NCBI GenBank assembly: GCA_013289695.1
Contig: JABCZK010000010.1
Span: forward strand, 1-64,000
Source: Acidobacteriota bacterium
Lineage (GTDB): Bacteria > Acidobacteriota > Terriglobia > Acidiferrales > UBA7541
Direction: 5' to 3'
Length of the DNA: 64,000 bases
The notes under the pieces are model-generated. The model did no database searches. It worked only from the letters and a program-made list of their open reading frames with translations, and was not told the DNA's origin. Below, piece by piece: positions 1 to 64,000 of the stretch. A program made the position numbers and the translations under genes. The first letter of the stretch is position 1; each line of letters begins with the position of its first letter.

Positions 1-70
1 TAGCTGCAACCAGGGCTGCAAGACGTTCGATGGGCCAGACCAGGAGCCGGCCGATGGTGCGCGTCAGCAT
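1..70 (-). CDS. 5' end of an unidentified gene, cut by the window edge
   Basis: An ATG at position 70 opens a minus-strand frame that runs off the window: MLTRTIGRLLVWPIERLAAL and a few more residues. A purine-rich AGGTGA lies about 10 nt upstream of the ATG and only 17 nt separate it from the greA stop, so it is probably the next gene of a greA operon. The basic, hydrophobic start is compatible with a membrane enzyme such as a CDP-alcohol phosphatidyltransferase, but 23 residues are too few to identify it; that suggestion is inference only. Confidence 0.4.
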   Translation of the reverse strand, partial: MLTRTIGRLLVWPIERLAALVAA

Positions 71-87
71 GAAATAAGTTTCACCTG

Positions 88-567
88 CTATTCCTCGTCG
101 TAAATGGTGGAGAGTTCCACGACTTCGTAATCTTTGAGGCCGGCCGGAGTGGTGACTTGCACTTCGTCACCGACTTTCTTGCCGAGCAGGGCGCGGCCGA
201 TGGGCGAGCTGGTGGAGATTAGGCCTTTGGCGGCGTCGGCCTCTTCGACAGTCACCAGTTTGTACTCGATTTTAGAGCGCTTGGCAACGTCCAAAACGGT
301 GATGCGTGAGCCGTAAGCAGCGCGGTCCTTGGGCAGATTGCTCAGATTGAGCATGGAGAGATCGGCCATGCGCTGGTGGAGCTGGCCGAGGCGCGCCGAG
401 ACGTAGGACTGGCGCTCTTTGGCGTATTTGTACTCGGCGTTCTCGGAAAGATCGCCGTGGGCGCGAGCGACGCTGATCTCTTTCGGGAGGTCGGTGTGCA
501 GTTCGTGCTCGAGAAGGGCGATTTCGTCCTTCAGCTTTTTCTTAATTTTTTCGGCAAGATCAATCAT
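88..567 (-). CDS. greA: Transcription elongation factor GreA
   Basis: GreA enters the secondary channel of RNA polymerase and stimulates cleavage of backtracked transcripts. The 159-residue protein has the normal family length. Residues 1-75 form the N-terminal antiparallel coiled coil, with the conserved acidic tip region around GDLSENAEYKYAKERQ, where the Asp/Glu residues help coordinate the catalytic Mg ion. The C-terminal FKBP-like domain follows, with the family signature ISTSSPIGRALLGKKVGDEV. The start ATG at 567 fits the start of the coiled coil. The gene seems to be followed by another minus-strand gene 17 nt downstream. Identification is firm. Confidence 0.96.
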   Translation of the reverse strand: MIDLAEKIKKKLKDEIALLEHELHTDLPKEISVARAHGDLSENAEYKYAKERQSYVSARLGQLHQRMADLSMLNLSNLPKDRAAYGSRITVLDVAKRSKIEYKLVTVEEADAAKGLISTSSPIGRALLGKKVGDEVQVTTPAGLKDYEVVELSTIYDEE

Positions 568-724
568 TTTTCAGGGCGCCTGGAGGGGTTGGCGTAAGGG
601 GCTCGCTCCCACTCTGCTTCGCACGTTAACCAAGGATTATAGAAGATTTGCACGGGACACGGCAAATTAGATGGATTTGGGGGCGGATTGGATACAGCCA
701 AAATGTGCGGGGTGGCGGCTCGGT

Positions 725-2056
725 TCAGCGGCCGACGCTGTCTTGGATTACGGCGTTTACTGGGGGGAGGATGCCTAGGTCTCTGTAGATGGGGCGGATC
801 AGCTTGCGTATACCGCGGAGACGGCTGGCGAACCAGGCGGCGCCGATGATGCAGCAGGCGCCGCTGACCATTACCGTGCACGGCGCGCCGATGGCGTGGG
901 CGAGAGTTCCGGCTAGCAGGCTGCCGAAGGGGGCCATGCCTACGAACGCGACGGTGTAAAAGCTCATCACGCGGCCGCGTTTACTTTCCTCGACGATGGT
1001 TTGGATGATTGTGTTGCTTGCGGCCATTTGCTGCATCAATCCGAAGCCGCAGACCAGCATAAGCAGAAGCGAAATCCATAGCGTGCGCGACATACCGAAA
1101 AAGACAAGGCCGGCGCCGAAGGCCGCGGTGGAAAGCGGGATCATTTTGCCCAGGCCGAGGACCGTTTTTCGCACCGCGAGAGATATTGCTGAAACCAATG
1201 CGCCGACGCCCACGGCGGCCATTAGAAAACCCAGTGTGTGCGGACCGCCGTGCAAAATCGTCCCTGCGAAAACGGGCATGAGCACGGTGAACGGCCAACC
1301 CAGCAAGCTGACCGCCGCGAAAAGCAGCAGGATGGTGCGAATCGGCGCGAAGCCGGAAACGTACGTCCAGCCCTCTTTCATTTGCATGAGCACGGAGTCG
1401 CTGGTGCGTTTGATGGCGGCGGAGTGCAGGCGCATGGCGTAGAGCGAGGCGATGACGGCGAGGTAACTGATCCCGTCAACCAGGAAGCAGTAGCCTTCGC
1501 TGGAGATGGCAATGACCATACCGGCGAGCGACGGGCCGACGAGGCGCGCCAAGTTGACCATGGAAGAGTTCACGGCGATGGCGTTGCCGAGGTCTTGTTT
1601 GTCTTCTACCATCTCGACGAGGAAGGATTGGCGGCCGGGCATGTCGAAGGCGTTGATCGTGCCTTGAAAGGCGCTGAGCCAGATGATTTCGTGAATGTTG
1701 ATGTGGTGGCTGAGGGCGAGTGCGGCTAGTGCGAAGGATTGCAGCATGGCTAGGGCTTGCGTGACGAGCAGAACGTTGCGGCGATTGAGGCGGTCCACCC
1801 AGACTCCGGCGACCGGCGCGAAGAGGAATGTGGGGATTTGTCCCGCGAAGCCGACGACGCCGAGGAGAAACGCGGAGCCGGTGAGGCGATAGACGAGCCA
1901 GCTGGTGGCGAGACGCGTCATCCATGTGCCCATCAGGGAAATGCTTTGCCCGCCGAAGTAGAGGCGGAAATTTCTGTGACGCAGCGCGCGCCAGGCGTGG
2001 GAGATGCCGGCGAGTCTGCGCGGCGGAGAATTGGTGGGAGGGGCCTGGGCGCTCAC
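725..2056 (-). CDS. MFS transporter, EntS/MFS_3-like exporter
   Basis: This 443-residue inner-membrane protein has about 12 hydrophobic helices starting near residue 28 (RNFRLYFGGQSISLMGTWM, the typical first helix of EntS-like exporters). The loop after helix 2 carries the MFS motif-A-like GVWVDRLNRRNVLL. Proteins of this group export siderophores, drugs or other small molecules; the substrate cannot be read from the sequence. The start is GTG at 2056 with no clear ribosome-binding site. About 55 nt upstream of the start the sequence changes to the accessory block and a tRNA fragment, so its native promoter may have been replaced. Confidence 0.88.
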   Translation of the reverse strand: MSAQAPPTNSPPRRLAGISHAWRALRHRNFRLYFGGQSISLMGTWMTRLATSWLVYRLTGSAFLLGVVGFAGQIPTFLFAPVAGVWVDRLNRRNVLLVTQALAMLQSFALAALALSHHINIHEIIWLSAFQGTINAFDMPGRQSFLVEMVEDKQDLGNAIAVNSSMVNLARLVGPSLAGMVIAISSEGYCFLVDGISYLAVIASLYAMRLHSAAIKRTSDSVLMQMKEGWTYVSGFAPIRTILLLFAAVSLLGWPFTVLMPVFAGTILHGGPHTLGFLMAAVGVGALVSAISLAVRKTVLGLGKMIPLSTAAFGAGLVFFGMSRTLWISLLLMLVCGFGLMQQMAASNTIIQTIVEESKRGRVMSFYTVAFVGMAPFGSLLAGTLAHAIGAPCTVMVSGACCIIGAAWFASRLRGIRKLIRPIYRDLGILPPVNAVIQDSVGR

Positions 2057-2642
2057 AGGATTCTATTTTGACATTTCTGGTGCGTGGGGCGGGACGCAAA
2101 GTTTGGGGAGTTCGATCCCGGTCACGTCCACCATATATTCCAGAACTGACGGTTGAAAACAGATCGTTGCGGGTTTGTTGAGCTACGGCGGATGTGCGAT
2201 TGACGGCGTTGACCAACGGTTGATCCGCTTTCTGAGACCGGGACTCAATTCCATCAATTCGCTTATCAAGATCACCAACTCTGGTTTGTAAATCTCCCAT
2301 TACATGTTGAACCGTAGCAGCCCCATCCGCGACCTTCTTTGCGTTCACGGCAACATCGGCGGCATCGGATGCCATCTGTTTCCGGTATGCCTCGACATCC
2401 GAAAATCGAGTGTAGCCAAGGATTCCAAAACCAACAAAAGTGAGTGTTATCACCAACGAGAGAATGGCGAGCCAATTCCCCATGTACTCTGCATATTTCT
2501 CGGCGCGGAGTAGTTTCGCTTGATTGGCATCATCTTGGAGTTTTACAAGCTCGGAATCGAGCTGTTGTCGCAGCTCGGCCATCCGCGAATTCATTTCTTC
2601 TCGAAGATTTCCGAGTTCATTTGGGCTGGGCTCGGGTGTCAT
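1476..2642 (-). CDS. Coiled-coil membrane protein with replaced 3' end (chimeric ORF)
   Basis: The open frame is 388 codons, but only the first ~170 (2642 down to about 2134) look like a real protein. They hold an N-terminal charged coiled coil (residues 1-50), one transmembrane helix (about 55-78, NWLAILSLVITLTFVGFGIL) and a second long helical segment with heptad-like spacing to about residue 155. The frame then reads antisense through a tRNA 3'-end fragment (giving GGRDRDRT, a known artefact of antisense tRNA) and continues antisense inside the MFS exporter, giving Arg/Pro/His-rich nonsense. I infer that the true C-terminus was lost by recombination at about 2133. Function unknown. Confidence 0.45.
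   Translation of the reverse strand: MTPEPSPNELGNLREEMNSRMAELRQQLDSELVKLQDDANQAKLLRAEKYAEYMGNWLAILSLVITLTFVGFGILGYTRFSDVEAYRKQMASDAADVAVNAKKVADGAATVQHVMGDLQTRVGDLDKRIDGIESRSQKADQPLVNAVNRTSAVAQQTRNDLFSTVSSGIYGGRDRDRTPQTLRPAPRTRNVKIESCERPGPSHQFSAAQTRRHLPRLARAASQKFPPLLRRAKHFPDGHMDDASRHQLARLSPHRLRVSPRRRRLRGTNPHIPLRAGRRSLGGPPQSPQRSARHASPSHAAILRTSRTRPQPPHQHSRNHLAQRLSRHDQRLRHARPPILPRRDGRRQTRPRQRHRRELFHGQLGAPRRPVARRYGHCHLQRRLLLPG
2110..2133 (+). other. tRNA 3'-end fragment (T-loop to CCA), possible recombination scar
   Basis: The 24 nt match tRNA positions 53-76 exactly in spacing: G53-TTCGATC-C61, the 3' T-stem half, a 7-nt acceptor strand CACGTCC, discriminator A and CCA. The 5' side of the T-stem (GGGAG) cannot pair with CCGGT, and no matching acceptor GGACGTG lies upstream, so only the 3' end of a tRNA is present. 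Such fragments are typical of attachment sites left by tRNA-targeting integrative elements. It sits at the exact point where the ORF at 2642 loses its protein-like sequence. Confidence 0.6.
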
Positions 2643-2778
2643 TGAGTCCTTCCTAGGCCGCGAGGCGGATGGTATCTCGGAGTTCGGCCGATAAGAGCCT
2701 AGCTCGTGTCGTTACTTCGTGGTATACCAACCTACGGAACATTGAGTTGCCGTCGGTTGTCTTAAAGGAAGGTGTCGC

Positions 2779-3210
2779 ATGTCCGTCGAAGAAAATGTTG
2801 TTCTGATGCGGCGTTGGTTCAAAGAAGTTTGGAATGACGGAAAGAGCCAGACCATCTACGACTTGATGGACGAAAATGGCGTTGCCGTTGGACAAGACCA
2901 GCCGGGCGTCGAAATTCGCGGGCCTCGGGAATTTGAGGCATTCTATCAACGCATTCGTGGCGCATTTCCAGACATCACTATGACTATTGAAGACAACTTT
3001 GGAGTTGACGATAAAGTCGTAGTCCGTTGGTCTGCCGTAATGACCCACACCGGTGACCAGCTCGGGATTCCGGCGACCAACAAGAGAATCAAAGTTACGG
3101 GCATTTCAATCGCCCAGATGGAGAACGGTAAGATTGTTCGAGGTTGGGACAATTGGGATCAGCTGGCGATGCAGCAGCAACTTGCTATCGCCGCCGCCGC
3201 TCACTCCTAA
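2779..3210 (+). CDS. SnoaL-like / NTF2-fold ester cyclase family protein
   Basis: The 143-residue protein has the SnoaL-type polyketide-cyclase fold pattern: N-terminal helix (ENVVLMRRWFKEVWNDG), the GPREFEAFYQRIRGAFPDI segment, then beta strands VVVRWSAVMTHTGDQLGIP and IAQMENGKIVRGWDNWDQL. Members are mostly uncharacterised small-molecule isomerases, cyclases or hydrolases, and no substrate can be assigned here. An AAGGAAG ribosome-binding site lies 8 nt before the ATG. It is a solitary gene inside the accessory block, convergent with the DUF2934 gene 7 nt downstream. Confidence 0.8.
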   Translation: MSVEENVVLMRRWFKEVWNDGKSQTIYDLMDENGVAVGQDQPGVEIRGPREFEAFYQRIRGAFPDITMTIEDNFGVDDKVVVRWSAVMTHTGDQLGIPATNKRIKVTGISIAQMENGKIVRGWDNWDQLAMQQQLAIAAAAHS

Positions 3211-3217
3211 AAGTTCT

Positions 3218-3772
3218 TTATCGCATTCCTTGGCGGGCGCGTAGCTCACTCTCAGCACGCGACCAATCTTCCTCCGGTGATCCGAACGGGCAACCTCTGG
3301 CTTGCCAGAGTTCGTAGGCGAGGGTCGCGATTTCGTCGTGTGCGATGGTCGTAACGCCATATCCGAACGCCATCGCCTTAGTGAGTTCGTTAGCCGCTTG
3401 TGAGTGATACAGCGCTTGGTGTGAATGCTTTTGGCCGGTTATCGCATCGCCTTTTTCGTGTTTTTGCGCGACGCGATGGGCCTCTGCGGCGCGGTCATGT
3501 AGTTCGGCGGCGCGGTTGTGGTTCTGCTTTCGATTCTGGTAAAGAGGTTCAGTGTCATGAAGGGCAGGCGTCGGCTCAAGCGACCCCATCTGACCGGATT
3601 TAGAGTAGGCGTCTTTTGCGAGTTTGTAGGCGTGATCGGAGTACTCCAACGCCCGTTGCAAATGCCAGTTGACCAACCCGTTGTTCTCATTTTCATTGTG
3701 TTCTGCGGCTGTGCGATGAGCGTGCGCCGCTAGTTCGTGTTGATCGGCTGATTGCCGGTGCGTGTCGTACAC
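3218..3772 (-). CDS. DUF2934-containing protein with His-rich helical repeats
   Basis: The 184-residue protein is soluble and very rich in His, Ala and Glu. Residues 1-135 hold repeated helical segments of the type HxxAAxxHRxAxxH (for example HELAAHAHRTAAEHNENEN and AELHDRAAEAHRVAQKH). The C-terminus (about 143-178) is a DUF2934 domain: IATLAYELWQARGCPFGSPE followed by EDWSRAESEL. DUF2934 is common in Acidobacteriota and Proteobacteria and has no established function. The regularly spaced His residues could bind metal, but that is inference. It is convergent with the SnoaL-like gene. Confidence 0.72.
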   Translation of the reverse strand: MYDTHRQSADQHELAAHAHRTAAEHNENENNGLVNWHLQRALEYSDHAYKLAKDAYSKSGQMGSLEPTPALHDTEPLYQNRKQNHNRAAELHDRAAEAHRVAQKHEKGDAITGQKHSHQALYHSQAANELTKAMAFGYGVTTIAHDEIATLAYELWQARGCPFGSPEEDWSRAESELRARQGMR

Positions 3773-4354
3773 GTTCCCCTCCTATAGAGAATCTTACATC
3801 TCCAAGAATCATTGCTTCAACTTGCCAGTACTGCTCGACGGCCTCGAACCACCGGCAGAACCCTCGTCGAAGTGCCAGACCCAACGCACGGAGAATCGTA
3901 CGAATCGTCGTTGAGTGTGATTATCGGATGCCGAGGCAGGCCGATCCGACCTTAATTCGCTCGAAAAAATCTCGCACGAGCGAGGCCATGACTTCCGATT
4001 ACGGGTGGCCATGTTTTCGGAAAGTCTCCGTTTGCAGCGTGTTGCCGCGAGTCGATTTCCGATTACGGGGAAATTGCCTGAAACCTCAAAAAAACATCGT
4101 TTTTGTTGGGATTTTGATTGGCTTTTTCTGACAAGTATGAGACACCTTTCTGGTCGGCAATATTCCAAGAGCCGATAGCAACACGCACTTCGGTGCGTTA
4201 ATCAAGAGTCGGAAAGACTTGTTGCGACCGCGATGGTACGCGGAAAAACACGAGTAGTGGGTCACACCCCGTCAGACTAGGTTAGAGATTCCTAGAGCTG
4301 AATGTACCCTTCGCCGTACCGTGGCGCAGGTTCTCGAAAATGGAGAACTGCGTC
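3773..4354. other. Non-coding stretch of the accessory block
   Basis: I see no convincing gene here. Open frames on both strands (up to 119 codons on the minus strand, 3809-4168) have no domain-like composition and no ribosome-binding site. The stretch holds a 13-bp direct repeat, TTCCGATTACGGG, at 3993-4005 and 4057-4069, each copy in a TTCCG...CGG context that resembles multiple terminal repeats of some insertion sequences. No transposase gene is attached. Confidence 0.4.
3993..4069. repeat. 13-bp direct repeat pair, 64 bp apart
   Basis: TTCCGATTACGGG occurs at 3993-4005 and again at 4057-4069. Related sequence (TTTTCGGAAAG at about 4014) lies between them. Repeated terminal sites of this sort are found at the ends of IS21-like elements, so this may be an IS end left behind, but there is no transposase and the assignment is speculative. 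Confidence 0.3.
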
Positions 4355-5023
4355 ATGCCTCAGGAACAAAGTCTTACTGCAAGCATTTCCGAAGTAGCAA
4401 AACTTCTACACCCCAAAGCAACCATCACGGCTGCGCGTGTATTCGTCCGCGAGAATCGCATCCCTATAGCGTTCCGCTCTGGACGCGGCGGGAGTTGGTT
4501 CGTTCCTCGTCAAGCGGTTGTTGACGCGATTGCGAGGCTACCGGACAATTGCCACCAATATGTCGTCGAGCATGATGGAGAGTGCCGTTTTCAGAAGTTC
4601 GAAACGCGAAAACACTGCGACGCCATTCCCATACGTTTTCCACATTTCAAGCGTCTCGCCTTCATAAATCTGCCAGCAATTGATGAAATACGCTTCGCTG
4701 TTCTGACGGTTGAATGCCTGATTGTCGTTGAGTTTCAGCTCGTCATTCAGGTCATATTTTTGCAAGCCCAGCGCCAGCCTGACGTATTCGTCCGAAGGCA
4801 ACGCCTCGCGCGGGTCCGTTTCTTTGAAAAGGTCGGTTTGCCGGAGATAAAGCTCTTCGTTCGCGAACAGGTCTCTGAATTTCGGAAGGTCCAAAAATCG
4901 GCAGATGCTCGTATTGGCTGGCGGTTCTGTGCACGCGTCATGCGGAACGATGGGCATCGGATCAAGTGCTCTTCGGATGCCGCCGTCGCCACTCTTCCCG
5001 ACATTCCTGCAATTGAACCTTGA
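4355..5023 (+). CDS. Excisionase-like helix-turn-helix protein, 3' part not genuine
   Basis: From ATG 4355 (GGAG 9 nt upstream; an in-frame ATG also lies at 4340) the first ~62 codons read like a winged-helix/excisionase-type DNA-binding domain: SLTASISEVAKLLHPKATIT, then RENRIPIAFRSGRGGSWFVP and RQAVVDAI. After about 4540 the frame continues only as the antisense of a DUF2971 gene and should not be trusted. Either the gene lost its 3' end at a recombination junction near 4540 or the protein is short and ends in unrelated sequence. A role in controlling a former mobile element is possible but unproven. Confidence 0.4.
   Translation: MPQEQSLTASISEVAKLLHPKATITAARVFVRENRIPIAFRSGRGGSWFVPRQAVVDAIARLPDNCHQYVVEHDGECRFQKFETRKHCDAIPIRFPHFKRLAFINLPAIDEIRFAVLTVECLIVVEFQLVIQVIFLQAQRQPDVFVRRQRLARVRFFEKVGLPEIKLFVREQVSEFRKVQKSADARIGWRFCARVMRNDGHRIKCSSDAAVATLPDIPAIEP
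4538..4957 (-). CDS. DUF2971 domain protein, C-terminally truncated
   Basis: The 139 residues match the start of DUF2971 proteins: an N-terminal CRFLDLPKFRDLFANEELYL strand-helix, the LFKETDPREALPSDEY segment, the CWQIYEGETLEMWKTYGNG core motif, and VAVFSRFELLKTAL. Family members are usually well over 200 residues and continue past a DD(I/V)xVxxVxY strand; here the frame stops right after DDILVAIVR at 4538. The gene is therefore probably broken at its 3' end, exactly where the opposite-strand HTH frame loses sense. DUF2971 genes are frequent in islands; function unknown. Confidence 0.6.
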   Translation of the reverse strand: MPIVPHDACTEPPANTSICRFLDLPKFRDLFANEELYLRQTDLFKETDPREALPSDEYVRLALGLQKYDLNDELKLNDNQAFNRQNSEAYFINCWQIYEGETLEMWKTYGNGVAVFSRFELLKTALSIMLDDILVAIVR

Positions 5024-5065
5024 AAAATGGTTCGACCAGACGACGGTCGGCGTCCAGCGACGGAC

Positions 5066-5617
5066 TCAAGCCTCGGCAAGCGGTTCCGTCTGTTTCCCGA
5101 GCTGTTGCGCTGAAGGGATGCCGTCGCCTTGCGGAACGGACGGAGCAAACGCGCGATCAAACCCAGAGATCAGGTAGGTGAACCATTTCTCGATTTCGGC
5201 CTCGGTGACCAGCTCCGCTCGAAACAGCGCGCTGTAATTGACTTCGATCTTATATTCCTCGACCCCAAGCAGACGGTAAATCCAACCAAAGGAATTCAAG
5301 AATCGAGGGTCTCGCCATTTCCGTCTGAGGAAAACCACGGTTGGTGCGAGACCCCAGCTCTCTAGCTGTAGAACGTAATCTTGGTCGTCCTTGTGGAAGC
5401 TGAAACTGCGCACCAACGGCTCCGGTGGGAGATAGGACTGGACATCAATCAGCAAGTTCCCGGCCTTGTCGTTCACTGCATCGGCGATGCGCCCCATCAT
5501 CGTCAGTAGTTCCGATTGATCCAACTGCTCGCGATAAAGGGCCAAGTATCGGCTGTGGTCCCTGCCATTAACATGGTGCTCTAAGAACTGCCAAAGAGAC
5601 GGCGCACGGCGGCTCAT
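5066..5617 (-). CDS. Hypothetical protein in the accessory block
   Basis: I do not recognise this 183-residue protein. It is soluble, with alternating helix and strand patterns and no signal peptide or membrane segment. Residues 1-45 are helical (LWQFLEHHVNGRDHSRYLAL); the middle contains LLIDVQSYLPPEPLVRSF and YVLQLESWGLAPTVVFLRR; the end is polar. Codon use looks like protein-coding DNA and the ATG at 5617 begins a plausible N-terminus. It lies between two other orphan genes on the same strand and could share a transcript with them. Confidence 0.55.
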   Translation of the reverse strand: MSRRAPSLWQFLEHHVNGRDHSRYLALYREQLDQSELLTMMGRIADAVNDKAGNLLIDVQSYLPPEPLVRSFSFHKDDQDYVLQLESWGLAPTVVFLRRKWRDPRFLNSFGWIYRLLGVEEYKIEVNYSALFRAELVTEAEIEKWFTYLISGFDRAFAPSVPQGDGIPSAQQLGKQTEPLAEA

Positions 5618-5697
5618 TTGATTCCTTTCGGCCCATCGAAAAATCGCGACGGCGGCCTGTTGAAGTTCGAGTAGCCCTTCTACACGGCAACCACTTA

Positions 5698-6348
5698 TTA
5701 CAAAACTTCCCGGACTAGTGATGGCGACAACTTCAGCACCTCAGCCCACAGGTGTAAAACCGCCCTTAACGCTTGCACCACCCGCGCCGGATCGGACACC
5801 CCGCTCATCCTCCAGGTGTTGTGCGCACCACTAAGTGCCGAGAACTCGGTTTCCGAGCCCCCGGTTGTTAGGATCGCAAGCGGAACGTCCGCAAGACGGA
5901 ATTCAGTTTTAATCTCCCGTACGATCCTAGGCCCCTTTCCTTCGTGGAATCTCAAGTCGAGCACAAGGAAATCTGGCCTTGGCGCACCACTCCATTCCAT
6001 CTCCTTGCACAGCATGTGAACTAGCTCGGAATCACTTGCATCCGTGCATGAATGGCCGTGCAAGTTCTCACTTCGAGCCGCGTCTTGGATAGACCTTGAA
6101 TCACCACCATAATCTTGTACCAGGAGAATGGGTGTGAGGCGACCATCGGTGGGCGAACTAAACTTCCCAGGCGGAAGTTGCGCTGAGAGCCGGTCGCGCA
6201 GGAGATGAGCTGTCTCCGAGGTGGACTTCGGAATGCACTCTGGCTTGCTATAGTCTTTGGGGGCGGGGTGGGCGTGCTCGGCCTCTCTGCGCACAATAAT
6301 ACCATCCTCATTCGTGTACTTGGGCTGGGCAACACGCATGAGGATCAT
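5698..6348 (-). CDS. Degenerate Rcp1-type receiver domain protein
   Basis: Residues ~70-205 of 216 follow the fold of small Rcp1-like response regulators: PILLVQDYGGDSRSIQDAAR (normally LLVEDNPGD), FLVLDLRFHEGKGPRIVREI (phospho-acceptor Asp retained), DVPLAILTTGG (Thr retained), and a C-terminal LHLWAEVLKL helix. The first acidic pair is changed to QD and the usual Lys-Pro after strand 5 is absent (TWRMSG), so phosphorylation may be weak or lost. The first 70 residues are unrelated and possibly disordered. No partner kinase lies nearby. ATG codons at 6348 and 6339 are both possible starts. Confidence 0.55.
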   Translation of the reverse strand: MILMRVAQPKYTNEDGIIVRREAEHAHPAPKDYSKPECIPKSTSETAHLLRDRLSAQLPPGKFSSPTDGRLTPILLVQDYGGDSRSIQDAARSENLHGHSCTDASDSELVHMLCKEMEWSGAPRPDFLVLDLRFHEGKGPRIVREIKTEFRLADVPLAILTTGGSETEFSALSGAHNTWRMSGVSDPARVVQALRAVLHLWAEVLKLSPSLVREVL

Positions 6349-6921
<573 letters not shown>

Positions 6922-7058
6922 GCGGGAATTACGAATGGCTCGGCGTGCGGCGGCCTGCGCCGGTTAGTATAGCATCAACGTTTGAGCGGCGAACCACAAC
7001 GCGCGAATTCGCTGCAACGGCTGCGGCCGAAAATTTGTCGGTTTGCATCACGCACACT

Positions 7059-7625
7059 TCAGGGCTGTGGATTCAGCGGAGGGTCTTGGACTGTCGCGGG
7101 GCGGTCTTCGGTGGTGGCGCGCACGATGGCGGATTCGTCGGTATAAAAGCTGCGGTAGCCGAAATTTCCGGCGCGAGCGGTGAGGGTGTAGGCGGCGATG
7201 CGGCCGCTCGGGTCTGGTTTTCCTGGCGAGTATTGCAGGGTGTAGTGGACTAGCTGCGCGGATTGGGCGGCTTTGCGGACGGTGTCGCCCAGAGTTTCGA
7301 GCGAGGGCGGTACGCTGCCTTCGCTTTGTTGGTAGGTGTTGATCGCTTGCCGGATGGCGGCCAGGGATTCGCGGGCGCGGCCTTCGGCTTCGGTTTTCGA
7401 GCCGGATAATTTCCAGGGAACGGCGAACCAGGCGATGGCCCAGAGGGTCGCGAGAAGGATGCCGCAGACTGCGGCGACGCGTTTGTAGTTGGTCTTTGTG
7501 GGCTTGGGGGATCTGCCGGCTAGCAACAATTCGGTGTCGGCCAGCGCTTTTTGGTCGGCGCCGCAGTAGGGGCAGACTTCGCTGGCTTGGTTGATGAGTT
7601 CTTCGCACTCGGGGCAAGAGTACAT
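7059..7625 (-). CDS. Zinc-ribbon, single-pass membrane protein with a pseudopilin-like periplasmic part
   Basis: Residues 1-25 form a zinc ribbon (CPECEEL...CPYCG). A transmembrane helix follows at about 52-70 (VAAVCGILLATLWAIAWFAV). The rest (75-188) is probably extracytoplasmic: a helix ESLAAIRQAINTYQQSEGSV, then PPSLETLGD, resembling the post-helix region of type II secretion pseudopilins, and strands around YRSFYTDESAIVRATTED. Such cytoplasmic-ribbon plus periplasmic-domain proteins are common and uncharacterised in Acidobacteriota. The gene stands alone. Confidence 0.7.
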   Translation of the reverse strand: MYSCPECEELINQASEVCPYCGADQKALADTELLLAGRSPKPTKTNYKRVAAVCGILLATLWAIAWFAVPWKLSGSKTEAEGRARESLAAIRQAINTYQQSEGSVPPSLETLGDTVRKAAQSAQLVHYTLQYSPGKPDPSGRIAAYTLTARAGNFGYRSFYTDESAIVRATTEDRPATVQDPPLNPQP

Positions 7626-7958
7626 GGGCGGGACAGTTTAACAGTTTTCGGTTTGGGGCATGGGATCGGTCCAGGCTGTCTGCTGCGGACGATCAAATGA
7701 TCTAGCACAGATTGCACCGAGAAAAGCCGCAGAGCACGGAGAAGGCGGGAGAGTTCCCTACCTGCGGCCGGCAGGCTTCGGCCGGCTTGAAACCAAGGCG
7801 CCGACCTCCCTTCGCAAAATCACTCCGGGCAGGCAGGATGACGATGCTCGTCGCATCGTCAGGGAAGCACGGAGCGCGAATGGGCCGGGCAACTCGCTGG
7901 GCAATTCGGGTATCATCTCTTGCAGCGGTTCGGCCAAGTTGCGGTTGCGCAGGCGCAT
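7626..7958. other. Intergenic region with a hairpin
   Basis: No gene was seen between the divergent zinc-ribbon gene and the sigma-factor gene. CGGCCGGC occurs twice (7765-7772 and 7779-7786) separated by AGGCTT, able to form a GC-rich hairpin of the REP-like type found elsewhere in the window. The divergent promoters must lie here but I could not assign -35/-10 boxes. Confidence 0.4.
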
Positions 7959-8915
7959 ATGCCGTCCAGCCCGGCAGGACAATTCGTTTCGATTGAGTTG
8001 GCGCGGGGCCTTCTGCAAAAGGGGGCCGCGCCCGCGGAATGGAATCTGACGGTGGAGCGTTTTCAGCTGGCGCTGGAACGCAGCGTGGCGCATCGTTTTA
8101 CCAGCGCGGCTTCTCACCTGTCTGGTGGCGCCTCCTCCAACACGCTTTCCAATACACCCTCCCACGCATCGCCCGATGCGCGCGCGATCCGCGCGTATCT
8201 GGATTCGCTGCATGCCGCGGATTTGGCGCTGGCTTGTGCGTGCAGCGACGGGAATGCGGCGGCGTGGGATTTTTTCATGGCGCGATTCCGATCCGAGCTG
8301 TATCGCGCGGGACGGGCGATTGCGGGAGAATCAGCGGGGCGCGAGCTGGCGGATTCTTTGTACGCAGAACTTTATGGGCTGCGGGAAGTGGCGGGGCAGC
8401 GCAAATCGCTGTTCGATTATTTTCTGGGACGCAGCAAGCTGACGACGTGGCTCCACGCGATTTTGGCGCAGCGTCATGTGGACGGAATCCGCCGCGCGCG
8501 TAGGACGGAGCCGCTGGAGGAGGGCGAGGCGGGGGAACACGCTTATGCCGCGCAACAATCGTCGTTGGCGAATTCGGCGGCGAGTTCGCCGGACCTGGAG
8601 CGCAATCGGTTTCTCGCGATATTGCAGACGGTGCTGACGGCGGCGCTGGACGCGCTTGAGCCGCGGGATCGTTTGCGGCTGGCTTATTATTATGTCGAGG
8701 GGCTGACGCTTGCCGAGATTGGCCGGCTGGTGGGCGAGCACGAGGCGACCGTCTCGCGGAAGCTGGAGCGCACGCGGCGGGAGATTCGCAAACATGTGGA
8801 GGGGGCGCTGCGGCAGGAGAAGAAGTTGAGCGCCGCGCAGTTGCAGCTCTGTTATGAGTATGCGCGCGAAGAATGGCCGTTCGACTTGACGCGGGCGCTT
8901 TCGCAAGAGGAGTGA
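7959..8915 (+). CDS. ECF-like RNA polymerase sigma factor
   Basis: The protein is about 318 residues from ATG 7959 (the frame is open to 7920). After a ~75-residue N-terminal extension, a region-2-like segment (DGNAAAWDFFMARFRSELYR onward, with TTWLHAILAQRHVDGIRRAR) is followed by a region-4 helix-turn-helix: LEPRDRLRLAYYYVEGLTLA, then EIGRLVGEHEATVSRKLERT. It is longer than classical ECF factors. The gene is directly followed (71 nt) by a zf-HC2 anti-sigma gene, the usual arrangement of sigma factor and its membrane-bound inhibitor. Target genes are unknown; the DUF4139 gene downstream is a candidate. Confidence 0.82.
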   Translation: MPSSPAGQFVSIELARGLLQKGAAPAEWNLTVERFQLALERSVAHRFTSAASHLSGGASSNTLSNTPSHASPDARAIRAYLDSLHAADLALACACSDGNAAAWDFFMARFRSELYRAGRAIAGESAGRELADSLYAELYGLREVAGQRKSLFDYFLGRSKLTTWLHAILAQRHVDGIRRARRTEPLEEGEAGEHAYAAQQSSLANSAASSPDLERNRFLAILQTVLTAALDALEPRDRLRLAYYYVEGLTLAEIGRLVGEHEATVSRKLERTRREIRKHVEGALRQEKKLSAAQLQLCYEYAREEWPFDLTRALSQEE

Positions 8916-8986
8916 ACGGCGGAACAGTGGCGCAAGAATCGGCGTTTCGCGCGTTCTAAGTTTGACAGAGGGGATCAGGAGAAGGA

Positions 8987-10384
8987 ATGGCAGCGCGGGA
9001 AGAAGACAAGGCGATGGCGGGGTTGCTGCGGCGAAGCCTGGCGCAGGACGCGGGCGGGCGCTCGGGCTCGGGTGAGGATTGCCCGGGGCCGGAGATTCTC
9101 GCGGCTTATTTCGATCGCGCGCTGGATGCGCGGGAAACCGCGCGCTACGATTTGCATTTTTCGCGCTGCTCGGTTTGCCGCGAACAACTGGCGGCACTGG
9201 CGCGCGCGGGCGATGCGTCCGATGTGCCCGATGGGAAAGACGCGGAGAAAAAAACTGCAGGCGCTTGGGATTGGCTGGCGGGGCCGCGGTGGTTGATGCC
9301 CGCGGCTGCGATGCTGGTGGCGCTGCTTGTGTTTGCCGGGATTGCTCGGCGCATGAGGAAGCCTGTGGCGCCCGCGAATGAGATTGCGATGTCGCGGCCT
9401 GATGCGGTGCCATCGCCGAACTCTGTGCCGCCGGCCAACCCTGCGTCGCGCGAGAGCTCTGCGCCATCAGCGGACGTTGTGCGGCGTCCTGAAAATGCGC
9501 GGGCGTTAGATGTTGCGCCATCCGCCGCGACGTCGGCTTCCCGGGCGATGTCTCCCGTGTCTCACTCCAACATCGCGTCGCGACCTGACGAATTGTCGCC
9601 GGCCGGCGCCGCGAGCGCGCAACCTCCGGTGGCACGGGCTGCGCCATCGCAACCGCAGATGATGGCTCGGCAGAAGAGTCCAGGGGTGGTGAGGGAAGCG
9701 GGGCGCGGGGGAAGCGCGAACGCGGCGTCCGCTGCAGGTGTGACTACATCCGATGGGACGGCAAGTGTATCTGCGGCTGCGCCGGCGCTGGACACGACGG
9801 TGGCTGCGGCAGCGCCGCCAGCGAAGAAGTCGGAAGCGGGATCGCTGGAGAGTGATACGAGTGCGGCTGTGCAGGCATATGAAGCGAAGGAATCGAACGC
9901 GGCAAAAACGAAATTGCCGGTGACGGCGGTGCCTGCGCAGTCTCTGAGTGCCGCGAATCGGACTGCGAGCCAAACGACCGAGGTTGCGGCGCTGGCGAAA
10001 TTGCAGGAAACGCAAGTTTCGTCGAATCTGATGAACCTGCAGATTCAAACGCCGGATCCAAAGATTTTGTGGATGGTCGCCAGCCCGGGCTTGATCGAAA
10101 AATCCGAGGATGGCGGCACGACTTGGAAACCGGAAAATGTGGAGACCCGCAGGTTGATTTTAGCCGGCAGCGCGCCGACGCCGAAGATTTGTTGGATGGT
10201 CGGAGTGAACGGGACCATCCTCCGGACGGCCAATGGAACGCATTGGAAAACGATAAGCCCGCCGGCGGAAACGGATTTTGTGCGTGTGGAAGCGTTGGAT
10301 GCGTTGACAGCGACGGTTACGGCGATGGACGGGCGAAGGTTTTCAACGTCCGACGGCGGGAAGCGCTGGATCATCGCGAAATAG
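8987..10384 (+). CDS. zf-HC2 anti-sigma factor with a C-terminal YCF48-like sensor domain
   Basis: Of 465 residues, about 30-70 form an anti-sigma zinc finger (HFSRCSVCREQL preceded by an ILAAYFDRAL helix). One transmembrane helix lies at about 104-123 (LMPAAAMLVALLVFAGIARR), then a ~200-residue low-complexity Ala/Ser/Pro linker, and a periplasmic C-terminal domain (about 350-465) with YCF48/BNR repeats: KILWMVASPGLIEKSEDGGT, KICWMVGVNGTILRTANG, RRFSTSDGGKRWIIAK. The zinc finger should hold the upstream sigma factor, and the beta-propeller-like part may sense an envelope signal; this is inference from architecture. AGGAGAAGGA precedes the ATG. Confidence 0.82.
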   Translation: MAAREEDKAMAGLLRRSLAQDAGGRSGSGEDCPGPEILAAYFDRALDARETARYDLHFSRCSVCREQLAALARAGDASDVPDGKDAEKKTAGAWDWLAGPRWLMPAAAMLVALLVFAGIARRMRKPVAPANEIAMSRPDAVPSPNSVPPANPASRESSAPSADVVRRPENARALDVAPSAATSASRAMSPVSHSNIASRPDELSPAGAASAQPPVARAAPSQPQMMARQKSPGVVREAGRGGSANAASAAGVTTSDGTASVSAAAPALDTTVAAAAPPAKKSEAGSLESDTSAAVQAYEAKESNAAKTKLPVTAVPAQSLSAANRTASQTTEVAALAKLQETQVSSNLMNLQIQTPDPKILWMVASPGLIEKSEDGGTTWKPENVETRRLILAGSAPTPKICWMVGVNGTILRTANGTHWKTISPPAETDFVRVEALDALTATVTAMDGRRFSTSDGGKRWIIAK

Positions 10385-10482
10385 ACGGCGACTACGCGAG
10401 CGATTTTATCGTGTTTTGCTCTGCAAGAAAATCCTGCAGCAACGTTCAAAGAGGGAAGAATCAATCTAGGGAGGCGAAAGCC

Positions 10483-11985
10483 ATGTCCTTGCGCACGCGA
10501 AAGGTATTTGGCACGGCGGTTTTGGCGGTGTTTTTTGCGACCGCGCTTTTGGCGGGATATTTGCGGCGGGTTCACGCGGCGCCAGGGCAGAAAGACGAGC
10601 AGGCGGCGGGACGCTCTTCGAACCCGGCAGGTTCTCAGGACAAGGCCGCTTTGACGACCAACGAAAAAGATCAGGTGGATTTGGCCGTGACAGTTTACAA
10701 CTCGAACCTGGCGCTGGTGCGTGACGTGCGGCAGATTCATCTCTCAGCAGGAGTTTTTCCGTTGCATTTTGAGGACGTGGCCGCGTCCATCAATCCCGCG
10801 ACGGTGCATTTCCGTTCGTTAAGCGAGCCGGCGAAGTTGAGCGTGCTGGAACAGAATTACGAATACGACCTGCTGGATTCGCAGAAACTGATGCAGAAAT
10901 ACGTGGGACGAGAAGTGGGGTTCAATTGGAACGGAGTGGATATGACGGGTTTGCTCCTGGCCGACAACAACGGTCCGGTTTGGAAAGTGAACAATCAAAT
11001 CATTACCGGATTGCCGGTGGGCACCTTTCGTTTCCCCGAACTCCCGGATAACCTTTACAGCCGGCCAACGCTGGTGTGGATGCTTGATAATCGCGGCGCG
11101 AATGCGCAGAAAGTGGAAGCTTCGTATTTGACGAGCAACATGAATTGGAAGGCGGACTACGTTTTGACCGTGACGCGGGATGAGAAGGCGGCGGACCTGG
11201 ACGGCTGGGTGACGCTGACCAACAGCAGCGGCGTAGCGTATGGCAACGCCAAATTGCAACTGGTCGCGGGAGATATTCACCAGACTCAGCCGCAGCCGAT
11301 GGCTTCCCGTGGGGCCGTCATGGTTATGTCCGAAGCTGCGCCGGTGAAGCAATTTGCGCAAGAATCATTCGGCGAGTATCACCTGTATTCGCTCGAGCGG
11401 AGAACTTCGATTCAGAACAATGAGTCGAAGCAGATCAGTTTGCTCAACGGCACGGGAGTTCCGGTGGAGAAATATCTGATGGTGGAAGGACAGGCGTATT
11501 ACTACCGCAATCCGCAGGGGATTGGGAACGCGATTCCTGAGCCGGTGAAAGTTTATTACCGCTTCAAGAATCTAGAGAAGGGTGGCCTCGGGATGCCGCT
11601 GCCGGCGGGAACGGTGCGCGTGTACCAGGCGGATTCTGAGGGCGGCGTGCAGTTTGTGGGCGAGGACAATATTCAGCACACGCCGAAAGACGAAACGCTG
11701 AAGATTTACATCGGTAATGCGTTCGACGTGGTGTGCGAGCGCAAGCAGACGGACTACAAGAAGCTGGCGAGCAATCTTTACGAAATGGAGTATGCGATTA
11801 CATTGCGGAATCACAAGGATGGGCCAGTGACGGTGGAAGTGCGCGAGCCGGTGGGCGGGGATTGGGAAGTGGTGGAGTCGAATTTCAAGCCAGAGAAGCT
11901 GGATGCGACCGCTATCGGATTTCACGTTCCGGTGGAGAAAGACGGGAGCGCGACCTTGACTTATCGCGTGCGGGTGAAGTGGTAA
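10483..11985 (+). CDS. Secreted DUF4139 domain-containing protein
   Basis: The start is ATG 10483 (ribosome-binding site AGGGAGG); the frame is open further upstream only because it overlaps the anti-sigma gene in another phase. The 500-residue product has a signal peptide (residues 1-32, TAVLAVFFATALLAGYL) and a DUF4139 architecture: VTVYNSNLALVRDVRQIHL at the N-terminus, then beta-rich segments such as WMLDNRGANAQKVEASYLTS, NWKADYVLTV and VTYRVRVKW-type ends. The family (related to mucoidy-inhibitor A-like proteins) lacks a proven function. It lies 98 nt behind the anti-sigma gene and is likely co-transcribed. Confidence 0.82.
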   Translation: MSLRTRKVFGTAVLAVFFATALLAGYLRRVHAAPGQKDEQAAGRSSNPAGSQDKAALTTNEKDQVDLAVTVYNSNLALVRDVRQIHLSAGVFPLHFEDVAASINPATVHFRSLSEPAKLSVLEQNYEYDLLDSQKLMQKYVGREVGFNWNGVDMTGLLLADNNGPVWKVNNQIITGLPVGTFRFPELPDNLYSRPTLVWMLDNRGANAQKVEASYLTSNMNWKADYVLTVTRDEKAADLDGWVTLTNSSGVAYGNAKLQLVAGDIHQTQPQPMASRGAVMVMSEAAPVKQFAQESFGEYHLYSLERRTSIQNNESKQISLLNGTGVPVEKYLMVEGQAYYYRNPQGIGNAIPEPVKVYYRFKNLEKGGLGMPLPAGTVRVYQADSEGGVQFVGEDNIQHTPKDETLKIYIGNAFDVVCERKQTDYKKLASNLYEMEYAITLRNHKDGPVTVEVREPVGGDWEVVESNFKPEKLDATAIGFHVPVEKDGSATLTYRVRVKW

Positions 11986-12150
11986 GACCACCGCAAAAGA
12001 TTTAACACAGAGGGCACGAAGGAAAAGCGGAGGAATATCGGAGACGGCAACGGCTATTACCGCAGCGACGCCCCGGCTGTGTCGGGCCAAACGCCCGACG
12101 CTGAGAAAAGCAACGGCGAGTCGGCGATGCGGCTGACACTGTGGCCAACT

Positions 12151-12172
12151 GGGGCGCAGCAAGCAGCGCCCC
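12151..12172. repeat. REP-like palindrome, copy 1
   Basis: GGGGCGC-AGCAAGCA-GCGCCCC forms a perfect 7-bp GC stem. The core GGGGCGCAGCAAGCAGC recurs at 22214-22230 (opposite strand) and 22582-22598, inside and beside a decayed REP-associated transposase. It lies in the intergenic region between the convergent DUF4139 and TPR-like genes. Confidence 0.65.
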
Positions 12173-12203
12173 TGAGTATTTGTGTTTGCGGTGATGTATG
12201 GGC

Positions 12204-12223
12204 GGGCACGGCATGCCGTGCCC
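12204..12223. repeat. 20-bp perfect palindrome
   Basis: GGGCACGGCATGCCGTGCCC is its own reverse complement. It sits 32 nt after the first REP-like palindrome in the same convergent intergenic region, so together they could form a paired (BIME-like) unit and act as a bidirectional transcription end or mRNA-stabilising structure. Confidence 0.55.
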
Positions 12224-12272
12224 CGACGAAAATTGAAGAGCCCAGCCAAGATTGCCTGTGCGACGATGCCTG

Positions 12273-13250
12273 TCAGCGATTGCAGCAGGCTTGCTTGTCC
12301 ACGATCGTCAGTTCGCGGGCGAATACGGCGTTGGTGGGGAACTCGACGGCGAGTTCGGCGAGTAAGGTGCGCGCAAGCGCCGGCTTTTTTTCCCGCTCGT
12401 ACGCGAGCGCGAGCATGACTTTCGCAAACGGCTTCAGGTAATGGCCGTGGTCGGCGGCGGAGCCCATCTGGTCCATGCCGCGCAGCTTATCGCCATGCAA
12501 GCCGCCAAACCAGAGGAAGGCGCGCTTATAACTGGGGAGGCTGCCAATCACGTAATTGCTCATGCCCAGCGCGACGTTGGCATCCTGCTGCGTTGGATCG
12601 ATCGCCAGCAGTGTTTTGGCGTCGGCTTCGGCTAGGCGCATCATGGAAAGTCCCGGCAACTGCTTCTTTATGACGATCGCGTCGTAATCGGATTCCATTC
12701 CGTCGGCAATGGTGAGCGCGAGCAATCCGTGGATGTCGTGCGGATTCGTCCGAAGCAGAGCCTTGGCCTGTTCGCGGGCCTTACTGTTCGCCGCGACAAA
12801 CCCGGCATTGTGGTTCTGCTCAGCGGTGCCAGAGAGGCCGCCCAGGAACGTCGCATCGTTAACGAAAAACTCGGAAGTGAGCACGCCGCGCGCGTGGAAC
12901 TGCTCGAAAAGATAGCACGCGGCTTCGGAAGCTTTGCCGAGCGGATCGTCGGGGCGCGCTTTCTGATACGACACGAAATCGAGGCGGGCGTCGTCGAATT
13001 TCAGTTCGTAGAGATGGCGATAGCCGTTTTCTAGGAACTTCGCGGAAGGATCGGCTTCCATCACGGGAACCTGCGGCGACGCGGGAGCCGGAGTGTCCGC
13101 GTCCGTTTGCGCGGAGATGACGAGCGGCGAAAACGCGCAAGCCAGCAGCAGCACCGCAGCGATCCAAAGCCCGTGGGCGCGCCTTCTGCGTAGTTGGCTC
13201 GTTGTTCGGGCAAACCGTCGCCCGATTTTTCGTCGGTAGGCAATAGGCAT
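12273..13250 (-). CDS. Secreted TPR-like protein of unknown function
   Basis: The preferred start is ATG 13250 (MPIAYRRKIGRRF), giving about 325 residues; the frame is open to 13313. A Tat/Sec-like N-terminus (RRKIGRRFARTTSQLRRRRA, then GLWIAAVLLLACAFSPLV) indicates export. The mature part is helical with TPR-like pairs: FLENGYRHLYELKFDDARLD, ACYLFEQFHARGVLTSEFFV, LLAIDPTQQDANVALGMSNY, MLALAYEREKKPALARTLLA. Similar exported tetratricopeptide proteins are widespread in Acidobacteriota without assigned roles. It lies 107 nt downstream of the peptidase gene on the same strand. Confidence 0.66.
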   Translation of the reverse strand: MPIAYRRKIGRRFARTTSQLRRRRAHGLWIAAVLLLACAFSPLVISAQTDADTPAPASPQVPVMEADPSAKFLENGYRHLYELKFDDARLDFVSYQKARPDDPLGKASEAACYLFEQFHARGVLTSEFFVNDATFLGGLSGTAEQNHNAGFVAANSKAREQAKALLRTNPHDIHGLLALTIADGMESDYDAIVIKKQLPGLSMMRLAEADAKTLLAIDPTQQDANVALGMSNYVIGSLPSYKRAFLWFGGLHGDKLRGMDQMGSAADHGHYLKPFAKVMLALAYEREKKPALARTLLAELAVEFPTNAVFARELTIVDKQACCNR

Positions 13251-13357
13251 TAAGTTTTCACCCAGCAGTCTTGCGGTGGAAAAGGCGTTGGGTGCCGCGC
13301 TCTCTCTATGCAATTAGAAGTGTACCGCAAATCTTTGGTTGCTTTCCGCTGACTGTT

Positions 13358-15664
13358 CTAAAGATTACCTAAAATAAATTCCACCGTCCTCTGAATTTCG
13401 AGCATGCGAGCGGCGGGGTCGCTGATGCCGTGGCCGCGGCCGGGGAAAGCCATGAACTGGTCGGGATAGCGGCCGCCGTCAATCATGGCATTGAGCAACT
13501 CCACGGAATTGGCGAAGTGGACATTGTCATCGCCGGTGCCATGGACCAGCATGAGTTTGCCTTTCAGATATTCGGCTTGATTCACGGGCGAAGAATCCTT
13601 GTAGCCTTCGGCATTGTCCTGCGGACGGCCCATGTAGCGCTCCGTGTAAATGGTGTCGTAGAGCTTCCAGTCGGTTACGGGCGCGTCGGAAACGCCCAGC
13701 TTGAAGACGTCCGGAGCGTTGAAGAGCGCCTCCAGAGTCATGTAACCGCCGTAGCTGCCGCCCGTGATGCCGATCCGCGCAGGATCCACATAACCGAGCG
13801 ATTTCAAATATTTCACGCCGGCCAGCTGGTCCTGCAGCTCGATTTTGCCCATGTGATGATAGAGCGGAGTTTCGAAAGCATGGCCGCGGCCCCAGGAGCC
13901 GCGATTATCGACCGTGAAAAGGATATAGCCGTTTGCCGCGTACACCTGGTCCAAAAGGTACCGCAGGCCGCCCCAAGCATTACGCACGAGCTGCACGTGC
14001 GGGCCCCCGTAGACATTGATCAGCACCGGATATTTTTTCGTTGGATCAAAAGTGGTGGGCTTGATAAGCGAGGCGTTCAGCTTCGTGCCATCGTCTGCAG
14101 TGACTTCGACGAATTCGACGGGGGACAGTTTATATTCGGCGAGTTCGGGAACTTTGCCTTCGTTGACGACTGCTACTTTTTTGCCGTCCATGCGGTAGAG
14201 GTCCTGGCGAGCGGGCGTCGCGGCGTTGGAGTAGGTGTCCACGAACGCGGAAGCATCGGGCGCGATTCTGGCGGAGTGCGTGCCGGCATCTTTGGTGATG
14301 CGCGTCAGGGATTTGTCGCTGAGCGCGACGCGGTACAGCTGCGTTTCGCGGACATCCTCCTTATTGGAAATAAAATAGATGAAACCGCGCGCTTCATCCA
14401 CCGCTGGATGATTTGCCGAGCCGGGACCAAAGCCGCCGAGATCGGAAATGGACCATTCGCCGCTGGTTAGCTGGGCTAGCTCCTTGCCGGAATCATCGTA
14501 AAGATAGAAATGGCGGTAGCCGGTGCGTTCGCTGGACCACAGGAAACGTTTATTGTCGGAGAAAAAATACAGGTCGTCGCTGATGTTGATCCAGTATTTG
14601 TCGGACTCGGTGAGGATCGTTTTCGAGGCGCCGGTTGCGACGTCGGCGAAAAGCAGGTCGAGCTGATTTTGCGCGCGATTGAGGCGCTGAATGGCGATGC
14701 GGCGGCTGTCTGGCAGCCAATTCACACGCGCGAGATAGACGTCAGTGTTTGCGCCAGTGTCGAGCCAGCGAGTTTCAGGGTTTGTACTTGCAGACCCTGA
14801 GCCGGAAGGCGTCGGTCCGCCAGTGACGCCGACGATGCCGACGCGCACGATCGGATTCGCTTCGCCGGCTTGCGGATAGCGCGTGAATTCGCTGCCACCG
14901 GTGGAAGAACTCATGTCCGCGATGGAGTAGCGCGTCACCGGGCGCTCATCCATTTCGTAATAAGCGATTTTCGTGGAATCGGGCGACCACCAGTAGGCGG
15001 TGCGCGCGTCGAGCTCTTCGGGATGAACCCAGTCGAGCTTGCCTTTCAGAACTTCTTCGCTGCCGCCGGTGGTGAGCGCGGTGACGGCGCCTGAGGAAAT
15101 ATTCACGACGAAGAGATTTGCGCTGCGCGAAAAACTGATCCAGCGGCTGTCGGGTGAAAATTTGGGATCTTCGATTTCTGCTTCGCTGCTGAGTATCGGT
15201 TTGGGCGTCATGGATTTCAGATCGAGGAGCACCAGACTGTTGCTGCCGATGAAGAGCAGGGAATTGCCGTCGGGGGACCACAAATAATTGTCGGCCTGCA
15301 CTCGGCCGAGGCCGGTGGCCTGGCTGGTCTTGGCTTTCTCGGGCTGCATGACGGATTTTAGGGTTGCGGCGTTGACGAGAACTTTGCGCTCGCCCGTCGA
15401 GCCGTCCATGGTCCAGAGCTGCGTGACAGCGTCTTTGCCGGAGCCCTCGCGGTCGAGATAGGAGAAGCGTTTGCCGTCGGGCGCCCATTCGATTCCTTGG
15501 GTCAGGCGTCCGCCGAGAGATGGGGGACGAAATAGGCGCTCGACAGTGATTTCTTTGCCTGTTTGCGCGGCGGGCGATTGCGCAAGTAGTGGCGCGGATA
15601 GCGATGCGGCGAGAACGCCGACGGAAAGAAAGCCGCCAAGCATTGCGCGCGAAAAACGGGGCAT
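13358..15664 (-). CDS. Exported dipeptidyl-peptidase IV-type serine peptidase (family S9)
   Basis: The start is ATG 15664, since AGGAGG lies 6 nt upstream; the frame extends to 15691. The 768-residue protein has a signal peptide (MPRFSRAMLGGFLSVGVLAA), a DPP-IV beta-propeller (about 40-520, e.g. WVHPEELDARTAYWWSPDS, carrying the double-Glu-like region that anchors the substrate N-terminus) and an alpha/beta-hydrolase domain (about 540-768). The catalytic triad is visible: Ser in GITGGSYGGYMT (about 637), Asp in HGTGDDNVHF (about 711) and His in PGRGHGISDP (about 744). It releases dipeptides, typically X-Pro, from peptides outside the cytoplasm. Confidence 0.93.
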   Translation of the reverse strand: MPRFSRAMLGGFLSVGVLAASLSAPLLAQSPAAQTGKEITVERLFRPPSLGGRLTQGIEWAPDGKRFSYLDREGSGKDAVTQLWTMDGSTGERKVLVNAATLKSVMQPEKAKTSQATGLGRVQADNYLWSPDGNSLLFIGSNSLVLLDLKSMTPKPILSSEAEIEDPKFSPDSRWISFSRSANLFVVNISSGAVTALTTGGSEEVLKGKLDWVHPEELDARTAYWWSPDSTKIAYYEMDERPVTRYSIADMSSSTGGSEFTRYPQAGEANPIVRVGIVGVTGGPTPSGSGSASTNPETRWLDTGANTDVYLARVNWLPDSRRIAIQRLNRAQNQLDLLFADVATGASKTILTESDKYWINISDDLYFFSDNKRFLWSSERTGYRHFYLYDDSGKELAQLTSGEWSISDLGGFGPGSANHPAVDEARGFIYFISNKEDVRETQLYRVALSDKSLTRITKDAGTHSARIAPDASAFVDTYSNAATPARQDLYRMDGKKVAVVNEGKVPELAEYKLSPVEFVEVTADDGTKLNASLIKPTTFDPTKKYPVLINVYGGPHVQLVRNAWGGLRYLLDQVYAANGYILFTVDNRGSWGRGHAFETPLYHHMGKIELQDQLAGVKYLKSLGYVDPARIGITGGSYGGYMTLEALFNAPDVFKLGVSDAPVTDWKLYDTIYTERYMGRPQDNAEGYKDSSPVNQAEYLKGKLMLVHGTGDDNVHFANSVELLNAMIDGGRYPDQFMAFPGRGHGISDPAARMLEIQRTVEFILGNL

Positions 15665-15748
15665 AAGTGCCTCCTGACAGAAACGCGTCATTCTATATCT
15701 CGCGTGCGAATTGCGGAATGGCTTACGGCAGAATTCCTTGGTTGGGAG

Positions 15749-16285
15749 TCAGCCGGCGCGCTGTGCCGTGGAAACTTGGCCGATTGGCGCGGATCCGGCG
15801 CGCCGCTTGCGCGCTAGGACGAATGCGACGATGGTAACGGCGAGCGCCAGCGCCAGAAACGCGCCGTCGTGCAGAAGCGTCTTGGGTCCCAGGCGTTCGC
15901 CGGGGCCAAAGCAGCCGCAATTGATTTCCAGACCCGCCCGGTAGGTACGAACCTGCGTCGCAAAAAAAGCGGCGATCAGCAGCGTGGTCACTAAAGCTGA
16001 ATACGGGAGAAATACGCCGCTAAGAAGCCACAGGCCGAGGAACAGCTCGAAGGGCGGAAGCAGATGCGCCACCGGACTGACCAGTTGCGGCGGCAGCAGT
16101 TGGTAAGAGTCCACCTGCATGGCGAATAGAGAGAGCGAGGTCTTGATGGAAGCGGCGGTCCAGGGCACAGCGGCTTGTGGTTTTAGCTTGGCGTACGCGG
16201 CGAGGAGAAAAATTGCAGCGAGAGCCAATCGCCCCAGTAGCAGCAGCGTGCGAGCAAGACTTCGGTGCGTTTCGTTGGGCGTCAT
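15749..16285 (-). CDS. MauE/DoxX-like membrane protein
   Basis: The 178-residue protein has four or five membrane helices (LLLLGRLALAAIFLLAAYAK; PPFELFLGLWLLSGVFL; SALVTTLLIAAFFATQ; FLALALAVTIVAFVLARKR). It carries the MauE-type motif NCGCFGPG after helix 3, whose cysteines are placed for redox chemistry with a thioredoxin-like partner. MauE-like proteins support disulfide formation or maturation of periplasmic proteins. The gene lies 13 nt downstream of a DsbA-like gene on the same strand, which supports that role. Confidence 0.8.
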   Translation of the reverse strand: MTPNETHRSLARTLLLLGRLALAAIFLLAAYAKLKPQAAVPWTAASIKTSLSLFAMQVDSYQLLPPQLVSPVAHLLPPFELFLGLWLLSGVFLPYSALVTTLLIAAFFATQVRTYRAGLEINCGCFGPGERLGPKTLLHDGAFLALALAVTIVAFVLARKRRAGSAPIGQVSTAQRAG

Positions 16286-16298
16286 CGGTCGGCTTCGG

Positions 16299-17075
16299 TT
16301 ATTGGCTCAAGAGCGTGTCGAAGAATTGTTTCAGGATCGGCCAGGTGATAATGCCGGAGGACGCCGGATAGCTCTGGCCTTTGTAGCGAATGATAAATGT
16401 GGGAGTCGCCTGCACCGGAACCTGGTAGCCCAGCACGATGTCTTGCACGATGTACGGATCGACTGGGCAGCCCGGATCGGGCTGCGGCACGGAGCGGTCG
16501 GCCTTCGAAGTGGCTGGCGCGGCGGTGCAACCCTTCAGGATTCCCTGGACGCGTTTGAAATTCGCAGGGCTCAACACTCCGGCGACGTATTTTTCCAGGT
16601 CGCCGTCCGCGGTCCATTTGGCCTGGTTGTCGAAGAGCGCTGCGTCCACATCCTGAAATTGTCCAATCATGCCGGCGGCGTTGGCCCAGCGAGCGGCTTG
16701 GCCGGAATAGGTGTGCATCTGCAGCGGGAAATCGTGATGCACGAGGTAAACTTTTCCTTGGGCGACGTAGTCCTGAATCATCGCACGCAACGTGTTTTCG
16801 AAGAAGTTGCCGCACGAAGGACACTGGTAGTCGCTGAAAACTTCCATAGTGATGGGCGCGTTGCGGTTGCCGATGGTTTTTACCGGAGCGGTGGGCGCGG
16901 CCGTATCGGCAGCGGCGCGCTTGTGCGCGGGCGCAGCGGTTTTAGCGGAGGTGGGCGTCGTAGTTTGCGCCGGAGAAGCTGGCACGAGGAACGCCAAGGC
17001 TGTGAGTATGGCGGCGGCCCATTGCGCGCGTGAGGTCAGGCCGCGAACCAGAAAGCGCTGGAATCCAGAAATCAA
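16299..17075 (-). CDS. Exported DsbA-like thiol-disulfide oxidoreductase
   Basis: Of 258 residues, 1-37 are a signal peptide (AAILTALAFLVPASPAQ), 38-65 an Ala/Thr linker, and 66-258 a DsbA-type thioredoxin fold with the active site DYQCPSCGNFF and the cis-Pro strand VQATPTFIIRYKG. An insertion with two further cysteines (KGCTAAP and DPGCPVDP) is present in the helical domain. The start is TTG at 17075, five nt after AGGAGG; a tiny ATG-AGT-TGA frame overlaps this site. With the MauE-like gene 13 nt downstream it probably forms an oxidative-folding pair in the periplasm. Confidence 0.85.
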   Translation of the reverse strand: MISGFQRFLVRGLTSRAQWAAAILTALAFLVPASPAQTTTPTSAKTAAPAHKRAAADTAAPTAPVKTIGNRNAPITMEVFSDYQCPSCGNFFENTLRAMIQDYVAQGKVYLVHHDFPLQMHTYSGQAARWANAAGMIGQFQDVDAALFDNQAKWTADGDLEKYVAGVLSPANFKRVQGILKGCTAAPATSKADRSVPQPDPGCPVDPYIVQDIVLGYQVPVQATPTFIIRYKGQSYPASSGIITWPILKQFFDTLLSQ

Positions 17076-17383
17076 CTCATCCTCCTAAGCATCAAGTTAG
17101 AGCGAGCGAACATTGTAACGCGAAATGTTGGCGACGAAGCGCCGGGTTGTGCCGCGATGTGCTGCCGGCGAACGTGTCAGTTCTGGGATGCCGCCAGCAG
17201 AGAGTTGGTTCGCCGGGGCGGGGGAAGCCAGAAGCCTTGCCGCAAAGGCACAGCAGCACAGCGGTAAAGACGCGAAGAAGCCAGGAGGCAAGGAAACGGG
17301 GGTTACCGAGCGCGATCGGGCGGGTATTTGCGAAACTTGATTGTAAAGCTAGCATTTGCATAGGAATACAGACACATAGAAAA

Positions 17384-17404
17384 CTTGACAATGACACACT
17401 CAAC
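17384..17404 (+). promoter_or_regulatory. HAIR-type operator for HspR
   Basis: CTTGACA-N7-ACTCAAC matches the HspR-associated inverted repeat (consensus CTTGAGT-N7-ACTCAAG) at 12 of 14 arm positions with the exact 7-nt spacer. The left arm contains the -35 hexamer of the dnaK promoter, so bound HspR would block RNA polymerase. The HspR gene itself lies at the end of the same gene set (20770-21168), giving the classical feedback loop. Confidence 0.75.
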
Positions 17405-17413
17405 GTGTACTAT
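17385..17413 (+). promoter_or_regulatory. dnaK promoter
   Basis: TTGACA (17385-17390), a 17-nt spacer and TACTAT (17408-17413) form a near-consensus housekeeping promoter. Transcription would begin near 17420, leaving a ~57-nt leader with AGGAGCG before the dnaK ATG at 17477. Confidence 0.75.
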
Positions 17414-17476
17414 GGGTAGGATTTCGAGCGAGCTTCCCGCTAGAATGCTCGCCGAACGTTATTAGGAGCGAGATCC

Positions 17477-19420
17477 ATGAGCAAGATTATAGGAATTGAC
17501 CTGGGCACGACGAATTCGGTGGTAGCGGTCATGCAGGGCGGCGAGCCAACCGTAATTCCCAACCAGGAAGGTGCGCGCACGACTCCTTCGGTAGTCGGCA
17601 TCACCAAGACGGGCGAACGTCTGGTGGGCCAGGTGGCCAAGCGGCAGGCGATCACCAACCCGGAAAACACGATTTATTCGATCAAGCGGTTTATGGGCCG
17701 GCGCTACGACGAAGTGAGTGAAGAACTAAAGATGGTGCCCTACAAAGTGGTGAAGCACGGCGAAGGCGTCGCGGTGTCGGCATACGGCAAGGAATACACG
17801 CCGCCCGAAATCTCGGCGATGATTCTGCAGAAGCTGAAGCTCGCCGCGGAAGATTTTCTGGGCGAGAAAGTGACCGACGCGGTGATCACCGTGCCGGCAT
17901 ATTTCAACGACGCGCAGAGGACCGCGACGAAAGACGCGGGCAAGATCGCCGGTCTGGACGTCAAGCGCATCATCAACGAGCCGACGGCGGCGGCACTTGC
18001 CTACGGTCTCGATAAGAAGAAGGATGAGACCATCGCAGTGTACGACTTCGGCGGCGGCACGTTCGACATTTCCATCCTGGAAGTCGGCGAGGGCGTGATC
18101 GAAGTGAAGGCCACCAATGGCGATACGCACTTGGGCGGCGACAACATTGATCAACGCATCGTGGACTGGCTGGTGGAGGAGTTCAAGAAGGACGAAGGTC
18201 TGGACCTGAAGAGCAAGGGGAACGAGATGGCGTTGCAACGCCTGCGTGACGCAGCGGAGCGCGCCAAGATCGAACTGTCCAGCACGATCGAAACCGAGAT
18301 CAATCTGCCGTTCATCACGGCGGATGCGAACGGTCCTAAGCACCTGGTGAAGAAACTGACGCGGGCCAAGCTGGAAGCGATGGTGGACGATATCGTCAAG
18401 CGTTCGGTCGAGCCTTGCAAGCAGTGCATGAAGGATGCGGGCGTGGACGCCAGCAAGATCAACGAAGTGGTGCTCGTCGGCGGACAGACGCGCATGCCGA
18501 TGATCCAGCAGCTGGTAAAAGACCTGTTCGGCAAGGAAGGCCACAAGGGCGTGAATCCTGATGAGGTCGTCGCGGTAGGCGCGGCCATTCAGGGCGGCGT
18601 GCTGGCGGGCGAAGTGAAGGACATTCTTCTGCTGGACGTGACTCCGCTTTCGTTGGGCGTTGAGACGCTCGGCGGCGTGACTACCGTGCTGATTCCGCGG
18701 AACACTACGATTCCGACGCGCAAGTCGGAAACGTTTTCGACCGCGGCGGACAATCAGACGTCGGTCGAAATTCACGTGCTGCAGGGCGAGCGGCCGGTCG
18801 CCAGTGGAAACCGCTCGCTCGGCAAATTCCACCTGGTGGGATTGCCGCCGGCTCCGCGCGGAGTGCCGCAGGTGGAGGTGACGTTCGACATTGACGCGAA
18901 CGGCATCTTGAACGTCTCGGCAAAAGACAACGCGACGGGCAAGGAGCAGAAGATCACCATCACGGCATCCACTGGTTTGTCGAAGGAAGAAGCCGAACGC
19001 ATGAAGAAGGAAGCGGATTCCCATGCGGCAGAGGACAAGGCGCGGCTTTCGGAAGTGGAAGCCCGCAACCGGCTGGATAATTTGGTGTACCAGACGGAAA
19101 AAGTGGTGAAAGACAATCGCGAGAAGCTGGCCGAGTCCGAGGTGAAGGCGGCTGAAGAGGCGCTCGACGAAGCCCGCAGAGCGCTGGCGGAAGGCGGCTT
19201 GGACAAGTTGAACGCGGCAGCGGAAAGCCTCACCAAAGCTTCGCACCACATCGCGGAAACGATGTACAAGGCGCAGCAAGCGTCGGGCGCGGCAGCGGGA
19301 GCACCGGGCGGCGCGGATGGCGCGAGCGGCGGCGCTGCGCATGGCGGCAACACTTCCGGACCAGGCGATGTGGTGGATGCCGAGTTCGTGGATGTTGACG
19401 ACTCGAAGAAGCCGAATTGA
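17477..19420 (+). CDS. dnaK: Chaperone DnaK (Hsp70)
   Basis: The 647-residue ATP-dependent chaperone shows all Hsp70 hallmarks: [15 protein letters not shown] at the N-terminus, [17 protein letters not shown], the phosphate motif [24 protein letters not shown] and the linker [13 protein letters not shown]. The substrate-binding domain follows, then a helical lid and a Gly/Ala-rich tail ending in [12 protein letters not shown]. It works with DnaJ (next gene) and GrpE; grpE is not in this cluster. Regulation by HspR through the upstream HAIR element is likely. Confidence 0.98.
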
Positions 19421-19465
19421 AATCACGCAACGCGTGATTTCATCCTGCGGACCGGCAGCGCCGGT
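19420..19465 (+). terminator. Two small hairpins directly after dnaK
   Basis: AAATCACGC-AAC-GCGTGATTT (19420-19440) begins at the last base of the dnaK stop codon, and ACCGGC-AGC-GCCGGT (19451-19465) follows. Neither has a clear U-tract, so they are more likely RNA-stability or partial-attenuation structures that reduce dnaJ-hspR expression relative to dnaK than a strong terminator. Confidence 0.45.
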
Positions 19466-19496
19466 ACGAAGGATCTGGCAGCAGACGCGGCTGACC

Positions 19497-19538
19497 GTAG
19501 GGGCGGGCCATTGAGATGAAAATGGGACCCGCCCCTAC
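19497..19538. repeat. REP-like inverted repeat between dnaK and dnaJ
   Basis: The arms GTAGGGGCGGG (19497-19507) and CCCGCCCCTAC (19528-19538) are perfectly complementary, separated by 20 nt. The GTAG tetranucleotide at the base of a GC-rich stem is the hallmark of REP elements that RAYT transposases recognise. It lies 42 nt before the dnaJ start. Confidence 0.6.
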
Positions 19539-19579
19539 ATTTGTGTGCTCGATCAAATAGGATTTAATTTCGCTCTATT

Positions 19580-20758
19580 ATGGCGACGACTACCAAACAA
19601 GATTATTACGAGCTGCTGGGCGTAGCGCGCAATGCGGCGGTGAAGGACATTCGCGCGGCTTATCGCAAGCTCGCGCGCAAGTATCACCCCGACCTCAATC
19701 CCGGCGACAAATCCGCGGAAGAAAAATTCAAGCAGATTCAGGAAGCCTACGAAGTTCTTTCCGACACCAAGAAACGCCAGGTGTATGACCAGTTCGGATT
19801 CAACACGCCGGGGCAGGGCGGAGCTCCGCCGCCGGGTGGCGGATATAGTTACGGCGGCGGCGCCGCGCCGGAAGATGTCCATTTCGATTTCGGCGGGTTT
19901 GATTTTGGCGGCGGCGGCGCAGGTGGGGGCGGCGGGACCAGCTTCCGCGATTTATTCAGCCAGGTTTTCCGCGGGCAGAATGCGGCCCGCGAGGCGAACG
20001 AGCGCGAACCGGGCAGCGACCTGGAATTTCAGATTGAGATCCCCTTCGCCGAAGCGATGCGCGGCGCGGTGAAAAAGCTGAGCATCACGCGGCTGGATGT
20101 GTGCAACGTGTGTCACGGAGCGGGCGTGCAGCCGGGCGATGAAAAAGTTTGCCCCACGTGCGGCGGCACGGGGCAGGTGACGCAGGTGAGCGGCAAGATG
20201 CGTTTTCAGATTGCCTGCTCGCGCTGCGGCGGCACGGGACGTTTGCATACCATGTGCAAGAATTGCGGCGGAGAAGGCCGCGTGCCGCGCGTGGAATCGC
20301 TGGACGTGCGCATACCGCCGGGGGCGCAGACAGGCTCGCGCGTGCGCGTCGCGGGGCGCGGCAATGCGGGGTTGCACGGCGGAGCGCCGGGCGATCTGTA
20401 CATTGTGATGAAGGTGGAACCGCATCCATTTTTTGAACGCCGCGGCGATGATCTTTACACCGTGGTTCCGGTGACGGTGACGGAGGCGTCGCTCGGGTCG
20501 AAAGTGGAAGTACCGACGATTGATGGGCGCGCGCAGGTGCGCATTCCGCCAGGCACCAACAGCGGGAAAAAGCTGCGCTTGCGCGAAAAGGGCGCGCCTT
20601 CGATAAGGCAGCCCGGAAAGCGCGGCGATCAGATCGTGGAGGTGCAAATCGTGGTACCGAAACCAGAGGACGAGCGCGTGCGCAATCTTTTGAAGGAACT
20701 GAGCAAGCTCGATCCGGAAGATCCACGGCGCGAAATATTTTCGCGCGCGACGGTTTGA
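19580..20758 (+). CDS. dnaJ: Chaperone DnaJ (Hsp40)
   Basis: The 392-residue co-chaperone has a J domain (residues 6-72, with the HPD tripeptide in KYHPDLNPG that triggers DnaK ATP hydrolysis), a Gly/Phe-rich stretch (about 75-125), a zinc-binding region with four CxxCxGxG-type repeats ([32 protein letters not shown]) and the C-terminal substrate-binding domains. It acts with DnaK in folding and, in HspR systems, DnaK often serves as HspR co-repressor. The gene ends 11 nt before hspR. Confidence 0.97.
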
Positions 20759-20769
20759 GGAGAAGTTTC

Positions 20770-21168
20770 ATGGCAGCGCGTCCCAGGAAAAGAGCGAAGG
20801 CCGGTTACATGATCAGCGCGGTGGCGGAGTTGTACAAGCTGCATCCGCAGACGTTGCGGCTGTACGAGCGCGTCGGATTGCTCACGCCTTCGCGTTCGCA
20901 GGGCAATACGCGGCTGTACACGGACCAGGACTTGGAACGGCTGGAAGTGATTCTGAATTTGACGCGCGAGCTGGGCGTGAACCTCGCGGGGATTGAAATC
21001 ATTTTGAACATGCGGGACAAGATGGCGGAGATGCAGTCGCAGATGGAAGCGTTCACGCATTTTGTGCGCAGCGAAATGGCGCGCGGATTTAATGCCGGCG
21101 AGGACCGGAAATATCGGAATGCGATCGTGCGCACGACGCCGCGGCAGGCCATCCGCGTGCATAAGTAA
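20770..21168 (+). CDS. hspR: MerR-family heat-shock repressor HspR
   Basis: The start is ATG 20770 with GAGGAG 8 nt upstream, overlapping the dnaJ stop. The 132-residue protein has a MerR-type winged helix: YMISAVAELYKLHPQTLRLY, then ERVGLLTPSRSQGNTRLYTD, followed by a coiled helix (IEIILNMRDKMAEMQSQMEA) for dimerisation. The LHPQTLRLYER recognition region and position behind dnaJ are characteristic of HspR, which binds HAIR sites; one such site overlaps the dnaK promoter. It has none of the drug-binding domains of other MerR proteins. Confidence 0.9.
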   Translation: MAARPRKRAKAGYMISAVAELYKLHPQTLRLYERVGLLTPSRSQGNTRLYTDQDLERLEVILNLTRELGVNLAGIEIILNMRDKMAEMQSQMEAFTHFVRSEMARGFNAGEDRKYRNAIVRTTPRQAIRVHK

Positions 21169-21281
21169 GCCACCGTAGCTGATCTGCGTTTTCATTTTCC
21201 TCGAAGCTTTCCACAGGTGCGACAACTTCCACAGCCATGGGTGTGCTTGCGCGCGGCGCGGGTGGCGCTTATTCTTGCAAG

Positions 21282-22154
21282 ATGGCGCGAGCAGATTGTC
21301 CGCATTGTGAGGGTAGTGGCTGGAAAGTGGTGGAGCGCACCACGGAAGGTGCGCAGGCGCTCGCGGCGGACCTGCCGGGCGCGGGAGCGGGCGAGCCGAA
21401 GATGGTGTGGGCGGTGCCGTGCGATTGCACCACGGGCGACCGCACCGAGCGTGCTTTGCAGCGTTCGCGCGTGCCGGAACGCTACCGGCATTGCGATTTT
21501 GAAAATTACGAGACGGACAACGATATTGAAAACGTTTCGCGCGAGCAAATGGCGGCGTGGAATCGCAGCCTGGCGCAAGCGAAATTGATGGTGCAGCGGT
21601 TTGCGGACGAATTTCCCGTGGGCAGCGAGCACGGATTGCTGTTGATGGGCCCGTGCGGCGTGGGCAAGACGCACCTGGCAGTTTCGGCGCTGAAGTCCAT
21701 CGTGCTGCGCGGGCATAGCGGGCTTTTTTACGATTACCGCGAGCTGCTGAAAGCGATTCAGGACAGTTACAATCCGGAGAGCCAGGCGACGGAAATGAAC
21801 GTGCTCGAGCCGGTGCTGAAGGTGGAAATTTTGGTGCTCGACGATGTGGGTTCGAGCAAGCCTTCGTTGTGGGCGCTCGAGACCGTGGGGCACGTGCTGA
21901 ATACTCGTTACAACGAGAAGCGCGTGACGTTGCTGACCACCAACTTTTTGGATTCGGACGCGGGGACCGGAACTGCCGCAAATGGGGCGCCGGCCGCGCG
22001 GGTCGCGGGAATGCGCGCGCCGACGATTGAAGATTCACTCACCGAGCGCGTCGGCAAACGCATTCGTTCGCGTTTGTATGAAATGTGCCGTACGGTGGAA
22101 ATTTTCGCGGCGGATTACCGCAAAGAAATTCGTCATGCGGGACCGTTTCGTTAA
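21282..22154 (+). CDS. DnaC/DnaI-like helicase-loader ATPase
   Basis: About 290 residues from ATG 21282 (an upstream ATG at 21237 is also in frame; neither has a strong ribosome-binding site). An N-terminal Cys motif (CPHCEGSG...VPCDC) is placed like the zinc-binding domain of DnaI-type loaders. The AAA+ core carries Walker A GPCGVGKTHLAVSAL and Walker B VEILVLDDVGSSKPS, then LLTTNFL (sensor 1) and SRLYEMCRTVEIFAADYR at the end. A ~30-residue Ala/Gly-rich insertion sits before the last helices. It probably loads the replicative helicase, though IstB-type relatives exist; no istA is adjacent. Confidence 0.8.
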   Translation: MARADCPHCEGSGWKVVERTTEGAQALAADLPGAGAGEPKMVWAVPCDCTTGDRTERALQRSRVPERYRHCDFENYETDNDIENVSREQMAAWNRSLAQAKLMVQRFADEFPVGSEHGLLLMGPCGVGKTHLAVSALKSIVLRGHSGLFYDYRELLKAIQDSYNPESQATEMNVLEPVLKVEILVLDDVGSSKPSLWALETVGHVLNTRYNEKRVTLLTTNFLDSDAGTGTAANGAPAARVAGMRAPTIEDSLTERVGKRIRSRLYEMCRTVEIFAADYRKEIRHAGPFR

Positions 22155-22213
22155 GTGAAACCGCAATGCGGGCCGCCTACTGTGCTTGCTAGCCCGCCAA
22201 CGTTAGCCCGGGA

Positions 22214-22230
22214 GCTGCTTGCTGCGCCCC
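22214..22230 (-). repeat. REP-like repeat, copy 2
   Basis: On the minus strand this is GGGGCGCAGCAAGCAGC, identical to the core of copy 1 (12151) and copy 3 (22582). Similarity to copy 3 extends outward (CCTTGCC ahead of both). Copies 2 and 3 lie in opposite orientation on either side of the N-terminal part of the transposase remnant. Confidence 0.6.
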
Positions 22231-22300
22231 AGCTTGGCAAGGTTTCAGAAGTAGCGACCGGTCGCATGGCCTTGTCGCTCTCGGTCTCCCGAAGTGAACC

Positions 22301-22815
22301 ATGCCTGACGCAGCTCGATACGGCCGACGTTCGATTCGGATGCAGGGCTTTGATTACTCGCAATCTGGATTGTACTTCGTCACGATTTGCGCGCAGGGTC
22401 ATGAGAGCATGTTTGGCCGCGTTTTCAATGGGACTGTGGTTCTCGAGCCTGGCGGATTAGCGGTGCGCGATGTCTGGCTCAATCGGAACAGCCGGTTTCC
22501 TTGCGCGGTGTTTCTCGACTATGTGGTCATGCCGAATCACTTCCACGGCATCATTAGCAAGTGTTGACGCCTTGCCGAGAAGGGGCGCAGCAAGCAGCGC
22601 CTACCGCCTGCACGCTGACTCTGAGCAAGATGATTCGGGCGTTCCAGTCGCTTTCGGCCACTGCGGTGAATCGGGCGCTTGGGCGGCGGCCTGGGCCGGT
22701 GTGGCAGAGAAACTTTTGGGAACACATCATGACCGATAAAGGCGAGTTGCGAACTGTGCGCGAATATGTGCGTCAGAATCCTTGGCGATGGGACAGCAAT
22801 CCGGAAAATGTTTGA
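22301..22815 (+). pseudogene. Degenerate REP-associated tyrosine transposase (RAYT, Y1_Tnp)
   Basis: The first part (22301-22567) encodes the family start: SGLYFVTICAQGHESMFGRV, the turn VWLNRNSRFPCAVFLDYVVM and the HUH motif PNHFHGII. It then hits TGA at 22565. The family C-terminus resumes in another phase (about 22621-22815): VWQRNFWEHIMTDKGELRTV, REYVRQNPWRWDSNPENV. The central helices with the catalytic Tyr are missing or scrambled, and a REP-like repeat (22582-22601) lies in the gap. RAYTs mobilise REP palindromes; this copy is dead, but similar palindromes persist in the window. Confidence 0.8.
22582..22601 (+). repeat. REP-like repeat, copy 3
   Basis: GGGGCGCAGCAAGCAGCGCC is located within the broken RAYT gene, just after its premature stop. 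It is identical to copy 1 over 20 nt. Insertion of this REP unit may be what disrupted the transposase. Confidence 0.6.
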
Positions 22816-22943
22816 ATCCGCGAAATATTTTGCGAGCTGATACCATCGTGTACTGGTCTGAAACACAACTTCCCTTTCATTATTGCGTAACATTAATCTG
22901 AGCCGGCGCGGCTGCGCATTCCCCGGTTTTTCGCGATGGTTTG

Positions 22944-22973
22944 TTGACAATGCGCGAATCGGGCGGGTATTAT
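22944..22973 (+). promoter_or_regulatory. rpsA promoter and leader
   Basis: TTGACA (22944-22949), an 18-nt spacer and TATTAT (22968-22973) form a strong promoter-like signal. The predicted transcript begins near 22980 and has a ~118-nt leader carrying a hairpin GAACGTC-N7-GGCGTTC (22985-23005) before GGAGG and the rpsA ATG. A structured leader would fit S1 autoregulation, which is known in Gammaproteobacteria; here it is inference. Confidence 0.65.
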
Positions 22974-23098
22974 CCTCGTGATAAGAACGTCTAGCGTGGG
23001 CGTTCTATCCCCTTCTTTGCTCCAAACCCCGGCGGGTGGAGTAGCCGAGTCCGAATTCTCGGCAGCAGGGCACGAATCCGTACGGAGGCCGCTCCCCA

Positions 23099-25261
23099 AT
23101 GTCACCCGAACACGACCTGAATCTTCCCACTGCGACCGTTGAATCAGCCGGTACAGACGCGCCCGCAGAAAATCCGCAAGGCAGCGCCAGCGAAGCTGTT
23201 GCCGAGCCCCCGAGTAGTTCTGCGAGCGTTAGCACCGCCGCTCCGATTTCCACGGGAACAGCCGCGGCAGTGGCGCGAGCGCCAGAACCTCGTTCGGGCG
23301 ACAACGGTGTGGCGGAACCAAGCCCCGCAAATGCAGAATCGGCGGAGAAGATTGCAGCTGACGACGTGAGGGAACAAAGCAGCGCGGCCGAACTAATCGC
23401 GCCGGCAGAATCTGCCGATACGTCAGAAGTGACCGCAGCGATTCAATTCGTTGACGCGGCTGAAACGCCTGCCGCAAGTCCGGCCGTCACCGTGCCGGAA
23501 GGAACCCCGCCTTCGGAAAGCTCCGAATCTGCCGAGACCACGCAAACGATGGATCAGTTGATGGAGCAGTTTGCGGTGCCCGAGCCCGCGGCAGCCGAGG
23601 GCGAAATTTTCGATGGGCACGTACTGGCCGTGACGGACGCAGGCGTGATCGTGGACGTCGGCGGGAAGTTCGAAGGATTGGTTCCCGCGCAGGAATTCGT
23701 GGATTCGGGCAGTCCGATTGAATTTGGAGCGGGGCAGACGATCGAAGTGGAGCGTTTGCACGCGCAGAAAGATGGCTACGTGCTGCTATCGCACGTGCGC
23801 GCACACCGGCGGCGTGTTTGGGAGCGCATCGAGAAATCGTATCGCGAGCACGCCACGATCAAGGGCAAAGTGACGGAGCGGATCAAGGGCGGGCTGGTGG
23901 TGGATATCGGCGTGCGGTCGTTCCTGCCGGCATCGCAGATTGAATTGCGTCCGGTGCACGATCTGGATTCGTGGAAAGACAAAGAGATCGAAGTACGCGT
24001 GCTGAAATTGAATCGCAAACGCGGCAACGTGGTGGTGAGCCGCCGCGCGATTCTGGAAGAAGACCAGAAGTCGAAGCGCGAAACGCTGATGGGCTCGCTG
24101 GCCGAAGGCACGATCGTTACCGGCAAAGTGAAGAACGTCACGGACTACGGCGTGTTCGTGGACCTGGGCGGAATGGACGGGCTCTTACACGTCAGCGATC
24201 TGGTGTGGGGACGCGTGCCGCATCCTTCCTCGATCGTGAAAGCGGGCGACGACCTGCAAGTGCAAATTCTGAAATTCGATAAGGACAAGCAGCGCATTTC
24301 GCTGGGACGAAAGCAACTGCTGCCCGATCCCTGGGCCACTGTGCCGGAGCGTTTTCCGGTGGGCACTCGCGTACACGGGAAAGTAGTGGGCGTGACGGAC
24401 TACGGCGCGTTCGTGCAGATCGAGCCGGGCGTTGAAGGCCTGGTGCACGTCAGCGAAATGAGCTGGTCGAAGCGCACCAAGCATCCGGCTAAGATCGTGA
24501 AGGAAGGCGACGAACTGGAAGTAGTGGTGCTGGAAGTGAAGACCGATCAGCGCCGGATTTCGTTGGGATTGAAGCAAACGCAGCCCGATCCGTGGGACGC
24601 CGCGGCAGAAAAATATCCGGTGGGCACCGTGGTGAGTGGACGCATTCGCAACCTCGCGGATTTTGGCGCGTTCGTCGAAATCGAAGAGGGTATGGAAGGG
24701 CTGATCCACATCAGCGACGTCAGCTGGACCGAGCGCATCAAGCATCCTAGCGAGAAATTCAAGAAGGGCGATACGGTGGAAGCGAAAGTCCTGAAAGTGG
24801 ATTCGCAGAACCGGCGGCTTTCGCTCGGCATCAAGCAATTGAAGGACATCTGGGCGGACTGGTTCACCGCACACAAGATCGGCGACGTTTTGAAGGGCAA
24901 AGTAGCGCGCACGACTGATTTTGGCGCCTTCGTCGAGCTGGCGGAAGGGATCGAGGCGCTTTGCCACGTTTCTGAAATCGAAGAGCGGCGGCCGAAAGGC
25001 GATCGCGACAAGGAGAAGGCCGCGCGCGGCGCGCGTGTGACCGCCGTGCTGACTACCGGGAACGAATACGATTTCAAGATCCTACGCCTGGAGCCCGAAC
25101 AGCACAAAATTAGCCTGAGCTATCGCGCGGCGCAGAAACAGGTGGAGCGGCAGGAGATCGAATCGTACCGGGCGGCAGCGGCGCCGACGCCGCGGGCGCC
25201 GAAATCGTCGCCGACCGCGACGATTGGCGATGCCATCATGGCGAAACGGCAGTCATCCTAG
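23099..25261 (+). CDS. rpsA: 30S ribosomal protein S1 with a long acidic N-terminal extension
   Basis: The 720-residue protein has six S1 RNA-binding repeats: GEIFDGHVLAVTDAGVIVDV (about 160), then at about 250, 340, 425, 515 and 600 (e.g. GTIVTGKVKNVTDYGVFVDL, GTVVSGRIRNLADFGAFVEI, GDVLKGKVARTTDFGAFVEL). S1 captures mRNA on the 30S subunit. The first ~155 residues are an Ala/Glu/Ser/Pro-rich, probably disordered acidic extension that E. coli S1 lacks. GGAGG lies 9 nt before the ATG at 23099. The C-terminal ~50 residues are basic and Ala/Pro-rich. Confidence 0.94.
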   Translation: MSPEHDLNLPTATVESAGTDAPAENPQGSASEAVAEPPSSSASVSTAAPISTGTAAAVARAPEPRSGDNGVAEPSPANAESAEKIAADDVREQSSAAELIAPAESADTSEVTAAIQFVDAAETPAASPAVTVPEGTPPSESSESAETTQTMDQLMEQFAVPEPAAAEGEIFDGHVLAVTDAGVIVDVGGKFEGLVPAQEFVDSGSPIEFGAGQTIEVERLHAQKDGYVLLSHVRAHRRRVWERIEKSYREHATIKGKVTERIKGGLVVDIGVRSFLPASQIELRPVHDLDSWKDKEIEVRVLKLNRKRGNVVVSRRAILEEDQKSKRETLMGSLAEGTIVTGKVKNVTDYGVFVDLGGMDGLLHVSDLVWGRVPHPSSIVKAGDDLQVQILKFDKDKQRISLGRKQLLPDPWATVPERFPVGTRVHGKVVGVTDYGAFVQIEPGVEGLVHVSEMSWSKRTKHPAKIVKEGDELEVVVLEVKTDQRRISLGLKQTQPDPWDAAAEKYPVGTVVSGRIRNLADFGAFVEIEEGMEGLIHISDVSWTERIKHPSEKFKKGDTVEAKVLKVDSQNRRLSLGIKQLKDIWADWFTAHKIGDVLKGKVARTTDFGAFVELAEGIEALCHVSEIEERRPKGDRDKEKAARGARVTAVLTTGNEYDFKILRLEPEQHKISLSYRAAQKQVERQEIESYRAAAAPTPRAPKSSPTATIGDAIMAKRQSS

Positions 25262-25440
25262 GATTTTTTGAGGCTGAGGTTCCGCCGGGGGCGCGGGGGC
25301 GACGCCTGGCTGAAATTATTTCTCGCAGGAAAATCATTTACCTTGCGGTAGATTGGTGATATGCAAGGACATGCGTTGCCCCTCCCTAACGCGTACACGG
25401 CCGAGTTCAATCCGAAATCTTAACGAGGAGGCTCTCACCC

Positions 25441-25818
25441 ATGGCAGGAGCTGCCGGAGAGCATGGAAACAAAGAACATACCATGACGAAGGCGGAACTC
25501 GTCGAAGAGGTGACGCGCGTCACGGAACTGCCCCGCAAGGAATCTGAAGCGGTGGTGGAAACGATTTTCGAGAGCATCATCGCCGCTCTACAAGCGGACG
25601 ATAAAATCGAAATCCGCGGTTTCGGCAGCTTCCGCACGCGGCAGCGGCGCGGTCGCACGGGACGCAATCCCAAGACCGGGGCCAAGGTGGAAGTGCCTCC
25701 CAAGAAGATCCCCTACTTCAAGCCCAGCAAGGAATTGAAAGATTACGTGAACAATCCGCGTGCGGCGAGCGCGGGAGCGGGCGAGCACGGCACTCCTCAG
25801 AGCCACACGCAAAGTTGA
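25441..25818 (+). CDS. HU/IHF-family DNA-binding protein
   Basis: The 125-residue nucleoid protein has a classical HU/IHF core (residues 15-107): MTKAELVEEVTRVTELPRKE, the dimer helix VVETIFESIIAALQADDKIE, the signature IRGFGSFRTRQRRGRTGRNPKTG with the DNA-wrapping arm, and PYFKPSKELKDYV. The N-terminal 14 and C-terminal ~18 residues are extra. The start at 25441 is supported by GAGGAGG about 10 nt upstream, while the internal ATG at 25483 has no such site. It could be an HU homodimer or an IHF-like subunit. Confidence 0.92.
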   Translation: MAGAAGEHGNKEHTMTKAELVEEVTRVTELPRKESEAVVETIFESIIAALQADDKIEIRGFGSFRTRQRRGRTGRNPKTGAKVEVPPKKIPYFKPSKELKDYVNNPRAASAGAGEHGTPQSHTQS

Positions 25819-25843
25819 GCGGGGACTTGGGGGACTGACCGCG

Positions 25844-26323
25844 ATGGACTATTTGTGGACGCCCTGGCGGTATCGTTACATCGCGGATGCCAAGAAAGAT
25901 GAAGGCTGCGTTTTCTGCGAGGCTGTGGCCGCGAACGATGATGCCAGGACGCTGATCGTTTTCCGCGGGCGTAAGAACTTCATTATCCTCAATCGCTATC
26001 CTTATACTTCCGGACACGTGATGGTGGTCCCGTACGTTCACTCTGCGGATTTGTCTGCCTGCGATGCCGATACTGCGGCTGAAATGATGACTCTGGCGCA
26101 GCGCTCGCAGGCGGCGCTGGAGAAGACTTATCATCCGCAGGGTTACAACCTGGGGATGAACCTGGGCAAGGCGGCGGGCGCTGGTGTTACTGGGCATTTG
26201 CATATGCATGTGCTGCCGCGGTGGTCCGGGGATTCGAACTTCATGACCGTGGTGGGTGAGACGCGCGTCGAGCCGGAAGATTTGGACACTACGTATGAAA
26301 AGCTTCGCCAGGCGCTGGCGTAG
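25844..26323 (+). CDS. HIT-family nucleotide hydrolase/phosphorylase
   Basis: The start is ATG 25844 (MDYLWTPWRYRYI, the conserved family N-terminus), giving 159 residues; the frame is open upstream only by overlap with the previous gene. CVFCEAV near residue 25 fits the zinc-binding Cys pair of the AP4A-phosphorylase-like HIT group, and VTGHLHMHVLPRW carries the histidine triad H-x-H-x-H. Likely substrates are diadenosine polyphosphates or AMP-linked compounds. The gene starts 25 nt after the HU-like gene, probably in the same transcript. Confidence 0.88.
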   Translation: MDYLWTPWRYRYIADAKKDEGCVFCEAVAANDDARTLIVFRGRKNFIILNRYPYTSGHVMVVPYVHSADLSACDADTAAEMMTLAQRSQAALEKTYHPQGYNLGMNLGKAAGAGVTGHLHMHVLPRWSGDSNFMTVVGETRVEPEDLDTTYEKLRQALA

Positions 26324-26367
26324 ACTTGGGACGCCGTTTGGATCAATGAACTGACGGGAGGTGCCTC

Positions 26368-26660
26368 GTGGTTACTACCGGGAAGAGTGGGGTAAACGAC
26401 CAGAAAGAATATTTCAAAGGGGTTCCGCCGGCGTGGGTCTTGTATTCAATAGTCTTACATTCTTTCAACGCGGGAGTGTTTGTGGTAAATGGCCTCCGAC
26501 ATTGGGAGGGGCAGATCCGTCGCTTCACCTGGCTTTTGTTGTGATCGGCTGCGGATCGGTATCCGTAGCGGTTGTTAGTGGGCTTCGACTGATCACAAAG
26601 CTTGAGCGACACCAGAACGCAGAAACTGAGAGCAATGTAAACGCAGATGGAATCAGCTGA
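26368..26660 (+). pseudogene. Possible small two-helix membrane protein broken by a frameshift
   Basis: GGGAGGT precedes a GTG at 26368 that opens a 58-codon frame containing YFKGVPPAWVLYSIVLHSFN and GVFVVNGLRHWEGQIR, ending at TGA 26544. In the next phase, a membrane-helix-like segment continues to 26660: SLHLAFVVIGCGSVSVAVVS, GLRLITKLERHQNAE. Joining the two by one frameshift gives a ~95-residue protein with two membrane helices. No family was recognised; this is tentative. Confidence 0.3.
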
Positions 26661-27168
26661 TCGCGAACAAATTTTGCGACTGATTGCGGAATCGGATGCG
26701 GCGCTGGTTGGTGCGGTCGCAGGAGTTTCCGATGAGGATGCGCGGCGGCGTCCGGAGCCGGGGCGTTGGTCAGTGCTGGAATGTGTGGAGCACGTGATTC
26801 TCGGCGACGATGCCATGTTTGCCCGCGTGAGCGCACACTCCACGCCGGACGCGCCTCCCGGCGAGCGCCTCGAAGAATTGATTCTGCGCGGCATGACCAA
26901 TCGGGAACGCAAGTTTGCTGCGCCGGAGCTCGCGCGGCCCACCGGCCGCTTCTCGTCGCTGCCGGAAGCGATCGAGGTTTTTCGCCAACGGCGCGCACGC
27001 AGTGTCGCCTACGTCGAGCAATATCAGGAAGACCCGCGCAACAGAACCACGCAGCATCCGGGGCTTGGTCCGATTAGCTGCCAGGAGATGTTCTTGGCGC
27101 TGGCGCTGCACCCGGCGCGCCACGCCCTGCAAATCCGCGAAGTGCGCAAGAGCCTCGGTTTAGAATAG
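26647..27168 (+). CDS. DinB-like metal-dependent protein
   Basis: The 173-residue protein has the four-helix DinB/YfiT-type fold: REQILRLIAESDAALVGAVA, RWSVLECVEHVILGDDAMFA with the first metal His, and LALALHPARHALQIREVRKS with the other two His residues. Members are often thiol-dependent transferases or hydrolases, and many are uncharacterised. The ATG at 26647 overlaps the tail of the putative small membrane frame. No pathway context is visible; the acyl-CoA dehydrogenase gene follows after 82 nt. Confidence 0.82.
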   Translation: MESADREQILRLIAESDAALVGAVAGVSDEDARRRPEPGRWSVLECVEHVILGDDAMFARVSAHSTPDAPPGERLEELILRGMTNRERKFAAPELARPTGRFSSLPEAIEVFRQRRARSVAYVEQYQEDPRNRTTQHPGLGPISCQEMFLALALHPARHALQIREVRKSLGLE

Positions 27169-27250
27169 ACTGCAATGTGCGGTAGAATTTCGAATGTCAT
27201 CCGGCGTAGTGGTGCGTTGATACTGCTGCATTTATCATCGGGAGTTGAGT

Positions 27251-28396
27251 GTGAACCTGGAACTGAGTGAAGAACAGCAGTTGCTGCAGAAGAGCGTGCG
27301 GGAATTCGCCGAGGCGGAAGTTAAGCCGTTGGCGAAGGAAAATGACGAGACCGGGAAGTTTCCGCGCGGACTGTTTCAGAAGGCTGCGGAGTTGGGTTTG
27401 ACTGGTGTGGCCATCCCGGAAGCAGAAGGCGGCGCGGGGATGGATCACATCAGCTACGCGATTGTGGTGGAAGAAATTTCGCGCGCTTGCGCTTCCACCG
27501 GCGTAATTTTGTCGGTGCAGAATTCTTTGTATTGCGACCCGATTCACCGGTTTGGCACTGACGAGCAGAAGAAAAAATTCCTGTTGCCGTTCGCGCGCGG
27601 GGAAAAAATCGGCTGTTACGCGCTCACCGAGCCGCAGGCTGGTTCGAACGCAGCGGCGCTCGCGACCAAAGCCGTCCGCAAGGGCGACAAGTACGTGATC
27701 AACGGCACGAAAGCGTGGATCACCAACGGCGGGGCCGCGGATGCCGCGATCGTGTACGTGAATACGCAGCCGGAGAAGGGTGAGAAGGGCATCACGGCGC
27801 TGGTCGTTGAAAAAGGGACGCGCGGATTTGCAGTGGGCAAGGAAGAAAAAAAACTGGGCATCCATGCGACGGCCTGCACCGAGCTTTCATTCAGCGATTG
27901 CGAAGTTCCCACCGGGAATCGCATCGGCGCGGAAGGCGAGGGATATAAGGTCGCTCTCTCAACTCTCGATGGCGGCCGCATCGGCATCGCCGCGCAGGCC
28001 ACGGGAATCGCGCAGGGCGCGTTCGAGGCTGCTCTGAGCTACGCGCAGCAGCGCCAAGCATTTGGCCATCCGATCGCGGATTTTCAGGCGATTCAATTCA
28101 TGTTGGCGGATATGGCCACGGAAATTGACGCGGCGCGCCTGCTGCTGCGTCGCGCGGCCTGGAAACAGGATTCCGGCGCGCGATTTTCCATGGAAGCGGC
28201 GATTGCAAAACTCTTCGCGAGTGAGATGTCCACGCGCGTGGCGCACAAGGCCATGCAAATTCACGGCGGGTATGGATACAGCAGCGAATACCCGGTCGAG
28301 CGAGCCTATCGCGACGCGCGCATCACCGAGATCTACGAAGGCACCAGCGAAATTCAGCGGCTGGTCATTGCCGCGTGGGTCCTGAAAAACTACTAG
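27251..28396 (+). CDS. Short-chain acyl-CoA dehydrogenase
   Basis: This FAD enzyme introduces the 2,3-double bond of acyl-CoA in beta-oxidation and passes electrons to ETF. The 381-residue protein shows the signatures CYALTEPQAGSNAAAL and RQAFGHPIADFQAIQFMLAD, and the C-terminal catalytic Glu in ITEIYEGTSEIQRLVIA, the arrangement of butyryl/short-chain dehydrogenases. GTG 27251 is preferred as the start because GGGAG lies 7 nt upstream; a TTG at 27245 is too close to that site. No ETF or other beta-oxidation gene is in the window. Confidence 0.93.
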   Translation: MNLELSEEQQLLQKSVREFAEAEVKPLAKENDETGKFPRGLFQKAAELGLTGVAIPEAEGGAGMDHISYAIVVEEISRACASTGVILSVQNSLYCDPIHRFGTDEQKKKFLLPFARGEKIGCYALTEPQAGSNAAALATKAVRKGDKYVINGTKAWITNGGAADAAIVYVNTQPEKGEKGITALVVEKGTRGFAVGKEEKKLGIHATACTELSFSDCEVPTGNRIGAEGEGYKVALSTLDGGRIGIAAQATGIAQGAFEAALSYAQQRQAFGHPIADFQAIQFMLADMATEIDAARLLLRRAAWKQDSGARFSMEAAIAKLFASEMSTRVAHKAMQIHGGYGYSSEYPVERAYRDARITEIYEGTSEIQRLVIAAWVLKNY

Positions 28397-28648
28397 CGCT
28401 CCCCGATCCACAACCTCGCCCCATCAGCCTGCCTGCCCTGAGTGCCATGCCGAAGGGAGCGAATGGAAGGATCGCTCTTCGACTTCGGTGGGTCAATTAC
28501 CGGTTACGCGCTTGGCAGGACTTAGCCGGGGTCCGACGATATTTTCCGAGTGGCCGACAAATCGAAAATCTCCGCTAGACTCCTACGTCTGTGGTAGACT
28601 CGGCGCCATCGCAGTTCCTCATGAATCCGTCGTGACTGGAGGTACGTT

Positions 28649-29008
28649 ATGTCTCTCACCGGAGCTGTTCCTTCCCCGCAATTGAAGCTCGATGTCGAAA
28701 AGACGGCGGTGGAAACAACCGTACACTGCACGGGTCGAATCACGTCTAGTACAGCCGAATCGCTTAAAACTACCGTTCGTCCACTCATTCCCGATGCCAA
28801 GCGCATCGTGATTGATCTCACGAATGTAAGTTTTCTGGACAGTTCGGGGCTCGGGACGATTGTGGGGTTTTGGGTAAGCGCGAAGAAAGCAAACTGCCAG
28901 CTGAAACTCGCCAACGCGAACCAGAGAATCATGGACTTGTTTCTGATGTCCAATCTGGCACCGATCTTCGAGGGGCGCAGCGAATATCTCGGCGCTACGC
29001 CCGACTAA
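28649..29008 (+). CDS. STAS-domain anti-sigma factor antagonist
   Basis: The 119-residue protein is a single STAS domain of the SpoIIAA/RsbV type: TVHCTGRITSSTAESLKTTV, RIVIDLTNVSFLDSSGLGTI with the phosphorylatable Ser in DSSG, then QLKLANANQRIMDLFLMSNL. Such proteins bind and release anti-sigma kinases. No RsbW-type gene is adjacent; the receiver/ATPase protein at 40505 is a distant candidate partner. GGAGG lies 7 nt before the ATG. Confidence 0.9.
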   Translation: MSLTGAVPSPQLKLDVEKTAVETTVHCTGRITSSTAESLKTTVRPLIPDAKRIVIDLTNVSFLDSSGLGTIVGFWVSAKKANCQLKLANANQRIMDLFLMSNLAPIFEGRSEYLGATPD

Positions 29009-29540
29009 ATCGTTTCTCCACGCGGTTGCTGGGGCGCGTCGCGCTAGGCGAGTCGAGCCAAGGGTCGCGTCAGGATAAGCATAGTCGTTTGCGCGGTTGA
29101 ACAGTTGCCCTTGTTTAACCCCCTCTGATAAACATGTCGAATTTTGCGAAGCCTCGCAGGCAGCTTCGTGGGCGGGCATTCGGCAAGTCGATAGTGGGTC
29201 AGTTTCCGATTTCGCGCGTGGTGTCAATCGGTCAACGCAACACTAAGCTCCAACCCACCCTGGATTGAAAACGAAAGCCAAACTCGCTCGCTAGGGCCAG
29301 ACCAGCCGGAACGCTGTCCCGGCTAGGTTTTGACCGGGCACACCCAAACAGTTGGTTCTCCCACGGAAGCATTGTCGAATCGATGCCCTGGATGGTCTGG
29401 CATCGAACGGTTGAGCTAGCACGATTAACAGTTTGTTGAAAAACCCCTTCCTTCTGCAACTTTAAATCAAGAAACTCGCCTGAAGTAAGGAAGGTCCAGG
29501 AGGCGAGCGACTGCGCGGCGACGATAACCACCCAGAAGGA
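29009..29540. other. Intergenic stretch upstream of the IS remnant
   Basis: No gene is supported here. The segment from about 29420 (CAGTTTGTTGAAAAACCCC) may be the left end of the IS5-type element that follows, as similar TTGTTGAAAAA sequences occur at ends of such elements, but no matching right end was found. The rest is unremarkable. Confidence 0.35.
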
Positions 29541-29925
29541 ATGTTCAGCTACGTTTCTCCCGAGCAGCGCGTACCAGCCGATCATCCGTTGCGGCCGATC
29601 CGCAAGATGGTCGATGAGATTCTGAAGGAAATGTTCCCGCAATTTGCGAAGCTGTACCCCGAAGTGCGGCGCCCCTCGATCGCGCCCGAACGGCTGTTGC
29701 GGTCCTTGCTGTTGCAGATCTTCTATTCGGTACGCAGCGAACGCATGCTGATCGAGCAACTGTAATACAACCTGCCGTTCCGCAGGTTCGTGGGGATGGA
29801 GAGGGACGAGGCGGTGTGGAATCACGCGGTGTACGGCAAGAATCGGGAGCGCTTGCTGCAGGAAGAGATTGCCGAGAGGTTTTTCCAGCGGGTGACACGG
29901 CGAAGAAGGTTCGGTGGTGGGTGCG
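29541..29925 (+). pseudogene. IS5-type (DUF772) transposase remnant
   Basis: The first 74 codons match the N-terminus of IS5-like transposases: MFSYVSPEQRVPADHPLRPI, RRPSIAPERLLRSLLLQIFY, SVRSERMLIEQL. An in-frame TAA at 29763 then interrupts the gene, but the homology resumes in the same frame: YNLPFRRFVGMERDEAVWNH, AVYGKNRERLLQEEIAERFF, QRV. It ends by about 29900, before the catalytic DDE domain. The element is inactive; its 3' part was lost next to the neighbouring monooxygenase gene. Confidence 0.8.
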
Positions 29926-29951
29926 TAGGCGCGCGTTATGTGCGGGCGGCG

Positions 29952-31376
29952 TCAGCGCTGTTGTTCCGGCGGATTGCTGGCGCGGAGGAAGTAGTGGGGC
30001 TTATCTAAGTCGGCGCGGACTGCTACGTCGAAAAAGCCGACCATCATTTCATCGTAGGTTTGATCGCCCCAGCGGACGGCGACGTCGGGATCGGGATTGT
30101 GCGGATTATTTTTGGAGTTGTCGTACCAGGCGACGGCTTGCAGCACGGTGCCGGCGGGTAGCGCGAGCGGCTCGGCTAGGCGATAGCTTAGCTGCCAGTA
30201 AAAATTGTAATTTACGCGTAGCAATGGGTCGGCGGTTTTGTCGGCGTGCAAAATACTGTATTCGAAGCGTTTTCCGCGGAGGTGCATGTGCGGGAAAAAA
30301 CTGAGCAGGACCGCGTCGTTGGGCAGCGAGCCGTGCACTTCCACGCGATAGTCGTCCACGCCGGGAGGGATCACGAAGCGGTCGTTAGTGAGTTGCAGCG
30401 TGAGCACGCGTTGCTTCGGAGGCTGCTTGGCAAAGACTATGCCGATGCCGGATTGATCTGTGGCGGCGTGGCCGTGGGCCATGTAGTGCATTTGAAACAC
30501 CAGGTCGGAGCCGGCCGGTATAAATTTTGCCATGCCCTCGGGCCAATTGTCCGGCGAACTGCCCGGCGCGTAGACCAGCAGAATGTCCGCTTGGGTGAAG
30601 TGCGTGTCTTCGCGGTCCTGCTCGTCGGTCATATCCGCGCCAGTGAAGGGCACGCCCAGGGGCGCGTGGCGCAGCCAATTTGAATTTGGCGGGCGGACAT
30701 AAACCACCGCGTGATGGACGTTCGCGCGGCTGGAAGGCTGAATCTCGGACAGCTGCACCCATTTGTCTTCGGTGAAACCGGTGGGGACGATTTCGTAGGT
30801 GTAGTCGATATCGCCGTGCGCCGGAAGCGTCACCGGTTTTGGCATGCGCACTACCACATCCGGCTGCGGAATCATCCAGCCTTCTGGCCACTGGCGCGCG
30901 TGCGGCGCTGCGTGCGAATCGCCCGCGGGCGCTTGCGCATTTGCCCAGGCAACGAGCGTATCTATTTCCTGCTGCGTGAGCGACGGATCGTTGGAAAAGT
31001 GGCCGACGTTCGGATCCGCAAACCAGGGCGGCATTTCGCGTTTGGCGGCGGAATCGGCGATGGCGCCCGCGAACGGTCGCGTTTGCGCGTAGGACATCAG
31101 TTGCATCGGACCGATCTCGCCCGCGCGATGGCAGCTCTGGCAATGTTGCTGCAGGATGGGCAAAACATCGCGATAAAACGTGGGCGCTGCGACCAGTGCC
31201 TGCGAAGGCTCGGACGGCGGTTGCGGCGTGGGTTGGTTTTCCTGCGGCGATGCGGTCCCGGATGTGGCGAACAACAGAAGCAGGACCAGCGGGAGAGAGG
31301 TTCTCAAGGAATTATGGATGCAAGGTGAGCGCGTGGGGTTTTCGTTTTGGACCTTCACAGCGCAAGAATTGTACAC
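29952..31376 (-). CDS. Exported cytochrome c / copper type II monooxygenase-like protein
   Basis: The 474-residue protein has a signal peptide (LRTSLPLVLLLLFATSGTA, about 24-42), a c-type haem domain (RDVLPILQQHCQSCHRAGEI with CxxCH; axial Met probably in the following PPWFADP...region) and a beta-rich C-terminal half resembling the ascorbate-dependent Cu type II monooxygenases (PHM/DBM-like), with His clusters NVHHAVVYV, FQMHYMAHGH and SFFPHMHLRGK. Such haem-copper proteins recur in Acidobacteriota and Planctomycetota; substrates are unknown. Coding start 31376 is uncertain. Confidence 0.72.
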   Translation of the reverse strand: MYNSCAVKVQNENPTRSPCIHNSLRTSLPLVLLLLFATSGTASPQENQPTPQPPSEPSQALVAAPTFYRDVLPILQQHCQSCHRAGEIGPMQLMSYAQTRPFAGAIADSAAKREMPPWFADPNVGHFSNDPSLTQQEIDTLVAWANAQAPAGDSHAAPHARQWPEGWMIPQPDVVVRMPKPVTLPAHGDIDYTYEIVPTGFTEDKWVQLSEIQPSSRANVHHAVVYVRPPNSNWLRHAPLGVPFTGADMTDEQDREDTHFTQADILLVYAPGSSPDNWPEGMAKFIPAGSDLVFQMHYMAHGHAATDQSGIGIVFAKQPPKQRVLTLQLTNDRFVIPPGVDDYRVEVHGSLPNDAVLLSFFPHMHLRGKRFEYSILHADKTADPLLRVNYNFYWQLSYRLAEPLALPAGTVLQAVAWYDNSKNNPHNPDPDVAVRWGDQTYDEMMVGFFDVAVRADLDKPHYFLRASNPPEQQR

Positions 31377-31458
31377 CGAGTGCGTAGGTGGGGTGGGTAC
31401 GTCGCGACGGACTTAAGTTCCGGGCGTGAAGAGTCTGGGTGAGAACCGCAAAATCGGT

Positions 31459-31521
31459 ACTTCAGCGGCTGAAGTCGCGCTGATTTTGCTGTCGTTAGGT
31501 CGTGGCTGAAGCCACGACCTA
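31459..31521. repeat. Pair of REP-like palindromes
   Basis: ACTTCAGC-G-GCTGAAGT (31459-31475) and TAGGTCGTGGCT-GA-AGCCACGACCTA (31496-31521) are both perfect inverted repeats, 20 nt apart, in the gap between the GH13 gene and the downstream monooxygenase-like gene. Paired palindromes with a shared GGCTGAAG core are typical of BIME units. They may also limit read-through between the two genes. Confidence 0.65.
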
Positions 31522-31561
31522 CAAAGACGATCGAGTCCCCGCACAAACCCTGAGGTACCGA

Positions 31562-33268
31562 CTACTTTTTGTTGAGTGCCGCGATGTAAACCGCGAACGG
31601 CTCCAGCGACAGCTGCGCGGCGGAAGAATTAGTTCGCAGCGACGGCTGTGTTGTCAGCAGAGTTTGCGCCGGCTTTGCGTTGAGGCGTTGCTTGGACAAT
31701 TTAAAGTTCACCGTTCGCGGCGCGGCGGACATGTTGATGACGACGATCACCGCGTCGTTTTTGGTTTTCCGCAGGTAGGACAACACATTCGGGTCGTTCT
31801 CATTCAATGCCAGATAGTCGCCGTCGAGTAGTGCCGGGTTGGAGCGGCGCAAAGCGAGCAGTTGCTTGTACCAGTTCAGGATTGAGTTCGGATCTTTTAG
31901 CTCGTCCGCGACGTTGTAGGTCTTATAGGTTTCCGGAATCGCGTTCCAAGGCGTGCCACTGGTAAACCCAGCGTTCGCATCGTTGCTCCACTGCATCGGC
32001 GTGCGCTCGCCGTCACGACCTTTTTCTTTCGGCCACCCCAAGCGGCCAATGGGGTCCTTGACGTCTTCGCGGCGCGCGGGATCGTTATTCTGCATGCCGA
32101 GCTCGTCGCCGTAGTACATGATTGGCGTGCCGCGCAACGTCAGAAACATCGCGGCCATAGCTTTGGCGATTTGATCGTTATGCTGGCCATCGCCGTAACG
32201 ATTCCAGGAACGGACGATGTCGTGATTGCCGATGACGAAGACGGGCCACTCGCCTATGGCCTCGACGGCATCAATGTGCTCGCGGAAAACGGGCGCGGAA
32301 AATTTCAGTTTTGTGAGCAGCAGATCCATGGGCATCTGCAACTCGTCGTTCGCGACTCCGTAATACGGTTTCAATTGCGCGACGTTATCCGTCCAGGTTT
32401 CGCCGATCAGAACTGCGTTGTATTTATTGGCGACGGTGCGCAGGCCTTGCAGCGCGGTGTGCACTTCGGGTAGCGCCTGGGTGTACTTGTTTTCGATCTT
32501 GGGATCGCCGAAGTCGTTGGTGCCGGGCAGCACCGGATTGTCCTTGAGCGCGGAATCTTCGTAGAGCGAATCTACGGCGTCGAGGCGGAAGCCGGCGACG
32601 CCGCGTTTGTACCACCACTCGGTAGTGCCGAACATCGCCTCCACCACCGCGGGATTACGCCAGTTCAGGTCGGGTTGCTGCACGTAGAAGTAATGGTAGT
32701 AATACTGCTTTGTCGCGTTGTCCCACTGCCATGCCGAGCCGCCGAAGTTCGAGATCCAGTTGTTCGGCGGGCCATCGTCCTTGCCGTCGCGCCAGATGTA
32801 CCAGTCGCGTTTGGGCGCGGTGCGCGAAGAACGGGAATCGAGAAACCAGGGATGCTGGTCTGAGGTGTGGTTCACCACGAGGTCGAGAATAATCTTGATG
32901 CCGTGCTCTGCGCCTAACTTTTGCAAGCGGTCGAAATCGGCGAGCGTGCCGTACATCGGGTCAATATTTTCGTAATCGGAAACGTCGTACCCAAAATCCA
33001 CCTGCGGTGAGGGGAAACACGGCGCAATCCAGATCGCGTCCACACCGAGGGCTTTCAAGTAATCGAGTTTTGCAGCGATGCCGTTGAGGTCACCGATGCC
33101 GTCGCCATTGCTATCCATGAAGCTGCGCGGATAGATTTCGTAAAAGACAGCGTGCTGATACCAGGGATGCGGCGCGGCATCAGGTGACTTGCGCTGCGCG
33201 CGTGTTGCGCGCAACGCGACAAGCAGAATGAGCAGGATCAAGACCGTCGCAGAAAACCTGCCGTGCAT
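31562..33268 (-). CDS. Exported GH13 alpha-glucosidase / oligo-1,6-glucosidase-like enzyme
   Basis: The start is ATG 33268 with GGTGGAGG 7 nt upstream (frame open to 33322). The 568-residue protein has a signal peptide (FSATVLILLILLVALRATRA) and a GH13 (beta/alpha)8 barrel with all conserved regions: DLVVNHTSDQHPWF, GFRLDAVDSLYED (nucleophile Asp), LIGETWTDN (acid/base Glu) and FVIGNHDIVRSW (third Asp). The YEIYPRSFMDSNGDGIGDLN start is typical of the oligo-1,6-glucosidase/alpha-glucosidase subgroup, which removes glucose from maltodextrins or isomaltose-type sugars. Confidence 0.92.
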   Translation of the reverse strand: MHGRFSATVLILLILLVALRATRAQRKSPDAAPHPWYQHAVFYEIYPRSFMDSNGDGIGDLNGIAAKLDYLKALGVDAIWIAPCFPSPQVDFGYDVSDYENIDPMYGTLADFDRLQKLGAEHGIKIILDLVVNHTSDQHPWFLDSRSSRTAPKRDWYIWRDGKDDGPPNNWISNFGGSAWQWDNATKQYYYHYFYVQQPDLNWRNPAVVEAMFGTTEWWYKRGVAGFRLDAVDSLYEDSALKDNPVLPGTNDFGDPKIENKYTQALPEVHTALQGLRTVANKYNAVLIGETWTDNVAQLKPYYGVANDELQMPMDLLLTKLKFSAPVFREHIDAVEAIGEWPVFVIGNHDIVRSWNRYGDGQHNDQIAKAMAAMFLTLRGTPIMYYGDELGMQNNDPARREDVKDPIGRLGWPKEKGRDGERTPMQWSNDANAGFTSGTPWNAIPETYKTYNVADELKDPNSILNWYKQLLALRRSNPALLDGDYLALNENDPNVLSYLRKTKNDAVIVVINMSAAPRTVNFKLSKQRLNAKPAQTLLTTQPSLRTNSSAAQLSLEPFAVYIAALNKK

Positions 33269-33394
33269 GAGCGTGCCTCCACCGAGTGTCGAGCGAATCA
33301 GAATCGCCTGCGAGTCTAGCAAGCTCGTCTGCGCGCTGCCAGCGTGGCCGCCACGGAATATCAGTGCCTGCTGGGTGCGGTTATGTCGCTCATG

Positions 33395-34648
33395 CTACTC
33401 AGGCATGATTACCGTTTCTTCGCGCGGTAGCGCGTCCAGTGTGGCTTTATCGAGGTTCAAGTGAGCCGCGACAAGTTCGGGTGGAGTGTGCGAGAGCCAT
33501 TCGGAGAGGGACAGATCCTGGTAGTAGCTGCTCTTGAACATCTCCAGGAACTTCAGGTCGGTGGTGCCGGTATTTTCTACGTAGTGCGGCAGAGTTCTTT
33601 GAATGTAGCCGACGTCGCCGGTTTCAAAATCCATGGTGCGGGCGCGGCCTCCGGTGGTGAAGACGGTCATGCGTCCCTTGCCGCCGAAGAAATATTGCCA
33701 TTCGTCGGCATTGGGGTGCCAGTGCAACTCGCGCAGTCCGCCGGGTTTGACGGTGACAATGGCGGCGGCAGTGGTGGTGATTTTAAAGTTTCTCGCGTCA
33801 ATGATGCGGACATCGCCGCTCTTGTTGCTCTTCGTCGGAGGCATATCCATGGTGCGGAAAGCGAAATCAATTGGCGATGGACCGCGCGCGCCCGCGGCGA
33901 TGCGTTTATCTTCCGCGAGCGGGCCGGGGACCGCGGTCTGAAAAATGAATTTTTCTTTCTTGGGCATGTCGGCCAGAGTTTTTTGGCTGACGCCAAAATC
34001 CTTAGCGACGACGTCGGGCGGCGTGTGCGCCATCCAGTCCGTCAGAAGCACGGTCTCGTATTCCGAGAAATTGCCGTCGTCGAAGACCAGCAGGAATTCG
34101 CAGCCGTCGGGAGCGAGTCCCTGGATCGAATGGGGAATGCCGGGCGGGAAAAACCAGAGCTCGTTTTCTTTCACATCGGTGACGAAGCTTTGACCATCGG
34201 CATCAACGCAGGTGATGCGTGCGGTGCCATAGAGCATATACGCCCATTCTGCCGCGGTGTGCCAATGCAGTTCGCGGACGCCTCCTGCGGTGAGGCGCAT
34301 GTCCACCCCGGCCAGGGTCTTCGAGACCGCTAGCTCGCGCTGAGTAACTTCGCGCGACCAGCCGCCTTCTTGCATCCGCTTGTGCGCCAGCGAGAACGGA
34401 TACTTGAAGGTTTGCACGCCACCGGCGTCGGTTTGAGGGGGGCTGTCCGAATCGGGATTGGCCGCGTCCAGCGCGGGATTGGTGGGGCCCGGGTCGCTCG
34501 AACTACGGTTGTTTTTCTGTTGATAGGGGGCCTGTTCCTGCGCTGCCAACTTTTCCCCGGCGAGCATGCCCGCGGCGGCGAAGGCTGCGGAACTTACTGC
34601 TAGGAATCCCCTTCGCGTCAAAGCGTCTTTTTCTGATTCGTTGCTCAT
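33395..34648 (-). CDS. Oxalate-decarboxylase-like bicupin with a Tat signal
   Basis: The start is ATG 34648 (AGAGGTG 6 nt upstream; frame open to 34789). The 417-residue protein has a Tat signal (TRRGFLAVSSAAFAAAGML) and two cupin domains, each with a Mn-binding motif: ELHWHTAAEWAYMLYG and ELHWHPNADEWQYFFGG. The active-site lid that reads SENST in Bacillus OxdC reads SEYET here (DGNFSEYETVLLTDWM); the Glu is retained. Oxalate decarboxylase makes formate and CO2 from oxalate. Lid changes affect decarboxylase versus oxidase activity, so the reaction is likely but not certain. Confidence 0.85.
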   Translation of the reverse strand: MSNESEKDALTRRGFLAVSSAAFAAAGMLAGEKLAAQEQAPYQQKNNRSSSDPGPTNPALDAANPDSDSPPQTDAGGVQTFKYPFSLAHKRMQEGGWSREVTQRELAVSKTLAGVDMRLTAGGVRELHWHTAAEWAYMLYGTARITCVDADGQSFVTDVKENELWFFPPGIPHSIQGLAPDGCEFLLVFDDGNFSEYETVLLTDWMAHTPPDVVAKDFGVSQKTLADMPKKEKFIFQTAVPGPLAEDKRIAAGARGPSPIDFAFRTMDMPPTKSNKSGDVRIIDARNFKITTTAAAIVTVKPGGLRELHWHPNADEWQYFFGGKGRMTVFTTGGRARTMDFETGDVGYIQRTLPHYVENTGTTDLKFLEMFKSSYYQDLSLSEWLSHTPPELVAAHLNLDKATLDALPREETVIMPE

Positions 34649-35012
34649 GTTGCGCACCTCTAAATGGAAATGGACTGTGTCAACTGATTTGAAAATCAGG
34701 CCCTTTCCAGGATTATGAGATCGCGAAAACACAGGGAAAGTGGCAGAGCAGAGGAAGAAAAAGCACGAGGTACTGTCAGACCGGTTCACCGCTTAACCTC
34801 ACCTCGATGCGGATTCGATACCCGGTCATCAAGCGCGGCGGTCTTCGGGCGGGAATCGGCGGTTGCCGCGCCGGCTGTGGCGCAGTGAAGCGCGCCGCTA
34901 GCAATTCAGGAGCTGAGGCCGGAAGTATCTTTCCTGTAGCGCGCGGTGGTTGACTTTGGCGGGCGGGTCGTGACAAATGGAACCTTCATAAATCTTCTGG
35001 GATTTGCCGCGA
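34649..35012. other. Divergent promoter region without a gene
   Basis: The bicupin reading frame is open upstream to 34789 but lacks protein-like sequence. GC-rich inverted segments are present around 34850-34900, and GGCGCAGTGAAGCGCGCC at about 34878 can fold. I looked for a c-di-AMP (ydaO-type) riboswitch ahead of the KimA-like gene and did not see its conserved segments. Confidence 0.35.
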
Positions 35013-36890
35013 ATGAACATTATCGATCTGATTGTTGGCAAGCCGCTGAGAACCACGGATGAGCGCGCGGAGCAGATAGGGCCGGCTGCGGGCGTTTCCA
35101 TTTTCGGCCTAGACGGATTGAGTTCCGCGGCTTATGGGCCGGAAGCGGCTCTGAGCTTGCTTATTCCGCTGGGTCTTCTGGGCGTGCGCTACATCCTGCC
35201 GGTCAGCTTGGCCATTATCACGCTGCTGATCATTGTTTATGTTTCGTACCTGCAGACGATCGCTGCGTATCCATCGGGCGGCGGGTCGTACACGGTGGCG
35301 CGATTCAATCTGGGCGCGTCGGCCAGCCTGCTCGCGGCGGCAGCGCTGCTGACCGATTACATTCTTACCGCGGCCGTGGGAATCTCCGCGGGAGTGGGCG
35401 CGCTGGTTTCGGCGGTGCCGTCGTTGCAGCCGCATACGGTGCTGCTGTGCGTGGGGATTCTTGTGGTGATCATGGTATTGAATTTGCGCGGGGTGCACGA
35501 CACCGGGATCGCCTTCACGATTCCGACGTACCTTTTTGTGGGCACGCTGCTGATCTTGATTGCCGCAGGAGTGATTCGAGTGGTGTTGAGCGGCGGGCAT
35601 CCGGCGCCGGCGTCGCCATTACCTGTAGCGGGACCCGCGACTGAAATAGTGAGTTTCTGGCTGCTGCTGAAAGTGTTTGCGAGCGGTTGCACGGCGCTGA
35701 CGGGCGTCGAAGCCGTGAGCAATGGGGTAAAGGCTTTTCGCGAACCAGGCCAGAAGAACGCACAGCGCACGCTGACTATAATCATTTTTCTTCTGGCGGT
35801 CTTGCTCGCTGGAATTTCCTACCTGGTGAAGATTTACGGCATCGCCGCCAGCGATCCCGGCCAGCCGGGTTATCAGAGCGTCCTGGCCATGCTGCTGCTG
35901 GCGGTATTCGGCAAGGGCGTCTTCTACTACGTAACCATTGCCGCGATTCTGCTGGTGCTTTCGCTTTCCGCCAATACCGCGTTCGCGGATTTTCCGCGGT
36001 TGTGCCGGGCCATCGCGCAGAACAACTACCTGCCGCACGTGTTCGCATACCGCGGGCGGCGATTGGTGTACACCTACGGGATTAGCGTGCTGGCGGTGGC
36101 GACTGGTTTCCTGCTGATTGTTTTTGGAGGAGTGACGGACCGGCTGATTCCGCTCTACGCAGTGGGCGCGTTTCTGGCGTTCACGCTATCGCAAGCCGGC
36201 ATGGTGAGGCACTGGGCGAAAAAGCGAGGGGCGCATTGGCTGCGGAACGTATTTATCAACGGGCTGGGAGCGTCTGTCACCGGGATTACCGTGCTGGTGG
36301 TGTTGGTGGCGAAATTTACGAGCGGCGCTTGGATCACGGTCATTTTTATTCCCATGGTGATTTTCTTTTTTCGCGTGGTGCGGAGGCATTATCACGCCGT
36401 CACGCTTGCAACATGGACCACTTCCGCGGTCGAGCCTGCAAACCAGAAGTCGCCACCGATCACGGTGGTTCCCATCGACCGCTGGAGCAGTGTTACCAAG
36501 CAGGCGGTGGAGTTCGCCTCCAGGATCTCCTCGGAAATTATTGCAGTTCATGTCGAATCGTCTGACAGTGGCGAACTGCTCCGCGACCTGTGGCCCCGTT
36601 ACATCGAAGCGCCGTTCCGCGAAGCAGGCCAGCAGCCGCCCGCACTGACCCTGCTTCCTTCGCCGTATCGTTTTGTAATCGTTCCGGTGGTGCAGTATGT
36701 GTTGAAATTATCGAAGGAAAATCCGCAGCGGCGGATTGTGGTGGTGATTCCGCAGCTCGTCGAAAGCGAGTGGTTCGAATATTTTCTGCACAACCAGCGC
36801 GGCCGTTTGTTGGAATGGGCGTTGCTCGCGCAGGGCAATCAGCGCATCTTCACGCTGTCGTCGCCCTGCTACCTTTCGGACCAGACGTAA
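35013..36890 (+). CDS. KimA-like APC-superfamily transporter
   Basis: The start is ATG 35013 (MNIIDLIVGKPLRTTDE). The 625-residue protein has 12 membrane helices over residues 35-465, beginning with FGLDGLSSAAYGPEAALSLL, the conserved first helix of KimA/YdaO-type K+ importers and related APC permeases, and continuing with YPSGGGSYTVARFNLG. Residues ~470-625 form a cytoplasmic USP-like domain (ITVVPIDRWSSVTKQAVEFA, RIVVVIPQLVESEWFEYFLH), as in KimA where it binds c-di-AMP. Potassium uptake is the best guess; amino-acid transport is possible. Confidence 0.8.
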   Translation: MNIIDLIVGKPLRTTDERAEQIGPAAGVSIFGLDGLSSAAYGPEAALSLLIPLGLLGVRYILPVSLAIITLLIIVYVSYLQTIAAYPSGGGSYTVARFNLGASASLLAAAALLTDYILTAAVGISAGVGALVSAVPSLQPHTVLLCVGILVVIMVLNLRGVHDTGIAFTIPTYLFVGTLLILIAAGVIRVVLSGGHPAPASPLPVAGPATEIVSFWLLLKVFASGCTALTGVEAVSNGVKAFREPGQKNAQRTLTIIIFLLAVLLAGISYLVKIYGIAASDPGQPGYQSVLAMLLLAVFGKGVFYYVTIAAILLVLSLSANTAFADFPRLCRAIAQNNYLPHVFAYRGRRLVYTYGISVLAVATGFLLIVFGGVTDRLIPLYAVGAFLAFTLSQAGMVRHWAKKRGAHWLRNVFINGLGASVTGITVLVVLVAKFTSGAWITVIFIPMVIFFFRVVRRHYHAVTLATWTTSAVEPANQKSPPITVVPIDRWSSVTKQAVEFASRISSEIIAVHVESSDSGELLRDLWPRYIEAPFREAGQQPPALTLLPSPYRFVIVPVVQYVLKLSKENPQRRIVVVIPQLVESEWFEYFLHNQRGRLLEWALLAQGNQRIFTLSSPCYLSDQT

Positions 36891-36930
36891 ATGCCGGCTG
36901 CCGGTGCCGCCCTACATCCGCGCGCTGGCG

Positions 36931-36959
36931 TTGACTTGAACTGGGCGCGGCCATAATAT
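36931..36959 (+). promoter_or_regulatory. Promoter of the hybrid kinase gene
   Basis: TTGACT (36931-36936), a 17-nt spacer and TAATAT (36954-36959) form a good housekeeping-type promoter. Transcription would start near 36967, about 23 nt before the kinase start codon. Confidence 0.6.
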
Positions 36960-36989
36960 GGCGCGCAGCCGGGGCCGTGCCCGCCTGCC

Positions 36990-39900
36990 ATGAAAGCGCC
37001 GCCACCTGAGAACGAATCGGCACGACTTGAAGCACTGCAGCGTTACGCCATCCTGGATACATTTCCGGAGCAGGAATTCGACGATCTCTCGCGCCTCGCG
37101 GCGATGATCTGCGGCACGCCGATCGCGCTGGTCAGTCTGGTGGATGCCCAGCGGCAGTGGTTCAAATCAAGAATCGGAATTGAAGAAACGGAAACTTCGC
37201 GGGACGTGGCCTTCTGCGCGCACGCGATTCTGCAGCCGGACGTGATGGTGGTGCCGGACGCGCTGGCGGATGAGCGATTTCGCTCGAACCCGTTGGTTAC
37301 CGAAAATCCCAGCGTGCGTTTCTACGCCGGCGCGCCTTTGATTTCGCAGGAAGGTTATGCGCTAGGGACGCTGTGCGTGATTGACCGCGTGCCGCGAGAT
37401 TTGTCGCCGGAGCAGAAGGAGGCGCTGAAGGCGCTGAGTCGGCTGGTGGTGACGCAGATGGAGTTGCGGCGCAGCGTTGTGGACTTGTCGCGGGCCATCC
37501 GCGAGCGGCGCATGACGGAAGAAGAGCTCGACCAGCTTTTTACGGTTTCTCTGGACATGCTATGCATCGCGGGATTCGACGGATATTTCAAACGCATCAA
37601 CCCGGCGTGGGAGAAGCTGCTGGGCATCCCGATCGCGGAACTGCTCTCCAAACCGTACAACGAATTTGTCCACCCGGACGATCGTGGTCGAACGGATGCC
37701 GAGTCCGAAAAGCTGGACGAAGGCGAACAGGTAATTTCGTTCGAGAACCGTTATCGCTGCGGCGACGGCACTTACCGCTGGCTACTGTGGAATGCCACGC
37801 CCAGCGTGGACAACAAATTGATTTTTGCAGTGGCGCGCGACGTTACCCAGCGCAAGGAAGCTGAGCGCAGGCTTTCGACCGGGTACGCCGTGACGCGCGT
37901 GCTGGCGGAAGCGGAATCGTTGGATGCCGCGGCGCCGCTGATTCTGATGGCCATTTGCGAAGGGCTGAGTTGGGATTTGGGAGTTTTGTGGCGCGTGGAC
38001 GAAGCGATGGGAGTATTGCGTTGCATGAACGTGTGGCATCCGCCCAGCCTGAGTTTTCCGCAATTCGTCAAGGCCACGCGGGAATCGGCGTACCAGAGGT
38101 CCGTGGGCGTTCCCGGGCAGGTGTGGGAAACTTCGCAGCCCATGTGGCTGGCGGACCTGCCGCAGGTGGAAAATTTTCCGCGCGTGCCGTTTGCCATTGC
38201 CGAAGGGCTGCACGCGTCATTTGCATTTCCGATACGCGTGGGAGAGCACGTCGCGGGCGTGATCGAATTTTCCAGCCGGCAGATACGCAAGCTGGAGCCG
38301 GATTTGATGGAGATGTTCGATTCCATCGGCAGCCAGATCGGGCAATTCATTGAGAGGCGCCGGGCGGAGATGGAACTGAAGTTGTACGCCGATTACCTGG
38401 AAGCGGCGCGCAACGCGCAGCAAGCGGACGCGCGGCGTCTGGCGCAGCTGGTGAAAGAACTGGAAGCCGCGAAGGAGAAGGCCGAAGAAGCCACTCGCGC
38501 CAAGAGCGAGTTTCTGGCGAACATGAGCCACGAAATACGCACGCCGATGAATGCCATCATCGGCATGACCGAGCTGGCGCTGGAAACGAAAATGTCCGCC
38601 GAGCAACGGGGATTTCTGGGCACGGTGAAAAGCTCGGCGGCGTCGCTGCTGAATCTGATCAACGACATTCTGGATTTTTCGAAGGCCGAAGCGGGCAAAG
38701 AGCAATTGGACCATGTGGAGTTTCCGCTGCGCGAGACGATTGAGGAAACGCTGAAGTCGCTCGCGCCACACGCGCAGGAGAAAGAGATCGAGCTGGCTTC
38801 ACGTTTTGCACCGGATGTGCCGGACGCATTAATCGGCGATCCGGACCGGCTGCGGCGAATCGTGGTGAACCTGGTGGGAAACGCAATCAAGTTTACCGAG
38901 CATGGGGAAGTCGTGGTGCGGGTGAACCTGGAAGAACACGGGGAGCCCGATGTTTTGCTGCATTTTTCGGTGAGTGACACAGGCATCGGAATTCCGATCG
39001 AAAAGCAACAGCATATTTTCGAGGCGTTCGCGCAGGCCGATTCGTCCACCACGCGCAAGTATGGCGGTACCGGCCTGGGCCTGGCGATTTCCGCGCAACT
39101 TTGCGAATTGATGAACGGAGTGATGTGGGTGGAAAGCGAGGAGGGACGAGGAAGCATTTTTCACTTCACGGCGCATTTTGGCCGCCCGGAGACTTCCGCG
39201 AACAAATCGCCCGAATCCGAGCCGGTGAAGCTGCGCGATTTGCCGGTGCTGGTGGTGGACGATAATTCGACGAACCGGAAAATCCTGGAGGAGATGATCG
39301 CGAATTGGCGGATGAAGCCGGTGGCCGCGCCGAGCGGCCCGGCGGCAATTGAGGCGCTGCGGCGCGCGCATCAGAGCGGAACCCCGTTTCGCCTGGTACT
39401 GCTCGATGGGCACATGCCGGAGATGGATGGTTTTGAAGTGGCGGCACGGGTGAAGCAGGATCCTCAGTTGCACGGCGCGCAGGTAATCCTGCTCACGTCC
39501 GCGGGACGCAGCGAGGACGTGGCGCGCGCCAAAGCCGTGGGAGTAGCGGCGGCGCTGAGCAAGCCGGTGAAGCAATCGGAATTGTGGGACGCAATCGTCA
39601 GCGCGCTGCATGTGCCGGGGCGGCAGAAAGTTCGTCCGTCGTCGGCGCGAACCCGCACGCGTGCCGCTCGCCAGCCGTTGCGCGTGCTTTTGGCTGAGGA
39701 CAATCCCGTGAATCAGGAAGTGGCTGTGCAGATGCTCGAGCGGCGCGGGCATTCCGTGATTGTCGCGGAAAATGGGCGCCAGGCGCTGACGGCGATCGAG
39801 CGGCATAAATTCGATTTGGTGCTCATGGATGTGCAGATGCCGGAAATGGGGGGCCTCGAAGCCACGCAATTGATCCGCGAAAAGGAAAAATCCACGGGCG

Positions 39901-40508
39901 GGCATTTGCCGATCGTGGCGATGACGGCGCACGCCATGCCGGGAGACCGCGAACGGTGCATCGCGGCGGGAATGGATGGATACCTGGCAAAGCCGATTGA
40001 TCCCAAATCGTTCTTGCAGACGGCGGAAGGGATTTCGCAACACGTGGCTGAGAGCGAGGCGGGCCGCGACGGACCGAAGACGCGCGAAGCCAGCGCCGAT
40101 GGGAGCGGTGACGGCCGGCGCGCTCTGGATGCGACGGCGCTGCTGGAGTGGTTCAGCGGGAACCGCAAACTGCTGCGCACTATCGTGAAAACGTTTCACG
40201 ACGATTGCCCGCGGATGATGGCGCGCATTCGCAGCGCGCTGGCGGCGAACGATGCCAACTTGCTGGCTGACGGCGCGCACGCGCTGAAGGGCTCGGTGGG
40301 AAACTTCGGCCCCACGGCGGCGCTGGACACCATTCGAGAGATGGAAAAAATCGCGCGACAGGGTAAACTCGACGGCGCCTGGGAGCTCTACGCAACGCTG
40401 GAAGACGAGATCGCATTGCTGCTGCCGGCGCTGCACGCTATCGGCGCGCAAAAAAGACCTCTGCGGCGGACGGGCCGCTCGCATCACGCACCGGGGAGGA
40501 AACGATGA
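36990..40508 (+). CDS. Hybrid sensor histidine kinase: GAF-PAS-GAF-HisKA-HATPase-REC-REC-Hpt
   Basis: The 1172-residue cytosolic phosphorelay protein has no membrane helix. Order: GAF (about 20-165, [20 protein letters not shown]), PAS (about 180-300), GAF (about 310-465), HisKA with phospho-His514 in [19 protein letters not shown], HATPase_c with [17 protein letters not shown] and GGTGLGLAI, a first receiver ([27 protein letters not shown]), a second receiver ([27 protein letters not shown]) and an Hpt domain (His1097 in [14 protein letters not shown]). The stop overlaps the start of a receiver/ATPase gene by four bases (ATGA), so the two are translationally coupled and probably one relay. 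Confidence 0.93.
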
Positions 40509-41341
40509 CGCGCATCCTAGTCGCTGATGATGACCGCACTACCCGCTTGCTCCTGACCGAAACGCTCCGGGCACAGAAGTTCGCGGCGGTCGCAGTCGCT
40601 GACGGCGCGGAAACTCTGAAAAAATTGAAGACAGGGAAATTCGACCTGGTGTTGCTGGACATATGGATGCCCAAAATGAACGGGCTGGAAGTGCTGGCAA
40701 AATTTCGCAAGGCGAAAAAGCGGCCGAAAATCATCGTGATGACGTCCGACGACACGCCGCAAACATTGCTCAGCGCGATCCGCGAAGAGGCGTACACGTA
40801 CGTTGCCAAGCCGATTGACCCGCACGCATTGGTGGTTTTGGTGAAGGAAACGCTTTCGAAAAAACCGGGCCAGCGGCCGATTGAAGTGATTTCCGCGAGT
40901 CCCAACTGGGTGGAACTTTCGGTTTCATGCTCGCTGGACGAAGCGGAGCGCATCGAAACGTTTATGGCGCATCTGAAGACCGGGCTTTCGGACGAAGTGC
41001 GCCGCGCGGTGGGGCAGGCGTTTCATGAGCTGCTGCTGAACGCGGTGGAATGGGGCGGCAAGCTCGATCCCGATCGCAAAGTGCGCATTTCGTATCTGCG
41101 GGCGCGGCGCATGCTGATGTACCGCATCGCGGATCCCGGGCAGGGATTCAAGTTTGCGGGACTGGATCACGCGGCGATCTCCCACACGCCGGATGAGCCC
41201 ACCGCGCACGACCAGATCCGCCAGAGCAAAGGGTTGCGGCCCGGCGGATTCGGGCTGCTGATGACGCAGGCGAACGTGGACGAGCTGGTCTACAACGAAA
41301 AACAGAACGAAGTGGTGTTCGTGAAATACCTCGCGGAATAA
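40505..41341 (+). CDS. Response regulator fused to an RsbW-like ATPase domain
   Basis: Residues 1-120 of 278 are a receiver ([20 protein letters not shown], phospho-acceptor Asp52 in [13 protein letters not shown], Lys-Pro in [10 protein letters not shown]). Residues ~135-278 are a HATPase_c_2 domain of the anti-sigma-kinase type: [20 protein letters not shown] (N box), [13 protein letters not shown] (G1) and [20 protein letters not shown] (G2). This resembles switch proteins that phosphorylate STAS antagonists or bind sigma factors. It is coupled to the preceding hybrid kinase by an ATGA overlap and is the likely output of that relay. Confidence 0.88.
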
Positions 41342-41447
41342 CCTCTCGCAGCCGGCTGCGGCGTGCGATTTGCGTGCTCTGCACTTTTGACATGCTTTTG
41401 CGCTGAATCCTGCCCGATGTGGTAAATTCGAACGGAATAACAATGCG

Positions 41448-42023
41448 ATGAAAAACTTACTGATTTTCGTGATGTTCGCGGGAGTGCTGGCGATCGTGAT
41501 TCTATTCGGTGTGCCAAGAATTCCCCGGCAAGAGAACGCGGTACAGCGGCCGCAGCCGTCGCCATGGAATACCGGCGCGATTCAGAGCACGTTCGCGGGC
41601 GCGCAGGTGCAGGAAGCAGACGCCACGCATGCGACCCTGGTGTTTTTCTTCGAGCTGGACAACAACACGGACGCGGATTACCGGTTCGCCAAAGGCGCCG
41701 GCACAGTGGTGATGACGCGGCTGAAGTCCAACGGCAGCCTGAGCTCGGAAGAACCGATCGAATTGAACAACTCAGTGTTTCTGCCGGCGCGAAATCGTAC
41801 GCGCATTGCGCTGCAGGTGACGCGTCCTTTCAATTGGCCCACCGGCCTGCCCGCGGGACAGATTGGTCCGCTGAACCAGGTGAAATTCCGGCAGCTGGTG
41901 GCCGACGAAGTGGGGAACTTGAGCGGATTTGTAATGTTCGATACTGCCACGCATTTCCAGATTGAACTTCCCGGCGGGTGGCAGGAGTTGCAGCCGTCCG
42001 CAAGCGCGGCCGGGCTGAATTAG
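41448..42023 (+). CDS. Membrane-anchored hypothetical protein
   Basis: The 191-residue protein starts with an uncleaved-looking hydrophobic anchor (MKNLLIFVMFAGVLAIVILF) and has an extracytoplasmic beta-rich part: ATLVFFFELDNNTDADYRFA, GTVVMTRLKSNGSLSSEEPI, FLPARNRTRIALQVTRPFNW. The pattern resembles immunoglobulin-like or FxLYD-like domains, but no family was recognised. It sits between the kinase pair and the PilZ-TonB gene on the same strand. Confidence 0.65.
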   Translation: MKNLLIFVMFAGVLAIVILFGVPRIPRQENAVQRPQPSPWNTGAIQSTFAGAQVQEADATHATLVFFFELDNNTDADYRFAKGAGTVVMTRLKSNGSLSSEEPIELNNSVFLPARNRTRIALQVTRPFNWPTGLPAGQIGPLNQVKFRQLVADEVGNLSGFVMFDTATHFQIELPGGWQELQPSASAAGLN

Positions 42024-42075
42024 AAACGTGAACTGAGGGTTGTTGCGAGCGCCTCTGGCGCAACAAGCACGCTGC

Positions 42076-43857
42076 ATGACTGACGAACTACAACAAAATT
42101 CAGAGTCGAGACCCGTCTCGGTTCCGGCGAACGACCGGCGCGCGCATCCGCGCCAACGCATCCGTTCGCTTGCTTACGTGCACTTGGGCGAATCCAACGG
42201 CGGAATCGTTCTCAATATCAGTGAAAGCGGAATCGCGCTGCAGGCGGCCGAGGCATTGGATGCCGGCGAGAGTCCGTTGGCGATGCGCATCGAGATTCCG
42301 CGTTCGCGCAAGCGCCTAGAGGTCATTGGCGAAATCATGTGGGTCGGCGAATCGCGAAAAGAGGCAGGCTTGCGGTTCGTGGATCTGCAGGAGGACGCGC
42401 TGAAGCGGATTCGCGCGTGGATGGCGCGCGAAGAATCGCCGGGAACGGGTCACGAAGAGAACGAGGAGGAAGTCGAGCAGCCGGTTGCTGGGGACGCAGC
42501 GGTTCGCGCCGAATCCGTCGTGTCTGAAGAAGCTCTCGCGGACCGGCAACATCACGTCGCTGAAGAACTGGCAGCGCAGGACGAAGAAGAGGCCGGCGAA
42601 GTAGAAGGGCCGGTCGCAGGCGATGAAGAGCCGGTCGAGTTCGACGAGGAAGCTGCAGACGACCCTGCAGACGTGCGTGAAGCAGAGCACGTCGAGGCAG
42701 CCGAGGATGCCGCGGTTGCAATGGAACCTTCGTCCCTTGCAGCGAAAGAACCAACCGCCGCCGCGCCAGTAACTCGCAAGGAAGAAGACCGCACGCGAAT
42801 GATTGCGCCGCCGGTTCTGACGTTTGAGAAGCAACCACAAGCTCCGAATTCGCCGCACACCCCGATTAGCGGCACGCACGGTGTACCGGCTTTTGCGGTG
42901 GCTGCCGCGCCGCCCACGCCGGCGCGTTATTCCACAGGCGATGCCGCGTCGTCGCTGTTCCCGAAAGCGCGCCTCTCAGCCGACCCGGCTGCCGCGGATG
43001 ATGGCTGGAGGAGTTTTCGCGTGCAGCTGCGCAGCGGATGGTTTCTTGCCGCGCTGGTGTTGCTGCTTGCGACGATTTCGTTCGTCGCCGGCATGGCGGT
43101 TCGCCGGGGAGCATTGAGCCGCGTGATGAGTGATGTGGACGATGTGGTGCAACCCAAGAGCGCGCCTGCGCCGTTGGCGAGAAATCTGCCGGCGAATCCC
43201 GACGGCAATGGCTCCGGCGCGGCGGCTTCGCCTGCGCCCGCCCAGCCGCTGCAAATCGAGATCGTGGATTTGGAAAATCACCGCTGGACTATTCCGGCGG
43301 CAACCGGCTCGAACTATGGCGATGCGAGCACCACGCGGCAGACGCATGCGAACGAAGCTGCGTCGTCAGACGGCGGTGCTCCGGCCGCTTCTGCATCCAA
43401 ATTGCCAAGTCAAGATTCCACGCAGGGCGCACCACCCAACGGCGCGGCAGCAACCGCAAAACCCGGCGCGCCGCTGATGCTGAGTTTGCCGGAAACGCCG
43501 ATCAGCGCTTCGGGTTCCGTTGCGATTCGCGCGACGGGCATGGTCCCGCTGCCGGCGGGGGAAGCCGAGTCTGGGCAACGCGCGCGCAATCTACAGATCG
43601 GCGAGCTCATCAATTTAGTGGAGCCCGTGTATCCGCCCGATGCGCGCCAGGCGCGTCTGGAAGGGACCGTGAAATTGCATATCGTCGTTGGCACGAACGG
43701 CGAAGTTGAGAGCTTCCATCCTGTCAGCGGGCCTGATTCCTTGACGCATGCCGCGATGATTGCGGTTCGCGAATGGCGCTACAAGCCGACCTTTCTGAAC
43801 GGAAAAGCGGTCGAGACGCAGGAAGACATCACCTTCGTTTTTCGCTTGCCGAATTAA
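42076..43857 (+). CDS. PilZ domain - membrane helix - TonB C-terminal fusion protein
   Basis: The start is ATG 42076 (MTDELQQNSES; frame open to 42040), giving 593 residues. Cytoplasmic residues 20-130 form a PilZ-like domain (NDRRAHPRQRIRSLAYVHLG, VLNISESGIALQAAEAL), with the RxxxR and (D/N)xSxxG motifs of c-di-GMP receptors. A Glu/Ala-rich linker leads to one transmembrane helix (about 325-345, FLAALVLLLATISFVAGMAV). After a second Pro/Ala linker the periplasmic end is a TonB_C domain (LVEPVYPPDARQARLEGTVK, AVREWRYKPTFLNGKAV). It suggests a c-di-GMP-sensitive TonB-like or envelope-tethering protein; the role is inferred. Confidence 0.85.
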   Translation: MTDELQQNSESRPVSVPANDRRAHPRQRIRSLAYVHLGESNGGIVLNISESGIALQAAEALDAGESPLAMRIEIPRSRKRLEVIGEIMWVGESRKEAGLRFVDLQEDALKRIRAWMAREESPGTGHEENEEEVEQPVAGDAAVRAESVVSEEALADRQHHVAEELAAQDEEEAGEVEGPVAGDEEPVEFDEEAADDPADVREAEHVEAAEDAAVAMEPSSLAAKEPTAAAPVTRKEEDRTRMIAPPVLTFEKQPQAPNSPHTPISGTHGVPAFAVAAAPPTPARYSTGDAASSLFPKARLSADPAAADDGWRSFRVQLRSGWFLAALVLLLATISFVAGMAVRRGALSRVMSDVDDVVQPKSAPAPLARNLPANPDGNGSGAAASPAPAQPLQIEIVDLENHRWTIPAATGSNYGDASTTRQTHANEAASSDGGAPAASASKLPSQDSTQGAPPNGAAATAKPGAPLMLSLPETPISASGSVAIRATGMVPLPAGEAESGQRARNLQIGELINLVEPVYPPDARQARLEGTVKLHIVVGTNGEVESFHPVSGPDSLTHAAMIAVREWRYKPTFLNGKAVETQEDITFVFRLPN

Positions 43858-44028
43858 AAACACACCAGCCGCGTCGCCAGTTTCCTTTTAATTGGGTTGG
43901 ACGGAGTGCGCTGCGACGTGTGTTTCACCTGCCGCGTTGACGTTACTGATCGCATCATTGCGGTGATCCTGTATTGACGATGACAGAGGCGCCGTATACG
44001 ATTGCTGCGTTTTCATCCGGAGGAAAAG

Positions 44029-44223
44029 ATGGCCAAGAGCAGACTCACGAAAGTCGCGGAAAGCATCGGCGGCGCAATCGGCAAGGCCGATCGCACGGCG
44101 CACAAAGTTGCCAAAGCCGGGGTGCTGGCGAAGAAGGAGCTGGAGGCGCTTTCCAAGGAAGTGGACTCGCTGAAGAAGCGACTGCAGAAAACCACCAAGC
44201 GCCTGAAGAACGCGCTGTCGTAA
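44029..44223 (+). CDS. Small basic helical protein
   Basis: The start is ATG 44029 with GGAGGA 5 nt upstream. The 64-residue product is Lys/Ala-rich (AKSRLTKVAESIGGAIGKAD, RTAHKVAKAGVLAKKELEAL) and ends in a heptad-patterned helix (SKEVDSLKKRLQKTTKRLKN). It resembles small histone-like or nucleoid-associated proteins in composition, with a coiled-coil tail, but no family was recognised. The strong ribosome-binding site argues that it is real. Confidence 0.6.
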   Translation: MAKSRLTKVAESIGGAIGKADRTAHKVAKAGVLAKKELEALSKEVDSLKKRLQKTTKRLKNALS

Positions 44224-44296
44224 ATTTTTTCAAAGCTGGCTCGGATCGGCGTTACGGCCGTCCTCGTTTATCGCGCAATCACGGCGTGCGCGGCAG

Positions 44297-44950
44297 CTAC
44301 GAGCTAGACGGTGCGCTCGATTTGGCCTCTGCGGGGGTGGTTTGGAGGCGGCGGAGTGCTTCGTCGGTCGTAATTGTTGTGGCTCCCAGTGCTGCCAGGT
44401 CCGCCATGGTGCGGCGCGCTTCCTCCGGATTCAGCGTTTCGATCGCGTCGCTCACCACGGCCACGCGCCGCCCGCGTTCCAGCAATCCCTTCGCCGCGAG
44501 GCGAACGCAATATTCGGTTACCACTCCAAAGACAATAAATTCGGCGTCGCGTGGCAGTTGGTCGAGTAGCGCCTCGGCATGGCGGCTTTCAAAAATGTCC
44601 AGCGTCTGCTTTTCCAGCACGATTTGCTGGAATTGCGCGAGATCGGCGGGCAGCCTTGCCGCGGAGTCGTTTGGGACGGTGATGAATTTTTCGGCCAACG
44701 CTTCGGAGACCAGCTTCGCGCCTGGCGTTTCGCGGATGCAATGTGGCGGGAACTGCGCGAATTCCGGATCGTTGTTTGTGTGAATGCAGCCGTGCGAGAC
44801 CAGAAAGACGCGGCCCTGGCGCGCTGCGTCGGTGAGCCGCCGGATATTGGGAAGCAGCCTTTCCGCGCCGGGAACGTAGAGCTTGCCGGCCGGGCTCATG
44901 AAGTCTTCCTGCGCGTCCACTTCCCAGAAAATTATTCTATTCGAGACCAT
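44297..44950 (-). CDS. Isochorismatase-fold hydrolase, nicotinamidase-like
   Basis: About 217 residues from ATG 44950 (MVSNRIIFWEVDAQEDFMSP); the frame is open to 45004. The catalytic Asp is in FWEVDAQEDF, the metal-site/PncA-like segment is VSHGCIHTNNDPEF and PPHCIRETPGAK, and the nucleophilic Cys is in FGVVTEYCVRLAAKGLLERG. This is the set seen in nicotinamidases (nicotinamide to nicotinate, NAD salvage), although other isochorismatase-fold amidases look similar. It is divergent from eutB and no NAD-salvage partner lies nearby. Confidence 0.8.
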   Translation of the reverse strand: MVSNRIIFWEVDAQEDFMSPAGKLYVPGAERLLPNIRRLTDAARQGRVFLVSHGCIHTNNDPEFAQFPPHCIRETPGAKLVSEALAEKFITVPNDSAARLPADLAQFQQIVLEKQTLDIFESRHAEALLDQLPRDAEFIVFGVVTEYCVRLAAKGLLERGRRVAVVSDAIETLNPEEARRTMADLAALGATTITTDEALRRLQTTPAEAKSSAPSSS

Positions 44951-45170
44951 TTCGTTCCAGTAGTTGCGCGTGCGAATCGCCAGTGTGCCTCGCGGCCTTC
45001 GCAAATAATTCTCGCGCCAAATTCATTTATAGCCCCGTTCGCAATAGCGTGACAAGACCGCGATGCCGATTCATTGGCGCGCGTTGACGAAAGCGGATCG
45101 CCTTCCTTTGCCTGCGGATTGGTGTTAATTTTCAGATGAAATTCGCACGATGGTTTTCTGACGCGCCTTT

Positions 45171-46574
45171 ATGCCCGAGCGATTCGCATTTTCCGATCTC
45201 CGTGAACTTTTTGCCAAGGCGAACGAGGTGAAGTCCGGCGATCAATTGGCCGGAATTGCCGCTGCTTCGGAACGCGAGCGGGTTGCCGCGAAACGCCAGC
45301 TTGCGGATTTGCCGCTCGACAAAATTGTGCGGAATCCGCTCATTGATCCGGATCAGGACGACGTCAGCCGCCTGATCCTGGAGTCCTTCGACCGCGAAAA
45401 CTTCCAACCTCTGAAAAGCGTGACCGTCGGCGAATTCCGCGAGCGTTTGCTCGATGATGCCACTACTGAAACCGAACTGCGCACAATTCAGCGCGCCATC
45501 ATTCCGGAAATCGCCGCGGCCGTGGCGAAGATTATGAGCAACAAAGATCTGGTGCTAGCCGCGGCGCGGATTCGCAACGTAACCAGGTGCCGCAACACCA
45601 TGGGCGAGCGCGGCGTTCTGGGAATTCGCGTGCAGCCCAATCATCCGGTGGACGATAGCGGGGGCATCTTGCTTGCCGCGTTTGAAGGTTTGCTCTACGG
45701 ATGCGGCGACGCGGTGATCGGCGTAAATCCCGCGGCGGATTCGGTGGAAACGGTTGGCGCAATCCTGCATGCGCTCGATCGGCTGGTGACTGCTTGCAAA
45801 GCGCCGACACAAACCTGCTGCCTCGCGCATATCTCGACGCAACTCGCGGCCCTCGACCGTGGCGCCCCGGTGGATCTGCTGTTCCAATCCATCAGCGGCA
45901 CGGAAGCGGCCAACAAGAGTTTCGGCATCACGCTCGCGATGCTGCGCGAAGGCCGAGAGCGGGTGCTCGAACATCACGCGCAGCGCAAAGATGTCGCGTG
46001 GAAAGGTACGAACGTGATGTATTTCGAGACGGGGCAGGGCAGCGCGCTTTCGGCGGAGGCGCACTGCGGCGTAGATCAACTGACTTTGGAAGCCCGCGCA
46101 TATGGCGTGGCGCGCGTTTTCGATCCGTTTCTGGTGAATAGCGTAGTGGGGTTCATCGGCCCGGAATATCTTTACGACGAGCGGCAAATTATTCGCGCGG
46201 GGCTGGAAGATCACTTCATGGGCAAGCTGCTGGGGCTGCCGATGGGCTGCGATGTTTGCTACACGAATCACGCGGAGGCCGATCAGAACTCCGCGGACAA
46301 TCTGTTGCTGCTTCTGGGCGCGGCGGGGTGCAATTATTTCATGGGCGTGCCGTGCAGCGACGATGTGATGCTGAACTATCAATCCACGAGCTATCACGAT
46401 GCCATCGGCGCGCGAAAGATTTTCGGGCTGCGTCCTGCTCCAGAATTTCTAGCCTGGCTGGAAAGTGCGGGAATTTATCGCGACGGCGGGCCGGTGCGGT
46501 TGGAAGCGCCGGCGCGGCGTCAATTGCTGCTGGGACTGGAATCGTCGCTCGAGGGCATGGATTTGAATGGCTGA
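45171..46574 (+). CDS. eutB: Ethanolamine ammonia-lyase large subunit EutB
   Basis: The 467-residue catalytic subunit binds ethanolamine in a TIM barrel: SDLRELFAKANEVKSGDQLA at the N-terminus, then NPLIDPDQDDVSRLI, GCGDAVIGVNPAADSVETVG, TCCLAHISTQLAALDRGAPV, MYFETGQGSALSAEAHCGVD and MGCDVCYTNHAEADQNS, all family signatures. With EutC it uses adenosylcobalamin to convert ethanolamine to acetaldehyde and ammonia. It overlaps eutC by 8 nt. No microcompartment shell, EutA reactivase or aldehyde dehydrogenase genes accompany it. Confidence 0.96.
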   Translation: MPERFAFSDLRELFAKANEVKSGDQLAGIAAASERERVAAKRQLADLPLDKIVRNPLIDPDQDDVSRLILESFDRENFQPLKSVTVGEFRERLLDDATTETELRTIQRAIIPEIAAAVAKIMSNKDLVLAAARIRNVTRCRNTMGERGVLGIRVQPNHPVDDSGGILLAAFEGLLYGCGDAVIGVNPAADSVETVGAILHALDRLVTACKAPTQTCCLAHISTQLAALDRGAPVDLLFQSISGTEAANKSFGITLAMLREGRERVLEHHAQRKDVAWKGTNVMYFETGQGSALSAEAHCGVDQLTLEARAYGVARVFDPFLVNSVVGFIGPEYLYDERQIIRAGLEDHFMGKLLGLPMGCDVCYTNHAEADQNSADNLLLLLGAAGCNYFMGVPCSDDVMLNYQSTSYHDAIGARKIFGLRPAPEFLAWLESAGIYRDGGPVRLEAPARRQLLLGLESSLEGMDLNG

Positions 46575-47370
46575 AGATCGCGACAAACGTGCTGCCGACA
46601 AATTGGCGATGGGCGCGGACTGGCCAGAGCTGGTGCGGAAAATTCGCGCGCGCACGCCGGCGCGGATTCTCGTCGGGCGTGCGGGGCCGGCCTATCGCAC
46701 GGAAACGCAGCTGCAGTTGCGTGAAGATCACGCGGCGGCGCGCGACGCCGTGCGCGCTGAACTCGACGTGAAAGCGGTATTCGGCGCGGAGTTTCTGGAA
46801 CGATGTAAGCTCTTCGCGGTGCGCACGCGAGCCTCGTCGAAAGACGAGTATCTGCAGCATCCCTCGCTTGGCCGCGCGTTCAACGACTCATCGCGCGCGG
46901 AAATCGTGCGACGCTGTGTCGCGGGGCGCGAAGTGCAGATCGCGATCGGCGAAGGTTTGTCTGTTCCAGCGATTGGCGCGCAGGTTCCGCGGTTGCTGCC
47001 GCTGCTAGTGGTAGGCGCGCAGGCGCGCGGGTGGAGTGTGGGCCAGACCTTCATCATTCATCATTGCCGCGTGGGCATCATGAATGAGATTGGCGAGCTG
47101 CTGAGGCCGCGGATTGTGTTGCTGCTGATCGGCGAGCGGCCGGGCTTGGCAACCGCGGAGAGTTTGTCGGCGTACATGGCGTACCAGCCGGAGCCTACGC
47201 ATACGGACGCGAATCGCAACCTCATCTCGAATATTCACAGTCGCGGATTGAGTGCCGAGGAAGCGGCCGCGCGCATTTTGAATTTGTGCGCGCAGATGAT
47301 GAGGCTGCGCGTGAGTGGAGTGACGCTGAAGGAAAGCGTCAGTCACGAATCGGAGAGCTTGCCTAAGTAA
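46567..47370 (+). CDS. eutC: Ethanolamine ammonia-lyase small subunit EutC
   Basis: The 267-residue subunit helps bind the cobalamin cofactor. Signatures: ARTPARILVGRAGPAYRTET, LQLREDHAAARDAVRAEL, VQIAIGEGLSVPAIGAQVPR, CRVGIMNEIGELLRPRIVLL, LIGERPGLATAESLSAYMAY and ANRNLISNIHSRGLSAEEAA. It starts inside the end of eutB (8-nt overlap), so the subunits are translationally coupled. Its last 28 nt overlap tail-to-tail with hisA on the other strand. Confidence 0.95.
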   Translation: MAEDRDKRAADKLAMGADWPELVRKIRARTPARILVGRAGPAYRTETQLQLREDHAAARDAVRAELDVKAVFGAEFLERCKLFAVRTRASSKDEYLQHPSLGRAFNDSSRAEIVRRCVAGREVQIAIGEGLSVPAIGAQVPRLLPLLVVGAQARGWSVGQTFIIHHCRVGIMNEIGELLRPRIVLLLIGERPGLATAESLSAYMAYQPEPTHTDANRNLISNIHSRGLSAEEAAARILNLCAQMMRLRVSGVTLKESVSHESESLPK

Positions 47371-48026
47371 AGGGCCATGCCGACGGCCGCGTGCATGCCC
47401 AGCTTTTCGAGCGCGCGAACTTCGCGGAGGCTGCGAATTCCGCCGGCTGCGGTGATGGGTTTTTTTGTGATGCGCCGCAATCCTCGGAACCAGGCCAGGT
47501 CCGTGCCTTTCATCGTTCCTTCATTGTCCACAAAGGTACAGAGAAATCCGCAGCAATATGGTTCGAGCTGCGGAATTACGTCCGCGGGGCGCAATTTCAG
47601 GCGCTCGCGCCAGCCGCGTACGACGATTTGGCCGCGTCGGGTGTCGAGCGCCAGAATCACGTTCTTGCGCCCCACGCGTGCGCACAGTTGCCGCAGAAAA
47701 TCGTGCGCGATTTTTCCATCGCGGAACGCGGCGCTGCCAACAATGATTTTTTCCGCGCCCCAGGAGAGAATTGTCCGGGCGCGAGCCACGCTGCGAATTC
47801 CTCCGCCGACGCGAATCTTCATTTTTGCGCGGCGGGACAGAATCTTGATCCAGCGGCCGTTCGAGCCGGTGCCGATCGCGGCGTCCAGGTCAATCACATG
47901 CACGATGGGATCATCGCGAAAGCGTTCGAGCAGGCCGAGGACATCGTCAACCGAAAGCGCAAGCTTCCGGCCGCGAACCAGTTGCACGGCTTTGCCGCCT
48001 TGCAGATCAATGCAGGGAATAATCAT
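47343..48026 (-). CDS. hisA: HisA, ProFAR isomerase
   Basis: The start is ATG 48026, overlapping the hisF stop by four bases (ATGA). The 227-residue (beta/alpha)8 enzyme converts ProFAR to PRFAR. It shows [43 protein letters not shown] (phosphate loop), [10 protein letters not shown], and [20 protein letters not shown]. The active-site Asp residues in CIDLQGGK and in [16 protein letters not shown]-type loops fit HisA, though the second loop differs somewhat from E. coli (TDI..DGT). It is the last gene of the his operon. Confidence 0.93.
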
Positions 48027-48787
48027 GGGCTGAGGCGCACCGGCACGCCGCGTCCTGCCAAATATTTTTTCAGCGCGCCGATCGAATGTTTCGCAGTGTG
48101 GAAAATCGAAGCGGCGAGCGCTGCGTCCGCGTGACCTTCGCCGAAGACCGCTAGAAAATCGTCGAATGTTTTTGCGCCGCCGGAAGCGATTACCGGAACC
48201 GAAACTTGCGCCGCGATCGTTGCTGTCAGGCCGCAATCAAATCCGCTGCGGGTGCCGTCGCGATCGATCGAGGTGAGCAGAATCTCGCCCGCGCCGCGCG
48301 CCGCGCCTTCGCGCGCCCACGCGGCGGCCTCGTGTCCGCTGGATTCGGCGCCTCCGCGAATGAAAACTTCCCAGCCTGCGGCGGTTCTCTTCACGTCCAT
48401 CGAAAGCACCACGGCTTGCGAGCCAAATTGCGCAGCCAGCTCTGAAATCAGCTCCGGGCGCTCGACGGCAGCGGTGTTCAAGGTGACTTTATCAGCGCCG
48501 GCTCGGAGCACCGCGTGTCCATCTTCCAAGCGGCGAATTCCGCCGCCGGCCGTGAACGGAATATTCAATTGCTGTGCCACGCGGCGAACGGTTTCAAGAA
48601 ACGTGGCGCGGCCATCGCGCGACGCTTTAATGTCCAGCAGGATCAGCTCGTCGGCGCCTTCGCGATTGTAACGAGCCGCGAGCTCTTCCGGATCCCCCAT
48701 GTCGCGCAGGCCCGCGAATTCGACGCCTTTCACCACGCGGCCGGCGTCCACGTCGAGGCAGGGAATGATGCGGCGTGCGAGCGTCAT
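48023..48787 (-). CDS. hisF: HisF, cyclase subunit of IGP synthase
   Basis: The start is ATG 48787 ([20 protein letters not shown]), overlapping the hisH stop by ATGA. The 254-residue barrel uses ammonia from HisH to convert PRFAR to IGP and AICAR. Catalytic Asp residues lie in [14 protein letters not shown] and [16 protein letters not shown]; phosphate loops are [14 protein letters not shown] and [14 protein letters not shown]. It forms the glutamine-dependent complex with HisH, encoded directly upstream. Confidence 0.96.
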
Positions 48788-49389
48788 TGCGCCCACTCCA
48801 GGAAATTGCGCAGCACGTGCGAGCCAGCCTCACCGGATTTTTCCGGGTGAAACTGCACAGCCATCAGATTTTCTTGTTCCAGCACGGCGGCGAAAGGGAA
48901 GCCGTGATCGCACGCGGCGGCGGTGTGCGGTTCGCCGGCGGCCGCAGCGTAGGAGTGAGCGAAATAAAAATAAGCGGCGTCTGGAATTTCGTTCAGCAGA
49001 ATACTTTTGCGGAGACGTCGCAGCTGATTCCACCCGATGTGCGGCGATTTCACATTTGTGGGCAGCGGTTGCACATTTTCGTGAATCAAGTCGAGGCCTT
49101 GCTCGCCGGGAGCTTCCGCGCTGGATGCGAACATCGCTTGCAGGCCCAGGCAGATCCCAAGGATCGGCACGCCGCCGGCAAGCGCTTGCCGCAGCGCAGC
49201 CGTGAGATTTCTTTCGCGCAGCCCTGTGACGAACGCGGAAAAATGTCCGACGCCGGGGAGAATCAGCGCGCGGGCTGCGGCGACTTGCTCCGGCTTCGTC
49301 ACGCATTCTGTTTCGGCGCCGAGGCTGCGCAGCGCGCGTTCCACCGACGGCAGGTTCCCGGCGCCGTAATCAATGATGGAAATCTTCAC
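48784..49389 (-). CDS. hisH: HisH, glutaminase subunit of IGP synthase
   Basis: The 201-residue class I glutamine amidotransferase starts [20 protein letters not shown] and has the nucleophilic Cys in [13 protein letters not shown], the oxyanion region LPGVGHFS, and the His-Glu pair in [13 protein letters not shown]. It hydrolyses glutamine and channels ammonia to HisF. Its ATG overlaps the hisB stop, and its stop overlaps the hisF start, both by ATGA. Confidence 0.95.
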
Positions 49390-49973
49390 AGCCTCCCCTT
49401 CGTGGTGGGCAAAACGCGGCGCAGCTGGCGATCGCGTGTGACGGCGAAGCGCAGCGCGCGCGCGAACGCTTTGAACATCACTTCAATCTGATGGTGCGAC
49501 GAGCGGCCGTACACATGGCGCAAATGCACGTTGGCGGCGGCCGCCTGCGCGAACGCCTGAAAAAAATCCTCAAGCAGTTCGGCTTGAAAATCGCCGACGC
49601 GCCGGGCCAGCGGCCGCCATTTGCAGGCGAAATGCGCGCGGCCGGAAAAATCGAGGGCGCAGGCCGCGAGCGATTCATCCATCGGCATCAGAAAGTAGCC
49701 GGCGCGCAGAATTCCGCGTTTCGAGCCGAGGGCTTGCTTCACCGCTTCGCCAAGCGCGATGCCGACGTCTTCCACGGTGTGATGCTGGTCCACATCCAGA
49801 TCGCCACGGGCGACCAAATCCAGATCGAGGGCGCCGTGCCGCGCGATTTGTTCGAGCATGTGATCGAAAAAGCGGATGCCGGTATCAATGCGCGCCTTGC
49901 CGCGGCCATCGAGATTCAGCTTCAGCTTGATGCTGGTTTCGTTCGTGGTGCGATGCACCGCGGCTTTTCTCAT
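49386..49973 (-). CDS. hisB: HisB, imidazoleglycerol-phosphate dehydratase
   Basis: The start is ATG 49973 (MRKAAVHRTTNETSIKLKLN), overlapping the hisC stop by ATGA; the longer open frame upstream is the antisense/shadow of hisC. The 195-residue monofunctional dehydratase has both Mn-binding motifs: FFDHMLEQIARHG, VDQHHTVEDVGIALGEA and YGRSSHHQIEVMFKAFARAL. It lacks the N-terminal histidinol-phosphatase domain found in E. coli HisB, so the phosphatase must be encoded elsewhere. Confidence 0.95.
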   Translation of the reverse strand: MRKAAVHRTTNETSIKLKLNLDGRGKARIDTGIRFFDHMLEQIARHGALDLDLVARGDLDVDQHHTVEDVGIALGEAVKQALGSKRGILRAGYFLMPMDESLAACALDFSGRAHFACKWRPLARRVGDFQAELLEDFFQAFAQAAAANVHLRHVYGRSSHHQIEVMFKAFARALRFAVTRDRQLRRVLPTTKGRL

Positions 49974-51025
49974 AGGATCTCTTTCAATTGCCGCAGCACG
50001 CGGCGAGTTTGCGAAAGCGTTCCGAAAGTGATGCGCGCATAGCCGGCACCGTCGAAATCGCTGGAGCGATCGCGGATTAGGGTTCCGTGGCGCGCGAGAG
50101 AGGCGACGACGTCTTTCGCGCGCGTGCCGAGAAAGAGCAGAACGAAATTTGCCGCGCTGGGGAAGAACGGGATGCCAAACTGTTTTAGCCCGTGCTCGAG
50201 CTCTTTGCGGCTGCGGCGGAATTCGCGCAAGGTGTCGCGCAGAAAGCATCGATCGCGCATCGTGGCGCGTGCCGCCACCAGCGCCGCGACGTTCACGGGA
50301 TAGGGCGATTGCGCTTTTCGGAAAAGTACTGCGATCGAGCGGTGCGCAAAGATGCAGCCCAAGCGCAGGCCCGCCAGTCCGGCCGCCTTTGAAAATGTGC
50401 GCGTCACCACCAGATTGTTGTAGCGGCGAATCCAGGGCAGGATGGTGATCCCCGAAAACTCGAAATAGGCCTCGTCCACAACTACCAGCGTCTTGGTTGC
50501 CGCTTTCAGGATGCGTCGCAAGTCCGCGAGCTGTAGAACGCTGCCGGTGGGATTATTTGGATTGGCGAGAAAAAAGAGGCGCCGCCTGCCGCGTAGCGCG
50601 GAAAGTAGCGCGTTCATCGGAAATTGCATGGCAGCGTCGTAGCGCAGCGCGTGAATGCGCGCACCTGCAAGCTCGGAATAGAAGCGGTACATCGCGAAGG
50701 TAGGTTCGACCAGCAGGACCGCGTCGTCCGGCTCGACAAACGTATCCACGATCAGGTGCAACGCCTCGTCGGTTCCGTTGGTCAGCAGTAGTTCATCGGC
50801 ATGCACACCGAAAAACTTGGCCATCTCGCGGCGCACGCTTTCCTGCTCCGGATACATGCAGACAGCGGCGGAAGTGAGATTGCGAATCGCCTGGCGCACC
50901 AGCACCGAGCAGCCGATGGTGTTTTCGTTGAAATCCAGGCGCAGTTTTCCGTCGCGGCCTTCGAGCGGCGGATGATACGGACGCATGCGCGCGACGGCGC
51001 TGCGCACCGGAATCACGGGCTTCAT
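49970..51025 (-). CDS. hisC: HisC, histidinol-phosphate aminotransferase
   Basis: The start is ATG 51025 (MKPVIPVRSAVARMRPYHPP), overlapping the hisD stop by ATGA. The 351-residue class II aminotransferase has LDFNENTIGCS, the substrate/PLP motifs LTNGTDEALHLIVDTF, FFLANPNNPTGSVL and VVDEAYFEFSG, and the PLP lysine in TRTFSKAAGLAGLRLGC. It converts imidazole-acetol phosphate to histidinol phosphate. Confidence 0.94.
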   Translation of the reverse strand: MKPVIPVRSAVARMRPYHPPLEGRDGKLRLDFNENTIGCSVLVRQAIRNLTSAAVCMYPEQESVRREMAKFFGVHADELLLTNGTDEALHLIVDTFVEPDDAVLLVEPTFAMYRFYSELAGARIHALRYDAAMQFPMNALLSALRGRRRLFFLANPNNPTGSVLQLADLRRILKAATKTLVVVDEAYFEFSGITILPWIRRYNNLVVTRTFSKAAGLAGLRLGCIFAHRSIAVLFRKAQSPYPVNVAALVAARATMRDRCFLRDTLREFRRSRKELEHGLKQFGIPFFPSAANFVLLFLGTRAKDVVASLARHGTLIRDRSSDFDGAGYARITFGTLSQTRRVLRQLKEIL

Positions 51026-52275
51026 TCGCGCACCTCGACGGCGCGCGCGTGCGCCAGCAATCCTTCGGCGTTTGCGAATTCTTTGGCAACGGGCGCGAGT
51101 CGCGTGAGACCGGCGCGAGTTACTTCCTGTACGCTGACGCATTTCACGAAGTCGGCGGTGGATAATCCGCCGCGCGCGCGAGCCGCGCCGCCCGTGGGCA
51201 AGACGTGATTTGTGCCGGTGGCGTAATCACCGAACGATTGCGCGCTCCAGTCGCCCAAGAAAATACTTCCTGCGGAATGGAAGCGATCGGCAAGACGGCT
51301 GGCGGTGCCGGGCAGACTCAGATGCTCCGGTGCGAAGCGATTGACGAAGCGCGCCGCAGCTGCAAGATTGGGCGCGACGAGCACGGAGCCATTTTTCGCG
51401 AGCGAACGCCACGCGGGATTCGATTTCGGGAGCCGCGCGAGCTGTTTTTCGATTTCACCAGCCACGCTGCGGCCAAATCTCAGCGACGTGGTGACGAAAA
51501 GCGCGACGGCATCCGAATCGTGTTCCGCCTGCGCGAGCAAATCGGCCGCGATGAAGGCGGGGTTGCCGCTCGCGGCAAAGACCACAGCCTCCGTCGGTCC
51601 GGCGAGCAGATCAATCGCGCAATCCGCGCTGACGAGCCGCTTAGCAGCGGTGACGTAGCGATTGCCCGGGCCAAAAATCTTGTCCACGCGCGGTATTGAC
51701 TGCGTTCCATACGCCAAGGCGGCGATCGCTTGCGCTCCGCCCACGCGCGCGATTTGCCGCAGCCCGAGTCTCTCCGCCGCGGCGAGAAGTTCGTCGCTGG
51801 GTCGCGGGCTCACAATCAAGATGTTGCGCACGCCGGCTTCCCGCGCAAGAATCGCCGTCATCAAGAGCGTGGAGACCAGTGAAAATCTGCCACCCGGGAG
51901 ATAACATCCCACCGTTTCGATGGGGCGCACGCGTTGGCTGGCGCGCACGCCCGGTTCCACCTGGAAACTCCACTCCTGCGGTTTTTGGCGGCGTGCGACG
52001 GCCCGAACGTTGCGCGCAGCGTGATCCACGGCGTCGAGAATCGCGGCGGAAACTCGGCGCGACGCGCTGCGCAATTCATCGCGCGTAACCCACACGTTGT
52101 TCCGTTGCAATTTCAGCCAGTCGAAACGCTCCGTCCAGTAAAACAGTGCCGCATCGCCCCGCCGCTGCACGTCGCTTATAATTCGCGTGGCAGTGCGCTC
52201 GGCCACGAGATCGCGGCCGCGCCGCTGCGCCAAAATCTTCTCTTCGATTGCACCAGCGAGCCGGAGTATGCGCAT
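51022..52275 (-). CDS. hisD: HisD, histidinol dehydrogenase
   Basis: The 417-residue zinc enzyme oxidises histidinol to histidine in two NAD-dependent steps. Signatures: GCYLPGGRFSLVSTLLMTAI, DKIFGPGNRYVTAAKRLV, DLLAGPTEAVVFA, DLLAQAEHDSDAVALFV (zinc/catalytic His-Glu region), and NRFAPEHLSL. The start is ATG 52275, sharing one base with the hisG stop (TGATG). A TTG three bases upstream is also possible. Confidence 0.95.
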   Translation of the reverse strand: MRILRLAGAIEEKILAQRRGRDLVAERTATRIISDVQRRGDAALFYWTERFDWLKLQRNNVWVTRDELRSASRRVSAAILDAVDHAARNVRAVARRQKPQEWSFQVEPGVRASQRVRPIETVGCYLPGGRFSLVSTLLMTAILAREAGVRNILIVSPRPSDELLAAAERLGLRQIARVGGAQAIAALAYGTQSIPRVDKIFGPGNRYVTAAKRLVSADCAIDLLAGPTEAVVFAASGNPAFIAADLLAQAEHDSDAVALFVTTSLRFGRSVAGEIEKQLARLPKSNPAWRSLAKNGSVLVAPNLAAAARFVNRFAPEHLSLPGTASRLADRFHSAGSIFLGDWSAQSFGDYATGTNHVLPTGGAARARGGLSTADFVKCVSVQEVTRAGLTRLAPVAKEFANAEGLLAHARAVEVRE

Positions 52276-53147
52276 CAATACACAATCTTGTTGAGCGGAT
52301 ACTCAACAATCCCTTCCGCACGAGCTGATTTCAGCTTCGGGATCAATTGCCGCACGGTACGTTCCTCGACGATGGTATTGATCGCTACCCAGGCCGGATC
52401 GCTCAGTTGCGCCACGGTCGGATTGCGCAAAGCGGGCAGCGCCGCCAGCACATTCGCAAGGTCTTCGCGGCGCACGTTGAGCATCAGGCCCACGCGGTTG
52501 TAGGCTCTGATTGCGCCTTCCAGCAGCAAGACCATGTTCTGGATTTTTTCGCGCTTCCATTGATCCTGCCAGGACGCGCGATGAGCGATAAACCACGGCG
52601 CGGATTCGAGCAGCGTGGCCACAATCCGCAAATGGTTGGCACGCAGGGAGGCGCCAGTCTCGGTGACTTCCACGATGGCGTCGGCCAGTTGTGGGACTTT
52701 CACTTCTGTAGCGCCCCAGGAAAATTCCACGCGCGCACGCACGTTGTGACGTTGCAAATATTGTTCCGTCAGGTGCACCGCTTCGGTGGCGATCACTTTT
52801 CCTTCGAGGTCGCGTACGTTTTTCACCGGCGAATCTTCGGCCACAGCCAGCACCCAACGAACGCGGCCCAGACTGGTCTTCGCGTACACCAGCTCGGCGA
52901 TTTCTTCCACCGCGCCGCTGGTTTCGAGGATCCAGTCCTTGCCGGTAATGCCGGCGTCCAGCGCGCCGCTGCCGACGTAACGCGCCATTTCCTGCGCGCG
53001 CACCAGCATGCATTCGACCTCGGCGTCGTCAATCGTCGGATAATAGCTGCGGGAATTCACGGAAATGCGCCATCCGGCGCGCGCGAAAAGCTCAACGGTG
53101 GAATCCTGCAAGCTGCCTTTGGGAATGCCCAGTTTCAGGCTGCTCAT
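52275..53147 (-). CDS. hisG: HisG, ATP phosphoribosyltransferase (long form)
   Basis: The start is ATG 53147 ([20 protein letters not shown]), overlapping the hisI stop by ATGA. The 290-residue enzyme catalyses the first committed step (ATP + PRPP). The catalytic part includes [20 protein letters not shown] and [17 protein letters not shown]. The C-terminal ~75 residues ([32 protein letters not shown]) are the ACT-like regulatory domain of the long form, so it should be feedback-inhibited by histidine without HisZ. Confidence 0.95.
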
Positions 53148-53533
53148 GATTTTTCCCCCTCGCCATAAAGTTCCGCGGGAGAAATCAAGCGCTCGGCGAT
53201 CGCCGTGGCTTCGCCATTTTTTCCGAGCCGGCGGAAAAAACAGCTGCGATAGCCTTCGTGGCAGACGGCCGAGCCGGAAAGTTCCACGCGCACCAGCAGC
53301 GCGTCCTGATCGCAATCCACGCGCAGCTCGCGCAATAGCAGTTTTTGTCCGCTGCTTTCGCCCTTGGTCCACAATTTCTGGCGCGAGCGGCTGTAGAACG
53401 TGACGAACCCCGAGGCGCGCGTGCGTTCCAGCGCTTCGCGGTTCATGAATCCCAGCATCAGCACCTCGCCGCTGGCGTCGTCCTGGACGATGGCGGGGAT
53501 CAGGCCGTTCTCCTTTTCAAAGTCGAGGTCCAT
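53144..53533 (-). CDS. hisI: HisI, phosphoribosyl-AMP cyclohydrolase
   Basis: The start is ATG 53533 ([20 protein letters not shown]) with GGGAG just upstream. The 129-residue enzyme opens the purine ring of PR-AMP. The metal-binding motifs are clear: [13 protein letters not shown] and [14 protein letters not shown], plus [15 protein letters not shown]. The HisE pyrophosphohydrolase domain is absent, and no hisE lies in the operon. It is the first structural gene, directly behind the leader terminator. Confidence 0.94.
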
Positions 53534-53553
53534 TTTTCTCCCTAAAAACAAAA

Positions 53554-53584
53554 AACCCGCGGGCGCGTTAGGCGCCAGCGGGTT
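53554..53584 (-). terminator. his operon attenuator terminator
   Basis: On the minus strand AACCCGC-T-GGCGC-CTAAC-GCGCC-C-GCGGGTT folds into a 12-bp stem with one mismatch and is followed at once by TTTTGTTTTT. It lies between the His-rich leader peptide and hisI (21 nt before its ATG), exactly where an attenuator should be. Ribosome stalling at the His codons of the leader would favour an alternative fold and read-through. Confidence 0.85.
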
Positions 53585-53611
53585 GAGGAGTCCAGCTTAA
53601 TTTCAGGTCAG

Positions 53612-53683
53612 CTAGTCACACCACCGCGGGCACGGGATGGCGTGATGATGGTGCTGCCGAAACTTGCGTGCCCGAAGTTCCAT
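53612..53683 (-). CDS. hisL: His operon leader peptide
   Basis: A 23-codon frame (ATG at 53683, TAG at 53612) reads MELRARKFRQ-HHHH-AIPCPRWCD, with four consecutive His codons CAC CAT CAT CAC. It precedes a strong intrinsic terminator and the hisIGDCBHFA genes. This is the structure of the classical his attenuator, where low charged tRNA-His stalls the ribosome on the His run. The predicted transcription start lies only a few bases before the ATG, so the leader may be translated as a leaderless message. Confidence 0.85.
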   Translation of the reverse strand: MELRARKFRQHHHHAIPCPRWCD

Positions 53684-53693
53684 GACAGGTAAG

Positions 53694-53722
53694 AAATTAT
53701 CGCAGTCCTTCTGCAATGTCAA
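53694..53722 (-). promoter_or_regulatory. his operon promoter
   Basis: On the minus strand TTGACA (53722-53717) is followed after 17 nt by TAATTT (53699-53694); the overlapping GATAAT (53701-53696) would give a 15-nt spacer. Transcription should begin at about 53685-53690, directly at the leader-peptide start. Confidence 0.7.
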
Positions 53723-53978
53723 GAATTCTGAGTCGCTCCGAGTCGCTTAGTTGGCTGAGGACGCTCATCGTTGCCGGTCGCTTGTGCGTGATCACACCGG
53801 AGATCAGACCGCCTCCATAGGCGCGCCGCGATCTGACGCTGAGCGCACGAAATCGCAATAATGGAAAAATACTAGAGACACAGGCTGCGGCGCCGGTCTA
53901 CTGTCTAGCGCGGCGGAAAACGCGAAGAACCCGAGAGATCGCGATGCCGTCCACTCAAATGAAAGGAACGCGCCGGTT

Positions 53979-54713
53979 TTGAACGCTCAACTGATTTCGG
54001 TCACCACAAAACTGCTGAAAATCGCCGGCGCATTGGTAGCGCTCTACGCCGTAGTCACCGCGGCCCTCTTTTCCGTCATGCTGCAATCGCCGGACAAATT
54101 CGCCGGCGCCATGAAATACGTCCCGTGGCCGGCGTTCGTGGTGCTGCCTTTCAAGCCGCTTTGGAACGTGGCGCGCAAAGGCCAGCTCGACGTCGGCGAC
54201 CTGGCCCCGGATTTTTCGCTCGACACTCCGGACCACAAGAGCACTTTTCAGTTGTCGTCCATGCGCGGCCAGAAACCGGTGGTGCTGGTTTTTGGCAGCT
54301 ACACGTGACCTCCTTTCCGGCGGGAGGTTCCCGCTCTCAACAAGCTCTACGAGCAATATGAAGATCAGGTCGCGTTTTACCTGGTGTACATCCGCGAGGC
54401 GCATACCAGCGACGTCTGGCAAGATCCCGACAATCTGGACGACCACGTTATTTTCGCGAGCCCGAAAAATATCGCTGAGCGCAGCGAGATGGGACAGTTG
54501 TGCGCGCTGAAGCTGGGGATTCACTTTCCCGCGGTAGTGGATGGCTTTGACAACGCAACGGAACGCAATTACACGGGCTGGCCCGACCGTCTCTACGTGA
54601 TTGATCGCGCAGGGCGCGTGGCGTACAAAGCGCGGCCCGGGCCTTTTGGCTTCAAACTCCAGGGCGTTGCAGAGACGCTGCAAAGGCTGCTGCCAACGGC
54701 CGGGAATCGCTGA
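53979..54713 (+). CDS. Deiodinase-like selenoprotein (Sec110 encoded by UGA), thioredoxin fold
   Basis: Reading TGA 54306-54308 as selenocysteine gives a 244-residue protein that fits the iodothyronine-deiodinase-like family throughout: membrane anchor (LLKIAGALVALYAVVTAALF), GDLAPDFSLDTPDHKSTF, the active site VLVFGSYT-Sec-PPFRREVPAL, FYLVYIREAHTSDVWQDPDN (the deiodinase EAHxSD motif), and PDRLYVIDRAGRVAYKARPG. The frame has no other interruption, and a SECIS-like hairpin begins 11 nt after the UGA. The start is TTG 53979 (AAAGGA upstream), overlapping the stop of a 12-codon frame from ATG 53944. The substrate in bacteria is unknown; a redox or reductive dehalogenation role is inferred. If Sec were not inserted the product would be a dead 109-residue fragment. 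Confidence 0.88.
54319..54335 (+). promoter_or_regulatory. Bacterial SECIS-like hairpin
   Basis: GGCGGG-AGGTT-CCCGCT forms a 6-bp stem (the basal pair G-U) with the loop AGGUU. The Watson-Crick stem starts 11 nt after the in-frame UGA, as in E. coli fdhF, where the SelB-binding hairpin has loop AGGUCU at the same distance. It lies inside the coding sequence (codons for RREVPA). Confidence 0.82.
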
Positions 54714-54978
54714 ACTCTGCATTCATCCTGAATTCAAACATCGCATCGTGCGCCACCACGCGCTAGTTCACTTCGATGGCAATTACACTCAACACCGACA
54801 GCGTGAGCGTGAGAAAGCCTCGCGTGTATTCGAGGGGCGTCTGGCGGTTTGCCACTTTATTTTCCGGGCCTGCTATTTACCACCTTGGCGCACTCCCCGG
54901 CCCTGCGCGTTGACACTCCCTGAACCTCTGTCAAACTCATTCCACTGGACGCCGATAAATCAATCGAAGGAGTCGCGG

Positions 54979-55779
54979 ATGAATTCGTTTAGGCGCGGTA
55001 CTGTGATTTTGTTGAGCTCGCTGCTGGCGGCTTTGCCCGCCATGCCGCAGCCTCAGACGGGCAATCAGCCGGCGGGCCAAATTAATGCCATGATCCCCGC
55101 GGCCACGCGCAACTCTCAGCCCGCTACGGTGAAAGAGGAACTGAATTGGAATGATCTGCTGAAGACGGAACATAGCGGTCGCGTTCGCGCGGGACTGAAG
55201 GACGGCTCCATTCTCAGCCTGGGTTCGGACAGCGAGCTGCGCATCGTGCAGCACGACAGCGCTTCGCAGCAAACATCGCTCGAAATGGATTTCGGCAAAA
55301 TTCGCAGCCAGGTGGTGAAGATCACGAAACCCGGAGGGAAGTTCGAAGTGAAGACGCCCAACGCGGTGATCGGCGTCATCGGCACGGATTTCTACGCCGC
55401 GTTCGAATCCAACACCACCACGGTGATTTGCTACAAGGGCAAAGTCTCGGTGACGCCACTGAACGGAGCGCACGCCGCCAACAATGCGGGGCAATCCGAC
55501 GTCGCCTCGAATTCCATCACCGTCAGCGCCGGACAAATGGTGCAAGTTACTTCGGAGCTGCCGCCTACTGGGTTTCATACCACCGACACGCCGCCCGCGG
55601 CCTTGCAAGCCAGCCTCACCGACACGGACATTCCCACGAACGCTGGGGTTGTGCATCATGGACATACGGTTCGTTGGGTTATTATTGGCACGGCGGTGGC
55701 GGTGGGATTGGGTGTCGGCCTCGGCGTTGGTCTGACGCGCGGCGGTGGCGGCACCAAGCCAACGACCGGAGCTCCGTGA
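54979..55779 (+). CDS. Exported FecR-domain protein
   Basis: The start is ATG 54979 (AAGGAG upstream; the longer open frame is not genuine). The 266-residue protein has a signal peptide (FRRGTVILLSSLLAALPAMP), a FecR domain (LNWNDLLKTEHSGRVRAGLK, DGSILSLGSDSELRIVQHD, KFEVKTPNAVIGVIGTDFYA, VICYKGKVSVTPL) and a C-terminal membrane helix (VIIGTAVAVGLGVGLGVGLT) before a Gly-rich tail. FecR domains transmit envelope signals. The CHASE2-adenylate cyclase gene follows after 92 nt, a pairing seen in many environmental bacteria. Confidence 0.85.
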   Translation: MNSFRRGTVILLSSLLAALPAMPQPQTGNQPAGQINAMIPAATRNSQPATVKEELNWNDLLKTEHSGRVRAGLKDGSILSLGSDSELRIVQHDSASQQTSLEMDFGKIRSQVVKITKPGGKFEVKTPNAVIGVIGTDFYAAFESNTTTVICYKGKVSVTPLNGAHAANNAGQSDVASNSITVSAGQMVQVTSELPPTGFHTTDTPPAALQASLTDTDIPTNAGVVHHGHTVRWVIIGTAVAVGLGVGLGVGLTRGGGGTKPTTGAP

Positions 55780-55871
55780 GGCGGAGTTGCGGACGCCATC
55801 GGTTCATGGAGCCTGGCCTGTTTGTGCCTAGGTCGAATGGCCCCGGGATTTGATCGTCGATTGCAATTTCT

Positions 55872-58232
55872 ATGAGCTCGCCGGAACAGCGATGGCCCCG
55901 CTGGAGGGATCGGTTAAGAGGATTCGCGCTCGACCACGTTGATCTGGTTCTGGGCGCGCTGGTCACCCTGCTAGGGCTCGTATTGTTCGGATTTTCCGGG
56001 ATCGGCAAGATTGACTCGCGCGCCGGTTTCGCTTTCCTGCAAAGCGTGGAACAAAGCTCGCTGGACTTGCGCTTCGAAATGCGCGGCGCGCGCCCGCATG
56101 ACGACCGCATCGTTATCGTCGGCATTGACGAACAGACCCTGCAGAAGATTGGCTCGTTTCCGCTTCCCAGAAAAAACTACGCAACGCTGATAAATAAATT
56201 GAGCGCGGGCGGAGCTCGCGTAATTGCATTCGACGTTACCTTTCCGACGCCCGAGAGCAATTCCGCCGGCGAAGCGCTGCGGAAATTACAGACCAAGCTC
56301 GGAGCATCGGCATCGCTCGCTCTGCAGAAGCAGATCCAAGACCTGGAACTGGCCAGCGATCAGGACGCCGCGCTGGCCGCCGCCATGAAGCACAGCGGCA
56401 ACATCGTCCTGGGCCACATATTTCTGGACTCCCAACCTGATCCGAAACTGGCGGAGGAATATTTCAATATCGCCTGGGCCCACGTGTTTCCTCAAGTGCT
56501 GCCGGCGGGATTCAAAAGCGGACAGACCGTGGACCTGGGCCAAGTGTGGAAAGATAAAGGCGGATTGGTAAAGCAGGGCGTCGAAGCAAACATCCCCAAA
56601 CTTGCGGATGCCGCCGCGTCCTTTGGGTTCATCAATATAGTACCGGATTCCGACGGCACGCTGCGCCACGCCCTGCTGATGATCCGCTACCAGGAGCTGG
56701 ACTTTTTTCCTTCGCTCGATGTGGAAGTCGTGCGCGCGTACGAAAAAATCCCGGATCAACAAGTGGCGGCCTACATCGGACCAAACGGGCTCGAACGGAT
56801 TCAGCTCGGCCGACACACGTTGCGACACGCGAGCGATGGCAGCGCCCTATTGAACTACACGGGTCCCTACCGTACCTACGCGCAGTATTCGATGTGGGAC
56901 GTTATCAGCGGAACTGTGCCGCCGGAAACTTTTCGCGACAAGATTGTTCTGGTGGGCGCCACGGCCCTGGCCATCGGTGACATTCGCAACACGCCGTTCC
57001 CAGGCGAGGACGCTGTTTACATGGGAGTGGAGGTTCACGCCAACATCATAGACAATCTGCTGCACAGTGAGGAGCAGGGGCGCGGGTTCCTGAAGCGCGG
57101 ACTCAACGAGATGGCCGTGGATACGGGCTTCATTCTTTTGTTCGGGTTGGTTTTCGGATTCTTGTTCAGCCGCGTGACGCCGCTCTATTCAACGATCACC
57201 GTGCTGCTGACCCTCACGGCGTTCGCCTGGTTCGTATATTTCAGCTTCGTGCACAAAGGGCAGTGGCTCAGCTTCGTGATTCCTGCGGGCACGCTCGCGG
57301 CGAACTACGCCGCCATCACCAGCATGCGCATGATCAGCGAGGAGCGCGCCAAGCGCAATATTCGCAAAAGTTTTTCGCAGTATCTTTCTCCCGGCGTGAT
57401 CGAGCTGATCGAAAAAGATCCGGAGAAATACATTCGGCCCGGCGGCGAGATGAAGGAACTCTCCGTGCTCTTCAGCGATATCCGTGGCTTTACCACCATC
57501 TCCGAAGGGCTGACGCCGGACCAACTGGTGCAGCTGCTCAATGAGTACTTTGGGCATATGACCGAGATACTTTTTGCCACCGACGGCACGCTCGACAAAT
57601 TTATCGGCGATGCCATCATGGCTTTCTGGGGCTCGCCGTCTCCGCAGGAAGATCACGCTTCGCGCAGCTGCGCCTGCGCGTTGCGCATGGTTGGCGGCCT
57701 GGCGACGTTGAACGCTAAATGGCAAGCAGCGGGGCGGCCTCCGATTGCGATCGGAATCGGCTTGAACACCGGATTGGTGAATGTGGGCACCATGGGCTCG
57801 ACCCAACGTTTGTCCTGGACCGTGATGGGCGACAACGTAAACCTGGCGTCGCGCCTGGAAGGCATCACCAAGCAATATCACGTGCAGATTGTCATCAGCG
57901 AGGCCACCTATCGCCAGGTTTCCAGCCAGTTCGTGTGCCGCGCGCTGGATAAGATTCGCGTCAAAGGCAAAAACTTGCCGGTGAATATTTACGAGCTGAT
58001 GGATGTCGTCGCCGAAAAATCCAAGCACGAAAAACTGCTGGAGCAATTCGACCGGGCCATGGCGGCCTACAGGTCGCAAAATTGGCGTGAGGCGGCCGCC
58101 CTGTTTACCGATGTTCTGTTGAATTTTCCGGATGACGGACCCAGCCAGGTCTTTCTCGAACGCGCCATCGAGTTTTCGCAAAGCGCGCCGGAAGGCGAAT
58201 GGGATGGCGTGTACGTAATGAAGACGAAGTAG
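55872..58232 (+). CDS. CHASE2-domain class III adenylate/guanylate cyclase
   Basis: Of 786 residues: an N-terminal membrane helix (LVLGALVTLLGLVLFGFSGI), a periplasmic CHASE2 domain (about 50-400, RIVIVGIDEQTLQKIGSFPL, GGARVIAFDVTFPT), three membrane helices (about 410-490) and a cytosolic class III cyclase domain. The cyclase has both metal Asp residues (VLFSDIRGFTTISEGL and KFIGDAIMAFWGSP), with the substrate-specifying Lys and the transition-state Asn/Arg in GDNVNLASRLEGIT. cAMP is the likely product. The C-terminus has a TPR-like end (FDRAMAAYRSQNWREAAALF). An Fe-S protein with two cNMP-binding domains is encoded 2.4 kb away. Confidence 0.92.
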   Translation: MSSPEQRWPRWRDRLRGFALDHVDLVLGALVTLLGLVLFGFSGIGKIDSRAGFAFLQSVEQSSLDLRFEMRGARPHDDRIVIVGIDEQTLQKIGSFPLPRKNYATLINKLSAGGARVIAFDVTFPTPESNSAGEALRKLQTKLGASASLALQKQIQDLELASDQDAALAAAMKHSGNIVLGHIFLDSQPDPKLAEEYFNIAWAHVFPQVLPAGFKSGQTVDLGQVWKDKGGLVKQGVEANIPKLADAAASFGFINIVPDSDGTLRHALLMIRYQELDFFPSLDVEVVRAYEKIPDQQVAAYIGPNGLERIQLGRHTLRHASDGSALLNYTGPYRTYAQYSMWDVISGTVPPETFRDKIVLVGATALAIGDIRNTPFPGEDAVYMGVEVHANIIDNLLHSEEQGRGFLKRGLNEMAVDTGFILLFGLVFGFLFSRVTPLYSTITVLLTLTAFAWFVYFSFVHKGQWLSFVIPAGTLAANYAAITSMRMISEERAKRNIRKSFSQYLSPGVIELIEKDPEKYIRPGGEMKELSVLFSDIRGFTTISEGLTPDQLVQLLNEYFGHMTEILFATDGTLDKFIGDAIMAFWGSPSPQEDHASRSCACALRMVGGLATLNAKWQAAGRPPIAIGIGLNTGLVNVGTMGSTQRLSWTVMGDNVNLASRLEGITKQYHVQIVISEATYRQVSSQFVCRALDKIRVKGKNLPVNIYELMDVVAEKSKHEKLLEQFDRAMAAYRSQNWREAAALFTDVLLNFPDDGPSQVFLERAIEFSQSAPEGEWDGVYVMKTK

Positions 58233-58298
58233 AGCGCGAGCGACAGGCTTTTCAAATTGGCTTCCACTTGCCAATTGTCACTCGACCGGAACTTCCGA

Positions 58299-59633
58299 TC
58301 AGTTGCTGCGCAACGTCGCCGACAGCGTAAAAGTTCCCTTCACGCTCTTCTCGCGTTTCCAGTCGTGGTAAGTGTGGCACTCGAAGCATCGCGACTCCGC
58401 AGCTTCGCGTCCGCCGCGATGGCATTTCTCGCAAGTCTGAATCCCCGGCAGCAGGACGTCCGCGGTCTCCTGGCTGGTCGGCGCGGCGGAATGGCACTCC
58501 ACGCATTTCAAAAGTTTGTGCGTATCGTGATTGAACACGGAATGCGGAAACCAGCGCTGTGTAATATTGGACTTCGCGACAGTGGGCAACGGCGCATTCG
58601 CCGCGAACTTTAATGCGTGGCACTGCGCGCACGTCTTCCGCCAAAGCAGTTCTTCTGATTCCGCCACTCGCAGCGCCACCCACTGCTGCTCGGTGAGGAC
58701 CCGAACCGCTGGCGGTATCGGCTGGTGCGGCAGATTTCGGTTCGGGGCCGTCACGCGCAGGTCCGCCGGATGATTCGGAATGTACTGCTGAAACTTTTGT
58801 ACCAGGAACGCGTGGATCACGTCGGGAGTGTCGTGCGGCACGCCTTCCTGGAAACGCGGATCGAACTGCAACCCGTGGCACGCGACGCAATGTTTTGCGT
58901 AGGTGACCGGGGACATGTACGCGCGGGTCGGATCCACGGACGGCGGAATCGCCTGCAGATTCACAGTCTGATCGTGGGCATCGCTGGATCCGAACCTCAA
59001 GCGCGATTCCGGCTTCGCGGTGCGATGGCAATCGTCGCAATCGAGTTGCACCGGACCGTTCGGCCCGCGCAGATTGTGTTTCAGATGTATCGCGTGATTC
59101 AGCTTGATCGTGCCGGGATCAACGCTGCCGGGACGCAACGCCGCAAATTCCGGGTGGCCGCCATTGAAGCGCGTTATGTCTAGCGTGAAATGCGTCGCTG
59201 CTCCCGTGGTGTGCAGGTTCGCGTGGCACTGCGTACAGCTGACGTCTGCGGTTACGGCCAGGCGCGGATGTCCGCGATGTTCTGCATGGCACGCGGCGCA
59301 GCTGGGCGTGAAAATTTGATTCGCGTGATGCAGCGGCGCGTCGTGGCAGGTATCGCAACCCTGATCACTGGCCTTGGCGCTGAACGCGCCGGCCTGCGCC
59401 ACGTGGCACGCGCTGCATCGCGCGGTGAGCACCGCGTGTGACGCGGACATTCTTCCGCCGCTATAAACGCGATTGTTGCGCGCCAACGCATACCAGCCCA
59501 GCCACAGCAGTGCAATCACCGGAACGGCGACGGAGAGAATGGAGCGCAGACGCCGGAAAGGGTGCGGATGCTTGAAATATTCCAGGTCAATCCGCTGCGC
59601 CAGGTTTTTTGTTGTGAGCTTGGATCGTGCCAC
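58299..59633 (-). CDS. Membrane-anchored decahaem cytochrome c
   Basis: The 444-residue protein starts with GTG 59633, has one N-terminal membrane anchor (about 32-50, ILSVAVPVIALLWLGWYAL) and ten CxxCH haem motifs: CSACH, CDTCH, CAACH, CTQCH, CDDCH, CVACH, CAQCH, CVECH, CEKCH and CFECH. Many extra His residues (HHANQIF, HAIHLKHNL, FNHDTHKLL) can serve as distal ligands. It is a NrfH/cytochrome-c3-like electron conduit on the periplasmic side, last in an operon with NuoF-like, Fe-S/cNMP and cytochrome b-like genes, so it should accept electrons from the membrane protein encoded 44 nt upstream. Confidence 0.9.
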   Translation of the reverse strand: MARSKLTTKNLAQRIDLEYFKHPHPFRRLRSILSVAVPVIALLWLGWYALARNNRVYSGGRMSASHAVLTARCSACHVAQAGAFSAKASDQGCDTCHDAPLHHANQIFTPSCAACHAEHRGHPRLAVTADVSCTQCHANLHTTGAATHFTLDITRFNGGHPEFAALRPGSVDPGTIKLNHAIHLKHNLRGPNGPVQLDCDDCHRTAKPESRLRFGSSDAHDQTVNLQAIPPSVDPTRAYMSPVTYAKHCVACHGLQFDPRFQEGVPHDTPDVIHAFLVQKFQQYIPNHPADLRVTAPNRNLPHQPIPPAVRVLTEQQWVALRVAESEELLWRKTCAQCHALKFAANAPLPTVAKSNITQRWFPHSVFNHDTHKLLKCVECHSAAPTSQETADVLLPGIQTCEKCHRGGREAAESRCFECHTYHDWKREKSVKGTFTLSATLRSN

Positions 59634-59677
59634 CGGTACTCGCCTCTATGTGTCTCGGCCCGTCTCTGTCCGCCGCT

Positions 59678-60562
59678 TCAGTAACGCAACGCCATGATCG
59701 CGTGCGCGCATCCCAGCAGCAGCAGCGCGAGCGACAACGGAACGTGCAGCATCAGCCATCCATGCAGCCAATGGTGATAGCGAATCTGCCGCCGCAGTTG
59801 CCGTTCCTCTTCGCATATGTCTTCCAGATTTTTTACGGTGCCATGCAGCGCGGCGGGAAGCAGCGTGCGCAACCCTTCGAATATCCCGGCCGCTTTCAAT
59901 CGATTCGACAGCGCAGGGTTTTGCGCGCGCGCCTGTTGCAGAAAGGGCCGCAGCTCGCGGCTATAGAAGTTGCACAGCGGAAGTGTATCGGTTGTCGTGA
60001 TTGTCGCTGTGGCCACGCTGGATCGCGCGTGTGCTACAGGCGCCGCGTTCTGAAAATTCAGCGGCCCGCAGGCCGCCTCCACCATTTCGTCGGCTTCTGC
60101 CAGCAATTGCGCCCGCACCCGGTCAATCTGCTCGAAGATTGTTTCCATGGGAATTCGCGTGGTCATCACCGGCGGCATGTAATGCTGCAACGCCGCGCCG
60201 AAAAGTCCGCTCACGATCACAACGATCAGAAGCACCATCAGAACGCTGGTGAGCGGGCCACCGAATCGGAACCCTCCATGAAAAAGAATCAGCGGCAGGC
60301 TCAACAATCCCAGCCACAAATGCCCGCGCATCCATGTCTGCGCGCGCCCCAGCCTCCAGACCGGCACTTTTTTTCGCGCCGCCAGCAACCCCGCGAAAAT
60401 CATGCAGAGCGAACCGGCAACTCCGAACGTCAAGCCAAGGGCGCTGCCCCCGCTCGGACCAGCGGGAGAACTCGCCGCGTAAACCACATAAATGGCCGTC
60501 GCCGAGCCCAAAATAATCAGCGAAGCAATCAGCCACGCCCGATGTGTGCGGTCAATGCGCAA
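59678..60562 (-). CDS. Four-helix dihaem cytochrome b-like membrane protein
   Basis: The preferred start is TTG 60562 with AGGA 4 nt upstream, 35 nt after the previous gene's stop; the frame is open to 60700. The ~294-residue protein has membrane helices at its start (WLIASLIILGSATAIYVVYA; LGLTFGVAGSLCMIFAGLLA), then two helices with His pairs spaced 14 apart: HLWLGLLSLPLILFHGG and HVPLSLALLLLGCAHAI. H-x13-H spacing is the bis-haem b signature of cytochrome b-type bundles. A soluble loop of ~110 residues separates them. It probably carries electrons across the membrane to the decahaem cytochrome. Confidence 0.7.
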   Translation of the reverse strand: MRIDRTHRAWLIASLIILGSATAIYVVYAASSPAGPSGGSALGLTFGVAGSLCMIFAGLLAARKKVPVWRLGRAQTWMRGHLWLGLLSLPLILFHGGFRFGGPLTSVLMVLLIVVIVSGLFGAALQHYMPPVMTTRIPMETIFEQIDRVRAQLLAEADEMVEAACGPLNFQNAAPVAHARSSVATATITTTDTLPLCNFYSRELRPFLQQARAQNPALSNRLKAAGIFEGLRTLLPAALHGTVKNLEDICEEERQLRRQIRYHHWLHGWLMLHVPLSLALLLLGCAHAIMALRY

Positions 60563-60597
60563 GGTTTCCTGTGTTCCCGTGTTACAGAATAAATCTC

Positions 60598-62769
60598 TTA
60601 GCTTTCCGGCGTTGTGCTCGTGCTCTGTTTCAGCAAGTTCGCGAAAAATTTCCGCGGATTCACCCGATGCGCTGCGTCGTGCGGGCAAGCATAAACGCAA
60701 CTGGGCTCCGCGAAATCCGTGCAGAGGTCGCAGGACGTCGCTTTCTGCTTCACCATCGCTTTTTTCTGCCCGGGCATCCCCGGAACGTCGGTGAAAACAT
60801 TAAACGGATGCATGTTGATGTTGCCGTAGGGGCAGTTCTCCGCGCACAATCCGCAGCCGATGCACCAATCCTCGATAATCACTTCCAGCGAATTGCGCCT
60901 TCGAATCGAGCCCACCGGGCAGCCCACCATGCACAGCGGGTCCAGGCACTGCCGGCAGGACGTGGCCACCAGATAATGGTCGAATCGCAATCCCTCGCGA
61001 ATCAGGCGCGTGACTCCGTCGTGCGCGTCGGCGCAGGCAGTCACGCAAGCGTCGCAGCGCGTGCAGGCGTTCAGATCGAGCAGCAGCAAACTCTGCGCTT
61101 CCATCAAGCCCTGCTTCAGGAAGCTGTCGAGCGGCGTGCTGTTAATCATCACCAGCGTCTCGCGATTCATCTGCACGCGTTCTCGGCCCACTTGTTCCAG
61201 TTTTTGGCGGACTCCGGGGAACTGCCGCGTCATGCTGGCAAAATCTTCCGCGCTGATGCGCACCACTTCCACGTGGTCCAGCGCGGTGCAGGTCGCGCTG
61301 CGCTCGGAATGTTCCAGCAGCGCCGTTTCGCCGAAATATTCGCCGCGCGAAAGGTAAGCCAGCACCAATTCGCCGCCGGCGTGCGTCTGCGACACTTTTA
61401 CGAAGCCGATGCGCACCAGGTAGAAGCTATCCGCGGAGTCGCCCTGGCGGCAAATCACCTGGCCCGGAGTGAAGCGCATCAGCTCGACTCTTTCTCGCAG
61501 CCCCTCGATGAATTCGTCCGTCAATTCCGCGAACACCGGAACCGCGCGCAAATGGGAATCTAGGGCGCGCTGGCGGTACGATCGATCCAGCCGTGCGCGA
61601 AAAGTTTTGTTGCGCTGCATGATGTCCAGCACGTTGCGCAGCATTTCGAGCGCCGTGCAGGCGGTCTCCGCGCGCACCGTTGCCGAGCGCGGGTACAAGC
61701 TCATGCACGTCATTTCGCCGAATAGGTCGCCGGGGCCCAACGTCGCCACCGGATTGTCGTAATTCAGGTCCATCGGCGCATCAATGTGGATCCAGTGCTG
61801 CGATGTTTCTTCTTCGCGTTCGTCGTTCTGGCGCTGCGTCAGCTTGCTGGAAAGTTTCCCCAGAAATTTGCGGACTGCGCCTTTCGTTTTTACGTGCGCG
61901 ATCGGACTGGCGATGGAAACCTTGGCCTGGCCTTCCAGCATGTAAAACGCCGTGGATCCGTATTCACCTTCGCGGCAGATTACTTCGCCGGGTTTGAAAT
62001 GCCTGCGCACCACAGCGTTGCGATTCAGGCTTAGAAATGTTCCGGAAACGCCTTCGAAGAACGGAAGCTCCTGCAACTCTTCCAGCGGCACCGTTTCGGA
62101 ATCCGGCGTGCGCGCAATCGCGGTTTGCGTCACAACTTTATTTGTCAGAGCGCCCGTCGGGCAGGAAACCATGCACTCGCCGCAGGAAACGCAGGAGGAT
62201 TCACCCATGGGCTCGTTGTTGTCGAATGCGATGCCCGTCGTCGCGCCTTTGCCCATGCGTCCCAGGACGAAATTCTCGCGAATATCGCTGCAGCCGCGGA
62301 TGCAGCGGTCACACAAAATGCACGCGTCGAAATCCACAGCGATGCTCATCGAGGAGTCATCGGGACCGCGGCGCGTGGCGCGCGGCGCATAACGCGGTGC
62401 GGTGATCTGTTCCTGCTTGGCGAGCGTCTCCAGTTCGCAATCGCCGGATTGTCGCTCGCGCGCGCACGGGCTGGGATGATCGGACATCAGTAGCTCGATC
62501 AACGTGTGCCGCGCGCGCTTCACTCCGTCGGTTGCGGTGTTCACCACCATCCCAGGTTCCACCGGACGAATGCACGATGCCGTGTACACTCGCGCGCCCA
62601 CGTCCACCACGCAAACGCGGCAAACTCCCACCGGCTTTTCGTTTTGCTGGTGGCACAGGGTGGGAATCCCGATGTCGTGCATGCGCGCGGCGTCGAAGAT
62701 CGTGGTTCCGGCGGGGACGGAGACTTTCCTTCCGTCAATCGTCAGCTCGATGAGCGGATTCGCGCTCAT
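60598..62769 (-). CDS. Fusion of 2Fe-2S/4Fe-4S (NuoG-like), two cNMP-binding domains and a DmsB-like ferredoxin
   Basis: The 723-residue soluble protein has, in order: a 2Fe-2S domain (about 5-85, LCHQQNEKPVGVCRVCVVDV, ASC), a NuoG/HoxU-type His-Cys cluster (SDHPSPCARERQSGDCELE), two 4Fe-4S sites (CILCDRCIRGC; CVSCGECMVSCP), a first cyclic-nucleotide domain (about 235-385, phosphate loop GDLFGEMTCMSLYPRSATV), a second one (about 405-525, EYFGETALLEHSERSAT), and a four-cluster ferredoxin end (CTRCDACVTAC, CRQCLDPLCMVGCP, CIGCGLCAENCP, CDLCTDFAEPSCVYACP). It overlaps the NuoF-like gene by ATGA. It is the likely electron hub of the operon, perhaps gated by cAMP. Confidence 0.88.
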   Translation of the reverse strand: MSANPLIELTIDGRKVSVPAGTTIFDAARMHDIGIPTLCHQQNEKPVGVCRVCVVDVGARVYTASCIRPVEPGMVVNTATDGVKRARHTLIELLMSDHPSPCARERQSGDCELETLAKQEQITAPRYAPRATRRGPDDSSMSIAVDFDACILCDRCIRGCSDIRENFVLGRMGKGATTGIAFDNNEPMGESSCVSCGECMVSCPTGALTNKVVTQTAIARTPDSETVPLEELQELPFFEGVSGTFLSLNRNAVVRRHFKPGEVICREGEYGSTAFYMLEGQAKVSIASPIAHVKTKGAVRKFLGKLSSKLTQRQNDEREEETSQHWIHIDAPMDLNYDNPVATLGPGDLFGEMTCMSLYPRSATVRAETACTALEMLRNVLDIMQRNKTFRARLDRSYRQRALDSHLRAVPVFAELTDEFIEGLRERVELMRFTPGQVICRQGDSADSFYLVRIGFVKVSQTHAGGELVLAYLSRGEYFGETALLEHSERSATCTALDHVEVVRISAEDFASMTRQFPGVRQKLEQVGRERVQMNRETLVMINSTPLDSFLKQGLMEAQSLLLLDLNACTRCDACVTACADAHDGVTRLIREGLRFDHYLVATSCRQCLDPLCMVGCPVGSIRRRNSLEVIIEDWCIGCGLCAENCPYGNINMHPFNVFTDVPGMPGQKKAMVKQKATSCDLCTDFAEPSCVYACPHDAAHRVNPRKFFANLLKQSTSTTPES

Positions 62770-64000
62770 GCGCTCCCCAGCTTCGCCGCGAATCGTTCCG
62801 CGGCTGTTTCGCTGATCCGTTCACCACAGCGGCAAACATCCACGGGACAACTTCGCTGCAAAAGATGCGCTTCCACTTCCGCGCGAAAATGTTTCAACAC
62901 CGAAGCGATCGGCGCGGGCACCACTTGCCCCAGCCCGCAGATCGAAGTCTGCCGCAACGCTCCGGAAAGTTCGTCGATCAGCGCGATGTCCGCGACCGAG
63001 CCCCTTCCCTGCGTCCAGCCCGTCAACATCTCCACCAATTTTTGCGAACCCACGCGACACGGGACGCACTTACCACAGGATTCGTTGCGGAAAAATTGCG
63101 TGGAGTTCAGCGCCATGTCCAGCATGCAGCGGTCTTCGGCGCACACCACCAGCGCGCCGGAGCCTAGCATCGAGCCGGCATCCGCCAGCGATTTGAAATC
63201 CAGCCGCACGTCCGCCATGGACGCGGGCAAATATCCGGAAGATGGGCCGGACGGCGCGAAGGCTTTCAGTTTTTTTCCATCCGCGATTCCACCGCCGTAT
63301 TTGAAAATCAGCTCCGATACCGGCGTGCCCATCGGCACTTCGTAAACTCCCGGATGCACCACGTCGCCACTCACGCCAATAAATTTCAGCCCCGCCGCGC
63401 CGTTCAAGCCCTGCGCTTTGTACCAATCCACGCCGCGGAAAAGAATGGCGGGTACGTTCGAAAACGTCTCGACGTTGTTGATGACCGTCGGTTTGTTCCA
63501 CAGACCCTGCTGCACGGGGAACGGCGGCTTATTGCGCGGCTCCGCGCGCTTGCCTTCGATTGCCTCCAGCAGCGCCGTCTCTTCGCCGCAAATATAACCG
63601 CCCGGGCTGACAAATATTTCCAAATCAAAGGTGAAACCGCTCCCCAGCAGGTTCGGCCCCAACAATCCGGCCCGCGTGCAGCGCCGGATTTCCTCGTACA
63701 ATATTTTTTCCTGATCCTCGTACTCGTGGCGAATATAGAGAATGCCTTTTTGCGCGCCTGTCAGCACGCCCGCCAAGATCATTCCTTCCACCACCAGGTG
63801 CGGCAAATGCGCCAGAATAAAGCGGTCCTTGAATGTGCCGGGCTCGCTTTCATCCGCATTGCACACGATATATTTATCTGACCCGGGCGCTTGCCGCACC
63901 AGTTGCCATTTCGATTCGGTGGGGAAGCCCGCTCCGCCCAGGCCGCGCAGTCCGGATGTTTTCAGCGTTTCAAAAGCCGCGGCCCAATCGCGCGACTGAA
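62766..64000 (-). CDS. NuoF/HoxF-like NADH-binding flavoprotein, cut by the window edge
   Basis: The frame stays open to the window end; the visible 411 residues begin within the NADH/FMN fold (GLRGLGGAGFPTESKWQLV) and continue with VCNADESEPGTFKDRFIL, GGYICGEETALLEAIEGKRA, RNKPPFPVQQGLWNKPTVIN and the 4Fe-4S motif ESCGKCVPCRVGS...SICGLG. It should oxidise NAD(P)H and pass electrons to the Fe-S/cNMP fusion protein whose ATG overlaps its stop. The C-terminal extension RSCPVDVCRCGERISETAAE carries extra Cys residues. The N-terminus lies outside the window. Confidence 0.92.
   Translation of the reverse strand, partial: QSRDWAAAFETLKTSGLRGLGGAGFPTESKWQLVRQAPGSDKYIVCNADESEPGTFKDRFILAHLPHLVVEGMILAGVLTGAQKGILYIRHEYEDQEKILYEEIRRCTRAGLLGPNLLGSGFTFDLEIFVSPGGYICGEETALLEAIEGKRAEPRNKPPFPVQQGLWNKPTVINNVETFSNVPAILFRGVDWYKAQGLNGAAGLKFIGVSGDVVHPGVYEVPMGTPVSELIFKYGGGIADGKKLKAFAPSGPSSGYLPASMADVRLDFKSLADAGSMLGSGALVVCAEDRCMLDMALNSTQFFRNESCGKCVPCRVGSQKLVEMLTGWTQGRGSVADIALIDELSGALRQTSICGLGQVVPAPIASVLKHFRAEVEAHLLQRSCPVDVCRCGERISETAAERFAAKLGSA

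Follow-up and report, generated by a model that had tools for sequence, protein, structure and literature searches.

The window, the whole 64,000-nucleotide stretch of DNA analysed here, very probably encodes, as judged from sequence comparison, a functional selenoprotein that belongs to the deiodinase-like proteins of prokaryotes (PF00837). The gene, its presumed ribosome-binding sequence and its in-frame TGA are as follows.

53979-54713, + strand: deiodinase-like selenoprotein gene (TTG start, Sec110, TGA stop, 244 residues)
53962-53967, + strand: Shine-Dalgarno-like AAAGGA upstream of the TTG, spotted by eye
54306-54308, + strand: in-frame TGA at residue 110, very probably the Sec codon of the active site GSYT-U-PPF

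An earlier note on this DNA had described a frame with a single interruption at the catalytic site of a deiodinase. TGA 54306-54308 is indeed the sole internal stop, at codon 110, and aligns with the catalytic Sec of mouse Dio2 and Dio3. The motifs named on its two sides, GSYT-U-PPF, EAHTSD and PDRLYVIDRAGRV, all match exactly in the translation. As the note had foreseen, a plain ORF listing splits the gene into two ORFs of 109 residues each. The Pfam profile T4_deiodinase covers residues 68-236, spanning the TGA, with an E-value of 5.1e-30 (105 bits, gathering score 27), and NCBIfam NF038285 (deiodinase_rel) aligned to residues 71-234 with an E-value of 2.7e-55. The curated cut-off of the latter model, which is longer (347 positions), was missed (188.2 vs 250). 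With the UGA read through, the protein matched the chains in the solved structures of mouse Dio3 and Dio2 at E-values of 6.8e-19 and 8.1e-19, respectively. The profile search found one PF00837 match in the genome of the window. Concerning the start, TTG 53979 is the earliest start codon in the open frame, and AAAGGA ends 11 nt 5' of it on our by-eye reading. In the relative L033, an ATG lies 110 codons ahead of its own U. We consider TTG 53979 a plausible start. The starts of the family members were set nearest to 109 codons before U, and the median U position (110) and protein length therefore lend the start no independent support.

We then examined which codon relatives carry at this site. 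A codon-blind scan, in which only the part after U was aligned, was run on a collection of species genomes, and 481 of the 497 candidate stretches encoded relatives. The codon counts refer to the best 80 of these 481, the closest ones, and do not reach the remaining 401. The codon before PPF was TGA in 79 of the 79 readable relatives; the 80th, L121, begins at a contig edge, leaving the codon unreadable. The comparison of U and C at residue 110 proposed in the earlier note thus gave TGA, never TGC or TGT, and none of the 79 closest relatives read has a Cys copy. Among the more distant members, from a sample of the phylum, L038-L042, L045, L046 and L048 have Cys. Thirty-nine positions were identical in at least 79 of 80 rows, 34 of them after U, and the part after U shows up to 81% identity to the nearest named relatives. 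These relatives bear Acidobacteriota titles, and the host probably belongs to that phylum as well. Seventy-nine of the best 80 relatives stand under Acidobacteriota names, among which we counted Acidoferrales, Bryobacterales and Sulfotelmatobacter; many are soil or peat MAGs by title. One relative labelled Nevskia soli (Pseudomonadota), L122, groups with Acidobacteriota rows in the tree, pointing to a transfer or a mislabelled MAG. Another, L116 (Acidobacteria bacterium AB60), has a record without a MAG label and may be a cultured strain.

The genome was searched for the selenocysteine machinery, and selA, selB, selD and tRNA-Sec, the four components that the earlier note had wanted checked, were all found. 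The proteins scored above cut-off (selB 362 bits, selA 557 bits, selD 369 bits), and the tRNA-Sec exceeded the Rfam cut-off and was confirmed by ARAGORN, with anticodon UCA. A second Rfam tRNA-Sec match over cut-off is a tRNA-Ser according to ARAGORN. Formate dehydrogenase alpha is encoded at two places with one in-frame TGA each (L132, G000:C3:63992-67006, and G000:C9:38111-41272), the second consisting of two stretches of a single frame. These genes are likely further selenoproteins of the same genome, so that the Sec system probably serves other genes as well.

A sample of 396 genomes of the phylum contained PF00837 matches in 38 genomes at an E-value of 0.001 and in 30 above the cut-off. 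Sixteen genomes, including that of the window, combine UPPF with TGA and make up the main set (loci L018 and L023-L037). This set excludes L049 and the distant TGA forms L043 and L044 (both UPPF without the SDxW part), L047 (UPPY) and L050 (UPYC). selA was above cut-off in 15 of the 16 genomes, compared with 235 of the 380 others (one-sided Fisher p 0.006). The exception, G341 (locus L035, 97% complete), has a UPPF gene with TGA and no selA over cut-off. Among the genomes of TGA forms outside the main set, selA was present in G285, G090, G069 and G246, and G314, which carries the distant form L047, gave no selA match whatever. The UPPF copy L049 (G285:C62) has a frame that stops 43 codons past the TGA and may be a decaying gene or an assembly error. 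Listing the 396 genomes also brought up more TGA matches to PF00837 in G218, G234, G314 and a few others.

The earlier note had placed a SECIS hairpin directly after the UGA. A hairpin of the bacterial type is supported, in a different position, with its stem at nt 14-31 counted from the U of UGA.

54319-54336, + strand: bacterial SECIS hairpin, apical loop GGU at 54326-54328

The pairs are 14:31, 15:30, 16:28, 17:27, 18:26, 19:25 and 20:24, with C29 bulged and G21, G22 and U23 forming the loop. When the window alone was folded, 54306-54345 (40 nt) behaved like dinucleotide shuffles (z -0.23), and the core 54317-54337 (21 nt) gave a z of -1.96, with 5 of 200 shuffles equally good. As the 40-nt fold of the window is not significant, the SECIS claim rests on the comparison of relatives. 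In the 77 distinct segments among the 80, codons within the stem are nearly frozen: R115 is CGG in 76, E116 is GAG in 76, V117 is GTT in 71, and P118 is CCC or CCU only. Further along the same genes, CGG accounts for 101 of 484 Arg, GAG for 283 of 532 Glu and GTT for 142 of 743 Val codons. Codons 114 and 119 read CGN and GCN in 70 of the 77 segments, and in 66 of these their third positions pair; 20,000 shuffles gave a mean of 40.3 and a maximum of 54. Pairs were counted over 48 of the 80 segments (44 distinct), namely the 47 loci with a full 8 kb upstream and the window. Pairing cells amounted to 97.3%, and 15 changes affected both sides of a pair; the shuffles gave 90.4% and 5.7, respectively. 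Versions of the stem slid along the sequence scored far lower. Two of the five measures failed to beat the shuffles because most pairs hardly vary: the number of pairs changed on both sides was reached by 128 of 500 shuffles and that of further pair types by 238 of 500. The shuffles ignore kinship, and part of the pairing excess may thus reflect shared descent.

RNAalifold returned the 54319-54336 stem unprompted. The predicted apical loop has GG in 13 of 15 members of the phylum sample, four of them as GGUC and many with other stem sequences; the stem is shifted by 4 nt in three members, and L027 and L036 have other loops. In a synonymous-codon control the mean z was -2.1 (95 members) and that of the window -2.4, with weak values for L028 (0.07), L034 (-0.76), L023 (-0.97) and L029 (-1.19). 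Two other pairings were considered and rejected. A stem adjoining the UGA (ACCUCC/GGAGGU) wins the 61-nt single-sequence fold, but the covariation sits on the pair of nt 15 and nt 30, and pairing nt 15 with nt 29 gave a poorer fit than with nt 30.

Could the TGA be a sequencing error, or the gene a pseudogene with a point mutation? To a gene caller an in-frame TGA looks like a break, as the two listed ORFs illustrate, and the assembly is fragmented (4.5 Mb, 64 contigs, 87% complete). Separate assemblies show the same TGA in all 79 readable relatives, which refutes this for the family and, together with the Pfam match across the codon, makes a chance placement unlikely. In addition, 34 of the 39 near-invariant positions lie downstream of U, and both codon and pairing constraint continue past the UGA. 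We regard error or decay as extremely improbable. That the UGA is decoded as another residue such as Trp, or passed by plain read-through, is very improbable in our estimate. Sec incorporation is itself deduced from comparison, which leaves this reading some room, but TGA is the normal terminator of the window gene and others, 32 of 80 family members in all, Cys occupies the site in distant members, and the Sec machinery is present along with a SECIS-type hairpin. Our preferred reading is thus a UGA decoded as Sec, and we turned to the protein that this would produce.

53985-54080, + strand: single long hydrophobic helix, residues 3-34, predicted membrane anchor (AlphaFold2 helix, family hydropathy)
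54396-54419, + strand: EAHTSDVW, start of the deiodinase-specific loop

An AlphaFold2 model based on 18 aligned rows (pLDDT 92.9) consists of a helix at residues 3-34 followed by a thioredoxin-type domain. A 19-mer with mean hydropathy above 1.6 is found in 73 of the 77 family members whose N-terminus is sufficiently long, and the helix probably anchors the protein in the membrane. In terms of charge-based topology, K/R are commoner before the helix than after it in 44 of the 77. Foldseek ranked Dio2 and Dio3 at the top (E-values of 1.7e-13 and 2.5e-12), followed by ResA-like thiol-disulfide oxidoreductases and AhpE. The match to the PDB folds by target length gave TM scores of 0.82 for Dio2 and 0.77 for Dio3. 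ResA/TlpA thiol-disulfide oxidoreductases have a CxxC active site. Their fold is similar, but the window protein has U-P-P-F instead. With Dio2 (9h48) and Dio3 (4tr3) it has in common not only the closest fold but also UPPF, the Ser and Thr before Sec, the Tyr, EAH, and the D and W of the insertion loop. A membrane segment at the N-terminus, predicted here, is likewise found in Dio2 and Dio3.

The active-site residues were compared over 80 sequences, the window and 79 relatives. Invariant throughout are S107, T109, P111, P112, F113, Y137, E140, A141, H142, W147 and R168. The Dio counterparts of S107, T109, Y137, E140 and H142 form a proposed proton relay according to the accessible part of a previous study (PMC11592359). 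On the other hand, the position of the second relay His, His182 in Dio2 and, assuming equivalence, His174 in DIO1, is residue 162 here. Of the 80 sequences, 75 have Pro at this position, the window among them, 4 have Ala and 1 has Thr. In the available sections of another report, the H174Q form of DIO1 lost its activity wholly (PMC9141512). The proximal Cys, two residues before Sec, is present in DIO1 and DIO3 and replaced by Ala in Dio2; its column here is Tyr in 78 and His in 2 of 80 (Tyr108 in the window). The distal Cys position of Dio corresponds to Phe183. With the relay residues shared and the second His replaced, the chemistry may be alike, and membership among the iodothyronine deiodinases fails at this point.

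The two Dio cysteines are missing, and an invariant cysteine lies elsewhere.

54501-54503, + strand: Cys175, proposed resolving cysteine, invariant in the close clade (80/80)

Given the chosen starts, Cys175 is the sole cysteine in 38 of the 80 proteins. In the part compared, from 40 residues before U onward, other subclades have a Cys at different positions, at 158 in L023-L026 (4/4) and at 108 in L028, L032 and L035 (3/3), the latter being the proximal Cys site of DIO1 and DIO3. In L027 and L047, neither Cys175, Cys158 nor Cys108 was found. For a Cys-for-Sec form of DIO1, a bond between the proximal Cys and the active-site residue has been demonstrated (PMC9141512). A possible cycle can be drawn up from these comparisons. 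SelB and Sec-tRNA would decode UGA 54306-54308 as Sec, guided by the hairpin at 54319-54336, giving a thioredoxin/peroxiredoxin-fold domain behind the predicted membrane helix, with an active site of the animal deiodinase type. The Sec110 selenolate would remove an oxidising group from its substrate, either a phenolic organohalogen giving up its halogen as X+ or a peroxide giving up oxygen, and Thr109, Glu140 and His142 may assist in proton transfer or substrate packing. Cys175 would reduce the oxidised Sec110 by capturing it as a selenenyl-sulfide, which thioredoxin or another thiol could then reduce.

Which of these reactions is the main one is a question of several readings. That the protein is a Se-dependent peroxidase or thiol-disulfide reductase of the peroxiredoxin/ResA kind, sharing fold and loop with the deiodinases, is compatible with Sec, and peroxide or disulfide reduction comes fairly close to an even chance as the main activity. 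AhpC-TSA (E 2.6e-12) and Redoxin (E 1.3e-11) give clear but weaker matches, ResA and AhpE are among the similar folds, and 75 of 80 sequences have Pro in place of the His that DIO1 requires (PMC9141512). A redox function was also suggested for bacterial deiodinase-like proteins in 2005, in the accessible text of that paper (PMC1088965). Against it, the deiodinase-type loop EAHxSDxW is kept, all 80 sequences having its E, A, H and W, and the Dio chains rank at the top in both the sequence and the fold comparison. Reductive dehalogenation, with aromatic halogen compounds as substrates, is a tentative candidate for the main activity, somewhat short of an even chance. That the protein is a true iodothyronine deiodinase would agree with the sharing of UPPF, S107, T109, Y137, E140, H142 and W147 with Dio2 and Dio3. 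Pro162, Tyr108 and Phe183 in place of the second relay His, the proximal Cys and the distal Cys argue otherwise, and thyroid hormones are unexpected in such organisms, as remarked in the text seen of the 2005 paper (PMC1088965). With the second His, on which DIO1 depends, replaced by Pro in 75 of 80 sequences, the window protein is probably not an iodothyronine deiodinase; we consider such an identity highly improbable, and activity on thyroid hormone itself very unlikely. The name given in the earlier note therefore holds as "deiodinase-like", with PF00837 and with Dio as the best match by sequence and fold, and not as "deiodinase" proper. A broader reading, which we find rather unlikely, is that of a phylum-scale clade of Acidobacteriota selenoenzymes which retained Sec and detoxify or use natural soil organohalogens by X+ abstraction, with a recycling Cys relocating between subclades (175 in the main one, 158 in a second and 108 in a third). 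If true, the clade would be a bacterial model for the origins of deiodinases.

Bacterial deiodinase-like Sec proteins were described from the Sargasso Sea in 2005, in a report that gives 4 sequences (PMC1088965). The GOS study of 2008 lists 22 Sec and 21 Cys deiodinase-like sequences in the portion at hand (PMC2398784). The marine prokaryotic family of these two reports, as far as their available text goes, agrees with the window gene in the Pfam family PF00837, the Sec site, the bacterial SECIS and the Cys homologues alongside. The published sets, in the same portions, are marine, whereas the close clade of the window lies in Acidobacteriota, with many soil or peat MAGs. The tables of two reviews, of 2022 and 2026, give the family the motif UxxC, in contrast to UPPF here, with no Cys at +3; this comparison is of tables alone, and that of 2008 is motif-free. 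UxxC may not necessarily be a defining feature of PF00837 selenoproteins. For Acidobacteria, a 2006 survey reports 4 selenoproteins, which fall into 3 families, and the word deiodinase is absent from its accessible text (PMC1794560). Our literature search, which judged mostly titles and abstract openings and left subscription papers mostly outside, found no paper on this Acidobacteriota clade. The kind has thus been known since 2005, and its wide distribution in Acidobacteriota is apparently undescribed. The earlier note named metagenome surveys as the main source of such proteins, which agrees with the literature seen; in the collection of species genomes, however, the family is frequent, 481 of 497 candidate stretches encoding a relative. 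The gene is common in Acidobacteriota, and plain ORF calling cuts it in two at the UGA. Deiodinases have mostly been studied in animals; this bacterial clade shares the Sec motif and most active-site residues without the second His, and it opens a direct test of the role of the fold before thyroid hormone.

In the midpoint-rooted tree, L023-L028, L032 and L035 share a fork with both mouse Dio chains (support 94/87, long branch), a placement from which we conclude nothing about origin. Plasmids gave only three weak matches to the family. A BFVD entry from Terrestrivirus, A0A3G4ZQR0, named "iodothyronine deiodinase", also matches the model; its short length (103 residues) suggests that its annotation may have ended at a UGA.

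As for the surroundings of the gene, hisI (PRA-CH) lies upstream in divergent orientation, and a FecR-domain gene and a CHASE2-cyclase gene lie downstream. When the ORFs near the gene were clustered for 79 loci plus the window, the top 40 clusters contained no partner shared widely enough to suggest a substrate. A single neighbour recurs, a gene for an outer-membrane barrel (carboxypeptidase-regulatory domain, TonB-receptor-like; one was scanned). Of the 73 loci whose upstream sequence spans 1.5 kb or more, 12 have it 5' of U on the same strand, ending 250-1100 nt upstream of U. At 2 loci such a gene starts on the same strand no more than 1.2 kb downstream. The window lacks it in the upstream place, and we base no conclusion on this neighbour. 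The loci with the upstream barrel gene are L053, L057, L064, L070, L075, L076, L086, L096, L101, L110, L119 and L131.
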